A DNA stretch of 46,995 nucleotides, taken from assembly GCA_944325565.1 (NCBI GenBank), contig CALVAT010000007.1, forward strand, positions 1 to 46,995, read 5' to 3'. The notes beneath the pieces are model-generated. The model did not search any database, was not told where the DNA came from, and saw nothing but the letters and a program-made list of their open reading frames with translations. Below are positions 1 through 46,995 of this stretch, piece by piece. How positions within the stretch are numbered: position 1 is the stretch's first letter; each line of letters begins with the position of its first letter. The DNA is from Candidatus Gastranaerophilales bacterium (GTDB lineage Bacteria; Cyanobacteriota; Vampirovibrionia; Gastranaerophilales; Gastranaerophilaceae). The translations under genes were made by a program, and so were the position numbers.

Positions 1-56
1 TTTTAAATATAGTTGAACTTTAACTTCGTTAAAGTTTCAACGGTGAGCTACCGACA
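1..56. repeat. 56-base direct repeat, copy 1 (two hairpins)
   Basis: This copy is identical to 108-163. Within it, 12-24 pairs with 28-41 around a 3-base loop (one bulged base), followed at once by a small hairpin in which CGGT (41-44) pairs with ACCG (50-53). The copy touches the window edge, so the unit could extend further upstream. No T-run follows, so it is not an ordinary terminator. Its function is unknown. Confidence 0.85.
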
Positions 57-107
57 CAGGGTTATGAATAAACTAATTATATCATAGTCGCTCAGTCGGA
101 TTAAAAT

Positions 108-163
108 TTTTAAATATAGTTGAACTTTAACTTCGTTAAAGTTTCAACGGTGAGCTACCGACA
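108..163. repeat. 56-base direct repeat, copy 2 (two hairpins)
   Basis: Exact second copy of 1-56, offset by 107 bases and separated by 51 bases of unrelated sequence. It carries the same long imperfect hairpin (119-148) and small hairpin (148-160). It lies about 100 bases upstream of the HIT gene start, so it could be part of its 5' region, an intergenic repeat family, or the end of a longer tandem array outside the window. Confidence 0.85.
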
Positions 164-259
164 AACTATAAATTTCGCTATTACTAAAACACAATATTTC
201 TACTTTTAAATTATATAATAATGCATTATAATAAATATCAAGAGGAATATAGGATTGAT

Positions 260-592
260 ATGGAAGATTGTATTTTTTGTAAAATAGCAAATAAAGAAAT
301 ACCATCGTCATTTGTATATGAGGATGAACACACAGTTGCTTTTAATGATTTAAATCCGCAGGCGCCAACACATATTCTTGTTATTCCTAAAGAGCACTAT
401 GCATCTTTAAATGAACTAGATAATGAACAGGTGATGTCTGCTTTATTTACGGCTGTTAAAAATGTGACAAAGCAACTAAACATAAAAGAATACAGAACAG
501 TAATCAATACCGGAGAATCTGCAGGACAAACAGTTTTTCATATGCATATCCACATCTTAGCCGGCAGACCTCTAAAATGGCCACCGGGGTAG
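260..592 (+). CDS. HIT family protein (HinT-like nucleotide hydrolase)
   Basis: 110-residue histidine triad protein, the normal length for the HinT group, which hydrolyses purine nucleoside phosphoramidates and related AMP conjugates in the cytosol. The active-site triad His-x-His-x-His is visible at residues 94, 96 and 98 near the C-terminus, and Cys4/Cys7 form the CxxC seen in zinc-binding HIT members. An in-frame ATG lies upstream at 221, but -10-like TATAAT hexamers at 214-219 and 227-232 make it unlikely to be transcribed. The ATG at 260 has AAGAGGA at 240-246 and starts exactly at the family's conserved N-terminus. A TPR gene follows after 15 bases, probably in the same transcript. The exact substrate is not deducible. 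Confidence 0.9.
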   Translation: MEDCIFCKIANKEIPSSFVYEDEHTVAFNDLNPQAPTHILVIPKEHYASLNELDNEQVMSALFTAVKNVTKQLNIKEYRTVINTGESAGQTVFHMHIHILAGRPLKWPPG

Positions 593-607
593 TTATCGGG
601 TATTATC

Positions 608-2233
608 ATGTCTAATAACTTAGTTTTAATAATATTATTAATATTTTTTATTCTCGGGATTTTGTATGTCTTTTTTAAATTAAAAGAGGGTGTTTCCTCT
701 CAAAACAAAAATGGAGAAAATCTACAAATTTCGCCAGAAGAAGTATATCAGCAGGTTGAAGCATTAATCGCAAATGCAGACTATAACACTGCTCAAAAAC
801 TTGCAAAAAAATATTTAAACCAGAATCCCTACCACCACGATTTGCGCAAACTTCTTGTAAAAATTTATATAACAATACAAAAAGAATACGAAGCCATTTC
901 AAATCTGCTTGTATTAATAAAAACATTTCCGGATGATATCACTTTATACAGCCAGATTGCTGATTTATACAGAGATACCCACCAGACAAAAAAAGCCGTA
1001 TATTATTACAGCTATATATTAAGCAAAGATAAATATGATCTCCACGCAATGAAAGCTTTAGCTTTAATATATTACAATAATAAACAAAAAGATTCTGCTC
1101 TCAAGTTGTACAGACAGCTCGTTACACTTGTTGAAAATGAAAACGAAAAACTCGAATATTATGAAATATTAGGCAGCTTATATTCTTCAATGAATCAGTA
1201 TGAAAAGGCAATAAGTGTATACAAAAAAGTACTTGAAAAAGATTCTGCAAATATAGAAGTAATAAAAGATATGCGCAGAATCTATCTTAAGCTTAAAGAT
1301 ACAGATAATGTGCTCTATTACTCAAGACTACTTGTTAATCTTGAACCAGAAAACTATAAATCTTATGAAGAAATTATAGACTTATTATTCCACCTGCACA
1401 TGTACGACGATGCCTTGTCTTACGCTCAAAAAGCAATGGAAATACCTAACGCAGATATCTATACTCTAAAAAATTATATAGCTAAAATCTATATATATAC
1501 GGGAAAAACAGATGAAAGTATTGAACTTATCTCTGAAACAATCAAACAAGACCCGACCAATTTACTTCTAAGCCAGACTCTCGCAATGGCATATTGTATG
1601 AATAAAAACTTTGATATGGCCAAAAAAGTTTGCCACGATGCAATTGAAGTAGCAATACCATCTGACATCAAAATAATACACAATAATCTATCATCAATTC
1701 TGACAGAAGAAGCCGTTTATCTACTAAACAACGGTAAAACAAAACAGGCTTTTGATAAATTTACAGAAGCAATGCAATATAATAATGAAAACCCCGAAAT
1801 CTACTACAAACTTGCACTGGCAAATAACTCTATAAAAAATTACTCAGAAGCTATTAAACAGTGTAAAAGGGCTATAGAGCTTGCTCCAGAAATAAGCCTC
1901 TACTATGAAACACTAGGCGATATATATATGGGAATTCAAAACTTTATTGAAGCTAAAAGATATTATAAAGAGGCTGTTTTTATTGATCCTAAAAACGCAA
2001 GAGCCCATGCACTTTTTGGTACTTTACAGTCAAAAGATGGTGATCACGACAATGCAATAAAATCTTTAGAAACAGCTGTCGCGCTTGAACCCAATAATAT
2101 CGATATAAGATATAACCTAGCGCTCGCTTATGAAGTAGCAGGAAGAAAAGATGAGGCTAAAATTCAATACCAGAAAGTACTTGAAGAAGATCCTAATCAC
2201 AAAGAAGCAATGAACAACATAAAACTTTTATAA
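608..2233 (+). CDS. Membrane-anchored tetratricopeptide repeat protein
   Basis: 541 residues. A hydrophobic segment at about residues 4-24 looks like a signal anchor, leaving the rest on one side of the inner membrane. From about residue 45 to the end the protein is a run of 34-residue TPR-type helical hairpins with the usual Ala/Gly/Tyr spacing and the typical final Asp-Pro-x-Asn of each repeat. TPR arrays are protein-protein interaction scaffolds, for example in pilus assembly, secretion or envelope biogenesis, but nothing here identifies the partner. It starts 15 bases after the HIT gene and ends two bases before the convergent prepilin gene, with no terminator in between. Confidence 0.85.
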   Translation: MSNNLVLIILLIFFILGILYVFFKLKEGVSSQNKNGENLQISPEEVYQQVEALIANADYNTAQKLAKKYLNQNPYHHDLRKLLVKIYITIQKEYEAISNLLVLIKTFPDDITLYSQIADLYRDTHQTKKAVYYYSYILSKDKYDLHAMKALALIYYNNKQKDSALKLYRQLVTLVENENEKLEYYEILGSLYSSMNQYEKAISVYKKVLEKDSANIEVIKDMRRIYLKLKDTDNVLYYSRLLVNLEPENYKSYEEIIDLLFHLHMYDDALSYAQKAMEIPNADIYTLKNYIAKIYIYTGKTDESIELISETIKQDPTNLLLSQTLAMAYCMNKNFDMAKKVCHDAIEVAIPSDIKIIHNNLSSILTEEAVYLLNNGKTKQAFDKFTEAMQYNNENPEIYYKLALANNSIKNYSEAIKQCKRAIELAPEISLYYETLGDIYMGIQNFIEAKRYYKEAVFIDPKNARAHALFGTLQSKDGDHDNAIKSLETAVALEPNNIDIRYNLALAYEVAGRKDEAKIQYQKVLEEDPNHKEAMNNIKLL

Positions 2234-2235
2234 GG

Positions 2236-3150
2236 TCAAAACCTGTCATTTATTTCGACTCTACATAAAGGTTCATCAGTTTCTTTTTTTAGCACACAGG
2301 GTTTATCATATCCATGGCTTTGCGGGCTAAAAGACTTTATTTCAAGAGCCGTACCCTGATGCTGCCTTAATATCGAATCCCTTATTGAAAACTCATCATA
2401 AAAAGGGTATTCTTTCCCGTCAAAAGCCGCTGTTTGTGCATCATAATATGTTCTAGACTGCGAAGATAATGGAGTTGAGTCTAACGGATATTGAACATAA
2501 GCAGAAAAATATCTCGTATCAGTTGTAGGATATCCGGCCGGAAGAACCGTCCCCCTCGTTGTTACAATAAACGGTACAATATCAATAACTCCCTTTTTGT
2601 TAATAAATGCGCTATTCGGGCCCTTTTTACCATTTAAGTCTACCCATACTATAAAATATCTTACAGTAACTATCTGATTCTTACTTACACCATTTTGCAC
2701 TTTTACCTGCTGCAATGGCGAAATATAAAATTTCATAGAATTTGCAGCCATAAATGCCATATTATCTTCGTTAAAAGTGTTGCTGGTTATATATTCTGGT
2801 ACAGTCTTAAAATTTTCTCCGCAGTTGTAAAAAAGTGTGTTTATATATCCACCGCCATCTGGCTGCATCGGGTCTGTAGCAATCAGCTCGCATAGCCGTT
2901 GCGCTGATTTATATGGATCAGGACGCCCGTTAGCCCCAGGAAATATTCCGTTTTCTTCACGTAATTTTTCATAAGAATTATATATAGCATCTTCAAGCGA
3001 AGTAAAAACTCTTGAATATGCAAGCGGAACAGCTTTGTAAGAAGGTCGTATTGTTTTAAATAATAACATCACAATAAAACCAACTATTGCAATAATAAGT
3101 ACAACTTCTGCCAGATTGTATGCTTTTTTCATTAATTTTACTATTTTCAT
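2236..3150 (-). CDS. Type IV prepilin-like protein (pseudopilin)
   Basis: 304 residues. The N-terminus is a class III prepilin signal: a short basic leader, then Ala as the residue before the cut, then Tyr-Asn-Leu-Ala-Glu, which puts the conserved Glu at +5, followed by a hydrophobic helix of about 20 residues. Ala instead of the usual Gly at -1 is a tolerated variant for prepilin peptidases. The C-terminal 250 residues should be a globular domain outside the membrane, with several cysteines. The start ATG overlaps the stop of the DUF3326 gene as ATGA, so translation is likely coupled. It is probably a minor pilin or type II secretion-like pseudopilin; the class is not resolved. Confidence 0.8.
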   Translation of the reverse strand: MKIVKLMKKAYNLAEVVLIIAIVGFIVMLLFKTIRPSYKAVPLAYSRVFTSLEDAIYNSYEKLREENGIFPGANGRPDPYKSAQRLCELIATDPMQPDGGGYINTLFYNCGENFKTVPEYITSNTFNEDNMAFMAANSMKFYISPLQQVKVQNGVSKNQIVTVRYFIVWVDLNGKKGPNSAFINKKGVIDIVPFIVTTRGTVLPAGYPTTDTRYFSAYVQYPLDSTPLSSQSRTYYDAQTAAFDGKEYPFYDEFSIRDSILRQHQGTALEIKSFSPQSHGYDKPCVLKKETDEPLCRVEINDRF

Positions 3151-4136
3151 TTTTCCAGTATGTTTATATAATCTTCGTACGTTTCAAGCTCTATTACACC
3201 ATCCAGATGTATTGCATTTTTGTCTATGTTTAAAACAGAACTGTTTTCTTTAATTGCATAAACAGGAATATTTTGCGATAACGCGTCAAGCACAACAGAA
3301 GCCCCCAGAGCATTATAAGGCACTGACACAGAATGCAAATCCGACACTGTTATATAACTCTCTTTTGACTTAATATCCGGAGCTTTTAAATCAATAAGCT
3401 GCGGAGCATTTTTTAACCCGAACAAAAGACATGGTAAAAATGTAGGAGTTATATATTCAGCACTGACTTTAGGATTAACAATTTTTCCTGTTATTGTCAC
3501 ATCTTCAAAAGCAGGAGCATGTACGCAGGGACACATAAGTTTCCTTGTAAGATAGTGAGATATTACAGCCTCAACACCGCCTACAATATCCACCCCGTCA
3601 CCGTTTTCGTAATCATCCTCCGGCGGTTCATCAAAAGCACAAACAACAGCAAGTGCCTGTGCACCGCGTTGTATAAGTTTTTCTCCAGCGGACAGAAGGG
3701 TTTCGGGATTATTCACTTTACCGGAAGAAATCCCGTTAGTCGTTGTAAAGAATTCTATACCAGCTGGTTCACAAGATACCTCATAACCGATAACATCAAT
3801 ACCATAAACAGTTTTAACGGCATTTATCGTGTTTATATGAATATTAAGTACATTTTCACTGATAGCTCTGTCAAATATTACACCTATTTTATTGTTAGTT
3901 GAAGGTTTTAGGGCAATATTTCCTTTAACAAATTCATCGATAGCAAAACCTTCAACGTAGTACATATTGGCCGTTATTCCGGAAAATAAAGCGGCATTCA
4001 CAATATTCGGGTTAACTATTAAAGGAATACGCCGCGCTATTTTTTGTGCATAAAGACTTGCATCACCGGCATATCCGCCGATAGATGCTCCTATTCCTGT
4101 AGGAACTATCATTAAAGCTGTTTTTTTATTACTCAT
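3147..4136 (-). CDS. DUF3326 family protein
   Basis: 329 residues matching what I recall of DUF3326, a conserved family of unknown function found mainly in cyanobacteria and plastid-bearing lineages. Visible features are an N-terminal Val-Pro-Thr-Gly-Ile-Gly-Ala loop, a nucleotide-binding-like Gly-rich turn, a central acidic stretch (Glu-Pro-Pro-Glu-Asp-Asp) and a Cys-Pro-Cys-x-His-Ala-Pro motif that could bind metal. No signal peptide or membrane segment is seen. It overlaps the upstream hydrolase gene by 8 bases and the downstream prepilin gene by 4, so the three are probably one translationally coupled operon. The family identification is from memory and the role is unknown. Confidence 0.75.
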   Translation of the reverse strand: MSNKKTALMIVPTGIGASIGGYAGDASLYAQKIARRIPLIVNPNIVNAALFSGITANMYYVEGFAIDEFVKGNIALKPSTNNKIGVIFDRAISENVLNIHINTINAVKTVYGIDVIGYEVSCEPAGIEFFTTTNGISSGKVNNPETLLSAGEKLIQRGAQALAVVCAFDEPPEDDYENGDGVDIVGGVEAVISHYLTRKLMCPCVHAPAFEDVTITGKIVNPKVSAEYITPTFLPCLLFGLKNAPQLIDLKAPDIKSKESYITVSDLHSVSVPYNALGASVVLDALSQNIPVYAIKENSSVLNIDKNAIHLDGVIELETYEDYINILEK

Positions 4137-4812
4137 TAATCTTTATACTTTCTCCACAGTATAACACTGTGCATTTTTTTCCGAGTTCTTCTATTTTTAA
4201 TTTAAAGTAATCAGTGTCTGCATTAATTAAATCAAAAGTATTGTAATGCATAGGTATAATATGTTTTGCATTGAGCCACTGTGCAGCGTTTATTGCATCA
4301 TTAACACCCATTGTATAATGAGATCCTATCGGCAATAATGCAATATCCGGCCTGTAAACTTCTCCAGCCGTTTTCATTTCTGCATGCAAACAGGTATCTC
4401 CCGCATGATAAATTTTTATGCCGTTAATTTCAAATAAAATCGAAGCAGGCATACCGGCGTAAAAACCTTCGGGCGTAGAACTGCTGTGAAATGCCGGAAG
4501 AAATCTTGCGCTGCCCCACGGGTATTCAATTTTTCCACCCATATTTATGCCCTGGGCTGCAGCCCCTTTGCTCATACAATAGCTTGCCAGTTCAAAAATT
4601 GTACAAATAGGAGCATTTAAGGACTTTGATAATGGAATAGCATCCCCGAGATGGTCAGAGTGTCCATGAGTCACGAAAATATCTGTAATCTTATTATTTT
4701 TTAAGTCAAAAACAGCCTTTGGGTTTCCTGTAATAAATGGATCTATTAAAATACCATAATCCCCGGTTTTTATATAAAAGGCACTATGGCCTATATATTG
4801 CAGTGATACCAT
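4129..4812 (-). CDS. Metallo-beta-lactamase-fold hydrolase, UPF0173 family
   Basis: 227 residues, the full length of the UPF0173 metal-dependent hydrolases. The fold signature Thr-His-Gly-His-Ser-Asp-His is at about residues 48-54 and supplies the di-metal ligands. Further ligands are the His-Ala-Gly-Asp-Thr motif near residue 136 and the Pro-Met-His-Tyr near residue 192. It is predicted to be cytosolic. The physiological substrate of this family is not established. First gene of a three-gene overlapping minus-strand operon with a DUF3326 protein and a prepilin. It is divergent from the HD-GYP gene, with about 110 bases between the two starts. Confidence 0.88.
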   Translation of the reverse strand: MVSLQYIGHSAFYIKTGDYGILIDPFITGNPKAVFDLKNNKITDIFVTHGHSDHLGDAIPLSKSLNAPICTIFELASYCMSKGAAAQGINMGGKIEYPWGSARFLPAFHSSSTPEGFYAGMPASILFEINGIKIYHAGDTCLHAEMKTAGEVYRPDIALLPIGSHYTMGVNDAINAAQWLNAKHIIPMHYNTFDLINADTDYFKLKIEELGKKCTVLYCGESIKINE

Positions 4813-4887
4813 AATTAATGCTCCTGTATTAATAGCTTTTATTTTTTATATTATACCAGTAATTTTTAAATTCATATAAACGAATTG

Positions 4888-4916
4888 TTGGCAAAAGCTG
4901 TTAACTTGCATATAAT
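4888..4916 (+). promoter_or_regulatory. Predicted sigma-70 promoter of the HD-GYP gene
   Basis: TTGGCA (4888-4893), 17-base spacer, TATAAT (4911-4916). The expected start of transcription is about 4923-4924, coincident with the ATG at 4924, so the mRNA may be leaderless. No Shine-Dalgarno sequence precedes that ATG. Confidence 0.65.
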
Positions 4917-4923
4917 TATTAGT

Positions 4924-5931
4924 ATGGAAAAGATTGAAGTAGAAGAGTTGGTCAAATTTAAAATGCTCCCTTTTGACCTGTATAATGATAACGGGGACAA
5001 ACTTGTTAACGCCGGTGAAATTTTAACATCAGGAAAACTTTTGCAAATCAGTCAGTATGAAAATTTGTATAAAGAGACCCCTAAAACACAAAAATCGTCC
5101 AAAAAACAAAAACAACAACAAGAAGTTGAAATAAATATTATAGATGAGCCTGCTTCCTTTGAAAAAGAAAAACCTAAAGAGATTATTTTTGATAAAACCG
5201 TTAACAGAAAATCAAAAATCAAAGCTCAGGCTCAGGTAGATATGAAATCTTATTTTGCAACAACAATGTTTGCCATTCAAGAAAATGCAAAGCAAGATGC
5301 TATACAGATGGTCGGCGAAATTAAGGATAAGATACTTGATGACGTACATGCTATTCTTCCAGAAGTTAAATACTGTTCACAGCTAAAACTTCTTGGTAAT
5401 TATTATGACTGCCATTCTTTAAATACGGCAATACTTGTTACAGCTCTAGGATACAAACTTAACCTTGACGAAGATTATCTTGAAAAATTAACAAAAGCTG
5501 CATTGCTGCACGATATAGGTATGACAAGACTGCCTAAAGAAATTCTTGAAAAAACTATCCTTTCCCAACAGGATACAAAAGTTTTTCAAACCCATACACA
5601 GATAGGTTATAAAATACTTAAACAGGAAATGGGCTTGCCTGAAGACATTTGCCTTGTTGCATTAGAACACCACGAAAATAATGATGGCTCAGGATATCCA
5701 TTTAAATTATCCGGCGAGCAAATAAGTGAAATGGCACGAATGGTTGGATTATGCAGCTTTTTTGATGATTTAACATCCAACAGAACCCCTCTAAGAATAA
5801 AGAACACAAAAGAAGCTCTTCGTGTAATGCTTGAAGTCGGCTCAAAAAAATTCACACCGCAGCTTTTATACCAGTTTGTTAATATGTATAATTATAATGA
5901 TCTGGAATCATACGAAGAGATGGCCCAATAA
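4924..5931 (+). CDS. HD-GYP domain protein (putative c-di-GMP phosphodiesterase)
   Basis: 335 residues. The C-terminal half is an HD-GYP domain: His164, His-Asp at 196-197, a later His, the His-His-Glu triad and then Asp-Gly-Ser-Gly-Tyr-Pro at 254-259, all ligands of the metal centre that hydrolyses cyclic di-GMP. The N-terminal region (residues 1-110) is a small beta domain followed by a Lys/Gln-rich linker; it is not a recognisable receiver or PAS. The longer reading frame begins at 4885, but its first codons lie between the -35 and -10 hexamers, so 4924 is the likely start. TAA overlaps the trmFO ATG by one base, implying coupling. It could be a degenerate signalling protein rather than an active enzyme, but all main motifs are present. 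Confidence 0.82.
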   Translation: MEKIEVEELVKFKMLPFDLYNDNGDKLVNAGEILTSGKLLQISQYENLYKETPKTQKSSKKQKQQQEVEINIIDEPASFEKEKPKEIIFDKTVNRKSKIKAQAQVDMKSYFATTMFAIQENAKQDAIQMVGEIKDKILDDVHAILPEVKYCSQLKLLGNYYDCHSLNTAILVTALGYKLNLDEDYLEKLTKAALLHDIGMTRLPKEILEKTILSQQDTKVFQTHTQIGYKILKQEMGLPEDICLVALEHHENNDGSGYPFKLSGEQISEMARMVGLCSFFDDLTSNRTPLRIKNTKEALRVMLEVGSKKFTPQLLYQFVNMYNYNDLESYEEMAQ

Positions 5932-7250
5932 TGAATAACACAAGAGTAAAAGTGATAGGCGCCGGACTTGCAGGAAGCGAAGCTGCTTTGCAGCTTGCAA
6001 AATACGGCTTTGATGTTGATTTGTATGAAATGCGCCCGCTAAAAACTACCGGAGCACATACAACAGATAAACCGGCAGAGTTTGTATGCAGCAACAGCCT
6101 CGGCTCAATAGACCCGACAAATGCAAGCGGGCTTTTAAAACAGGAAATGACGATTCTTGGCTCGTATCTTATTAATGTTGCAAAAGAATCACAGGTGCCG
6201 GCCGGCAATGCTCTTGCAATAGACAGAACTGTTTTTTCTCAAAAAGTGGAAAATCTGATTCAAAAAAGCGGAAAAATTAACCTGATTCGAGAAGAGATAG
6301 AAAAAATTCCGCCGGATACCCCTGTAATCATAGCGTCAGGCCCGTTAACATCAGACTCTCTTGCTGCTGATATAAAACAGTTTACAGGCTCAGAGCATCT
6401 GCACTTTTTTGATGCAATTGCCCCTATTGTGGAAAAAGACTCCATCAATTTTGACAAAGCCTTCTATGCCAGCCGTTATGACAAAGGCGAAGCCTCATAT
6501 ATAAACTGTCCTATGAATAAACAGGAATATGAAAAATTCTACGAAATTTTAACTAATGCTCCGAAAATAGAACTAAAAGAATTTGAAAAGGATGCTAAAT
6601 TTTTTGAATCCTGCCTTCCGATAGAAGTTCTTGCCGCACGCGGAATAGATACTTTAAGATACGGCCCGATGAAACCTGTAGGACTTGTGGACAAAAGAAC
6701 GGGTATAGAAAATTATGCAGTTGTACAATTAAGACAGGATAATGTTTCTGGTACAATGTATAATCTTGTAGGTTTTCAAACAAACCTAAAATGGGGCAGC
6801 CAGAAAGAACTTTTGCACGCTATCCCCGGACTTGAAAATGCAAATATCCTGAGATACGGCGTTATGCACAGAAATACCTTTATAAACAGCCCGTCATTAC
6901 TTGAACCTACACTGCAATGCAGAAAAAGAAAAGATTTATTCTTTGCCGGCCAAATTACAGGAACAGAAGGGTACACAGAATCAATTGCCTCAGGAATGTT
7001 AGCAGGAATTAATATGGCAAGATTCCTTAATAATGAAGATTTACTGACACTGCCGGATATAACAATGCTCGGAGCGTTAATGAAATATATAACCACATGC
7101 GACAAAAAACATTTTCAACCTATAAATTCAAACTGGGGCATTGTTGCGGAGTTGGTTGCAGATAAAAAAATAAAAAAGAACAAAAAGCTCAAAACAGAAA
7201 TGCTTTCTAACCGTTCTCTGGATTATATGAATTCAAATTTTAATATATAA
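5931..7250 (+). CDS. trmFO: tRNA (uracil-54-C5)-methyltransferase, folate/FAD-dependent
   Basis: 439 residues. The N-terminal dinucleotide-binding loop Gly-Ala-Gly-Leu-Ala-Gly binds FAD, followed by the family-specific Tyr-Glu-Met-Arg-Pro and the Cys-Ser-Asn-Ser segment. Near the C-terminus Gly-Gln-Ile-Thr-Gly-Thr-Glu-Gly-Tyr-Thr-Glu is the hallmark of TrmFO. The enzyme makes 5-methyluridine at position 54 in the T loop of tRNA using methylenetetrahydrofolate and FADH2, the alternative to the SAM-dependent TrmA. Length and motifs are complete. It overlaps the HD-GYP stop codon by one base, probably an operon of convenience. An AT-rich perfect palindrome follows the stop. Confidence 0.95.
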   Translation: MNNTRVKVIGAGLAGSEAALQLAKYGFDVDLYEMRPLKTTGAHTTDKPAEFVCSNSLGSIDPTNASGLLKQEMTILGSYLINVAKESQVPAGNALAIDRTVFSQKVENLIQKSGKINLIREEIEKIPPDTPVIIASGPLTSDSLAADIKQFTGSEHLHFFDAIAPIVEKDSINFDKAFYASRYDKGEASYINCPMNKQEYEKFYEILTNAPKIELKEFEKDAKFFESCLPIEVLAARGIDTLRYGPMKPVGLVDKRTGIENYAVVQLRQDNVSGTMYNLVGFQTNLKWGSQKELLHAIPGLENANILRYGVMHRNTFINSPSLLEPTLQCRKRKDLFFAGQITGTEGYTESIASGMLAGINMARFLNNEDLLTLPDITMLGALMKYITTCDKKHFQPINSNWGIVAELVADKKIKKNKKLKTEMLSNRSLDYMNSNFNI

Positions 7251-7257
7251 TGACCGT

Positions 7258-7283
7258 ATTAATTATTACCGGTAATAATTAAT
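7258..7283. terminator. 26-base perfect palindrome between convergent genes
   Basis: Thirteen bases on each side are exactly complementary, centred on ACCGGT (7268-7273). It sits between the stops of trmFO and the minus-strand HExxH gene, where a bidirectional terminator would be expected. However, there is no T-run on either side, so it might instead be a protein-binding site. Confidence 0.45.
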
Positions 7284-7290
7284 GTATCCT

Positions 7291-8409
7291 TTATTCTACA
7301 ATAAATCCGGGCATTTGTTTGTCAACGAGTTTGCCGTTGAATTTTTCCAAAAGTTTGTGAAAAATGAAACTGACAGTATCTCCTGCTTGGTATCCATTTT
7401 CCAGCGCCTCTGATTCTACAATTTGTTTTTCGTAAACCGATTCATTATCTTTAAAATCAGTGTAATTATCAAAATTTTCTTTGTATTGTTTTGCTTTCTG
7501 CGCTTTTTCGCCGCTCAGCAAGCCTTTTTCGTATAGTCTGACATCTCTGTACTGGCGGGCATGTGTCAATTCATGTTCTGTTATGGTAGTAAAAAACGGT
7601 TTGTAATCACAACCCGGATAATCCGAATTAAAAATAAGCTTCCTTTCAGAATCTCTGTAAAATGCAAACTGTGTTGGTTCACCTCTTTTATATCCGAGGT
7701 GCGCACATCTCAATTGTATATTTTCATCTTTCAGTCTGTTTTTTTGTATCGCATCTTTAAAAAGGTTGAGTTTAAATTCCTGAGGCTTCCAGAGCATTGT
7801 GTGAATATAGTCGCAGTTATAAACATCCTCAGGCAAACCGTCGTTGGAATGTGTTACAGATTTTTCCGTTATATAGCCGTCTTTATCTCTTTGAATTGTT
7901 GTTTGATAATAGTTTTTAGGTATTTTGTTTTGGTATTGATTTATTGAAGTTGTTTCAATATAAGGAGCATCTGGGTTTGTTTTTTGTTTTTCAACAAGTG
8001 ATTTTGTTACAACTTTCTTGTTGTCCTGATTTTCAGTAACTGTAAAAACTTCTTTTCTTGTTTTTACAACACTTTTGTTCTTTAAATTAACAACCGATGT
8101 TTTTACTTCTCTGTACGGAAGTGTCCCATTTTGGTTGAATATACGGGCTTCTCCCGTTATATAGAATCTTTTTATCATATAGGGAAGATTGGCAAATTGA
8201 AATACCCGATGAAGCAAGTTGTTGTCCTTATCTCGCAGAGTAGATATTTTTGTTTTTCTTCCCTGTTTGTTTAAAACCTCTACGGTATCCATCGACACGG
8301 CATCGGGAAAGATTTTTTTTATTACTTCCTGCTCAATTGCCTGATTTAAAACTTTTTTAAGCAATTTGGGTTTAATTGTATTAGTAATACCAGTCGAAGA
8401 AATTGCCAC
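7291..8409 (-). CDS. Uncharacterised protein with HExxH metalloprotease motif
   Basis: 372 residues, not assignable to a named family by eye. A His-Glu-Leu-Thr-His motif near residue 280 matches the zincin consensus HExxH, and an acidic Glu-Ser-Glu-Ala-Leu about 55 residues later could supply the third zinc ligand, as in gluzincin-type peptidases. The N-terminal 250 residues are hydrophilic and rich in Lys, Thr and Asn, with beta-strand-like periodicity. No classical signal peptide or membrane span is seen. The N-terminus is short and Ser/Thr/Asn-rich, resembling other lineage-specific proteins in this window. It is flanked by trmFO (convergent) and a helicase (divergent), and is probably a monocistronic accessory gene. 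Protease activity is an inference. Confidence 0.6.
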   Translation of the reverse strand: MAISSTGITNTIKPKLLKKVLNQAIEQEVIKKIFPDAVSMDTVEVLNKQGRKTKISTLRDKDNNLLHRVFQFANLPYMIKRFYITGEARIFNQNGTLPYREVKTSVVNLKNKSVVKTRKEVFTVTENQDNKKVVTKSLVEKQKTNPDAPYIETTSINQYQNKIPKNYYQTTIQRDKDGYITEKSVTHSNDGLPEDVYNCDYIHTMLWKPQEFKLNLFKDAIQKNRLKDENIQLRCAHLGYKRGEPTQFAFYRDSERKLIFNSDYPGCDYKPFFTTITEHELTHARQYRDVRLYEKGLLSGEKAQKAKQYKENFDNYTDFKDNESVYEKQIVESEALENGYQAGDTVSFIFHKLLEKFNGKLVDKQMPGFIVE

Positions 8410-8471
8410 TTACGGTTTACCTGCCTTGTCCACATTTTTACAATGACATAAAAACAAATCGCTTAAAAAAA

Positions 8472-8502
8472 TTGACATCAACTGAATACTTACGGGTATA
8501 AT
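8472..8502 (+). promoter_or_regulatory. Predicted consensus promoter of the UvrD-like helicase
   Basis: TTGACA (8472-8477) and TATAAT (8497-8502), both perfect consensus hexamers, with a 19-base spacer that is longer than ideal. The expected start of transcription, seven bases downstream, is the A of the ATG at 8509, which suggests a leaderless mRNA. No Shine-Dalgarno sequence is visible. Confidence 0.65.
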
Positions 8503-8508
8503 ATTTGT

Positions 8509-10506
8509 ATGGACAATTTAACAACTGAAAATACAACCAAAGTTGCCGTAAAAAAATACGTTTTAAAAAAACAAAACACACAATCGCAATTTAAAATAAA
8601 CTACGAAAAAGAACTGAATCCAGCCCAGCTTGAGGCCGTTAAAAGCAAAGAGGGCTCCATCCTTGTTATTGCGGGGGCGGGCTCTGGCAAGACAAAAACG
8701 TTAACATATCGTGTGGCAAGGTTAATAGAAAGCGGTGTTAAACCCGACAATATTCTGCTTTTGACTTTTACAAAAAAAGCAGCGGATGAAATGCTCAACC
8801 GTGCGGTTATGATTCTTGATTCACGCTGTGAACAGGTCGCAGGCGGAACGTTCCATTCTTTTGCAAATTATATTTTAAGAAAATACTCAAATTGCCTTGA
8901 ACTGCAGAACAATTTTACTATCATCGACCGTGCAGATGCCGAGGATGTTGTCAACCATATCCGAAGCAAAGTCATTGATAAACAGGAAAAACGCTTTCCA
9001 CGCAAAAACACTATCTTGGACATCTATTCAAAAGCAATAAACAAAAATATGTCTGCAGAAACGGTTATCGAATCCGAGTACAACCAGTTTACTCACTGTG
9101 TTGAAAAAATCAATGAAATTTCAAAGGAATACATTGCATACAAAAGACAAAACAGCCTCTTAGATTACGATGATTTGCTTTTGTATCTAAAAACACTTTT
9201 GACCTCTAACGATGAAGTAAGAAAAAAACTCTCCAATCAGTATAAATACATAATGATAGACGAATATCAGGATACAAATGCACTGCAGGCTGAAATTATC
9301 AGGCTTCTGGCGTCTGAACATAATAATGTGATGGCAGTAGGCGATGATTCACAGAGTATTTATTCTTTTAGAGGAGCAAATTTTAGAAACATTCTGGACT
9401 TTCCTGCAATTTTTCCCGATACAAAAATTATTAAACTAGAACAAAATTACAGAAGCTCACAAAATATTCTTGCCTTGACAAATGAAATAATAAAAAAAGC
9501 CAAAGAAAAATACACAAAACACCTGTTTTCGGAAATTGTTTTCCCTGAAAAGCCTGCAATAATCTGCACAAACGATATGCAAACCGAGGCGGAATTTGTT
9601 GCCCAAAGAGTGCTTGAGCTGCAGGAAGAGGACATCTCGCTAAACGATATGGCGGTGCTATGCCGCAGCGCAAGAATGACTTACAATCTTGAAATTGAAC
9701 TAGCAAAACGAGCTATTCCTTATAAAAAATTCGGCGGCTTAAAGTTTATTGAAACCGCACATATAAAAGACGTAATAGCCCACCTGCGTTTTATTTTGAA
9801 CCCTAATGACATTATAAGCCTCAACAGAATACTTTTGCTTTTAGACGGAGTGGGAAACCAGACCGCAATGCGTCTTTTGCCGATGCTGGCTAAACCGGAT
9901 GTGCAAACTGACAAACTTATGCTTCCGGCAAAAAGTTCCGACAGTATAAAAAAACTGTTTAACACCGTGGAAACTCAGCGTAAATTAATGTTAAAACCCG
10001 CTTCTATTGTGGAAAATGTTCTTGCTTACTACGAGCCTATTTTAATGGATAAATATGATGATTATCAAAAACGTTTGAAGGATTTGGAGCATTTTCTTTA
10101 TTTGTCCGAGCAGTATAAAAATCTTGAAGATTTTTTGAGCGACCTTGCTCTTGAACCGCCGGATTCTTCTGTTTCAGAGGTCGAAGACGGAGCAGTAAAA
10201 GACGAATATCTGACACTTTCAACAATTCACAGCGCCAAGGGGCTTGAATGGAAAGCAGTGTTTATCATCGGAGCGGTTGACGGTCGTTTTCCGTCCGTGT
10301 ATTCGTTTAACTCCGAAGAAGAACTTGACGAAGAATTGCGACTTATGTATGTTGCCGCAACAAGGGCAAAAAGCTGGCTTTATATAACCTATCCCATTGA
10401 TATGTTTGATTACTCAACAGGTATGGTTTTGTCCAAGCCGTCAAGATTTTTGGACGGTATAGGAGAGGATATTCTCGAGCGCTGGTCTTTGGAGCTTGAA
10501 GAATAG
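8509..10506 (+). CDS. UvrD/PcrA/Rep-type superfamily 1 DNA helicase
   Basis: 665 residues. The Q-motif region (Leu-Asn-Pro-Ala-Gln near residue 36), Walker A Ala-Gly-Ala-Gly-Ser-Gly-Lys-Thr near residue 56, Walker B Ile-Asp-Glu-Tyr-Gln-Asp near residue 250, motif III Gly-Asp-Asp-Ser-Gln-Ser-Ile-Tyr and the C-terminal Thr-Ile-His-Ser-Ala-Lys-Gly-Leu-Glu-Trp are all in order. The enzyme uses ATP to unwind DNA 3' to 5' in repair and replication restart. It is slightly shorter than typical UvrD/PcrA (about 720 residues) because the C-terminal tail is short. The N-terminus has a Lys/Thr-rich extension of about 30 residues before the Q motif. The pepA promoter lies within its final codons. Confidence 0.92.
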   Translation: MDNLTTENTTKVAVKKYVLKKQNTQSQFKINYEKELNPAQLEAVKSKEGSILVIAGAGSGKTKTLTYRVARLIESGVKPDNILLLTFTKKAADEMLNRAVMILDSRCEQVAGGTFHSFANYILRKYSNCLELQNNFTIIDRADAEDVVNHIRSKVIDKQEKRFPRKNTILDIYSKAINKNMSAETVIESEYNQFTHCVEKINEISKEYIAYKRQNSLLDYDDLLLYLKTLLTSNDEVRKKLSNQYKYIMIDEYQDTNALQAEIIRLLASEHNNVMAVGDDSQSIYSFRGANFRNILDFPAIFPDTKIIKLEQNYRSSQNILALTNEIIKKAKEKYTKHLFSEIVFPEKPAIICTNDMQTEAEFVAQRVLELQEEDISLNDMAVLCRSARMTYNLEIELAKRAIPYKKFGGLKFIETAHIKDVIAHLRFILNPNDIISLNRILLLLDGVGNQTAMRLLPMLAKPDVQTDKLMLPAKSSDSIKKLFNTVETQRKLMLKPASIVENVLAYYEPILMDKYDDYQKRLKDLEHFLYLSEQYKNLEDFLSDLALEPPDSSVSEVEDGAVKDEYLTLSTIHSAKGLEWKAVFIIGAVDGRFPSVYSFNSEEELDEELRLMYVAATRAKSWLYITYPIDMFDYSTGMVLSKPSRFLDGIGEDILERWSLELEE

Positions 10507-10524
10507 TTACGATAGGCGTATAAT
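10496..10524 (+). promoter_or_regulatory. Predicted promoter of pepA
   Basis: TTGAAG (10496-10501), 17-base spacer, TATAAT (10519-10524). The -35 hexamer lies inside the last codons of the helicase gene. Transcription would begin near 10531, giving a short leader that contains the AAAAGGAG ribosome binding site about 8 bases before the ATG at 10557. Confidence 0.6.
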
Positions 10525-10556
10525 TGACCCAAAGATAGTTAATAAAAGGAGTTTAT

Positions 10557-12059
10557 ATGGCTGATAAGATAGAATTAAACGTAGAAAAAGGCCTTCTGGA
10601 AGAAGCACCTGCTAATGTCCTTGTATTAAATCTTTATGAAGGTGTAAAAATACCCTCGGGAGCAACAGGCTCTATTGATATAGCATTAAACGGATTGATA
10701 ACAAAATTTGTTATCGGACAGGAAGGTTTTGACGGCAAATTCGGCTCTATGTATACACTGCAAACCTACGGAAAAATAGGGGCGGAAAAAATTCTTCTTG
10801 TCGGAATGGGCAAAGCAAAAGACTTTACACCGAACAGATTAAGAGAATTATCAGCTAAAGTCATAAGAAAATGTAAAAAAATGACAAACGCAAAACGTGT
10901 AATCTCTGTTCTGCACGGAGCAGGTATCGGCGGATACGACCCCGAACTCAGCGCAAGAATGATTACGGAAGGAACACTGCTGGGGTCTTACACATTTGAC
11001 AAATACAAAACAGACAAAAAAACACAAAAGGTTAACGAGTTTGTTATCGTTGATATGGACGAAGAAAATTGCAAAAAGGCAAAAGCAGGTATGAAAAAAG
11101 GTAAAATCATTGCTTCTGCTGTTAACTTTACAAGAGATTTGTCTAACGAGCAGCCTGCATATGCAACTCCGTCAAAACTTGCGGAAATTGCTCAAAAATT
11201 AAAAGATGTGGAAGTCAAAGTTTATGACAGAGATGAAATTGCAAAAATGGGAATGGGTGCGTTCCTTGGCGTAGCAAGGGGAAGCAGCCAGCCGCCTAAA
11301 TTTATACATATCAAATACAACGGCAGCAACCAGAAATTAATCCAGAGAAAAATCGCAATAATCGGTAAAGGCATCTGTTTTGATTCGGGCGGGCTTGATA
11401 TAAAACCGCCGTCCTCAATGCTTAATATGAAAGACGACATGTCAGGTGCAGCGGCAATACTTGGTGTAATGAGTGTTATGAAAGACCTTAAACCCTCTTG
11501 CGAAGTCCACGGTATTATTGCAGCATGTGAAAATATGCCGGGAGCCTCAGCCTACAAACCCGGCGATATATTAACGGCAATGAACGGCAAAACTATTGAA
11601 GTCGACAACACTGATGCAGAAGGCCGATTGACATTAGCGGATGCACTTTGTTACGCTTGCAACCTCGATGTTGACGAAGTTGTTGACCTTGCAACATTAA
11701 CAGGTGCCTGTGTTGTTGCGTTAGGAAGCGTTGCTTCAGGTATTATGGGCAACCACCAGCCGACCATCGACAAATTAATCAAATGTGCAAACGCTGGCGG
11801 TGAAAAAATGTGGCAGATGCCGATGTTTGAAGATTACAAAGACTCTTTAAAAAGCGACATTGCCGATATGAAAAATACAGGCTCAAGAATGGGCGGCACG
11901 CAGATTGCAGGACTTTTCTTACAAAACTTTGTAAAAAAAGTCCACTGGGCACATATTGATATTGCGGGTACAGCATATATCGAAAAACCTCAGAATGAAT
12001 TTTGCAAAGGTGCAACAGGCGCTGGTGTAAGGACTTTAATAAACTATATTATGTCCTAA
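10557..12059 (+). CDS. pepA: Leucyl aminopeptidase, M17 family
   Basis: 500 residues, full length for M17 cytosol aminopeptidases. The family signature Asn-Thr-Asp-Ala-Glu-Gly-Arg-Leu is present near residue 350, with the Lys and Asp metal ligands of Gly-Lys-Gly-Ile-Cys-Phe-Asp-Ser-Gly-Gly upstream and Lys-Asp-Asp-Met-Ser-Gly-Ala between. The enzyme forms hexamers with two metal ions per subunit and removes N-terminal residues from peptides. It has its own promoter, a strong ribosome binding site and a rho-independent terminator just after the stop, so it appears monocistronic. Confidence 0.95.
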   Translation: MADKIELNVEKGLLEEAPANVLVLNLYEGVKIPSGATGSIDIALNGLITKFVIGQEGFDGKFGSMYTLQTYGKIGAEKILLVGMGKAKDFTPNRLRELSAKVIRKCKKMTNAKRVISVLHGAGIGGYDPELSARMITEGTLLGSYTFDKYKTDKKTQKVNEFVIVDMDEENCKKAKAGMKKGKIIASAVNFTRDLSNEQPAYATPSKLAEIAQKLKDVEVKVYDRDEIAKMGMGAFLGVARGSSQPPKFIHIKYNGSNQKLIQRKIAIIGKGICFDSGGLDIKPPSSMLNMKDDMSGAAAILGVMSVMKDLKPSCEVHGIIAACENMPGASAYKPGDILTAMNGKTIEVDNTDAEGRLTLADALCYACNLDVDEVVDLATLTGACVVALGSVASGIMGNHQPTIDKLIKCANAGGEKMWQMPMFEDYKDSLKSDIADMKNTGSRMGGTQIAGLFLQNFVKKVHWAHIDIAGTAYIEKPQNEFCKGATGAGVRTLINYIMS

Positions 12060-12078
12060 AATTACATTTAATAAACGC

Positions 12079-12110
12079 AAAAGGCTCTTTTAAAAAGAGC
12101 CTTTATTTTG
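12079..12110 (+). terminator. Rho-independent terminator of pepA
   Basis: AAAGGCTC (12080-12087) pairs with GAGCCTTT (12097-12104), extendable through the A/T loop, and is followed by ATTTT. It starts about 20 bases after the pepA stop codon. Confidence 0.85.
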
Positions 12111-12126
12111 CCTAAAAAACATAAAC

Positions 12127-12147
12127 TTACAAAATTAAGTTTTGTAA
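12127..12147. other. Small AT-rich hairpin in the 12.1-12.27 kb intergenic region
   Basis: TTACAAAA (12127-12134) and TTTTGTAA (12140-12147) form a perfect 8-base stem around a 5-base loop. The gap 12111-12273 otherwise shows no gene and no clear promoter that I can defend, and the small membrane protein that follows lacks a good ribosome binding site. Confidence 0.4.
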
Positions 12148-12273
12148 ACTGTTATTCTTCAAAAAGTCAATTTCAACCTGTGAGAATACTTATATAGCAT
12201 GTGAAATGGAAGGAAAGTGAATTTATACACATCCATTCATTAAATAAGTGTTAACAAGTGTGAGATTACTATT

Positions 12274-12834
12274 ATGCAGCCAATTCATTACGGAGCCCCA
12301 ATTTATCCAAACTGTTTTGACCTTTTGACGACCCATGGAGTAGTAGCCGACGACGTTGTAGGATATATTACAGACCAGCCATCACCATATTTACAAAATT
12401 ATGTTGCACAAAGAGGATGGCCGCCATCGGTTCCAGGTCAAATATTGCCGGACACACTGCCTGCTGCACAAGCAGCACCAAAATTGCCGCGCAATGATGT
12501 TTATCAAACAGTTACAACAGAACAACAACACATACCAAACAGCGTGCCAAATCAAGACCAGATAAATGATTTTGTTAAACAACCGCATCACGAAAACTGG
12601 AAAAAAATCGCTACCGGCTTACTTATTGGCGGGCTTACAGCTTTTGGCCTTTACAAAATCGGAGCAGGTATTAAAGCGCTTAAAGGAACAACTGCCAACA
12701 GCGGTTCACACTGGTATCAACGCCTCGGCAATAGCTTGAAATCAGCTGCAACAACAGCAGGCAATACATTAAAAAAAGCCTTTAGCTCATTAGGAAACTT
12801 CTTTAAAAATCTCTGGGCAAAAATTAAACCTTAA
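12274..12834 (+). CDS. Small single-span membrane protein of unknown function
   Basis: 186 residues, family not recognised. Residues 1-100 are soluble, rich in Pro, Gln and Asn, with two early aromatic/Pro clusters. Residues 111-131 form a Gly-rich hydrophobic segment long enough to span a membrane. The tail (about 140-186) has alternating Lys and hydrophobic residues, consistent with amphipathic helices, and ends in a basic tip. No signal peptide precedes the long N-terminal region. Its stop codon overlaps that of the convergent malic enzyme gene (TTAA). The layout recalls the 143-residue protein encoded at 38670-39101 (Gly-rich span plus charged tail), but I see no clear sequence similarity. 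Confidence 0.65.
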   Translation: MQPIHYGAPIYPNCFDLLTTHGVVADDVVGYITDQPSPYLQNYVAQRGWPPSVPGQILPDTLPAAQAAPKLPRNDVYQTVTTEQQHIPNSVPNQDQINDFVKQPHHENWKKIATGLLIGGLTAFGLYKIGAGIKALKGTTANSGSHWYQRLGNSLKSAATTAGNTLKKAFSSLGNFFKNLWAKIKP

Positions 12835-14360
12835 TTATGCGCATTATTGCCGAATTTGTTAACAATAGCCTGAGCCATTTGAATAGGGAGCAGCCTGTTT
12901 AACCCGTCAGGTACTATAAAATCAACAGACAATTCTTCTTCATCAACCATTGAAGCAGTCATAATAGCGCATTCCAGCTTTATATCGTCTGATACTTTTT
13001 TTATGTGACCGTCCAAAAGCCCTTTAAACAATCCAGGAAACACCAGCAAATTGTTAATCTGGTTAGGATAATCGCTTCTGCCAGTTGCTACGATATAAGC
13101 CCCTGCGGCTTTTGCATCATCAGGTAAAATTTCAGGCTCTGGATTAGCAAGCGCAAAGATAATCGGACGGTATTCCATCTTTTCAACCATTTCTCTGGTT
13201 AACAATCCGCCTTTTGAAACACCAATAAATATATCCGCGTTTTTAATTATATCGTTGAGAGAGCCGCGCTCATCATTAGGATTTGTCAATTGAGCAAGCT
13301 CTTCCAGATATTTATCGTTTGTTTCTCTGCCTTTGTAGACAACTCCATTAATATCATAAAGTATAATATTTTTTGCTCCGGCGTGTAGAAGAAGCTTCGC
13401 AATAGCACTTCCAGCTGCGCCGGCACCTGTTATAACTGTTTTTGTATCTTCAAGTTTCTTACCAGCAAGAGCAAGCGCATTTAAAATACCGGCAAGAACA
13501 ATAATCGCAGTACAGTGCTGGTCATCGTGAAGCACCGGAATTTTAAGAGTATCCGACAATGTATTTTCTATATCAAAACAATCTGGAGCAGCTACATCCT
13601 CTAGATGTATTGCGCTAAATGAATTCTCAAATAGCTGTATAATTTTTATAAAATCCTGTTTATCCTGCGTTTTTATACAAAAAGACAATGAATCAACATC
13701 GGACATTTCTGAATGCAATGCAGCTTTACCTTCCATTACAGGAATTGCCGCCAGTGCGCCAATATTACCAAAACCAAGAACTGCTGTTCCGTCCGAAACT
13801 ACTGCAACAGGTTTCGGTCGTTTTTGTTCTGTAAGTTCAATTTCAATAACCCCTCCTGCAAGTTCATGCAACTGGAGTGAACGTTCTTTTACATCTCCAT
13901 TTAATTTTGAAATATCAAGCATAAAAACATTGCGGGCTATAGCACCAAAAAAGTCCTTTAAATCTGAAACAGGCGCTTTTAATACAGGTATATCCACCCT
14001 AAACTCAATGTCACTAACAAAATCAGATATTAAAGACAAATCTATTGCACAAAAATTTATGTATATATTCTCTACTGCAAGTTTTAAATCAGCCTTAAGA
14101 ATACCTTGTTTTACAACAAGAGGATATGCATCAATAAGCAAAACACTTTTCAAAAATATTGAACGTTTAAGCGCCTCTTCATAATCAAAAGCTATAACAG
14201 CAACAGAATTTATTTTATTGGTATAAATGCTTGCAGCTTCTGGATTTTTAGCAATCTGCAAACACGATGCACCAACGCCGGGTGTATAAACAAGAGATAA
14301 TGCATCATGGTCATTTATAGGAATTTTGGGTACTGTCTTAAAACCGTTATATTGAGGCAT
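12831..14360 (-). CDS. Malic enzyme (NAD(P)-dependent) with a large insertion
   Basis: 509 residues. Malic enzyme decarboxylates malate to pyruvate, reducing NAD(P). Visible motifs are Tyr-Thr-Pro-Gly-Val at residue 25 (catalytic Tyr), Val-Ser-Asp-Gly-Thr-Ala-Val-Leu-Gly at 188, Met-Glu-Gly-Lys at 209-212 (catalytic Lys), Leu-Glu-Asp at 252-254 and His-Asp-Asp-Gln-His at 278-282 (metal ligands), then the Gly-Ala-Gly-Ala-Ala-Gly nucleotide loop. In ordinary bacterial enzymes the first two motifs are about 30 residues apart; here they are about 160 apart, so some 130 residues are inserted. His-Asp-Asp-Gln-His is followed by Cys where Gly is usual. Last gene of der-plsY-malic enzyme. Confidence 0.88.
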   Translation of the reverse strand: MPQYNGFKTVPKIPINDHDALSLVYTPGVGASCLQIAKNPEAASIYTNKINSVAVIAFDYEEALKRSIFLKSVLLIDAYPLVVKQGILKADLKLAVENIYINFCAIDLSLISDFVSDIEFRVDIPVLKAPVSDLKDFFGAIARNVFMLDISKLNGDVKERSLQLHELAGGVIEIELTEQKRPKPVAVVSDGTAVLGFGNIGALAAIPVMEGKAALHSEMSDVDSLSFCIKTQDKQDFIKIIQLFENSFSAIHLEDVAAPDCFDIENTLSDTLKIPVLHDDQHCTAIIVLAGILNALALAGKKLEDTKTVITGAGAAGSAIAKLLLHAGAKNIILYDINGVVYKGRETNDKYLEELAQLTNPNDERGSLNDIIKNADIFIGVSKGGLLTREMVEKMEYRPIIFALANPEPEILPDDAKAAGAYIVATGRSDYPNQINNLLVFPGLFKGLLDGHIKKVSDDIKLECAIMTASMVDEEELSVDFIVPDGLNRLLPIQMAQAIVNKFGNNAHN

Positions 14361-14384
14361 AGTGTTCCACCTTTGTTAAATTAC

Positions 14385-14984
14385 TTACTGTCTTACTTTA
14401 TTTTCTTCACCTTTTATCAGCCTTTTTATATTTTCTCTATGCAGCCAGATGATATAAACAGCCCCCACTGCTGCATATGCAATATAGCCTAAAGGCTGTT
14501 TAAACACCCACATAAGAAATGGAGATATGGCTAAAGCTATTATTGACCCCAAAGAAACATATTTTGATATCCAGGTAATTACGCCCCATATTGCAGCAGT
14601 AATTAACCCGACAGGCCAGCATAAAGCAATAATCGTTCCAACACCGGAGGCAACGGATTTTCCACCGGTAAATTTTAAAAATATTGATTTGCTATGTCCT
14701 ACTAATACAGCCACAGCTGCAGCTACAGGAGTTATCCCGTATTTAGCATATGCGTGTAAAAATAATGCTGCCAGCACAACCGGCAAGGCCCCCTTTATTG
14801 CGTCTAAAATCATTACAATAAAAAACCATTTTTTACCGAGCACTCTTTTTACATTCGTTGCGCCAGTAGAACCCGAACCAACTTTTCTTATATCTTCGCC
14901 TGTTTTAGCCTTAACTATCAAATATCCCGTAGGTATAGAACCTATCAAATATCCCATAACAAGTGCCAGCACGATTTGTAACAT
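14385..14984 (-). CDS. plsY: Glycerol-3-phosphate acyltransferase PlsY
   Basis: 199 residues with about five membrane spans, the normal size. PlsY transfers the acyl group of acyl-phosphate to glycerol-3-phosphate, the first committed step of phospholipid synthesis at the inner membrane. The three conserved loops are visible: Gly-Ser-Ile-Pro-Thr-Gly near residue 15, Gly-Ser-Gly-Ser-Thr-Gly-Ala-Thr-Asn near residue 37 and Gly-His-Ser-Lys-Ser plus Lys-Phe-Thr-Gly-Gly-Lys around residues 97-111. It lies between der and the malic enzyme on the same strand, 24 bases from the latter. der-plsY is a well-known pair in many bacteria. Confidence 0.95.
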   Translation of the reverse strand: MLQIVLALVMGYLIGSIPTGYLIVKAKTGEDIRKVGSGSTGATNVKRVLGKKWFFIVMILDAIKGALPVVLAALFLHAYAKYGITPVAAAVAVLVGHSKSIFLKFTGGKSVASGVGTIIALCWPVGLITAAIWGVITWISKYVSLGSIIALAISPFLMWVFKQPLGYIAYAAVGAVYIIWLHRENIKRLIKGEENKVRQ

Positions 14985-15071
14985 AGTTTCTCCCCGTAAT
15001 TTTAAATTTCATTAATAATTTTATCAGAAAACCCCAATTTTTTGAAATCGAGTAAAATAACTATAAAATGT

Positions 15072-16406
15072 TTAATTGTTCTTTTCCTTACGTTCTCTAA
15101 AGGACATACGCACAGGCGACCCAAAGAAACCAAAGGCCTCTCTCATTTTATTTTCAAGATATCTTTTATAGCTGTCTTGAACCAAGTCCTCATCATTAAC
15201 AAACAAAATAAAAGTAGGAGGCGCTGTGCGAACCTGAGTTGCATAATAAACTCTAAGTTTTTTGCCTTTTTTTGTAGTAGGCGGATTCATAGCCATAGCC
15301 TCTAAAAGAACTTTATTTAAAATGCTTGTAGAAATACGTTTCGTACATTGAGAATATACTTCTTTTGCCTGTTTATAAATACTTACAAGACGCTGCTTTG
15401 TTTTGGCACTTATAAATATCTTAGGTGCAAAATCCAAAAAAGGCGCATCATGCATAAGTTTTTGAGTGTATTTGGCAGTAGGATCCGATTTGTCCTTGTC
15501 TTCGACCAAATCCCATTTGTTCACAGCAATAACAAGTCCTTTGCCTGCTTCAATAACAATCTGAGAAATCTTTTTGTCCTGATCAGTAAGCCCGTCAACA
15601 GCGTCTATAACCAATACAGCTATGTCACAGTCTTTTATCGCTCTTATTGCTCTATCTACCGCAAATTTTTCAATTCCCCAGTCAACTCTTGCCTTTTTTC
15701 TTATACCTGCTGTATCAACAAGTATAAATTCTTCACCCTCATATTTCACTTTAGAGTCAATACTGTCACGAGTTGTGCCGGATATATCACTAACGATAAC
15801 ACGTTCTTCCCCTAAAAGAGCATTAACTATAGAGGATTTTCCAGCATTTGGTTTCCCGACAATTGCCAGTTTTATTATATCCGTATCGGTTTCATTTTCA
15901 TCAATAACAAAATCTTCGGTTATTGATTCTAAAAGATCACCAACACCGCCTGAACCATGCAATGCAGATATTGGATGAGGCTCACCAAGCGCAAGAGCAT
16001 AAAAATCAGCAATGTTGTTAAAGTGTTCAGGTGCATCTATTTTATTTACGGCAAGATATACAGGCTTTTTACTTCTTCTCAAAACATTTGCAATATCATA
16101 ATCAATAGGATTTATACCGTCTTTCCCATCAACAAGAAATATTATCTTGTCTGCTTCATCACAGGCAACTTTCGCCTGAGTAAAAATGTTAAGCATAATT
16201 TCATCCTCATCACCAGGAATTATGCCACCTGTATCAATCAGTGTAAACTGTTTATTCTGCCATTCAACGTCAAAATAAATCCTATCTCGTGTAACACCCG
16301 GCTGGTCATCAACAATAGACTGACGGGAGCCAACAATTCTATTAACAAATGTAGATTTTCCGACATTTGGTCTTCCAACAACGGCGACAATGGGTTTATT
16401 ACTCAT
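15072..16406 (-). CDS. der: Ribosome biogenesis GTPase Der (EngA)
   Basis: 444 residues, full length. Two tandem GTPase domains with P-loops Gly-Arg-Pro-Asn-Val-Gly-Lys-Ser near residue 10 and Gly-Lys-Pro-Asn-Ala-Gly-Lys-Ser near residue 187, each with its Asp-Thr-x-Gly switch II and Asn-Lys-x-Asp motif, followed by a C-terminal KH-like domain. Der helps assemble the 50S ribosomal subunit. The ATG is preceded by AAGGATG. Upstream, TTGAAG and TAAAAT on the minus strand form a plausible promoter. It is divergent from the ICMT-like gene. Long open frames on the opposite strand are shadows of the biased codon use. Confidence 0.97.
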   Translation of the reverse strand: MSNKPIVAVVGRPNVGKSTFVNRIVGSRQSIVDDQPGVTRDRIYFDVEWQNKQFTLIDTGGIIPGDEDEIMLNIFTQAKVACDEADKIIFLVDGKDGINPIDYDIANVLRRSKKPVYLAVNKIDAPEHFNNIADFYALALGEPHPISALHGSGGVGDLLESITEDFVIDENETDTDIIKLAIVGKPNAGKSSIVNALLGEERVIVSDISGTTRDSIDSKVKYEGEEFILVDTAGIRKKARVDWGIEKFAVDRAIRAIKDCDIAVLVIDAVDGLTDQDKKISQIVIEAGKGLVIAVNKWDLVEDKDKSDPTAKYTQKLMHDAPFLDFAPKIFISAKTKQRLVSIYKQAKEVYSQCTKRISTSILNKVLLEAMAMNPPTTKKGKKLRVYYATQVRTAPPTFILFVNDEDLVQDSYKRYLENKMREAFGFFGSPVRMSFRERKEKNN

Positions 16407-16432
16407 AATTACATCCTTTAGTTATCGTAAAA

Positions 16433-16460
16433 ATTTTAATACAAATATACTCAACTTCAA
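16433..16460 (-). promoter_or_regulatory. Predicted promoter of der
   Basis: On the minus strand TTGAAG (16460-16455), a 16-base spacer and TAAAAT (16438-16433) are followed by a leader of about 20 bases containing the AAGGATG ribosome binding site. It is divergent from the ICMT-like gene's promoter and shares the intergenic region with it. Confidence 0.5.
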
Positions 16461-16480
16461 AATATATATTAGATAAATTA

Positions 16481-16525
16481 TTGACAATAAATTGTTAGTG
16501 TGTTAATTGTTATCATGATAACAAT
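16481..16525 (+). promoter_or_regulatory. Promoter with overlapping 20-base operator palindrome
   Basis: TTGACA at 16481-16486 is a perfect -35 hexamer. From 16506 to 16525 runs a perfect 20-base palindrome whose half-site is ATTGTTATCA. It covers the expected -10 and start region (the -10 hexamer itself is poorly matched), which is the usual position of an operator for a dimeric repressor of the MarR, TetR or similar type. No regulator gene is adjacent. Confidence 0.6.
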
Positions 16526-16554
16526 CATAAGAACAGATGTTAAGGGAGAGATTT

Positions 16555-17280
16555 ATGCTGTTAAAAGATATTATAAAAAGCATGGGAGATTATTGTTTTG
16601 ATAATCGGGGACTGCAATTTTTGCCTTATTTACTCGTAATTCTTGTAGAGCTTGAAGATTTTCGAAATGTAACAGAGAGCGTCCCATTTGAAATAGTCTG
16701 CTTTGCTATAACACTTACAGGTATTATTATAAGAATACTAACAATTGGCTTTGTTCCAGAAAACACCTCCGGACGAAACAGAGGCAAACAGATTGCAGAT
16801 ACACTTAATACCAAAGGAATGTATTCCATTGTAAGAAATCCGCTGTATGTTGGAAATTTCTTTATTTTTCTTGGGATAACCATAATGTCGCAAAGCTGGG
16901 AGATTATTATAGCAAACTCACTTTTGATGCTTATAATATACACTCTAATAGTTTTAAGAGAAGAAGAATTTTTGCTTAACAAATTTGGTGAAACATATAA
17001 AAATTGGGCAGAGAAAGTTAACTGCTTTGTACCATCATTTAAAAACTTTGAAAAACCCGATAGAAAATTTTCAGTAAAAAAAGTTTTTAAAAATGAGCAT
17101 GACACCTGGTTAACAACCATAATTGCATTTGTCGGCATAGAAATTGTCCGCGGATTTTATGAAGTTCAAACCTTCTTTTTAATTCCTTTATGGATATACA
17201 CATTCGCTGCAGTTTTGTTCATATGGGGTGTTACAAAATATCTTAAAAAAACAGGTCGACTAAAAATTAAAAAAGTATAA
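16555..17280 (+). CDS. Isoprenylcysteine carboxyl methyltransferase-like membrane protein
   Basis: 241 residues, multi-span integral membrane protein. The region around residues 85-160 carries the signature of the ICMT/phospholipid N-methyltransferase group: Gly-x-Tyr-x-x-Val-Arg-Asn-Pro-Leu-Tyr-Val-Gly-Asn, then Arg-Glu-Glu-Glu-x-x-Leu...Phe-Gly-x-x-Tyr. These enzymes use S-adenosylmethionine at the membrane, but the bacterial substrates are mostly unknown. I chose the ATG at 16555 because GGGAG (16544-16548) lies 6 bases upstream; an in-frame ATG at 16537 precedes that site. It is likely regulated by the palindrome at 16506-16525. A C-terminal extension after residue 170 adds two more spans. 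A strong terminator follows. Confidence 0.82.
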   Translation: MLLKDIIKSMGDYCFDNRGLQFLPYLLVILVELEDFRNVTESVPFEIVCFAITLTGIIIRILTIGFVPENTSGRNRGKQIADTLNTKGMYSIVRNPLYVGNFFIFLGITIMSQSWEIIIANSLLMLIIYTLIVLREEEFLLNKFGETYKNWAEKVNCFVPSFKNFEKPDRKFSVKKVFKNEHDTWLTTIIAFVGIEIVRGFYEVQTFFLIPLWIYTFAAVLFIWGVTKYLKKTGRLKIKKV

Positions 17281-17305
17281 ATACTTCTTTGTTTAACCTG
17301 CAATA

Positions 17306-17345
17306 ACAGCTTCCTACCCCTTTAGGGAGCTGCTTTTTATTTTTA
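17306..17345 (+). terminator. Rho-independent terminator after the ICMT-like gene
   Basis: CAGCTTCCT (17307-17315) pairs with AGGGAGCTG (17324-17332) with one wobble pair, followed by CTTTTTATTTTT. It separates the convergent speB gene. Confidence 0.9.
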
Positions 17346-17349
17346 TAAA

Positions 17350-18195
17350 CTATAAAATCATTAATACATCACGCACGATTTTAGAAACAATAGCAGTTGA
17401 AACCTCACTACTGTCATAATCGGGCGCAAGCTCAACAATATCAGCCCCAACTATATCAAAATTTTTAAGAAACTTAATCCACTGTGCAAGTTCTCTATAC
17501 AACAACCCATCTGGCTCCGGAGTGCCTGTACCCGGTAAAACAGAAGGATCAAGAACATCAACATCAATTGTTAAAAAAACTTTTTTGTCACGAAAAACAT
17601 CAATATCAGAAGAATTATTTACTAAAGTATTAAATCTTTTCATTAGCTCAAATTCTTCTTTCAAACCTGAACGAATACCAATCTGTTTTATATTTTCAAA
17701 ACCGGTAATTTCTCCAATTCTTCTCATTACAGAAGCATGTGAAAGCTTTTCGCCGAGATAATCCTCTCTTAAATCAGTATGAGCATCAAAATGGATAACA
17801 GCGAGATTCGGGTATTTTTCTTTGCAGGCCTTTATTGCAGGTAAAGTTACCAGATGCTCGCCGCCAATACCTAAATACTTTTTATTATCGTTAAAAATAA
17901 TACGTGCATTTTTTTCTATAAGTTCAAGCGATTTATGTGTATTGCCAAGAGGAAATTCGAGCTCTCCAGCATCATAAAACATTACATCATCAAGATGTTT
18001 ATCGAACACTGGCGAGTAATCCTCTAGCCCCCAGCTGGCAAGCCTTAATCTTTCCGGCGCAAATCTGCTACCGGGTCGATAAGAACATGTACCGTCAAAA
18101 GGCAACCCAATCATAACAATCTTTGCTTTGTCATAATTGTCAATAGAACCGATCCAGTTTCTCTGTAGAAAAGGCCCTAACATATTTTCAGACAT
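17350..18195 (-). CDS. speB: Agmatinase / ureohydrolase family enzyme
   Basis: 281 residues. Arginase-superfamily motifs in order: Gly-Gly-Glu-His, Phe-Asp-Ala-His-Thr-Asp, Ser-His-Ala-Ser and Asp-Val-Asp-Val-Leu-Asp-Pro, giving the His and Asp ligands of the binuclear manganese centre. Agmatinase makes putrescine and urea from agmatine. Other ureohydrolases (guanidinobutyrase, arginase) have the same motifs, so the substrate is inferred from overall resemblance. The frame stays open upstream to 18240, which would overlap the PilO-like gene; the ATG at 18195 gives a normal length and starts just after that gene's stop. It probably belongs to the pilMN-pilO transcript or is read through from it. 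Confidence 0.87.
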   Translation of the reverse strand: MSENMLGPFLQRNWIGSIDNYDKAKIVMIGLPFDGTCSYRPGSRFAPERLRLASWGLEDYSPVFDKHLDDVMFYDAGELEFPLGNTHKSLELIEKNARIIFNDNKKYLGIGGEHLVTLPAIKACKEKYPNLAVIHFDAHTDLREDYLGEKLSHASVMRRIGEITGFENIKQIGIRSGLKEEFELMKRFNTLVNNSSDIDVFRDKKVFLTIDVDVLDPSVLPGTGTPEPDGLLYRELAQWIKFLKNFDIVGADIVELAPDYDSSEVSTAIVSKIVRDVLMIL

Positions 18196-18217
18196 ATATT
18201 TAGCCCTATAAGTCCTA

Positions 18218-18883
18218 TTACTGAGCGCCCTGAATTGCACCGGCGGCAGCTGTACCTTCTACGGCCTCATCACCTTGAGTTTCAGCAGCTCTAGCAGCCT
18301 CGTATGCAGCTTTTTGTTCAGCAGTCTTTTCTGCATAAAGGTTTACCTGCACATCTGCAATTAATATTTTTTTATCCCCTTCATAAGGGAAAATACTGAT
18401 TTTATCTAAATTAATCAAATAAGGATAATTTGCAATATCATCAAAATATGATCTGAATTGAGCATAAGAACCGATTAACTGCATTTTTACAGCACAAACG
18501 TTATAATCACTCTGCACATTTTGTGAAACAATATCGTCCGGAGGATTTTGAGCATATTCTATAGAACGAAGTTTTAAACCGTTATATTTAGCAGCCTGAA
18601 TAACATCTTCAAACATAATACCAAAAGAAGCCATTGCATCTAAAGAAGCAACATCTGTTTTATAAACAGGTTTTGTTGAACTTTTTTCTTGCTTTTCATA
18701 AGCTAGCTTCTGGGCTCTTAAAGAATCTATCTCCTTTTGAGTACTTTGCACCTTGGCCTGCTTCTCTTGAATCTGTTTGTATGTATTATAAGAATCATTT
18801 ACTTTAGGTACTATTAAATACAAACCAAAAGCTAAACAAAATAGTATTATTAATATGTACATCAATTTTTGATTATCGTTCAC
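18218..18883 (-). CDS. PilO-like type IV pilus assembly protein
   Basis: 221 residues. One membrane span at about residues 8-26, a coiled-coil segment (about 30-65) and a C-terminal ferredoxin-like domain with the pattern of PilO: a Tyr-Ala-Gln-Phe-Arg-Ser-Tyr turn and alternating strands ending in an Ala/Glu-rich tail. PilO pairs with PilN in the inner-membrane alignment complex that links the cytoplasmic motor to the secretin. It lies 41 bases after the PilM-PilN fusion gene on the same strand, the expected M-N-O order. pilP and pilQ are not in this window. Sequence conservation in PilO is weak, so the call rests on architecture and context. Confidence 0.75.
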   Translation of the reverse strand: MNDNQKLMYILIILFCLAFGLYLIVPKVNDSYNTYKQIQEKQAKVQSTQKEIDSLRAQKLAYEKQEKSSTKPVYKTDVASLDAMASFGIMFEDVIQAAKYNGLKLRSIEYAQNPPDDIVSQNVQSDYNVCAVKMQLIGSYAQFRSYFDDIANYPYLINLDKISIFPYEGDKKILIADVQVNLYAEKTAEQKAAYEAARAAETQGDEAVEGTAAAGAIQGAQ

Positions 18884-18924
18884 TTTTAAAAAGCCCTTTC
18901 GTAATGTTTGATTAGGTTAAACTA

Positions 18925-20577
18925 TTAGGTTGAAGGTAAATTAGCCGGTAATGCAGGAACTTTAGCGTCCTTAATCGGCTTACCATCTTTATCCAATTTT
19001 GGTTTTGCAGCTTCATTCGGGTCTACCAGTTTTACTCCTTTAAATCCGTTATTAGTAAGTTCAAAAGAATAAACAAGATCCTTAGCTACATCAATATCCA
19101 AAATACCACCCTGATCATCAACACTCAAACTTGAGAGTATCAAATCAGATTCAGGTACTTGAGATTTAATATTTCTGAAGAATAAATATACATCATCAAC
19201 CGCAGTAGTTGAACCTTTTATACCATATGCACCGCGTGAATCGGCATAGAAAGAAGTGAGCCAAACCTGAGCCGGTATATCAGCCCCAATTGCATAAAAA
19301 TATTTAACTTTTGCCTGCAATCCAGCATCTATTTTTTTCGCAGCAGTGTATATATCCATACCGGTCTTTGTACGTTGCAATTCTTTTAATTCAGCATCAA
19401 GTGTCTGCTGTTGTGAGTCAAGTTCTGTATTTTGAGTTTGCAATCCGGCAAGATAAGCTTCTACCGCTTTACTTGCACCGAAACAAACAAGAATAATAGC
19501 TACACAAATAATTGATACATAAGCTACCAGCTGCTGTTGAGTAAGATCAAAACCACCTATTCTAATAACATCCGGTGCTTTGTAATCTGTTTTTAGTAAG
19601 AAATTAAGCTTTATTCCAAAATCTTTATAATTGTATATCGCAGCCCCGATTGCTTCCGGAGTAATAGCCTTTACGTAGTGCGGCAGAATATTTAAATCAA
19701 CCGTCAAAATTGAATCCTTGGCATATTGATTACATTCCAGAAACTTCACATCACCTGGCTGATTAAGCTGCATTGCAAGAATTTCAGCACTAACATCGTT
19801 AGATTCACTAACAATCAACAACTTATCGGTAGGGAATCTGTCGAGTACTGTTCTCGCAGACTGAGAAATAGCAACATAAACCTCATCATTATTAAATGAT
19901 TTAATAGCCAGAGGTTCTTCAAAATAATCAATAACACTGTATCCAAGCATAGAGAATACAGCATAACTGTTTTGAGAAACAAGAAGAATGTTCCATCCTC
20001 CATGCGACATTGCAAAATCATCGCCAATCTGAGTATACTGCAAAGTCTTTATCAAAGAAGAATATGTATTTTCAACAGCGATTAAGGTTACACCCAAATC
20101 TGTAAATATCTGTTGAATAACATTTATAACCTCTTCTTGAATAGCAGCATATAAAACACATCGTTTTTCTGTTCTGTTATTTTCTTTTACATCAACCCAG
20201 CTTACAAGCGGCGTATTTTTTTTGAAAAGATAATTTTCTTCAATCGTAGAAATAAGGGCTGTCGTAACACCTTCATCATCCAAAACAGTCGGAAGGAACT
20301 CATGCCCGAAAGCAACACTCGGCAAATTCAAAACTGCTTTAGCATTTTGAGGGAGAATTCTCACTTCATTAAACAAATCCTGAAGGTTTTGTTTAAACTC
20401 TGCATAGTCCTCAATCTCTCTGATAGAAGAATTATAAGGCAGATCTCTTCTTGCATATTTTACAATTTTGTTAGTTGACGGATCTATTTGAATAAGCTCC
20501 AAGCCAACGTTTGGTGACACAGAAATACCAACAGTAACTTTAGTATCCGGTTTAAATTTTGCTAAAAAGTTATTCAT
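18925..20577 (-). CDS. PilM-PilN fusion, type IV pilus inner-membrane complex
   Basis: 550 residues in three parts. Residues 1-335 look like a PilM-type actin-fold ATPase (N-terminal Gly-Ile-Ser-Val-Ser strand-turn and later Gly-rich loops). Residues 350-368 form one membrane span. Residues 370-500 are a coiled coil plus a small alpha/beta domain with the PilN layout, and the Lys/Pro-rich tail is disordered. In most bacteria PilM (cytoplasmic) binds the short N-terminal tail of PilN (membrane). Here they are one polypeptide, which would fix their stoichiometry. A PilO-like gene follows directly. The phosphate-binding loops of the PilM part look weak, so ATP binding is uncertain. Confidence 0.78.
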   Translation of the reverse strand: MNNFLAKFKPDTKVTVGISVSPNVGLELIQIDPSTNKIVKYARRDLPYNSSIREIEDYAEFKQNLQDLFNEVRILPQNAKAVLNLPSVAFGHEFLPTVLDDEGVTTALISTIEENYLFKKNTPLVSWVDVKENNRTEKRCVLYAAIQEEVINVIQQIFTDLGVTLIAVENTYSSLIKTLQYTQIGDDFAMSHGGWNILLVSQNSYAVFSMLGYSVIDYFEEPLAIKSFNNDEVYVAISQSARTVLDRFPTDKLLIVSESNDVSAEILAMQLNQPGDVKFLECNQYAKDSILTVDLNILPHYVKAITPEAIGAAIYNYKDFGIKLNFLLKTDYKAPDVIRIGGFDLTQQQLVAYVSIICVAIILVCFGASKAVEAYLAGLQTQNTELDSQQQTLDAELKELQRTKTGMDIYTAAKKIDAGLQAKVKYFYAIGADIPAQVWLTSFYADSRGAYGIKGSTTAVDDVYLFFRNIKSQVPESDLILSSLSVDDQGGILDIDVAKDLVYSFELTNNGFKGVKLVDPNEAAKPKLDKDGKPIKDAKVPALPANLPST

Positions 20578-20643
20578 TTACTAATTCCAATATTCCAAAT
20601 TCTTAACACTAGATTTTTATAAACCTATACAATTATAGTATAG

Positions 20644-20649
20644 TATAAT
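20644..20649 (+). promoter_or_regulatory. -10 element of rlmB
   Basis: Perfect TATAAT 43 bases before the rlmB ATG; no convincing -35 hexamer. The transcript would begin near 20656 and carry the AAAGGAG ribosome binding site. Confidence 0.4.
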
Positions 20650-20691
20650 TATTAAGGCAACAAAAAATCAAAAACCATACAAAAGGAGTAT

Positions 20692-21465
20692 ATGCAAAAT
20701 CAAAATTCTAACAGAAAAAATGACTTTATATACGGCAGAAACGCTGTAACAGAGGCTCTATTAAAAACGCCGTCAAGAATAAATAAAATTTTAATTTCAA
20801 AAAATGTTACAAATGATACTAAAATTAATGAAATTATTGATCTTGCGAAAAAGAACTCCGTTATATTCCAGTTTGCCCCTAAAGAACGCTTTGCCCAGTA
20901 CAACAATGTTGCCAATCAAGGGGTTATAGCTTTTGTATCACCGGTTTCATACACTGATTTATATGAATTTTTAAATACTCCTAAAGATGGATATTCAAGA
21001 GTAATAATCCTTGATGGAATAGAAGATCCGCACAATCTGGGTGCAATAATACGTACAGCCGCATGTGCCGGATTCGATGCAGTAATCATCCCATCACGAA
21101 GAAATGCACAGGTTAATGCAACAGTAGAAAAAACATCCGCCGGCGCAATTAATCATATCCCTCTTATTCAGGTCAATAGTCTTTCCAATGCAATTGATAA
21201 ACTAAAAGACAACGACTATTGGATAATTGCGGCAGATGCACATGGGAAGGATAATTATTTTGACATTGATTATACAGATATGAACTTTGCTCTTGTTATG
21301 GGAGGAGAAGAAACAGGCGTATCTAAAACTAACATAAAAAAATCCGACTTTATTGTAAAAATTCCAATGTTAAGAAATTTTAACTCGCTTAACGTTTCTA
21401 ATGCGGCATGCGCTATTATCTATGAATCATTAAGACAGGATATAACTAAAGCTCGCAAAAAATAA
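20692..21465 (+). CDS. rlmB: 23S rRNA (guanosine-2'-O)-methyltransferase, TrmH/SpoU family
   Basis: 257 residues. An N-terminal L30e-like substrate-binding domain (Tyr-Gly-Arg-Asn-Ala-Val near residue 14) is followed by the SPOUT knot domain with motif 1 Asp-Pro-His-Asn-Leu-Gly-Ala-Ile-Ile-Arg-Thr, motif 2 Gly-Gly-Glu-Glu-x-Gly-Val and motif 3 Ile-Pro-Met...Ser-Leu-Asn-Val-Ser-Asn-Ala. It methylates the ribose of a 23S rRNA guanosine using S-adenosylmethionine. A strong AAAGGAG site precedes the ATG. Paralogues (TrmH-like) share these motifs, but the N-terminal domain favours RlmB. Confidence 0.9.
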   Translation: MQNQNSNRKNDFIYGRNAVTEALLKTPSRINKILISKNVTNDTKINEIIDLAKKNSVIFQFAPKERFAQYNNVANQGVIAFVSPVSYTDLYEFLNTPKDGYSRVIILDGIEDPHNLGAIIRTAACAGFDAVIIPSRRNAQVNATVEKTSAGAINHIPLIQVNSLSNAIDKLKDNDYWIIAADAHGKDNYFDIDYTDMNFALVMGGEETGVSKTNIKKSDFIVKIPMLRNFNSLNVSNAACAIIYESLRQDITKARKK

Positions 21466-21530
21466 AATTGCCATCATTATATAAATAACTCGCTAAAACT
21501 ATATCAACAAAAGATAATTCAACAGAATTA

Positions 21531-21561
21531 TTTACAACAGACTATAAACATAGTGTATAAT
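21531..21561 (+). promoter_or_regulatory. Predicted promoter of the sigma factor gene
   Basis: TTTACA (21531-21536) and TATAAT (21556-21561), 19-base spacer, 28 bases before the ATG. AGGTG lies just before the start codon. Confidence 0.45.
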
Positions 21562-21588
21562 AATATTAAATTTTAATATAGGTGAAAA

Positions 21589-22596
21589 ATGACAAATAAA
21601 ATTGAAAAATTCTCCTCTGAAGACTTGGAATCACCTGAAGATAACGAGGAAATTTCAATAGAAAAGTTAAATGAAGAAACAGAAGACGATGACGATTTGA
21701 TCATGTCGGTAGAAGAACCGAAAACTGCCGAAAATGTTTCTACAATCAACGCTGATGACTCTGTGAAAATCTACCTGCAGCAAATAGGCAAAATCCCCCT
21801 GTTAACAGCTGAACAGGAACTTGATGTTGCAAAAAAAATTAAAGAGTCAAATGATGACAAAGCCAAAGAAATTCTTGTTAACGCAAACCTTAGACTTGTC
21901 GTAAGTATTGCAAAAAAATATATAGGAAGAGGGTTATCCTTTCTTGACCTGATACAAGAAGGGAACATGGGGCTTATGAAAGCTGCTGAAAAATTTGACT
22001 ATGCAAAGGGATATAAATTTTCAACATATGCAACCTGGTGGATTCAACAATCTATTACACGTGCTATTGCTGACAAATCTCGAATTATAAGACTCCCTGT
22101 TCATATGATTGAAACACTCAGCAAAATTAAAAAAGTTACAATTGATTTAACTACAGAAACAGGCAAAGCACCGTCAAAAGAAGAAATAGCATACCGTGTT
22201 GGTATTCCTGTCAACAAATTAACTAGCCTTATTAAAGCTGCACAATCAACAATTAGTATAGAAACTCCTGCTACAGCAAAAGATGAATCATCAAAACTCG
22301 GGGACTTTATAGTAGATGAGTCAACAGTTTCTCCAGATACAAGAGTTTCTCAGGAAAATCTGTTTGAAGATATCCAAAAAATGCTTAATCAATTAAGCCC
22401 GAAGGAACGCGACGTTTTAATTATGCGCTACGGTTTGAATGATGACGGAAATAGAAAAACCCTTGAAGAAATCGGCTCCAGATACGGTGTATCAAGAGAA
22501 CGCATAAGACAAATTGAAAATAGAGCAATAAGCAAACTTAAAAAGCTCTGCAAAAATAACAATCTTACAATTGGGCTCAAAAATTATTTTAATTAA
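21589..22596 (+). CDS. rpoD: RNA polymerase sigma factor RpoD/SigA (sigma-70 family)
   Basis: 335 residues. The first 50 residues are acidic and variable. Region 1.2 begins near residue 54 (Asp-Ser-Val-Lys-Ile-Tyr-Leu). Regions 2.1-2.4 contain [10 protein letters not shown] and [11 protein letters not shown], regions 3.0-3.2 follow, and region 4 has the helix-turn-helix Thr-Leu-Glu-Glu-Ile-Gly...Arg-Glu-Arg-Ile-Arg-Gln-Ile-Glu. The full 2-3-4 set indicates a group 1 (housekeeping) or closely related group 2 factor. It is short for RpoD because a canonical region 1.1 and the non-conserved insert are missing, as in several cyanobacterial and Gram-positive SigA proteins. The TATAAT hexamers in this window fit such a factor. 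Confidence 0.88.
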
Positions 22597-22604
22597 CTAA
22601 CCTG

Positions 22605-24347
22605 TTATACAAATAATCCCGTAACTTCAAACTTATTCACATCAATAAGCCCCTTGTCTGTAATTTTTAATTCAGGAATAACAGACAATGACAAAAATGC
22701 CATACTCATAAACGGGTCTTCAATTTTACATCCGAGCTTTTTCGCAGCTTCTTCGAGCTCTTTTATATCTTTTTGAACTTCCTCAACAGTTTTGTCGGAC
22801 ATAAGCCCAGCAATGGGAAGTTTCAGATGTGCAAGAGTTTTTCCATTTTCAACAATAATCTTTCCCCCCTGGGATTTTACAAGCTCAACTGCTGCATAAT
22901 AAATATCCTCGTCATTAGTGCCTATGATAATCATATTATGGGAATCATGTGCTACAGTAGAAGCTATAGCTCCGGATTTTAGCCCGAACCCCTTTACAAA
23001 CCCCAATCCAATATTACCGGTAGCTTTGTGACGTTCAATAACAGCGATTTTCAAAATATCGTTATCTATGTCAGCCACCGCAAGTCCATCTTTTATCTGA
23101 ATTTTTTCATCTGTCCTTTTGGTTATAAGCTGTTTGGGTATAACATTTATTGTTTTTATCTTATCCTTGCCAGCAGGGACTTTAATTTGAAAGTCTTCTT
23201 TATATAAATATTTAATATTTATAGAGCCTCTTAATGGCGGTGCTTTTAAAATATTGGTATCTACAAGCATTTTCCCGTCACGAGCAGTCAATTTTCCGTT
23301 TTTAAAAACCATAGCCGGCTCAAAAGTTACAAGATTATTTAATACAAGCATATCCGCTTTATAGCCGGGAGCTATAGCTCCAAGGTTATTAATTTTAAAA
23401 TATTCCGCAGTATTAAGACTGGCCATCTGTATTGCCTTTATAGGATCAATACCGTTTTTAACAGCTTTTTTTACCATTCTTGAAATATGTTTCGCAAGAT
23501 GCTTCGGATGCCTGTCATCAGTAACAAACATGCATTTGCGTGTGTTATGAGTTTTTAAAACAGGTATTAATGGTTCTAAATCCCTTGCTCCTGTAGCTTC
23601 TCTAATCATTAAATACATTCCGAGTCTCAACTTTTCAAGAGCTTCTTGTGCTGTTGTGCACTCATGATCTGAATGCACGCCGGAAGCAACATATGCACAC
23701 AGATCTTTTCCGCTCAAATGAGGGGCATGACCATCTATACACTTATGTTTTTCAAGTCCGAGCTGTATTTTACTCAAAACATTACCATCACAGTTTATTA
23801 CACCTGGAAAGTTCATCATCTCTGCAATTCCCAGCACCCATGGAGCATCAATTAATAATGCAAGGTCATAACTGTTAAGATCAACTCCGGACGTTTCTAA
23901 ATCCGTAGCAGGAACACAGGAAGGCAGAGTCATGTATACATCAAGAGGCAGCTTTTTAGTTGCTTCTCTCATAAAACTTATCCCTTGAAGCCCCATAACA
24001 TTAGATATTTCGTGAGGGTCAGCAATAACAGTAGTTGTACCTGACGGAACAACAAGTTTGGCAAACTCGGAAGGCATAAGCATAGAACTTTCGAGATGCA
24101 CATGCCCGTCAATAAAAGAAGGAGAAACATACGCACCATTAACATCTATTTCTTCTTTCCCCGTATATCCTTTCCCGATACCTGCAACAATACCATTAGA
24201 AACAGCAATATCCGCATCATAAATTTCTTCAGAAAGCACATTTACAAGTTGTGCATTTTTTATAACTAAATCTGCAGGAAGTTCACCCTTTGCTGTTTTT
24301 ATAATCATTTCTGTTGATTTATCAGGTTGTTCATCAAAGATGTTCAA
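22605..24347 (-). CDS. ade: Adenine deaminase
   Basis: 580 residues, typical for the Ade group of amidohydrolases that convert adenine to hypoxanthine for purine salvage. Visible are the Phe-Ile-Asp-Gly-His-Val-His-Leu-Glu-Ser metal motif near residue 76, Ala-Asp-Pro-His-Glu-Ile near residue 110, Asp-Gly-His-Ala-Pro, His-Ser-Asp-His-Glu and Thr-Asp-Asp-Arg-His-Pro, and the C-terminal Ala-His-Asp-Ser-His-Asn domain specific to Ade. It converges with the sigma factor gene, with 8 bases between stops and no terminator. A small exported protein is encoded 21 bases upstream on the same strand and could be cotranscribed. Confidence 0.94.
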   Translation of the reverse strand: MNIFDEQPDKSTEMIIKTAKGELPADLVIKNAQLVNVLSEEIYDADIAVSNGIVAGIGKGYTGKEEIDVNGAYVSPSFIDGHVHLESSMLMPSEFAKLVVPSGTTTVIADPHEISNVMGLQGISFMREATKKLPLDVYMTLPSCVPATDLETSGVDLNSYDLALLIDAPWVLGIAEMMNFPGVINCDGNVLSKIQLGLEKHKCIDGHAPHLSGKDLCAYVASGVHSDHECTTAQEALEKLRLGMYLMIREATGARDLEPLIPVLKTHNTRKCMFVTDDRHPKHLAKHISRMVKKAVKNGIDPIKAIQMASLNTAEYFKINNLGAIAPGYKADMLVLNNLVTFEPAMVFKNGKLTARDGKMLVDTNILKAPPLRGSINIKYLYKEDFQIKVPAGKDKIKTINVIPKQLITKRTDEKIQIKDGLAVADIDNDILKIAVIERHKATGNIGLGFVKGFGLKSGAIASTVAHDSHNMIIIGTNDEDIYYAAVELVKSQGGKIIVENGKTLAHLKLPIAGLMSDKTVEEVQKDIKELEEAAKKLGCKIEDPFMSMAFLSLSVIPELKITDKGLIDVNKFEVTGLFV

Positions 24348-24368
24348 TTTTTACCCCATTATTTTCTG

Positions 24369-24812
24369 TTATTTCAGTATAAAAGTACCGACAAGTATGA
24401 CTCTTTTACTGGCCAGCGGTTCCGTTGTAATATCATACGCGCCGTTTGTTGTTTTTACGTACAACTGAATTTTAACTTGACCGTCATCATTAAGAGCAAA
24501 TGTCCCATCTGCTGTTTTAATTTTCTCAAAGTTATATTGTCCTGTTTTTTGATCGAAAAAACCTAAATACATTTCTTGATTTTTGCCGGCATTTTTTATT
24601 CCACCAACAGAAACCTTGTTGGTAAGGCAAAAGTTTCTTATCCACCTGATTATATCACTTTTTCTTGTATCAATCATGAATGTATATATTTGGGTTAGGT
24701 TTTGTGTTCGTGGTATTTTAGTTATTTGGGCAGAATTTTGGGATAGCGCTGGGAATAAACTGCCTATATAGAAAATCGTTATTATTAATATTGAAAATAA
24801 AAATTTTTTCAT
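24369..24812 (-). CDS. Small exported protein of unknown function
   Basis: 147 residues. The N-terminus is a standard Sec signal peptide: Met-Lys-Lys, a hydrophobic core of about 17 residues and a plausible cut after Ala-Leu-Ser near residue 24. The mature part of about 120 residues alternates beta-strand-like segments and has one Cys (Phe-Cys-Leu). It should be periplasmic. No family is recognised. It is followed 21 bases later by adenine deaminase and is divergent from a small lipoprotein gene. Confidence 0.7.
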   Translation of the reverse strand: MKKFLFSILIITIFYIGSLFPALSQNSAQITKIPRTQNLTQIYTFMIDTRKSDIIRWIRNFCLTNKVSVGGIKNAGKNQEMYLGFFDQKTGQYNFEKIKTADGTFALNDDGQVKIQLYVKTTNGAYDITTEPLASKRVILVGTFILK

Positions 24813-24938
24813 TTTTCTCCTGCTATTTTTGTTATATTACTTTATTTCTTAATAGCCGGCAAGTTTTGTTATGTAAAGTAATTGATATAAACACATTGAT
24901 TTTTTTTATAAATTATGCACATTTTACAAAACATATGC

Positions 24939-24944
24939 TATAAT
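24939..24944 (+). promoter_or_regulatory. Extended -10 promoter of the lipoprotein gene
   Basis: TGCTATAAT (24936-24944) is a perfect extended -10 element (TGnTATAAT). A weak -35 (TGCACA, 24916-24921) lies 17 bases upstream. The leader to the ATG at 25015 would be about 65 bases and ends in AAGGAG. Confidence 0.55.
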
Positions 24945-25014
24945 GGTAGTAGTAAAATTTTAATTGAATAATATCCCGCAATTTGTGTTTATTAATAAAA
25001 CAAGGAGCTATGAT

Positions 25015-25236
25015 ATGAAACTTTCAAATTATAGTTTAATTTGTTTAATATGTGCTCTTATATTTATTACATACGGTTGCAATAAAAGCACACAGGTTGT
25101 GAATACAAGAAGCGGAATTGTTATACATAGCGAAGATTTTACGGGAGGCAGCACAAAACAGGCTGTTGATAACTCAAATGTAATACGTCTTGGTGACGGT
25201 TATGAAAAAATAGAACTGGATTTAGAAAAAATGTAG
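25015..25236 (+). CDS. Small lipoprotein
   Basis: 73 residues. A hydrophobic signal of about 20 residues ends in Ile-Thr-Tyr-Gly-Cys, a good lipobox, so the mature protein of about 53 residues should be anchored by a lipid on its N-terminal Cys. The mature part is polar and has no known domain. The start was placed at 25015 because AAGGAG at 25002-25007 lies 7 bases upstream and because the signal then begins Met-Lys; an in-frame ATG at 24964 gives a non-signal extension. A BlaI-type repressor gene follows about 110 bases later. Confidence 0.75.
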   Translation: MKLSNYSLICLICALIFITYGCNKSTQVVNTRSGIVIHSEDFTGGSTKQAVDNSNVIRLGDGYEKIELDLEKM

Positions 25237-25344
25237 ATGAATTGATAAAAAAATTACTGAAATTTTTATATTTTTTTATTTTAATTTATTTACTTTTATA
25301 TTACGATAGGAGTAGTCGCTATAATTATGAAAAAAGGAATAACA

Positions 25345-25713
25345 ATGAATTATACACACGGAAGCCTCGAAAATGAAATTTTGAAAACTATTTGGATGCT
25401 TGAAGAAATTGAAAGTTCTGATGTTTCTGTAACAGAGGTGCAGGAGATTATTAACAGAAATTCTTCTGTATCACGTGCATATACTACCGTAAAAACGGTT
25501 ATGGATAGATTAGTCGAAAAAAACATGCTCGTTAGATATAAACAGGGTAAAAAATTCTTTTACAAAACTGTTTCATCACGTGACGAAATGGCACAGGAGG
25601 CCATTAAAAAACTTGCAAGCCAGTATTTTAATAACGATATGGATTCTCTTGCAAGAACAATTACGAACATGAGTTCTCTTCAAAAAGAATGCAAGACAGC
25701 AGTGTTGATATAA
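25345..25713 (+). CDS. BlaI/MecI/CopY-type winged-helix repressor
   Basis: 122 residues. The N-terminal 75 residues match the penicillinase-repressor winged helix: Leu-Glu-Asn-Glu-Ile-Leu-Lys-Thr-Ile-Trp, then Ala-Tyr-Thr-Thr-Val-Lys-Thr-Val-Met-Asp-Arg-Leu (recognition helix) and Lys-Phe-Phe-Tyr (wing). The C-terminal part is the dimerisation region. Family members repress beta-lactamase or copper genes and are often cut by a BlaR/MecR protease; no such sensor is in this window. The start at 25345 is preferred because AAAGGAA lies just upstream, and the ATG at 25327 is almost on the TATAAT at 25320-25325. The end overlaps the next gene by 25 bases. Confidence 0.82.
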   Translation: MNYTHGSLENEILKTIWMLEEIESSDVSVTEVQEIINRNSSVSRAYTTVKTVMDRLVEKNMLVRYKQGKKFFYKTVSSRDEMAQEAIKKLASQYFNNDMDSLARTITNMSSLQKECKTAVLI

Positions 25714-26066
25714 TAAAACAACGGCAATTTGTCGGCAATATTATTATTGCGGTTTTAACCGAAAGAATAAGTGTAAAAAAAGGACTTTTGCTTTTCCCAA
25801 AAGGTTGTGAAGACCCGTCGATTCGTGCTGCATGGCATGCATTATGCCATTATGAAGCTGACGAAGATATAAAAGCAAAAGACCTTGATTATAAAGAACA
25901 ACAGGTAGAACTGCTGGAATTTATTTCGTTTACATTTAAAGACGGAAATCCACTGCCGCAAAACATCATTGATTCATACAAACCATATTATCAGGAAGAT
26001 CCTATATCATACGATACAGGTATTAAAGGGTTAATTCAAAAATTATTCAGGTTTGTTAATTTCTAA
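25689..26066 (+). CDS. Uncharacterised 125-residue protein
   Basis: 125 residues of mixed helical character with no membrane span or signal. It contains a Ala-Trp-His-Ala-Leu-Cys-His-Tyr-Glu-Ala-Asp-Glu-Asp segment in the middle, with two His, one Cys and acidic residues that might bind a metal, but I know no such family. It starts inside the repressor gene (25-base overlap), so translation is probably coupled and the two may act together. It ends by overlapping the stop codon of the convergent cyclase gene. Confidence 0.65.
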   Translation: MQDSSVDIIKQRQFVGNIIIAVLTERISVKKGLLLFPKGCEDPSIRAAWHALCHYEADEDIKAKDLDYKEQQVELLEFISFTFKDGNPLPQNIIDSYKPYYQEDPISYDTGIKGLIQKLFRFVNF

Positions 26067-27913
26067 CCATTTGATTTGCGTCCCACCTGATTTCTGCCAT
26101 TTTCTTTTGCAATATAAAGACAGTCGTCTGCATACTTTATCATTTCCTGCGGGGTTTGCCCATCCTGCGGATATGTAGCAACACCAAGGCTGATTGTAAC
26201 CTGTACATCATTTCCGTTAACAAGCTTCAGAGGGTGCTCGCTTACAGCTTTACAAATTTTTTCTGCGGTAAATATCGCACTCTCATTATTGGTATTGGTA
26301 AGAATAATAGACATCTCTTCCCCTCCGTAGCGACAAACAATATCAGAACTTCTAACATTTTTTTTAAGAATTTGTGCTACCTGTCTTAAAACAGCATCGC
26401 CTGACTGGTGCCCGTATGTATCATTAAATTTTTTAAAAAAGTCTATATCTATCATTATTAGAGAAAAAGATTTTTCATATCTTTTACATGTTTCTATGCA
26501 TTGAAGCATTTGCTCCTGAAAATATCTATGGTTATAAAGCTCTGTTAAACCATCCGTCGTCGCAAGAGCATAAGTATACTCTAAATCTCTTGACTTAAGA
26601 ATATATTTTGCAAGATAACAGGCTATAAATACAAGCAATATTGCCGTTATCTCAAGAACAATACCGGTCCAGAGATTAAAATATAGCATAAGTGCGGTAG
26701 AAAATATTATATAAATAATGGCCGTTAAAATAGCTACAAGTGAGGATATTACGGTGGATTCACTTCTTATTACAATCAACCCCACAAACAAACTTAATAA
26801 AAGACTTGTTAATATATCAAACAGAGGGGGGACTCTTTTTATAAAGTTATTGTCCAGAATGTTATTTATAAATGTTGTATGGATTTCTACCCCCGGAAAT
26901 ATTCTATCAGTAGGTACACTTTTCAGGTCAAAAAGAGAAGTTGCACTTGTTCCTATATATATAATTTTGTCTTTAAAATAGTTTTCAGGAAGAAGGTTCT
27001 TGCCCTCATAAATACTTTTTTCAACCTTCCACAACGGAATATACTCAAATGTATTATGACTGTTTATACCGCTTTGTCCATACCAGTTTAAAACAGCAGC
27101 ACCGTGATAAGTAAGCGGTATTGTCCTTTCACCGAGTAAAATTTCTCCTCTCTTATTTATTTTAAACTCGTTAATTTTAAAATCTTCTGTCTTTTCAAGG
27201 TATTTAAGAGCAACCTTGAGCGCAAGATGAGGATAAAAATCATCTTTGTAAACAACAAAAGGAGGAAGAAATCTGGCAATGCCGTCTTCATCACGCAGCA
27301 AGTTTATATGACCGATATTAGATGTAGTTGTTAATATCTGGTTAATTATTGCCCTGCAATTAGAAAAAGTAAAATATTCATTTTTTAAGTTTATATTAGA
27401 CTCATTAATAACCTTTGCTTTTAATGACACCGGCAGATCAACTGGTTTTCTCAGATCAAAGGACTGATTATCAAAGTTAATTGATGTCAGTACATTATCG
27501 TATTTTGCAATATTTTTAGCAAGTTTATTGTCAGCATTATCACTGCTTTTTAACGATTTCACAAACATTAAATCAAAAGCAACTACAGCAGGATTCTGTT
27601 TTTCAAGATAAGTTATTATATCTGCATATACATTACGGGAAATAGGCCATTCTCCGTATTTATCCAAAAAATATTCATAACTTTCATCATCCACCGACAG
27701 TATAACAATATTCTTGTCTACTTTTTTATAAGAAGCCAGTACACTCTGGCGTATATCAAAAGTTTTGTTCTCTATAATACCAAAAAAGCTCCTTACCGCA
27801 GGATGCCACAATAATGCAAATAAAAGTCCGATTGTAATTATTATATAGATGCTATACAAAAAATATTTTAAAAATGTCTTATTTTTTAAATACTGCTTAA
27901 TTTTTTCCATCAT
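26063..27913 (-). CDS. CHASE2-GGDEF diguanylate cyclase
   Basis: 616 residues. One membrane span near residues 17-37, an extracytoplasmic CHASE2 sensor domain (about 40-365), three further spans (about 370-445) and a C-terminal GGDEF domain (about 450-612). The active-site motif reads Gly-Gly-Glu-Glu-Met (Met replaces the usual Phe), and Arg-Ser-Ser-Asp five residues before it is a textbook RxxD inhibitory site. The enzyme should make cyclic di-GMP in response to an unknown external signal. Two adjacent ATG codons exist (27913 and 27910), with CGGAG upstream. The HD-GYP protein at 4924-5931 could be its opposing enzyme. Confidence 0.88.
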   Translation of the reverse strand: MMEKIKQYLKNKTFLKYFLYSIYIIITIGLLFALLWHPAVRSFFGIIENKTFDIRQSVLASYKKVDKNIVILSVDDESYEYFLDKYGEWPISRNVYADIITYLEKQNPAVVAFDLMFVKSLKSSDNADNKLAKNIAKYDNVLTSINFDNQSFDLRKPVDLPVSLKAKVINESNINLKNEYFTFSNCRAIINQILTTTSNIGHINLLRDEDGIARFLPPFVVYKDDFYPHLALKVALKYLEKTEDFKINEFKINKRGEILLGERTIPLTYHGAAVLNWYGQSGINSHNTFEYIPLWKVEKSIYEGKNLLPENYFKDKIIYIGTSATSLFDLKSVPTDRIFPGVEIHTTFINNILDNNFIKRVPPLFDILTSLLLSLFVGLIVIRSESTVISSLVAILTAIIYIIFSTALMLYFNLWTGIVLEITAILLVFIACYLAKYILKSRDLEYTYALATTDGLTELYNHRYFQEQMLQCIETCKRYEKSFSLIMIDIDFFKKFNDTYGHQSGDAVLRQVAQILKKNVRSSDIVCRYGGEEMSIILTNTNNESAIFTAEKICKAVSEHPLKLVNGNDVQVTISLGVATYPQDGQTPQEMIKYADDCLYIAKENGRNQVGRKSNG

Positions 27914-27990
27914 TTTTAAGACTCCGGTTTATCAGGATATGGGGCCAAATTGTTTTGTTAAATTACTATTTAATTATGAGTTTATATGCC

Positions 27991-28113
27991 TTAAACTTCA
28001 AGAGGGTTGGTTATCGTATACCCCTGATTAAATTCCAGTAAAAATGCAGTAAGATCAAATAATTCTTCTGGATTTTGCAAATACTTTAAAAGGCATTCTT
28101 CATTCAAATTCAT
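27991..28113 (-). CDS. Candidate micro-ORF B (40 residues, acidic)
   Basis: Reads 40 codons from an ATG at 28113, acidic and Leu-rich (Glu-Glu-Cys-Leu-Leu-Lys-Tyr-Leu near the start, Pro-Leu-Glu-Val at the end). A purine-rich AGAGAGAG lies about 10 bases upstream. Its start lies inside the end of micro-ORF A in another frame (14-base overlap), as in translationally coupled pairs. It occupies the gap upstream of the cyclase gene. No family is recognised and it may be chance. Confidence 0.4.
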   Translation of the reverse strand: MNLNEECLLKYLQNPEELFDLTAFLLEFNQGYTITNPLEV

Positions 28114-28249
28114 AATACTTAAACTCTCTCTTTTTAGTCGGGTATATAATTTTTGTTGGGGTGGATATTATCATTTTTGCAAAATTTGAAACTGAATAAA
28201 TCACCTTATTAATGGAAATTTTTCTTTGTAGAAGTTCTTCTTTTGACAT
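28100..28249 (-). CDS. Candidate micro-ORF A (49 residues, basic)
   Basis: Reads 49 codons from an ATG at 28249. It is basic and begins Met-Ser-Lys-Glu-Glu-Leu-Leu. AAGG at 28264-28261 is a weak ribosome binding site. It is divergent from the histidine kinase gene and overlaps the 5' end of micro-ORF B. The pair fills a gap of about 390 bases that otherwise has no gene. The pairing of a basic and an acidic tiny protein is suggestive but not proof. Confidence 0.4.
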   Translation of the reverse strand: MSKEELLQRKISINKVIYSVSNFAKMIISTPTKIIYPTKKREFKYYEFE

Positions 28250-28293
28250 AATTAAGAAAACCTTAAATTTTTACGATTAAATCCCTGAGTTGA

Positions 28294-28299
28294 TATAAT
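28294..28299 (+). promoter_or_regulatory. -10 element of the histidine kinase gene
   Basis: TATAAT ends 6 bases before the ATG at 28306, so the predicted start of transcription coincides with the ATG. The best -35 (TTACGA, 28271-28276, 17-base spacer) is weak. An AAGG directly before the ATG is too close to act as a ribosome binding site. Confidence 0.5.
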
Positions 28300-28305
28300 A
28301 AAGGT

Positions 28306-29313
28306 ATGGAAAAATTACAAATTGATTTTAAAAAAATTGTAGAAAAGCTGGATTCACCGGTACTGGCTGTTGATTATGATAATCAAATAGTCTATGCCAA
28401 CAAAAGCTTCTGCTCTATGTTTAACACAAACTGCGAAATGATAGCAGGAAAGAATCTGTATGATTTTTTACCTGAAAATAAAGATACAGTTGTGATTAAG
28501 GAGTATACATATAAAATAACCAAATATGATGACGAATATTATTCGTATTATTACCTTACTGTTGTTGACAGCCAGATGGAAAAAATATATTCCGATTTTA
28601 TATCCACAGTCAGTCATGAACTCAGAACACCACTTACTAGCATAAGAGGTTTTGCCGACACCATGCTTATGTCTTTCGACAAACTGGATAAAACACAGAT
28701 ACAAAAATTCTTAACAATAATCAAGGAACAATCTAACAGACTAATAAAACTGGTAGAAAATCTTTTATCCATTTCAAAAATTCAGGTTCAGCACAGCAAT
28801 CTTGTATTCAAATCCGTCAATGCAAAATCCCAGATAGAGCAAGTTGCGGATATTTTGAAAAACCAGTACCCTGCACATCCGTTTGAAATTAAATGTGCAG
28901 CAGATGTACCTAATATTCTTGTTGACGAAAGCAAATTCCAGCAGATAATGATTAATTTGATGGATAATGCTGCCAAATATTCTTACGAAAAAGGCGTAGT
29001 AACAATTGAAATATCAAATGCTAATAAAGAAAATTTTGTGAGCATAAAGGTAAAAGACCATGGGGTAGGCATAGAACCGGAGAATCTCGGACGAATATTT
29101 GAAAAATTTACAAGAATTGAAAACCACCTGACCCGTAAAACCCAAGGCAGCGGTCTGGGGTTATATATTGTCAAAGATTTGATTGAAAAAATGGGCGGCC
29201 AAATTTTTGTTGAGAGCTCGACAGAATTGCCTAACAGCGGCTCTGTGTTTGAAATACTTCTGCCTGTTGCATCATACACAAGCCAGAGTAAGAAAAAATT
29301 GGAGGACAGATAA
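28306..29313 (+). CDS. Soluble PAS-domain sensor histidine kinase
   Basis: 335 residues without membrane spans. An N-terminal PAS-like domain (about 12-85) is followed by the HisKA dimerisation domain with the H box Ser-His-Glu-Leu-Arg-Thr-Pro-Leu (His104) and the HATPase domain with the N box Asn-Leu-Met-Asp-Asn-Ala-Ala-Lys-Tyr, G1 Asp-His-Gly-Val-Gly-Ile and G2 Gly-Ser-Gly-Leu-Gly-Leu. The layout resembles the cytosolic half of PhoR-type kinases. TAA overlaps the ATG of the next gene by one base, so the partner is likely that multi-domain response regulator. The signal is unknown and probably cytosolic. Confidence 0.9.
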   Translation: MEKLQIDFKKIVEKLDSPVLAVDYDNQIVYANKSFCSMFNTNCEMIAGKNLYDFLPENKDTVVIKEYTYKITKYDDEYYSYYYLTVVDSQMEKIYSDFISTVSHELRTPLTSIRGFADTMLMSFDKLDKTQIQKFLTIIKEQSNRLIKLVENLLSISKIQVQHSNLVFKSVNAKSQIEQVADILKNQYPAHPFEIKCAADVPNILVDESKFQQIMINLMDNAAKYSYEKGVVTIEISNANKENFVSIKVKDHGVGIEPENLGRIFEKFTRIENHLTRKTQGSGLGLYIVKDLIEKMGGQIFVESSTELPNSGSVFEILLPVASYTSQSKKKLEDR

Positions 29314-30635
29314 TGTTATCCAAACTAGTTTTAATTATTGATAAAAGAAAAGAATTGCCTGCAAAATATAAAAAACTCGTTGAAAATAACGGAGTAAGTG
29401 CCATTTTAACAGCAAATTTTGAAGAAGGGCTTGAAATATTAACAAGCTATGAGCCTGATATGATACTTGTGTCAGACAGCCTGGAAACTCCGCTTGCAGA
29501 GAACGTAAAAAAACTTAGAATGTTAGGCTATCCTACAAGACCCTGTATTATTGCTCTTTCAAAATCTGATGACCTGAAAGATAAACTTGATGTTCTAGAC
29601 GCAGGTGCTGATGATTTTTTGAGCGAACCAATTGAGTCAGAGGAATTCAAAGCCAGAATAAACGCCCATTTAAGACGGCATTTTGAAAGTATGCTTGATG
29701 GTATTACGCGACTGCCCGACACAAAATTTTCCCTGAAAACATTAAAAAGAACCATTATAGAAAATAAAAAATGGGCGGGCATGCTTGTGCGGATAAATGA
29801 ATTTGAACCATATAAAGAAATATACGGAGAACTTGCTTCCGATAAAATGCTCCAGACTTATACCGCTATAATCAGCTCTGCACTTGATGACAAAGATTTT
29901 CTAGGGGAACTTTCGCAGGGGGAATTTTTAATTTTAACAAACCCTCTTAAAGCTGAGCATATTGCATCTTTTCTTGTATACGCTTTTGAAGCTATAGTAA
30001 AAAAATTTTACAGCGAAGAAGATGCAAAATGTGGTTATATAACCCTTTACGGAGATGATAACGCAGGAAAACGTGTAAATCTTGTTTCTACAAGTATAGG
30101 TATTATCTCAAGCGAACACCAGACATATATAAGCGTAAATTCTGCATTAAATGCACTTTATGCGACATGTAAACTTGCACAGTATTCAACTTCAGGTACG
30201 GACTCTTCGTTCCTTGTTGAAAGAACAATGCTTAGTGCAGATAATGCTGTTCTAAATAAAGAATATAACAACAGGGTGCTCGTTATAGAACCTGATGAAG
30301 CGTTGAACTATCTTTTAAAAACCACTGCTCAAATGCAGGGATACGAAGTAGCTTCGGCACAGGATTACACGATTGCACAGAATCTTATTAAAACTTTTGA
30401 TCCGGCTTTGATTGTTCTTGATGCAGGCGAGGCTGACACTCTCAAAGGACTTGAGCTTTGCAAAAAACTAAAAAAAGATAAAAAATTTAAAGATAAAAAA
30501 ATAATACTCTCGACAATAATTCATGATAAAAAAATGGTGCTAAATGCCGGAGCAGACCTGTATCTTCCAAAGCCATACGAGCTTTTGGGGATATTTAACT
30601 GGATTGAACAGATGATAAAAGAGTTTAACTACTAA
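29313..30635 (+). CDS. Response regulator: REC, degenerate GGDEF, REC
   Basis: 440 residues. The N-terminal receiver (1-120) appears degenerate: Ser54 stands where the phospho-acceptor Asp should be (Asp55 is next to it), and the conserved Lys near residue 107 is Glu. The middle (130-305) has the length and strand pattern of a GGDEF domain, but the active-site turn reads Ser-Gln-Gly-Glu-Phe, so it should not make c-di-GMP. The C-terminal receiver (325-440) is intact, with acceptor Asp in Val-Leu-Asp-Ala-Gly and the Lys-Pro pair in Leu-Pro-Lys-Pro-Tyr. The gene overlaps its cognate-looking histidine kinase by one base, with GGAGGA upstream. Its output is unclear; it may work through protein contacts. 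Confidence 0.8.
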   Translation: MLSKLVLIIDKRKELPAKYKKLVENNGVSAILTANFEEGLEILTSYEPDMILVSDSLETPLAENVKKLRMLGYPTRPCIIALSKSDDLKDKLDVLDAGADDFLSEPIESEEFKARINAHLRRHFESMLDGITRLPDTKFSLKTLKRTIIENKKWAGMLVRINEFEPYKEIYGELASDKMLQTYTAIISSALDDKDFLGELSQGEFLILTNPLKAEHIASFLVYAFEAIVKKFYSEEDAKCGYITLYGDDNAGKRVNLVSTSIGIISSEHQTYISVNSALNALYATCKLAQYSTSGTDSSFLVERTMLSADNAVLNKEYNNRVLVIEPDEALNYLLKTTAQMQGYEVASAQDYTIAQNLIKTFDPALIVLDAGEADTLKGLELCKKLKKDKKFKDKKIILSTIIHDKKMVLNAGADLYLPKPYELLGIFNWIEQMIKEFNY

Positions 30636-31366
30636 TTAGCCGAAGCTATTGCCTTTTTAAATTCTTCCACATCCTCTTTTGTGTCAATGCCGATAGGTTT
30701 TATATTCACTATTGAGGTAATTATTTTCATGCCGGATTGCAAAGCACGTAATTGTTCTAAGCTTTCGGCTTTTTCCAGCATTGTTTGATTGAGAGAAGTC
30801 ATTTTAAACAAAGCCTCTCTTTTATACCCGTATAACCCTATGTGGCCGTAGAAAACAGCCTCTCCGATATTTCTTTCGTAAGGAATTTTTGAACGTGAAA
30901 AATAAAGAGCAAAGTTGTTGTTATCAATAACACATTTCACAAGATTCGGATTTTCAACTTCATCTTTATCTGTTATAACTCTTAAAAGTGTAGCGATATC
31001 AGCATCTTTACCGGATTTTAGCGCGGTTATAACCCCATCGATTGCTTCCGGCGTAATCATAGGCTCATCCCCCTGAAGATTAACAATATATTCAAAATCT
31101 TCATGGCGGGAGGCTACTTCTGCAATTCTATCGGAACCGCATTTGTGGTCAGCTCTTGTCATTTCGACATTGCCGCCAAAGGATTTAACACAGTTATATA
31201 TTTCTTCATGATCCGTTGCAACAATCACCGTATCAGCTTGTTTTACAGCCGAAGCCTTTTCATAAACCCATTGGATAATAGGCTTTCCGTCGACTTTAAT
31301 TAAAGGTTTTGCGTGGAGTCTTGTTGATGCGTATCTTGAAGGGATGATGATTGCTGTTTTAGTCAT
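30632..31366 (-). CDS. kdsB: 3-deoxy-manno-octulosonate cytidylyltransferase
   Basis: 244 residues, full length. It activates KDO as CMP-KDO for lipid A/lipopolysaccharide core synthesis. Motifs: Ile-Pro-Ser-Arg-Tyr-Ala-Ser-Thr-Arg-Leu...Lys-Pro near the start, Ala-Thr-Asp, Leu-Gln-Gly-Asp-Glu-Pro near residue 97 and the Gly-Ile-Asp-Thr-x-Glu-Asp near the end. Its presence implies an outer membrane with LPS. The stop overlaps that of the convergent response regulator by 4 bases. It is divergent from ruvB. The other KDO genes are not in this window. Confidence 0.95.
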   Translation of the reverse strand: MTKTAIIIPSRYASTRLHAKPLIKVDGKPIIQWVYEKASAVKQADTVIVATDHEEIYNCVKSFGGNVEMTRADHKCGSDRIAEVASRHEDFEYIVNLQGDEPMITPEAIDGVITALKSGKDADIATLLRVITDKDEVENPNLVKCVIDNNNFALYFSRSKIPYERNIGEAVFYGHIGLYGYKREALFKMTSLNQTMLEKAESLEQLRALQSGMKIITSIVNIKPIGIDTKEDVEEFKKAIASAN

Positions 31367-31438
31367 TATTTTTACTCTTTCGTATTTTCTTTGCGATTCT
31401 GATATAATTATATTACAAAACAGAGGGAGCGGTTAAAG

Positions 31439-32521
31439 TTGGCAATTTTTTCGGACAACGATAATATTCAAAAACCATTAAAACTTGAACGGGATAAAAA
31501 GAGTGAAAACCTTGAGTCTAAAGAAATCTCCTATGACAGGGCTTTTGAAAACAACATACGTCCGCAAACTCTTGAAGAATACATAGGACAAACCGCTCTT
31601 AAAAGCACTTTAAAAATTTCAATAGAAGCTTCTCAAAAAAGAAATAAACAAATTGACCATATGTTGTTTTACGGTCCTCCCGGACTCGGAAAAACAACAC
31701 TTGCTTCGGTTATTGCAAACGAGTTAAAAACAAAAATCAAAATCACCTCGGCTCCGGCACTAGAACGTCCGAGAGATATTATCGGCATATTGATGTCTTT
31801 AAAAAACGGAGAGATTCTTTTTATAGACGAAATTCACCGTTTAAATAAGGTTACGGAAGAAATCTTATATCCGGCAATGGAGGATTTTTTCCTTGATATG
31901 ACAACAGGCAAGGCTCAAACAGTAAAAACACTGAGAGTTCCGCTGCCTAAATTTACACTTATCGGGGCAACAACAAAAGCCGGTGCATTATCAGGGCCGC
32001 TGCGTGACAGATTCGGGATAATACACAGGCTTCAGTTTTATACAATTGATGAACTTTCACAGGTTATATCAAGAACGGCAAAAATTTTAGAAATTGACAT
32101 AGACGAAGAAGGCGCCAAAACTGTCGCAAGCCGTTCTAGAGGCACACCGAGAATTGCTAACAGACTTGTGAAAAGAGTTGCAGACTATGCTCTTGTAAAA
32201 GCGGACGCAAAAATAACAAAACCCGTTGCAATAGAAGCGCTTAACAATCTGCATATTGATGAAAGCGGGCTGGATTCAACCGACAGAGAGATGATAAAAC
32301 TTATTATTGAAAAATATGATGGCGGGCCTGTCGGACTCGAAACTATTGCTGCTGCGCTGGGTGAAGATTCAAGAACCATTGAAGACGTCTACGAGCCGTA
32401 TCTTCTGCAGGAAGGATTTATTCAAAGAACACCGCGAGGAAGAAGAGTCTCGCCGGAAGGTTACAGGCTTCTCGGTTATAAAGTACCATCAAATTCTACA
32501 GGACAGCAGACTTTATTCTAA
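31439..32521 (+). CDS. ruvB: Holliday junction branch migration helicase RuvB
   Basis: 360 residues. AAA+ ATPase with Walker A Gly-Pro-Pro-Gly-Leu-Gly-Lys-Thr-Thr, Walker B Leu-Phe-Ile-Asp-Glu-Ile-His-Arg, sensor 1 Gly-Ala-Thr-Thr-Lys-Ala-Gly and the Arg finger region Pro-Leu-Arg-Asp-Arg-Phe-Gly, then the C-terminal winged helix with Arg-Thr-Pro-Arg-Gly-Arg. It forms hexamers that drive branch migration with RuvA. The start codon is TTG, supported by GAGGGAG about 11 bases upstream and a TATAAT at 31403-31408. The N-terminal extension before the conserved region is about 30 residues longer than usual. ruvA and ruvC are not adjacent. Confidence 0.95.
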
Positions 32522-33091
32522 TTATTGCAGCTGGATTGATGTTTCCTTGCCGTTAACCCTGTCCCAGCGAAAATAACTGTAATAAATACGTACATTTTGT
32601 ATAATCGGCAGCCAGTTATCTTTTTGATATTCCATAAATGCTTTTGGATTTTTGTTTATGTAATGGATAGAAACAAGACCTTCATAAGAAGATGTTACCC
32701 TTAAAATTTCACACTGAGCTTCCATATTCTGATTTTTATCAGCACACCAGATGGCGATAGAATCTTCAGCACGATCTTTTAAAATCTGTGTACGCATCGT
32801 TGAATTTCTGTTCAAAACATTTGCCAGAAGATTAGACATAAAACGATAGCTTGAGTTGCCCTTTGCCCATTTATAAGAATGAAAAACAACGGATTCTGTC
32901 CATTTTTTGTCATCCTCATAAGACGGTATCCACTGAGAAAGCAATTCATCATATTGTTTGGCACGGTATATTTGTTTCCAGTTTTTGTTGTAATCGGGAT
33001 ATGTAATTAAGGCGATTTCATAGGCATTTGCTGCTGCAGCAAACACATTAAAAACAAAAATAAATATTATAAAATATTTTATTTTAAACAT
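32522..33091 (-). CDS. Small exported protein of unknown function
   Basis: 189 residues. Sec signal peptide: Met-Phe-Lys-Ile-Lys, a Phe/Ile-rich core and a cut site near Ala-Asn-Ala (about residue 22). The mature part is rich in Tyr and Trp with two Cys, likely a soluble periplasmic protein. No domain is recognised. The ATG at 33091 overlaps the stop of the Nif3-like gene by 8 bases. The frame stays open to 33127, but the extension would spoil the signal peptide. Last gene of the coaBC-nif3 run. Confidence 0.7.
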   Translation of the reverse strand: MFKIKYFIIFIFVFNVFAAAANAYEIALITYPDYNKNWKQIYRAKQYDELLSQWIPSYEDDKKWTESVVFHSYKWAKGNSSYRFMSNLLANVLNRNSTMRTQILKDRAEDSIAIWCADKNQNMEAQCEILRVTSSYEGLVSIHYINKNPKAFMEYQKDNWLPIIQNVRIYYSYFRWDRVNGKETSIQLQ

Positions 33092-33830
33092 AATCCCAGG
33101 CTTGTTTTTCCTTTGCCAGCACAACATCTATGCCTTCATGTTTATGAGATTCCAACAATGTTTTTATTTCTTCCACAAAAGGTTTTTCAGAGTCAAAATG
33201 CCCTATGTCCAAAATTGCAGTACGCCTTGAATCTATCGCATCATGATATTTTATGTCAGCAGTAACATAAGCATCAAGATTATACTTGTCTATATCTTCA
33301 ATAAATTCCGCACCCGCTCCGGCACACACTGCTACTGTTTTAACCCTTGATTTGTTTCCATTGTTAACAAACTTTATTCTAGTAACATTGCAGGCCAGTT
33401 TTACATAAGAAATAAATTCTTCCATAGTCATATCATAAGGTGAAAAACCGGCCCTGACAAAATCATTCATTACCGCAACTTTTTTTAGATTAAGTTTTTG
33501 AGCAAGTATATCACTTGTTCCGTTATTTGTTTTATCACAGTTGGTATGCAGTGAATAAATTTGTATCCCTCTTTGGATTGCCTTTATAAGTTTTACATCT
33601 TTCACTACTTTTATTGGTTTAAATATAACCGGATGATGAGACACAATTAAATTACAACCAAGTTCAACTGCCTGATTTATGACATCATTTGTGACAGTCA
33701 GACAAACAAGAACCTTTGTTGTGTTATCGTTGCCGAGAAAAACCTGCCAGCCGGAATTATCCCAGCTTTCTGCAAGTTCAGGCGGTGCATAATCTTCTAA
33801 TATTTTAATTATATCGCTGGTTTTTGCCAT
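33084..33830 (-). CDS. Nif3-like dinuclear metal protein (YqfO/DUF34 family)
   Basis: 248 residues. The N-terminal Glu-Ser-Trp-Asp-Asn-Ser-Gly-Trp-Gln and the Val-Ser-His-His-Pro motif near residue 64 are family hallmarks, and the C-terminal Gly-His-Phe-Asp-Ser-Glu supplies the remaining metal ligands. Members form hexameric toroids with a two-metal site. The function is unsettled, although databases often label it GTP cyclohydrolase 1 type 2. It starts at 33830, where GGAG lies about 6 bases upstream; the ATG six bases earlier has no site. It overlaps the coaBC stop by 22 bases. Confidence 0.9.
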   Translation of the reverse strand: MAKTSDIIKILEDYAPPELAESWDNSGWQVFLGNDNTTKVLVCLTVTNDVINQAVELGCNLIVSHHPVIFKPIKVVKDVKLIKAIQRGIQIYSLHTNCDKTNNGTSDILAQKLNLKKVAVMNDFVRAGFSPYDMTMEEFISYVKLACNVTRIKFVNNGNKSRVKTVAVCAGAGAEFIEDIDKYNLDAYVTADIKYHDAIDSRRTAILDIGHFDSEKPFVEEIKTLLESHKHEGIDVVLAKEKQAWDYV

Positions 33831-35002
33831 AAGCACTCCAATATTTTTTGGGCTATATTGTATTTTGTATCTTTTTCAAGTTTCGTTATATTCAAATTTC
33901 TATCCAGAATAAAAACTTCGTTGTAATCGCTTGAAAAACCTGTATCTTTGCGCGAAATATCGTTAGCAATAAGGTAGTCGCAATTCTTCTTTTGAATTTT
34001 TTGTTTTGCGTATTCAAGCAGATTGTTGCTTTCCGCACAAAAGCCGATTACGGTTTGGCCTTCTTTTTTTATTTTACACATTTCTGACAAAATATCAGGA
34101 TTTTTTACAAGTTTTAATACTAATTCTTCCGTAGAATCCTTTTTAAGTTTTAAATCAGCAGTTTTCTCAGGTCTGTAATCAGCTACGGCAGCCGTCATTA
34201 TAAGAATATCCGCATTGGCAAATTCTTTTTTCACAGCATCAAACATCTGCACAGCACTTTGAACATCCACGGTTTTATAACTTCTTGAAAGTTCAAAAGT
34301 TTTTATAAGACAAACATCCGCACCCGCTTCAAACGCTCTATCCGCAATAGCAGTACCCATTTTGCCGGAGCTGTAATTGCCTATATACCGTACGGGGTCA
34401 AAGTTTTCCTTTGTGCCGCCAGCTGTTATAACTATTTTCTTACCTTTTAGAAACTGCTTCGCTTGCAAACATTTACAAGTTTTTTCATAAATTGTATTAA
34501 TGTCAGCTAACCTGCCTTTACCGTCCGTGCCGCAGGCAAGAAAACCATCTTCAGGTTCAACAAAAATCGCACCAAAAGTTTTTAGTGTTTGGATATTTTT
34601 TTGCACGGCCCCATTTTCCCACATGCCTGTATTCATTGCGGGAGCATATATTATTTGTTTTTGAAAAGCACAGGCAAGCGAGGTAAGAAGATTGTCACAA
34701 ATTCCGTTAGCAATTTTACCGATTGTATTTGCACTTGCGGGAGCTATTACAAAAATGTCAGCCCAGTCGCAAAGTGCAATATGTTCGGGTTTTCTTTCTT
34801 CCGACACAAATTGCTCAACATAAACCTGCTCCTGTGACAGAGTTTGCAGAGTCAACGGCGTCACAAACTCGAGAGCGCTTTTTGTGACAACCGTTTTTAC
34901 ATTTGCACCGTTTTTTTTAAACAAACGAATAAGCCCGCATATTTTATATGCAGCAATTCCGCCCGTTATTCCGATTAAAATGTTTTTATTCTCAATTGTC
35001 AC
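33809..35002 (-). CDS. coaBC: Bifunctional phosphopantothenoylcysteine decarboxylase/synthase
   Basis: 397 residues. The CoaC flavoprotein half (1-185) has Gly-Ile-Thr-Gly-Gly-Ile-Ala-Ala-Tyr-Lys, the catalytic His in Glu-His-Ile-Ala-Leu, Pro-Ala-Met-Asn-Thr-Gly-Met-Trp, and the flap Leu-Ala-Cys-Gly-Thr-Asp-Gly-Lys-Gly-Arg-Leu. The CoaB half (190-397) has Thr-Ala-Gly-Gly-Thr-Lys-Glu and Asn-Tyr-Ser-Ser-Gly-Lys-Met-Gly. Together they make 4'-phosphopantetheine from phosphopantothenate and cysteine via CTP. It is preceded on the same strand by trpS (34 bases) and followed by the overlapping Nif3-like gene. Confidence 0.96.
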   Translation of the reverse strand: MTIENKNILIGITGGIAAYKICGLIRLFKKNGANVKTVVTKSALEFVTPLTLQTLSQEQVYVEQFVSEERKPEHIALCDWADIFVIAPASANTIGKIANGICDNLLTSLACAFQKQIIYAPAMNTGMWENGAVQKNIQTLKTFGAIFVEPEDGFLACGTDGKGRLADINTIYEKTCKCLQAKQFLKGKKIVITAGGTKENFDPVRYIGNYSSGKMGTAIADRAFEAGADVCLIKTFELSRSYKTVDVQSAVQMFDAVKKEFANADILIMTAAVADYRPEKTADLKLKKDSTEELVLKLVKNPDILSEMCKIKKEGQTVIGFCAESNNLLEYAKQKIQKKNCDYLIANDISRKDTGFSSDYNEVFILDRNLNITKLEKDTKYNIAQKILECLWQKPAI

Positions 35003-35036
35003 TTTTTGACTCCGATACGCCCCTAAAATTTAGCAT

Positions 35037-36068
35037 TTATAATTGAAACATTCCGACAGCTTTTCTTATTTTTGAAAGAACTTCTTCTGCCGCGATACGG
35101 GCATTTTCATCACCCTTTCTGATTATTTCGTCAACAATTTCAGGGTGCTGCTCGTAGTATTTTCTTCTTTCTCTGATTGGTTTAAGCTGTTCATTTATTA
35201 TTGCCGCAAGTTCACGTTTGCAGTCAGCACAGCCTCGTTTACCGGCAATACATTCCTCCTGAACTTTTTTAACCTGCTCTTCAGTAGCGAAAGCTTTCCA
35301 GTATTCAAAAGCCACCTCGCATTTATCAGGATGTCCGGGGTCATCACGTCTTGCACGGCTTCTGTCAGTAATTGCTTTCATTATTGTTTTGGTGGTTGTT
35401 TCTTCGTCATCAGAAATTTTAATATCATTATGGAAGGATTTACCCATTTTTTGTCCGTCTACGCCTTTTAACATTGGGGTAGTGGTTAACAAAGGCTTAG
35501 CCTCTTTAAAAAGTTCAGTTTTATATATATTGTTGAATCTTCTAGCAATATCTCTTGTAATTTCAATATGTGCAACCTGATCTATACCGACAGGAACATA
35601 ATCAACATTGAAAGATAAAATATCTGCTGACATCAAAACAGGATAACCTAAAAATCCGTATGATACATTCGGTTTTGTTTCATCTTCACCGGCTCTAATC
35701 ATTTTAGCAAGGTCTTTAAGGGTCGGGTCACGCTCTACCCAGTTTTGCGGTGTAATCATACTTAAATAAATATGAAGCTCTGATGTTTGCGGAAGATGTG
35801 ACTGTATATATATATCCGCCTTTTCAGGGTCAATACCTGCAGCCAGCCAGTCGAGCACAACATTTCTTGTATCCTCAACAAGATTTTCCGTGCAGTCAAA
35901 TTTGGTCGTAAGAGCGTGCCAATCAGCAACAAAAAAGAAACATTCATATTCTTCCTGAAGTTTTACCATGTTTTTTAATACACCGAGATAATGCCCCAGA
36001 TGCAATCTTCCGGTCGGGCGCATTCCCGTGATTATACGACCTTTTTTGTTTGGTGTAGTTGTACTCAT
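35037..36068 (-). CDS. trpS: Tryptophanyl-tRNA synthetase
   Basis: 343 residues, normal for the bacterial class I enzyme that charges tRNA-Trp. The HIGH-type motif reads His-Leu-Gly-His within Arg-Pro-Thr-Gly-Arg-Leu, and the KMSKS-type motif reads Lys-Met-Gly-Lys-Ser near residue 205. A Cys-Ala-Asp-Cys pair near residue 275 with Cys-Ile and Lys-Arg around it resembles the small Fe-S or zinc knuckle found in some TrpRS. It lies between comEC and coaBC on the same strand with short gaps. Confidence 0.95.
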   Translation of the reverse strand: MSTTTPNKKGRIITGMRPTGRLHLGHYLGVLKNMVKLQEEYECFFFVADWHALTTKFDCTENLVEDTRNVVLDWLAAGIDPEKADIYIQSHLPQTSELHIYLSMITPQNWVERDPTLKDLAKMIRAGEDETKPNVSYGFLGYPVLMSADILSFNVDYVPVGIDQVAHIEITRDIARRFNNIYKTELFKEAKPLLTTTPMLKGVDGQKMGKSFHNDIKISDDEETTTKTIMKAITDRSRARRDDPGHPDKCEVAFEYWKAFATEEQVKKVQEECIAGKRGCADCKRELAAIINEQLKPIRERRKYYEQHPEIVDEIIRKGDENARIAAEEVLSKIRKAVGMFQL

Positions 36069-36130
36069 TGTTATTCCTTTTTTCCTTTATTACGCCTGTT
36101 CAGCCACAAAAATTATATAACAGACAGGTT

Positions 36131-38584
36131 TCAATTTCCAGACGAGTTATTCTGTTGAACACACAACCGTCTCATATCTCTTTCAAAATTTTTATTAACA
36201 GCATTGTAACGATAAATCTCGTATACATTTCCGTCGCTTGTAATTTTTATTGCGTTGTCTATATCTGTCCTATATACTCTTTGATTATTCTTAGCAAGTA
36301 TTTTCAAAGTTTGTTTTGTCGGATGACCGTATGGGTTTAACCCCGTTGAAATGATTGTTGCGTCAGAGTTGATAGATTTTAACATATTTTTAGAAACAGT
36401 ATTGTTTGCACCGTGATGACCCGATTTTAAGATTTCTATATCATCATTATTTAAATTGTTTTTAATTTTTTCAAAACTCTTTACACCCGCATCGGCCATA
36501 AACAACATATCAAAATCCTTATAAGAAAGAAGTGCCACAGTAGATGTATCATTGTCGCTTTTTGTATTTATATCCGGCGTAAAAGTTTTTATTGTCAGAT
36601 CATTTTCTTCAAAAACAGCCGAATTATTTTGTGCGGTAATGTTGTTAATTTTGTTCTTTTCTAAGTAATTTATTATGGCTTTTGTTGTTTTAGAGTTATC
36701 TTTTTGTTTGTTTAGTACAAGCTTTTTGACCTTTACCGTTTTCATTACATCTATGGCTCCGCCCGAATGGTCAGCATCAAAATGCGTGAGCAATAAAACG
36801 TCAAGAGTTTTAATCCCTCTGTCTTTAAGGTATTTGTTCATTATTGCATCTGCCTGAGAGAAATTTGAAGACACCCCGTCATTAGACCCGTGAGCCGTAT
36901 CAATCATTATATATTTGCTATTCGGGGTTTTTATTAAAAAGCTGTCGGCATTTCCTACATCAAAAACAACTATCTCCAGTTCTTTTCTGTCGATTTTCTT
37001 AAAAGAAACAACAAAAAGCATAAGCAGAATTAAAAGTATGCTCCATGTTTTGCGGTTATTGAATTTTGTTCTTAATGCCAAACCAAATATCACAAGAATG
37101 GAATAATAAATTATTATCTGAAAAATATCAGGATGAGTTGTCGTTAGCAATGCATTAGGAAGATTTGCAAAATAATCAGAAATTTTGATAAGTATTGTCA
37201 CAACCGGATTCAAGACAAATGCAAATGTCATACAGATTTTATCAACAAAAGTATCAACAGGAATCATCGCAAGAATAGAAGATACAAAGCCGACAAAGCT
37301 TATCACAGCAATAAAAGGAGCAATCAAAAAGTTAGCAAGTATTGAATATGTTGCAAAAGAGTTAAAATAAAACATCTGTATCGGGGCAGCCCATAACTGG
37401 GCAATAACAGGTATGAAGATTGCTCCGAGAATAAATTCAACAGCTTTATTTTTAATCTTTTCCAGTACCGGCTGAGCATAAAATATTAACGCAAATGTTA
37501 CAACAAACGAAAGCTGAAACCCTACATCGTTAATCATAGCCGGATTATACAAAAGCATTAAAAATGCAACAAGAAAAACCAAAGACACACTGTTTGCACT
37601 GCGGTCAATAAGTTTCCCGAGTATGATAAATTCAATCATAATAGCCGCACGCAAAACAGACGCCCCCATACCGGTCATAAGTGTATAAAACGCGACAAGC
37701 AATGCCCCTAAAATGACAACAAGACGATGATTTATGCGCAAACGGCAGCCTATAAAATACCAGATTCCGAATATTATAGACACGTTCATACCGGAAGCCG
37801 CCAGTATATGCAGCAAACCTGAATTAATAAAAGAATTTTTTATTTCATCCGGAGGATTTATTGCATCATCGCCGAAAACAATACCGCCAAGCACTTCAAT
37901 ATTAGGACTTTTTATAAATTTTTTATGATGCTCAAGTATATTGTTTCTTGTATCATTCAATTGTTGAAGAAACCTGCCGCCAAAACTATCCGGTTTTGAG
38001 ATAACCTTCCAATTATTATTCGTTACATAAAAGGTAGAAAATACCCGACGGTTTTTAAGATAGTTGGCATAATCAAACTGAGAAGGATTTTTAGCCTTAA
38101 TAGGGCTTCTTAGTTTACCTTTCAGCTCTATTTTATCGGCAATTTTTATTTTGGCTATATTTTCCTGTGTATCGTATAAGGTTACAATTGTTTTTGCTTT
38201 AAGGTTTTCTGCTTTTATATCATTAAATATTCCCGAATCAGGCTTTAAATAAAATTTTGTTTTTGAAGGATTGTTTGTTGTTGGGATAGACGTAACAGTA
38301 CCTGTTATAGAGGCCTTTGAAGGGATAAACTTCGACAGGTCATCATGATTTTTTATTTGTACATGACAGTTAAAAAGCGCAAGCGCAAAGGCAAGATAAC
38401 AGATGATTGCATACCTGTTTGAAACAAAATTTTTAACCAGCGCAAACACTGTAAGCACAAATAAAAATATAGCGATATAAGCCTCGCTATGTGTAAAAAA
38501 GCCTATTACACCGAGTATATAGAACGAAGAAAAAATAACAACTCTGTTTAACGAAATTTTATCAAAATTTTCATCTTTTTCCAT
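36131..38584 (-). CDS. comEC: ComEC/Rec2 DNA uptake channel
   Basis: 817 residues. The N-terminal third has membrane spans and an OB-like domain (DUF4131-type). The central competence domain (about 215-490) has at least six spans and the Ala-Ala-Ser-Gly-Met-Asn motif. The C-terminal third (about 535-800) is a metallo-beta-lactamase domain with Leu-Thr-His-Phe-Asp-Ala-Asp-His-Ser-Gly-Gly and Ser-Gly-His-His-Gly. ComEC forms the inner-membrane channel for transforming DNA, and the MBL domain may degrade the non-transported strand. All three domains are present, so natural competence is plausible with the type IV pilus genes nearby. Confidence 0.94.
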   Translation of the reverse strand: MEKDENFDKISLNRVVIFSSFYILGVIGFFTHSEAYIAIFLFVLTVFALVKNFVSNRYAIICYLAFALALFNCHVQIKNHDDLSKFIPSKASITGTVTSIPTTNNPSKTKFYLKPDSGIFNDIKAENLKAKTIVTLYDTQENIAKIKIADKIELKGKLRSPIKAKNPSQFDYANYLKNRRVFSTFYVTNNNWKVISKPDSFGGRFLQQLNDTRNNILEHHKKFIKSPNIEVLGGIVFGDDAINPPDEIKNSFINSGLLHILAASGMNVSIIFGIWYFIGCRLRINHRLVVILGALLVAFYTLMTGMGASVLRAAIMIEFIILGKLIDRSANSVSLVFLVAFLMLLYNPAMINDVGFQLSFVVTFALIFYAQPVLEKIKNKAVEFILGAIFIPVIAQLWAAPIQMFYFNSFATYSILANFLIAPFIAVISFVGFVSSILAMIPVDTFVDKICMTFAFVLNPVVTILIKISDYFANLPNALLTTTHPDIFQIIIYYSILVIFGLALRTKFNNRKTWSILLILLMLFVVSFKKIDRKELEIVVFDVGNADSFLIKTPNSKYIMIDTAHGSNDGVSSNFSQADAIMNKYLKDRGIKTLDVLLLTHFDADHSGGAIDVMKTVKVKKLVLNKQKDNSKTTKAIINYLEKNKINNITAQNNSAVFEENDLTIKTFTPDINTKSDNDTSTVALLSYKDFDMLFMADAGVKSFEKIKNNLNNDDIEILKSGHHGANNTVSKNMLKSINSDATIISTGLNPYGHPTKQTLKILAKNNQRVYRTDIDNAIKITSDGNVYEIYRYNAVNKNFERDMRRLCVQQNNSSGN

Positions 38585-38596
38585 TTTTTTATCATA

Positions 38597-38650
38597 TAAA
38601 AAAAGCCCCTCAATTAAAATCTTTTAAAAATTTTTTTTGAAGGGTCTTTT
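38597..38650 (-). terminator. Rho-independent terminator of the 38670-39101 gene
   Basis: On the minus strand, GACCCTTCA (38646-38638) pairs with TGAGGGGC (38612-38605), with one wobble, around an AT-rich loop. A run of seven T follows (minus strand 38604-38598). It stops just before the comEC start. Confidence 0.75.
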
Positions 38651-38669
38651 TATTTATCAATTATACTTT

Positions 38670-39101
38670 TTAATTTTGTGCGATTTTAGCTTTTTGTTCT
38701 TCAATAACTTTTTTCTGTGATTCAATTATTGCGTCTTTAGCGTCAATCATCTCTTTTTGTACACCGATAAAATCTTTTAATTCTTTATTATTTTGTTTTT
38801 CCATAGCAACAAATTTTGCAAGAATTTTATTTACTTTTTTGGTTTCGATGTAATCTTTTACGCCTTTTACAACGCCTGCTCCAACCGCAACAATACCAGC
38901 TGTAACAGCTGCGTATTTGCCGATTTTTTTAGGATTATTTTTCACAAACTCAAAAGAATCTTTCGAAATCGTTTTTGCATATTTTAACTGCTCTTTTATA
39001 AACGGTTTAAAGGTTTTGTCATAAGTTGTTTTAGCACTATCCGCATATTGTTTTGCTTTGTCTGAAATGTTATTTGTCACTGCTGAAAAATTCATGTTCA
39101 C
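38670..39101 (-). CDS. Small coiled-coil membrane protein of unknown function
   Basis: 143 residues. A helical basic N-terminal half (1-60) is followed by an Ala/Gly/Val segment at 62-80 that could span a membrane, and a charged coiled coil at about 95-143 rich in Lys, Glu and Gln. It resembles YtxH-type general stress proteins in layout but not clearly in sequence. There is no signal peptide, and the N-terminus Met-Asn-Met-Asn-Phe-Ser is short and Asn-rich. It is divergent (200-base gap) from the Ala-rich coiled-coil gene at 39301 and has its own terminator. The gap 39102-39300 is extremely AT-rich with no clear gene. Confidence 0.7.
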   Translation of the reverse strand: MNMNFSAVTNNISDKAKQYADSAKTTYDKTFKPFIKEQLKYAKTISKDSFEFVKNNPKKIGKYAAVTAGIVAVGAGVVKGVKDYIETKKVNKILAKFVAMEKQNNKELKDFIGVQKEMIDAKDAIIESQKKVIEEQKAKIAQN

Positions 39102-39300
39102 ACCTCACTAAAGTTACAATACTATAAAGTTCCTTAAATATAAAATGTTGCCAAATTTTTTAAGTATTTTTACAAAATTATACAATTGTAAACTTATGTA
39201 AATAATATATAAAAAATATATACACAAATATCAATTTCTTTATTTAAAAGGTTTTTATTTATATAGAGAGTAAATTAAGACAAAGAAAGAGAGCATTAAA

Positions 39301-40719
39301 ATGGGTGACGGCGTAAGCTTAAATTCAGGAAACGACAAATTTAAAATAGATTTTAAAAAACTTTTTGATTTTAAAACATACTATGCAACAGAAACAACAA
39401 TACCTACAATCGATCTTAGCGGCAACGGCAACTGGGGCAACGTAGGAGATTCGGTTGCTTTTTCATCCGACAAAGGACAAAAAGTTTATTCAACACCAGA
39501 ACAGGCTTATGGCACAGGAACATCAAGTTCTGCAACCAACTCTGTATCGAATGGAAATACAACAGATCAAGAAATTGAAGAAGGCAATTCTGCTTTAAGC
39601 AGTAAAGATGTTAATGTTGTACGTGCAGCAAAAACAGGTGTCGATAATTTAGTTTCTTCACCTGAAGCAGCAGCCAGCGTAGACGCAGCCGGCACTGAAG
39701 TAACAAATGCAGAAAACACAGTTGCAACTAACGAAGAAGGTGTCGTAACAGCAACAAGCGAAAAAGAAACAGCTCAGGGTGTTGAAGACGCCGCAGAAGC
39801 AACAGAAGAACAAAGTCAAGCTAAAGTTGATAGCCAAAAAGCTGATTTAGAAGCCAAAAAAGCTAATTTAACAAAAGCAGAAGCTGCTGAAACAAAAGCA
39901 CAGGCCAATAAAACCGCAGCAGAAGCAACAGTTGCAAGCTGTAAAACGACAGTAACAGAAGCTAAAGCTGCTGTAGCAGCCGCTTCATCAGCAGTTCCAT
40001 TTTCAGCAGGCGCACTGGCCGCTGCCAAGGCAGCTCTTGCAGCAGCAGAAGCTGCATTAAAAGCAGCAGAAGCAAAACTTGAAGTAGCTAAAGCAGAGCT
40101 TCAAAAAGCTACAGCTCAAAAAGAACAGGCCACAGCAGAAAGAGACCAATCCCAAGCTCAGCTTGATCAGGATGAAGAAGCATTGCAAAAAGCAGAAAAA
40201 GACCTTACTAAAGCGAAAGAAGATGTAGATGCAGCAAATGAAAAACTTCAAAATGCCAAACAGCAATTAGAAACAGCCCAAGCTGACTTAGAAACAAAGG
40301 CAACCGCTTACGAAGCAGTAAAAAGCGATGTACAAAAACTATCATCTGATTTGAGTAAAAAATTAGACGAAACACTCAAAAAACTTGAAGATGGCGAAGA
40401 AACAGAAGGCGCTGCTGCTGAAACAGGAAACCAGAATAACTGGATGCAAAAGGGACAATCTGTTATGAATCTTTTTAATCAAGGAATGAATGGAATTAAC
40501 TCATTAACAGGTGGTGCAGCTCAGGACGCATCTGAAACGACATCATCAAAACGTAAACCTACTGCCTATGATAATGCAGTATTGAATGCAACATTAAACT
40601 CAACTGCATCTTTTATAACAAAAGGTGAATCAAACGGCTGGAATTTTGCAAATGCAAATACCTCTACAACTTCAACAAATACAACCAATCCTTTTAATAA
40701 AAAGAAGATCGAAGAATAA
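39301..40719 (+). CDS. Ala/Glu/Lys-rich coiled-coil protein of unknown function
   Basis: 472 residues. Residues 1-75 are globular or disordered with Asp, Gly and Ser. Residues about 90-350 form one very long Ala/Lys/Glu/Gln heptad region (Ala-Ala-Ala-Glu-Ala and Lys-Ala-Glu repeats), giving a rod-like coiled coil about 250 residues long. The rest is disordered Ser/Thr/Asn-rich. No signal peptide, membrane span or enzymatic motif is seen. Codon use is biased to GCA Ala. GAGAG lies about 10 bases before the ATG. It converges with the coiled-coil gene at 40922-42094 across a strong terminator. Possible roles are surface filament, scaffold or secreted effector, all inferences. Confidence 0.72.
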   Translation: MGDGVSLNSGNDKFKIDFKKLFDFKTYYATETTIPTIDLSGNGNWGNVGDSVAFSSDKGQKVYSTPEQAYGTGTSSSATNSVSNGNTTDQEIEEGNSALSSKDVNVVRAAKTGVDNLVSSPEAAASVDAAGTEVTNAENTVATNEEGVVTATSEKETAQGVEDAAEATEEQSQAKVDSQKADLEAKKANLTKAEAAETKAQANKTAAEATVASCKTTVTEAKAAVAAASSAVPFSAGALAAAKAALAAAEAALKAAEAKLEVAKAELQKATAQKEQATAERDQSQAQLDQDEEALQKAEKDLTKAKEDVDAANEKLQNAKQQLETAQADLETKATAYEAVKSDVQKLSSDLSKKLDETLKKLEDGEETEGAAAETGNQNNWMQKGQSVMNLFNQGMNGINSLTGGAAQDASETTSSKRKPTAYDNAVLNATLNSTASFITKGESNGWNFANANTSTTSTNTTNPFNKKKIEE

Positions 40720-40733
40720 AGGCTAATAATCTA

Positions 40734-40773
40734 GTGTCGCAGGTACCGCCGGCTCAACGCAGCCGACACCTGC
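40734..40773. repeat. GC-rich stretch with competing inverted repeats
   Basis: GTGTCG (40734-40739) is complementary to CGACAC (40764-40769). Alternatively GCAGGT (40739-40744) pairs with ACCTGC (40768-40773) and CGGCT (40750-40754) with AGCCG (40761-40765). The two folds exclude each other. The stretch is visibly richer in G+C than its surroundings and lies in the gap between the two coiled-coil genes. Confidence 0.6.
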
Positions 40774-40863
40774 TCACCTTTTCAAGTGACACTCAAAAAT
40801 TCTGCTCACATTCCTTAGCGCAAAATTTTCTCGGACATAATAAGTTTGTTTTTTATAACAGAA

Positions 40864-40901
40864 AAAATAAACCCCGATTAAAAACAATCGGGGTTTATTT
40901 T
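40864..40901. terminator. Bidirectional terminator between convergent genes
   Basis: A perfect 16-base stem: AAAATAAACCCCGATT (40864-40879) and its exact complement at 40886-40901, with a 6-base loop, flanked by A-runs and T-runs on the two sides. It serves both the 39301 and the 40922-42094 genes. Confidence 0.95.
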
Positions 40902-40921
40902 ATATATAGTCTGCTTGATTA

Positions 40922-42094
40922 TTAGGCAACAAGATCCTGAAACATTTTTCTGATTTCCTGATTGTTATTGTTTACAGTTGTTCTTGCACTTGTTGAAGAT
41001 TGTTCATTATTGTTTGCCATTGCTTCTAAAGCTTCTGTCATATTTGTATAACTACTGAAGTTATAAGATACAGCAAGGAATGGATTTGATGTTACTTGAG
41101 AGGTTTCGTTAGAAACTGTTTCTTCTGTATATATATCTACATCCGTTGTTTGAGTATCAGAATAGCTATAACTATTATCATAGCCGGAATATGAGCTTTC
41201 AGAGCCAGACTGTTTTGCTGATATTTTTTGGTCTATTGCTGCTATCTCACTATCAGTGATAGCTATTTCATTCTGTACTGCAGTTATCTGCTTATTTATT
41301 GATGAAAGCTGTTTTTCAAGCGGCTTATTCTGTTTTGTTAAAGATTTATTTTCAGAAAGTGCTCTGTTAATATTAGTTTGATAAGTAACGATGTTATTCT
41401 TTCTGATATCCATTTCTGATACACAATTATTTGTTTCTTTGATTAAAGCCTTTACCTGACTCATCAATGAACTGATTGCAGAAAATTCTTGATTACTGTT
41501 AACTAAAGAAGGATTTCCTACTTTTTCTGCAACATATTGTGCAACTTCGTTTTCTTCTAATTCGCCTGATTCAACTTTAGCATTGGCTTCTTCAGTCGCA
41601 TCTTGAATTCTTTTTCTTTCTTCAGCAACATTGTTTTGTGAATCACTAAGCATTTTAGAAATTTTTTCACTAATTTGCTGGTTCAATGCATCAGCATCTT
41701 TGTTATTTTTATCATATCCTTCTTGCAATTGTTCAATTGCTTCTTGTTCTTTTTCTATATTTTCTTCGTTTTCTTTAATTTCATCTTCATTAGCTTTAAT
41801 TCTTTCTTCATTAGCTTGGATTTGCTCTTCAAGATTTCTTTTTTGATTATATAATGCTCTCAATTGAGCTTCCAACTCACTTTTATAAGCAATTTTTTCA
41901 GCTCTCTGGTTTTCAAGAGCTTCAATTTCTGCTTCTAATTGAGCTAATTCAGCATCTGACTTAGATGTTTCTTGACTTTCAGAAGTTTCTTCTGTTCCGA
42001 ACAAACCGGTTGTATCTTCTGCCGGAGCTGTTGAACCAGATGTTCTGGAAGTTCCTTGAGTATTATTTACACCATAGATACCAGTAATTGTCAT
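40922..42094 (-). CDS. Long coiled-coil protein of unknown function
   Basis: 390 residues. The first 45 residues are low-complexity Thr/Ser/Gly/Glu. Residues about 45-140 and 225-290 are strong coiled coils of Glu/Gln/Lys/Asn, separated by a helical domain. Residues 290-390 are a Ser/Tyr/Thr/Asn-rich tail with Tyr-Ser repeats. No signal peptide, membrane span or catalytic motif is seen. GGTG lies before the ATG, and a -10-like TATAAT on the minus strand (42169-42164) gives a leader of about 65 bases. Together with the oppositely oriented Ala-rich protein it makes a pair of large non-enzymatic rods; a structural, secreted or surface role is an inference. Confidence 0.72.
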   Translation of the reverse strand: MTITGIYGVNNTQGTSRTSGSTAPAEDTTGLFGTEETSESQETSKSDAELAQLEAEIEALENQRAEKIAYKSELEAQLRALYNQKRNLEEQIQANEERIKANEDEIKENEENIEKEQEAIEQLQEGYDKNNKDADALNQQISEKISKMLSDSQNNVAEERKRIQDATEEANAKVESGELEENEVAQYVAEKVGNPSLVNSNQEFSAISSLMSQVKALIKETNNCVSEMDIRKNNIVTYQTNINRALSENKSLTKQNKPLEKQLSSINKQITAVQNEIAITDSEIAAIDQKISAKQSGSESSYSGYDNSYSYSDTQTTDVDIYTEETVSNETSQVTSNPFLAVSYNFSSYTNMTEALEAMANNNEQSSTSARTTVNNNNQEIRKMFQDLVA

Positions 42095-42203
42095 TGCTTA
42101 CACCTTTGTTTAGAATACACACATATATATAAAAACAATTTTTTATATACAATTTCAATATTTATTATATCTGTTACAATTCTTTACATTATAAAAATGA
42201 ATG

Positions 42204-42234
42204 AAAAAAGAGAGCTCTTTAAGCCCTCTTTTTT
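42204..42234 (-). terminator. Rho-independent terminator of gatB
   Basis: A 13-base stem with one wobble pair: 42204-42216 against 42222-42234, including six A/T pairs at the base. It lies just after the gatB stop codon and can act in both directions. Confidence 0.85.
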
Positions 42235-42252
42235 ATTACTATCTCTTTTTAA

Positions 42253-43704
42253 TTATTTACTCAATGCCTCACCCAGAAGTTTGTTAATAATTTGCGGGTT
42301 AGCTCTTCCTTTTGTTTCCTTCATAATTTGCCCTACGAAAAAGCCCATAAGGTTGGTTTTCCCATTTTTGTAAGCCTCAACCTGCGCAGGATTTGCTTCA
42401 ATAACCTTTTGCACAAGTTCTTTTATCGCGCCTTCGTCCGAAATTACGCTCAAGCCCTCTTTTTCAATAATCTCTTGAGGTTTTGTACCGTTTTCAAGCA
42501 TTTGCGGAAGGATTTTCTTAGCTATGTTGTTTGAAATTGTACCTTTTGTAATAAGATTAACAAGCTCTGCAAGATGCTCCGGAGTAAGTTTTGTCTGGTT
42601 TATATTAATATTATGTTCTTTTAAAAATGCCGTAATATCACCGACAAGAAGGTTATTTGCCGTTCTATAATCAGCTCCCAGCTCGAGCACTTTATCATAG
42701 AAAAGAGCTGTTTCCATTTGTTCCACCATAACATTGGCATCATAAGCGCTAAGCCCGAGAGATTCATATCTTTTACGTTTTGCATCAGGAAGCTCCGGCA
42801 TTTTCTTCCTGATTTCTTCAACCCATTCTCTTGAAATTTCAACAGGCATTAAATCGGGCTCAGGGAAGTAACGATAGTCATTTGCATCTTCTTTACTTCT
42901 CATTGTTTTGGTAACCTTCTGGTTATCATCCCAGAGTCTTGTTTCCTGATCTACTTCACCGCCTTCTTCAACAATTTCAATTTGCCTGTCTATTTCATAT
43001 TCAATAGCCCTTTGCAAAGCAGAAAAACTGTTGATATTTTTAATTTCTGCACGGGTGCCGAATTTATCTGAACCTTTAGGCATAACAGAGACGTTAGCAT
43101 CACATCTCATAGAACCTTCTTCAAGGTTTCCGTCGCAAACCCCTATATAGCGGACAATGTTTCTTAACTCTTCCATGTATGCTCTGGCCTCGTCAGAAGA
43201 TCTCATATCAGGTTCAGATACGATTTCAAGAAGAGGTGTACCCGCTCTATTAAGGTCAACAAGCGAATATAAAGAACCGGCAAGACCGTCCGCACCTGCG
43301 TGCACAAGTTTCCCCGCATCTTCTTCAAGGTGTGCACGGGTAATACCTATTTTTTTACCTTTAATATTAATATAACCGTTTACGCATATAGGCTGGTCAT
43401 ATTGAGAAATTTGGTATCCCTTCGGCAAATCAGGATAAAAATACTGTTTTCTGTCAAATTTGCATCTTGCTGGTATTTCACAGTTCAGCGCAAGTCCCAA
43501 AAGAATCCCCATATTAACGCATTCTTTATTCAAAACAGGCAATACCCCAGGCATCCCCAGAGTAATTGTGCTTGTGTGCGTATTCGGTTCTGCACCGAAC
43601 TCCGTTGAATCGGGTGCAAATATTTTTGATTTTGTTTTCAGCTGGGCATGCACTTCTAGCCCTATAACTACCTCATATTTATCTCTAATTGCTTGTGAAA
43701 CCAT
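42253..43704 (-). CDS. gatB: Aspartyl/glutamyl-tRNA amidotransferase subunit B
   Basis: 483 residues, full length. It starts with Glu-Val-Ile/Val-Ile-Gly-Leu-Glu-Val-His-Ala-Gln-Leu, has Leu-Gly-Met-Pro-Gly-Val-Leu-Pro and the Phe-Asp-Arg-Lys-Gln-Tyr-Phe-Tyr-Pro-Asp-Leu-Pro-Lys-Gly-Tyr-Gln-Ile-Ser-Gln kinase motif, and ends with the GatB/YqeY tail (Gly-Gln-Val/Ile-Met-Lys). With GatA and GatC it converts Glu-tRNA-Gln and Asp-tRNA-Asn to the amidated forms. gatA and gatC are not in this window. Confidence 0.97.
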   Translation of the reverse strand: MVSQAIRDKYEVVIGLEVHAQLKTKSKIFAPDSTEFGAEPNTHTSTITLGMPGVLPVLNKECVNMGILLGLALNCEIPARCKFDRKQYFYPDLPKGYQISQYDQPICVNGYINIKGKKIGITRAHLEEDAGKLVHAGADGLAGSLYSLVDLNRAGTPLLEIVSEPDMRSSDEARAYMEELRNIVRYIGVCDGNLEEGSMRCDANVSVMPKGSDKFGTRAEIKNINSFSALQRAIEYEIDRQIEIVEEGGEVDQETRLWDDNQKVTKTMRSKEDANDYRYFPEPDLMPVEISREWVEEIRKKMPELPDAKRKRYESLGLSAYDANVMVEQMETALFYDKVLELGADYRTANNLLVGDITAFLKEHNININQTKLTPEHLAELVNLITKGTISNNIAKKILPQMLENGTKPQEIIEKEGLSVISDEGAIKELVQKVIEANPAQVEAYKNGKTNLMGFFVGQIMKETKGRANPQIINKLLGEALSK

Positions 43705-43770
43705 ATTTTCAACTTCCTTAATACTATTAATTTATTATTATGTACTAAATTTTAGCACAAACCCGCTTAA

Positions 43771-44910
43771 CTATTTTGCAGCCTGTGCAAGCTCCATTTC
43801 TTTTTTTCTTTTACGTCTTCTCATCAGATCTACAAATGCCTCAAGACGTGTAATATAACCGGCTTTACCCGTTTGTTCATCAAGAATCAGAGGCAAAATA
43901 GGAATTTCGCAGTTTTCTCTGATAGCGGGGAAAAAGTTCTGCGACATAATCTCAGGCATACATGTGAACGGGCTTACGTGAATAATACCGTCTTTACCGT
44001 TTTCGTTAGCATAAACAATATCAGACACACATTCCAATGAGTCACCGCCTATATCTCTGGCAAGGTAAGGCTTTGCAAGTCTTATTGCTCTTTCAAGGTG
44101 TGTTTCGCCTTTAACAAACATCTTAGGAATGATTGCGTCTCTTAAAAAGCTTGAAACAGTGAGAGTTCTTCTCGTCTGCACGCCCATTTTTCCGAGTTCT
44201 CGCTCAATATTCTGGTTTGAAAACGGGTCTTGCACAAGATAAATTTCGCCTGTCAAATCAACATGCAAGACATCTCGTTTCGGATCAATTTGTACCTTTT
44301 TAATTTCTGCCGTTGCCTGCTTTTCTGCTTTTTTTAATTCTTTGTAGTGATTTGCTTCATAAATAAGCTTCATACCCTTTTTAAAAGCCTTTTCAGCATC
44401 GCCTGTGTGGATTTCTCTTGCTCTGTAATATGAAAGAAGGTTTTCCATTCTGTCAGTGGCAAAAACTTTTCTAAAAGCAAAAACAATAGCTCTTAATATA
44501 GTTATCGGATTTTTCACCCCGCTTAATTCTGTTAAAAATTTGTACATACCTTTTACTCCGTCATAAAGCTGGAGTTCTATGTAATTTGCGTGATACCCCA
44601 TATCCGCGAGCGTATTTTGTATACCCGCACCATATTCGCCAAGACGGCATATACCCGGAGACGAAATCATTGCTACATAATCCGCACCGCCTTCAATGGC
44701 TTCGATAAAATTTCCTAAAATCAATTTATAAGGCAGACAAATTGACTCAGGGCTGTTTTTTGTACCTAAAGAAAGAGTCCTTTTGCTGGAATACGGCGGG
44801 ATAAAAGGTTCTATCCCGAGTCTTCTTAATGCTGAGCCCCACGCAATATAAATATTTCCCATATGAGGGAATGCAACTTTAATTTTTTTCTTTGTTTTTT
44901 TGTCTGCCAT
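43771..44910 (-). CDS. Acyl-CoA dehydratase activase-like protein (COG3580/3581 type)
   Basis: 379 residues. The opening Val-Ala-Phe-Pro-His-Met-Gly-Asn, then Pro-Pro-Tyr-Ser-Ser-Lys-Arg-Thr-Leu-Ser-Leu-Gly-Thr, Cys-Leu-Pro-Tyr-Lys, Pro-Gly-Ile-Cys-Arg and, near the end, Pro-Phe-Thr-Cys-Met-Pro-Glu match proteins I know as 2-hydroxyacyl-CoA dehydratase activase-related, common in anaerobes. The three Cys sites are likely Fe-S cluster ligands. In related systems, activase and dehydratase subunits work together on CoA esters; here it stands alone, without HgdA/B or a kinase-fold activase next to it, so its partner is unknown. The terminal 15 residues are Arg/Lys-rich. Family assignment is from memory. 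Confidence 0.72.
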   Translation of the reverse strand: MADKKTKKKIKVAFPHMGNIYIAWGSALRRLGIEPFIPPYSSKRTLSLGTKNSPESICLPYKLILGNFIEAIEGGADYVAMISSPGICRLGEYGAGIQNTLADMGYHANYIELQLYDGVKGMYKFLTELSGVKNPITILRAIVFAFRKVFATDRMENLLSYYRAREIHTGDAEKAFKKGMKLIYEANHYKELKKAEKQATAEIKKVQIDPKRDVLHVDLTGEIYLVQDPFSNQNIERELGKMGVQTRRTLTVSSFLRDAIIPKMFVKGETHLERAIRLAKPYLARDIGGDSLECVSDIVYANENGKDGIIHVSPFTCMPEIMSQNFFPAIRENCEIPILPLILDEQTGKAGYITRLEAFVDLMRRRKRKKEMELAQAAK

Positions 44911-45055
44911 ACTCCTGACCCTTGTCTAAAAATGTATAATGATTCAAAATATTTTTTAATAGGTATTTTTCCTAATTATATATTAAATAAAAATTTTTAG
45001 TGTTGAATTATTAAGCAATATAAACAGCCCATGTTTTCTTATATTTTGTTTGGGA

Positions 45056-45061
45056 TATAAT
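45056..45061 (+). promoter_or_regulatory. -10 element of rpsB
   Basis: Perfect TATAAT, but no good -35 hexamer. The transcript would start near 45068 and have a leader of about 110 bases before the rpsB ATG. Confidence 0.45.
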
Positions 45062-45082
45062 TTTTATTGTAGTACAGTAATT

Positions 45083-45130
45083 GGACTTTAGACGGAACCA
45101 GTCGGGGCTGAGAAGCCGGTCTTCAAAGCA
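45083..45130 (+). promoter_or_regulatory. Structured rpsB leader, candidate S2 autoregulatory element
   Basis: CTTTAGAC (45086-45093) can pair with GTCTTCAAAG (45119-45128, two bases bulged), enclosing a hairpin GGCT-GAGA-AGCC (45105-45116) with a purine-rich tetraloop. Ribosomal protein S2 is known to regulate its own mRNA leader in some bacteria. That this leader does so is inferred from position and structure. Confidence 0.45.
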
Positions 45131-45177
45131 AAACACCCTTCCTAGTATGTTAAAGCCCGCAAGAAAAGGAGAAAAAG

Positions 45178-45963
45178 ATGCCGGTAGCATCAATGATTGA
45201 TTTACTTGAAGCCGGAGTACACTTCGGTCACCAGACACAAAGATGGAACCCCAAAATGAAACCGTATATTTACGGTGCAAGAAACGGAATCTATGTAATA
45301 GATTTAAGAAAAACTTCCGATAAATTGGATGAAGCTTACGAAATCGTTAAAGAATTTGCAGCAAGAGGCAAAAATGTTCTTTTCGTAGGTACTAAAAAAC
45401 AAGCTACAGAAGTTGTTGCACAGGAAGCACAAAGATGCGGAATGTACTATATCAACAGAAGATGGCTCGGCGGTTTGTTAACTAACTTTGAAACTATCAG
45501 AGGCAGAGTTAACAAATTAAGAGAACTCGAAGACTTCGTAAATTCAGGTCACATTGACAAACTTCCTAAAAAAGAAGTTGTTCAAATGACTAAAAAACTC
45601 GAAAAATTGTCTAAAACATTAGGCGGTATCAAAGAAATGCGCGGTATGCCGGACATTATCTTTGTTGTTGACCAGAAAAAAGAAGATATTGCTATTGCAG
45701 AAGCTAACAAATTGCATATCCCTGTAATTTGTCTTGCTGATACAAACGCAAACCCTGATGGAATCGATTACATCATCCCCGGTAACGATGATGCTATCCG
45801 TTCAATCAGATTGATTGCTTCTAAATTGGCTGATGCAGTTTTAGAAGGCAAACAATTAAGAGAAAACAAAGCTGTAGGCGCTAAAGCAGAAACTATTAAA
45901 GCTGAAGATGCAGGCGTTACAGCAGAAGAAGCCAAAGCTGAAGAAGCTCCGGCTGAAGCATAA
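45178..45963 (+). CDS. rpsB: 30S ribosomal protein S2
   Basis: 261 residues. It opens with the S2 signature [12 protein letters not shown]-x-Arg-Trp-Asn-Pro-Lys-Met and has [12 protein letters not shown]. The last 30 residues are an Ala/Glu-rich acidic tail, common in S2. AAAGGAG precedes the ATG. As usual in bacteria, it is followed by tsf, here across a terminator-like hairpin, suggesting separate control or partial read-through. Confidence 0.98.
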
Positions 45964-45973
45964 TCTATAATTT

Positions 45974-46008
45974 AAAAAGCAGGTTGGGAAACTCCTGCCT
46001 GCTTTTTT
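45974..46008 (+). terminator. Terminator or attenuator between rpsB and tsf
   Basis: AAAAAGCAGG (45974-45983) pairs with CCTGCTTTTT (45998-46007), ending in a T-run. It lies just after the rpsB stop. No clear promoter follows before tsf, so it may only reduce tsf transcription. Confidence 0.85.
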
Positions 46009-46120
46009 AAATTTAATATCTTTCCGGACAGAAAGTAAGTATTTTTGAGATTGTTCACACCCCGATTAAGTTTTGGGTAGACATCTAAAGTTTATTAAAA
46101 CAAACAGAGAGGATAATATT

Positions 46121-46987
46121 ATGACAATAACCGCTGCTATGGTAAAAGAACTCAGAGAAAAAACCGGTGCAGGTATTCTTGATGCGAAAAAAGCACTTGT
46201 TGAAAACAACGGTGATATGGAAAAAGCTATGGAATATCTCCGCCAAAAAGGTATTGCTTCTGCAGAAAAGAAAATGGGCAGAATCGCTGCTGAAGGTTTA
46301 GTAGGTTCTTATATTGAAGGCAATACAGGAGCAATGATTGAAGTAAACTGCGAAACAGACTTTGTTGCCAAAAACGAAGAGTTTAAAGAACTCGTTTCTA
46401 ACCTTGCAAAACAGGTTGTTGCAACAAAACCTGCTAATGTTGAAGAATTATTAGCTTCTACATGCGCTAAATGCGGCAAAAAAATCGAAGATATTGTTAA
46501 AGAAAAAGTTGCTACAATCGGCGAAAAAATTACCGTAAGAAGATTCGTAATCGTTGAAGGAAACCCTGCAACATACATTCACAACGGTAAAATCGGTGTT
46601 CTTTTAAACACTGACAAGGCTGACGAAGCTTTAGAAAAAGATATCTGCTTGCACATCGCATCTAACGCTCCTGAATTCGTTTCAAGAGAAGAAATTCCTC
46701 AATCGGTTATCGATGAAGAAACAAGAATCGAAATGGGCAAAGAAGACCTTGCTAAAAAACCAGAAAACATCAGAGCAAAAATCGTTGAAGGCAGAATCAA
46801 CAAATTGATGGCTTCAAGATGTCTACTTGAACAACCATTCGTGAAAAACCCTGACGAAACAGTTGCTCAATTGATTGAAGGTAAATTGCAAATCAAATCA
46901 TTTGTTCGCTACGTATTAGGCGAAGGTCTCGAAAAAAGACAGGACAACTTTGCTGAAGAAGTAGCAAGCCAGATGGCCGGCAAGTAA
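46121..46987 (+). CDS. tsf: Translation elongation factor Ts
   Basis: 288 residues. It opens with the UBA-like domain (Met-Val-Lys-Glu-Leu-Arg-Glu-Lys-Thr-Gly-Ala-Gly) and has the nucleotide-exchange core motif Cys-Glu-Thr-Asp-Phe-Val-Ala. EF-Ts releases GDP from EF-Tu. I chose the ATG at 46121, with AGAGAGGA upstream; the frame stays open to 46073 but the extension is not family-like. A Cys-Ala-Lys-Cys-Gly segment near residue 110 takes the place of the usual Gly-Lys-Thr turn. Confidence 0.97.
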   Translation: MTITAAMVKELREKTGAGILDAKKALVENNGDMEKAMEYLRQKGIASAEKKMGRIAAEGLVGSYIEGNTGAMIEVNCETDFVAKNEEFKELVSNLAKQVVATKPANVEELLASTCAKCGKKIEDIVKEKVATIGEKITVRRFVIVEGNPATYIHNGKIGVLLNTDKADEALEKDICLHIASNAPEFVSREEIPQSVIDEETRIEMGKEDLAKKPENIRAKIVEGRINKLMASRCLLEQPFVKNPDETVAQLIEGKLQIKSFVRYVLGEGLEKRQDNFAEEVASQMAGK

Positions 46988-46995
46988 AAGGCGTA

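Follow-up and report, generated by a model that had tools for sequence, protein, structure and literature searches.

A single-chain PilM–PilN protein, probably of a retractable type IV pilus, in Gastranaerophilaceae bacteria

Bacteria of the family Gastranaerophilaceae carry one gene that very probably encodes, joined in a single chain, both the PilM and the PilN of a machine for retractable type IV pili. The lineage is represented here by assembled metagenomes. The gene lies in a stretch of 46,995 nucleotides (hereafter called the window, meaning the whole of the DNA that was analysed) from a draft MAG that is 93% complete and comprises 175 contigs. The protein has an actin-like PilM-type domain, a single membrane span and a PilN-type periplasmic domain. 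This fused architecture is well supported.

Results

The gene and its parts

The gene is one intact open reading frame with an ATG start, and the opposite strand of the same segment is interrupted by many stops. Its conservation in 136 of 146 genomes of the family indicates that it is not a chance frame. The initial annotation had described a PilM-type domain, a single span and a PilN-type periplasmic part in one frame, with a separate PilO-like gene following. Both parts of that description hold: the first is borne out by the open reading frame, a structure prediction, fold comparison and profiles of the two halves, and the second by a match to Pfam PilO. The features are listed here with the evidence for each.

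18925..20577, minus strand: fused pilM–pilN gene, 550 aa plus stop; one open frame, kept across the family
19624..20547, minus strand: PilM-type actin-like cytoplasmic domain, residues 11–318; fold matches and N-half profile
19594..19614, minus strand: PilN-tail-like motif IKLNFLL, residues 322–328; conservation, and alignment with the start of separate PilN
19468..19539, minus strand: single transmembrane segment, about residues 347–370 (limits approximate); hydrophobic stretch in the sequence and helix in the model
19030..19368, minus strand: PilN-type periplasmic domain, residues 404–516; fold, C-half profile and a sub-cut-off match to Pfam PilN
18218..18883, minus strand: PilO-like gene for 221 aa, 41 bases beyond the stop of the fusion; Pfam PilO, E 1.9e-9

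The end of the PilO-like frame overlaps by 23 bases with an agmatinase frame on the minus strand (17350–18240, GTG start), the actual start of which may be further in.

An AlphaFold2 model of the fused protein, built from 45 aligned sequences, has a mean pLDDT of 83.4 and a pTM of 0.62. It places a mixed α/β domain up to about residue 320, then a low-confidence joint (mean pLDDT 79 for residues 321–330 and 56 for residues 331–340), then a long helix (residues 347–402) that contains the hydrophobic span, and finally a small α/β domain. Model and fold comparison together give the protein the same three-part architecture as GspL.

The two halves are related to PilM and PilN

The initial annotation had named a fold other than actin-like in the N-terminal half as something that would refute it; the modelled fold is actin-like. 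The ten best Foldseek matches to the model are all PilM structures (E 5e-17 to 4e-13), with FtsA and the cytoplasmic domains of GspL ranking lower. In VIA-align, PilM structures score Z 23.4 to 18.3, FtsA at most 17.5 and EpsL (GspL) 12.4; the best match is 5eou (Z 23.4, 302 residues, rmsd 4.2 Å), and the PilM structure 2ych scores Z 22.9 (290 residues, 3.8 Å). By both methods, the fold is nearest to solved PilM structures and not to FtsA or GspL.

Sequence models name this half in few members. Pfam PilM_2 (PF11104) has no match in the window protein and none in its genome. It matches five of the 45 aligned members at E ≤ 0.01, and it is over cut-off (38.7 bits) in L177, a fused relative from outside the class. 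Comparison of the window protein with the sequences of solved structures gave no matches, and NCBIfam gave it no sensible name.

The C-terminal half has the features of PilN: a docking tail (internal here), one transmembrane helix and a ferredoxin-like periplasmic domain, this last by a moderate fold match. Pfam PilN (PF05137) matches the window protein below its cut-off (19123–19299, E 0.053) and 32 of the 45 aligned members at E ≤ 0.01. It is over cut-off in the relatives G006 and G024, and in all ten genomes searched from f4–f6, which are among the other families of the class (f2–f6). The periplasmic half, modelled alone (residues 404–516, pLDDT 86.7), finds its top structural match in periplasmic GspL (2w7v, Z 8.1, 80 residues, 2.7 Å), followed by PilO (Z 7.4) and Thermus PilN (4bhq, Z 5.1). 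All these scores are moderate, and a Foldseek search with this half returned nothing under E 0.001 (best E 0.01). By fold score, the periplasmic half is more like periplasmic GspL than Thermus PilN. The window protein has diverged so far that Pfam names neither half over cut-off; their identity rests on homologues, on half profiles and on fold.

The homologues include separate genes. Profiles of the two halves (residues 1–318 and 319–516) match adjoining genes, pilM then pilN, in six genomes of the phylum that lie outside the class (G155, G163, G186, G215, G218 and G225). The N-half profile finds a frame of 367–371 aa (E 3e-6 to 2.5e-9), and the frame after it, of 242–287 aa, is found by the C-half profile (E 4e-7 to 2.5e-15); these E-values refer to a small set of frames, in genomes that were chosen because the whole-protein profile matched them. 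We take these genomes, of families f14, f18 and f25, to be photosynthetic cyanobacteria, on the basis of kinship and their split pil genes only. The homology of the two halves to separate PilM and PilN is strongly supported.

The fused gene also appears to be the only copy. A search of its genome with PF05137 returned the fused gene alone at E ≤ 0.1, and in two 99%-complete relatives (G006 and G024) PilN is found in the fused gene only and no PilM is over cut-off. A hidden second pilM or pilN, which the initial annotation had named as something that would undo the fusion reading, was therefore rejected for all three genomes.

A docking motif is kept at the joint

A few residues after the actin domain, the aligned members carry a motif of the form hydrophobic-x-hydrophobic-N-F-L. 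Residue 325 is Asn in 42 of the 45 members, Asp in two and Ser in one; residue 324 is hydrophobic in all 45 and residue 327 in 44. By entropy, Asn325 ranks 23rd of 518 scored positions, and no other scored position from 314 to 402 is as conserved. In f5, in f2, in five f4 rows of the alignment and in three fused proteins of f7, a family further out, a motif of the N[FL] type is similarly kept. In f3 the Asn is replaced by Asp, and in f6 the pattern is lost.

The motif of PilN is known as INLLP. When the split pairs were joined and aligned with the fused proteins, the start Met of the separate PilN landed a few residues before the fusion motif, and the separate PilN motif aligned with the fusion motif (MHNIDINFLKERK in G186 and others, MKVLKVNLLPPE in G146). 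Moreover, the top fold match (5eou) is a single chain with the molecule names PilM,PilN; it has 372 residues as against 357 for PilM alone, and its alignment with the model extends to 5eou residue 366. Taken together, these alignments make the fusion look like a direct joining of the end of PilM to the start of PilN, with the docking tail kept.

The chain in 5eou is an engineered Pseudomonas aeruginosa PilM:PilN(1–12), in which, as here, the tail is attached where the actin domain ends. Unlike the fused protein, the construct has only the tail of PilN, and according to the title of the entry it is ATP-bound. A passage of PMC5285504 describes P. aeruginosa PilM as clamping the short N-terminus of PilN. 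Because a PilN-tail-like motif is kept inside the fused chain, such a contact can form in cis; from the conservation of the motif and the range of the alignment, we infer that the internal tail still docks in this way. The initial annotation had gone further in proposing that fusion would make the contact permanent, which is an inference.

The nucleotide site is decayed

Two signatures mark the actin-type nucleotide site of PilM: the Asp of GxDI and an SGxGG-type loop. With the motifs defined in this way, neither is found in the fused family. At the position of the GxDI Asp, the 45 members have Ser (33), Ala (8), Thr (3) or Asn (1), and Asp in none. The SGxGG-type loop is replaced, mostly by S-E-T-[DN]. 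Two f7 genomes allow a comparison of forms: their split PilMs have G[LI]DI and SGRGG, and the fused proteins of the same two genomes have GLYI and, for example, VGCDD.

A simple rule that fusion means loss does not follow. Six of six other split PilMs, from outside f7, have Glu in motif 1, and five f4 rows retain D or E in motif 1, with motif 3 partly retained in most; both observations speak against such a rule. In the family studied here, the sequence pattern suggests that ATP binding has probably been lost. The cytoplasmic domain of GspL is not known to bind ATP.

The fused gene travels with a pilus machine

The genome that contains the window has one secretin, on a contig (C59) that also carries a PilB/GspE-type ATPase and a PilC/GspF platform beside it. 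Three PilT-family ATPases in this genome are over the NCBIfam cut-off. Across the same 146 family genomes, the fused gene is present in 136, a secretin in 133 and the PilT family over cut-off in 137 (138 at E ≤ 0.001; in G031 the match reaches this E-value yet stays below cut-off).

The pattern is clean in good-quality genomes, defined as at least 90% complete and at most 5% contaminated (n = 126). Fused gene, secretin and PilT occur together in 120 of these, and all three are absent from the other six (G034, G040, G070, G093, G117 and G132, of genera g34 and g40). All disagreements between the markers fall in genomes under 90% complete: G028 and G069 have secretin and PilT without the fused gene, G081, G083, G085, G106 and G109 have the fused gene without secretin, and in G031 PilT is below cut-off. 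The whole pilus has apparently been lost in genera g34 and g40, where all eight sampled genomes (G034, G093, G113 and G132; G040, G070, G117 and G135) lack fused gene, secretin and PilT. The co-occurrence thus reflects the loss of a whole machine once or twice, which makes few independent events. Because the fused gene comes and goes with secretin and PilT, we assign it to a retractable type IV pilus.

In 51 of 52 family loci, a frame that begins at most 60 bases from the stop of the fused gene encodes a protein with an N-terminal hydrophobic span, of 184–247 aa or, in L022 at a contig end, of 151 aa; L024 has no such neighbour. Four such neighbours were searched in Pfam: those of the window and of f3 match PilO, and those of f2 and f5 have no match. 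In other families of the class, a prepilin peptidase gene (Pfam A24) directly precedes the fused gene in f4 (L181) and f6 (L180), with L186 assigned by likeness only; in f2 (L184) the fused gene follows closely on that for a 357 aa T2SSE-family ATPase resembling PilT.

Twenty family genomes contain a second secretin, in a frame of about 420–470 aa (for example G015:C17:21816-22298) that outscores the one of 600–700 aa. This shorter secretin possibly belongs to another secretion system or to a phage system.

DNA uptake, rather than motility or adhesion, might be the main role of the pilus, a reading that is compatible with the main one and that we regard as somewhat unlikely. In other systems, retraction by PilT serves DNA uptake, and the window itself encodes a ComEC-type DNA uptake channel of 817 aa (36131–38584, minus strand), although this gene lies 15 kb from the pilus genes.

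Much less probable is that the gene is a true GspL, acting in a type II secretion system that secretes via a pseudopilus. A number of observations lean that way. The GspL proteins (EpsL, PulL, XcpY) share with the fused protein an actin-like domain, one transmembrane helix, a ferredoxin-like periplasmic domain and a partner of the PilO/GspM type, the same architecture being described in a part of PMC4471445. The periplasmic half folds most like that of GspL. The secretin and platform of the genome score higher on the GspD and GspF models than on PilQ and PilC, all below cut-offs, and the NCBIfam model of pilus or secretion type that the PilO-like protein matches is GspM, again below cut-off (E 0.0065). 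The nucleotide motifs are degenerate, as in GspL.

Nevertheless, the GspL families themselves are missing. For T2SSL (PF05134), none of 14 genomes has a match at E ≤ 0.1, and GspL_C (PF12693) has none in 13 of the 14, with a sub-cut-off match in G024 (E 0.0036) that is not the fused gene; an Escherichia coli control was positive for both. Neither family is among the matches of the 45 aligned members, 32 of which match PilN. Moreover, the actin-like half is nearer to PilM than to GspL, and the gene co-occurs with PilT, which has no known role in type II secretion. We rejected a true GspL on the ground that the GspL families have no match over cut-off in the 14 genomes, and we retain the reading as PilM and PilN of a pilus.

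Fusion is family-wide

A survey of relatives for fused and split genes, which the initial annotation had proposed, found fusion throughout the family and split pilM–pilN in the six other genomes of the phylum described above. The fused gene is present in 38 of 41 genera of the family. In 132 of the 136 genomes that have it, the best match lists an open frame 542 aa or more in length, although in three of these (G009, G056 and G115) the listed match crosses one or two stops. The other four have shorter pieces (G031, with two pieces on two contigs, G083, G085 and G103). A single frame of 540–615 aa was found in all 58 loci read (L001–L058, where some of L031–L038 repeat counted genomes). An error of assembly or sequencing that joined two genes, conceivable in a draft MAG of 175 contigs, is refuted by these independent assemblies, which include the separate contigs L031–L038, and by the end-to-end alignment of 45 members, and has next to no chance of being correct.

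The fusion appears to extend to other families of the class. PilN-type domains lie in single long frames in f2 (579 aa) and f3 (567 aa), and both half profiles match a 548 aa frame in f5. The PilN half is clear, with a weak or silent N-half profile, in eight f4 genomes (510–537 aa) and in one genome of f6 (444 aa); here, length, a PilN domain at the C-terminus and a single transmembrane span (examined in L180, L181 and L186 only) point to fusion. Across the phylum, the whole-protein profile matches 224 of 386 genomes, and in nine genomes outside the class that were viewed in detail the matches are mostly to single halves.

Three f7 genomes have a fused gene of 500–513 aa. Two of these, G146 and G150, have both a fused gene (510–513 aa) and a split pilM–pilN pair on another contig. 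The C-half match of the fused gene in G146 is weak (E 0.033), and its Pfam PilN score of 21.1 bits is below cut-off.

A tree of 32 rows was built from eight split pairs, 21 fused proteins of the class and the three f7 fused proteins. The eight split pairs fall together on one side of a branch with support 99/97, which 98% of the 200 bootstrap trees recover. Two changes are required for the 21 fused rows from the class, as the split rows join them at one place and the f7 fused rows at another. Branches are very long (f6 2.38, f5 1.8, f3 1.78), and the program warns that long branches meet. We dropped an attempt to root the fusion event and draw no direction from the tree, because an unrooted, long-branched tree cannot separate fusion from later splitting.

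One family genome, G120, has a second short frame of 153 aa with the PilN half only (G120:C9:71515-71790), in addition to its full fusion.

Discussion

We propose that the actin-like half of the fused protein would sit under the membrane as the socket, or 'stator', that receives two kinds of ATPase, PilB for extension and PilT for retraction. The PilN-tail motif inside the chain would dock in cis into a groove of this half. A helix would cross the inner membrane, and the C-terminal domain would pair with PilO and link to the secretin through a putative PilP-like part. The single chain would set PilM:PilN at 1:1.

Because the usual nucleotide-site signatures are gone, the fused protein is probably a permanently PilN-loaded, nucleotide-free stator. 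GspL probably acts as a nucleotide-free stator in type II secretion. We tentatively raise the possibility that the pilus stator became a nucleotide-free single chain, converging on GspL, yet working with PilT. If so, extension and retraction would require neither an ATP cycle of PilM nor the detachment of PilN from it. Moreover, the docking Asn is near-invariant although the halves are tethered, so the PilN tail would do more than tether: it would determine the form of PilM to which the motors bind. A portion of PMC11656802 reports competition between the ATPases of extension and those of retraction for the socket on PilM.

Fusion of PilM and PilN is, as such, already known and is not unprecedented. 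A passage of PMC6916266 reports PilM and PilN of Clostridioides difficile as fused, and one in PMC6143707 names the protein PilMN and lists it with PilO. The C. difficile protein is like the one described here in being a PilM–PilN fusion, but C. difficile is a monoderm, whereas the gene described here occurs with a secretin. The separate PilM and PilN of the six phylum genomes have homologous halves in the same order and an [IV]NFL-type start of PilN; unlike the fused protein, they are encoded by two genes, and VDI and [SA]GxG of the nucleotide site are kept. What is new here is a clade-wide fused member that has kept the docking motif inside the chain and has a decayed nucleotide site.

The Gastranaerophilales are non-photosynthetic gut relatives of cyanobacteria. 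Sections of PMC5877343 describe partial pilus gene sets in earlier genomes of this order and credit a member from termites with pilA, pilB, pilC, pilT and pilD; pilM and pilN are absent from its main text. Our results suggest that PilM, PilN and PilO are nevertheless present in this lineage, in a form that is fused, strongly diverged and for the most part overlooked by family models. Literature titles gave no fused PilMN in Gastranaerophilales among the matches listed, which is weak evidence of absence from print, and literature searches for a PilM–PilN fusion, and for INLLP with PilN, found nothing.

The lineage is a natural version of the fusion that was engineered for crystallography. As such, it would allow a direct test of whether PilM–PilN dissociation, or the nucleotide cycle of PilM, matters for pilus dynamics. 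With both forms present in G146 and G150, split and fused proteins can be compared within one genome. In G150 the split pair is at L176 and the fused gene at L175; in G146 they are at L178 and L177, respectively. On the stretches with the fused genes there is also a gene for a T2SSE-family ATPase (L175) or for a T2SSF platform (L177).
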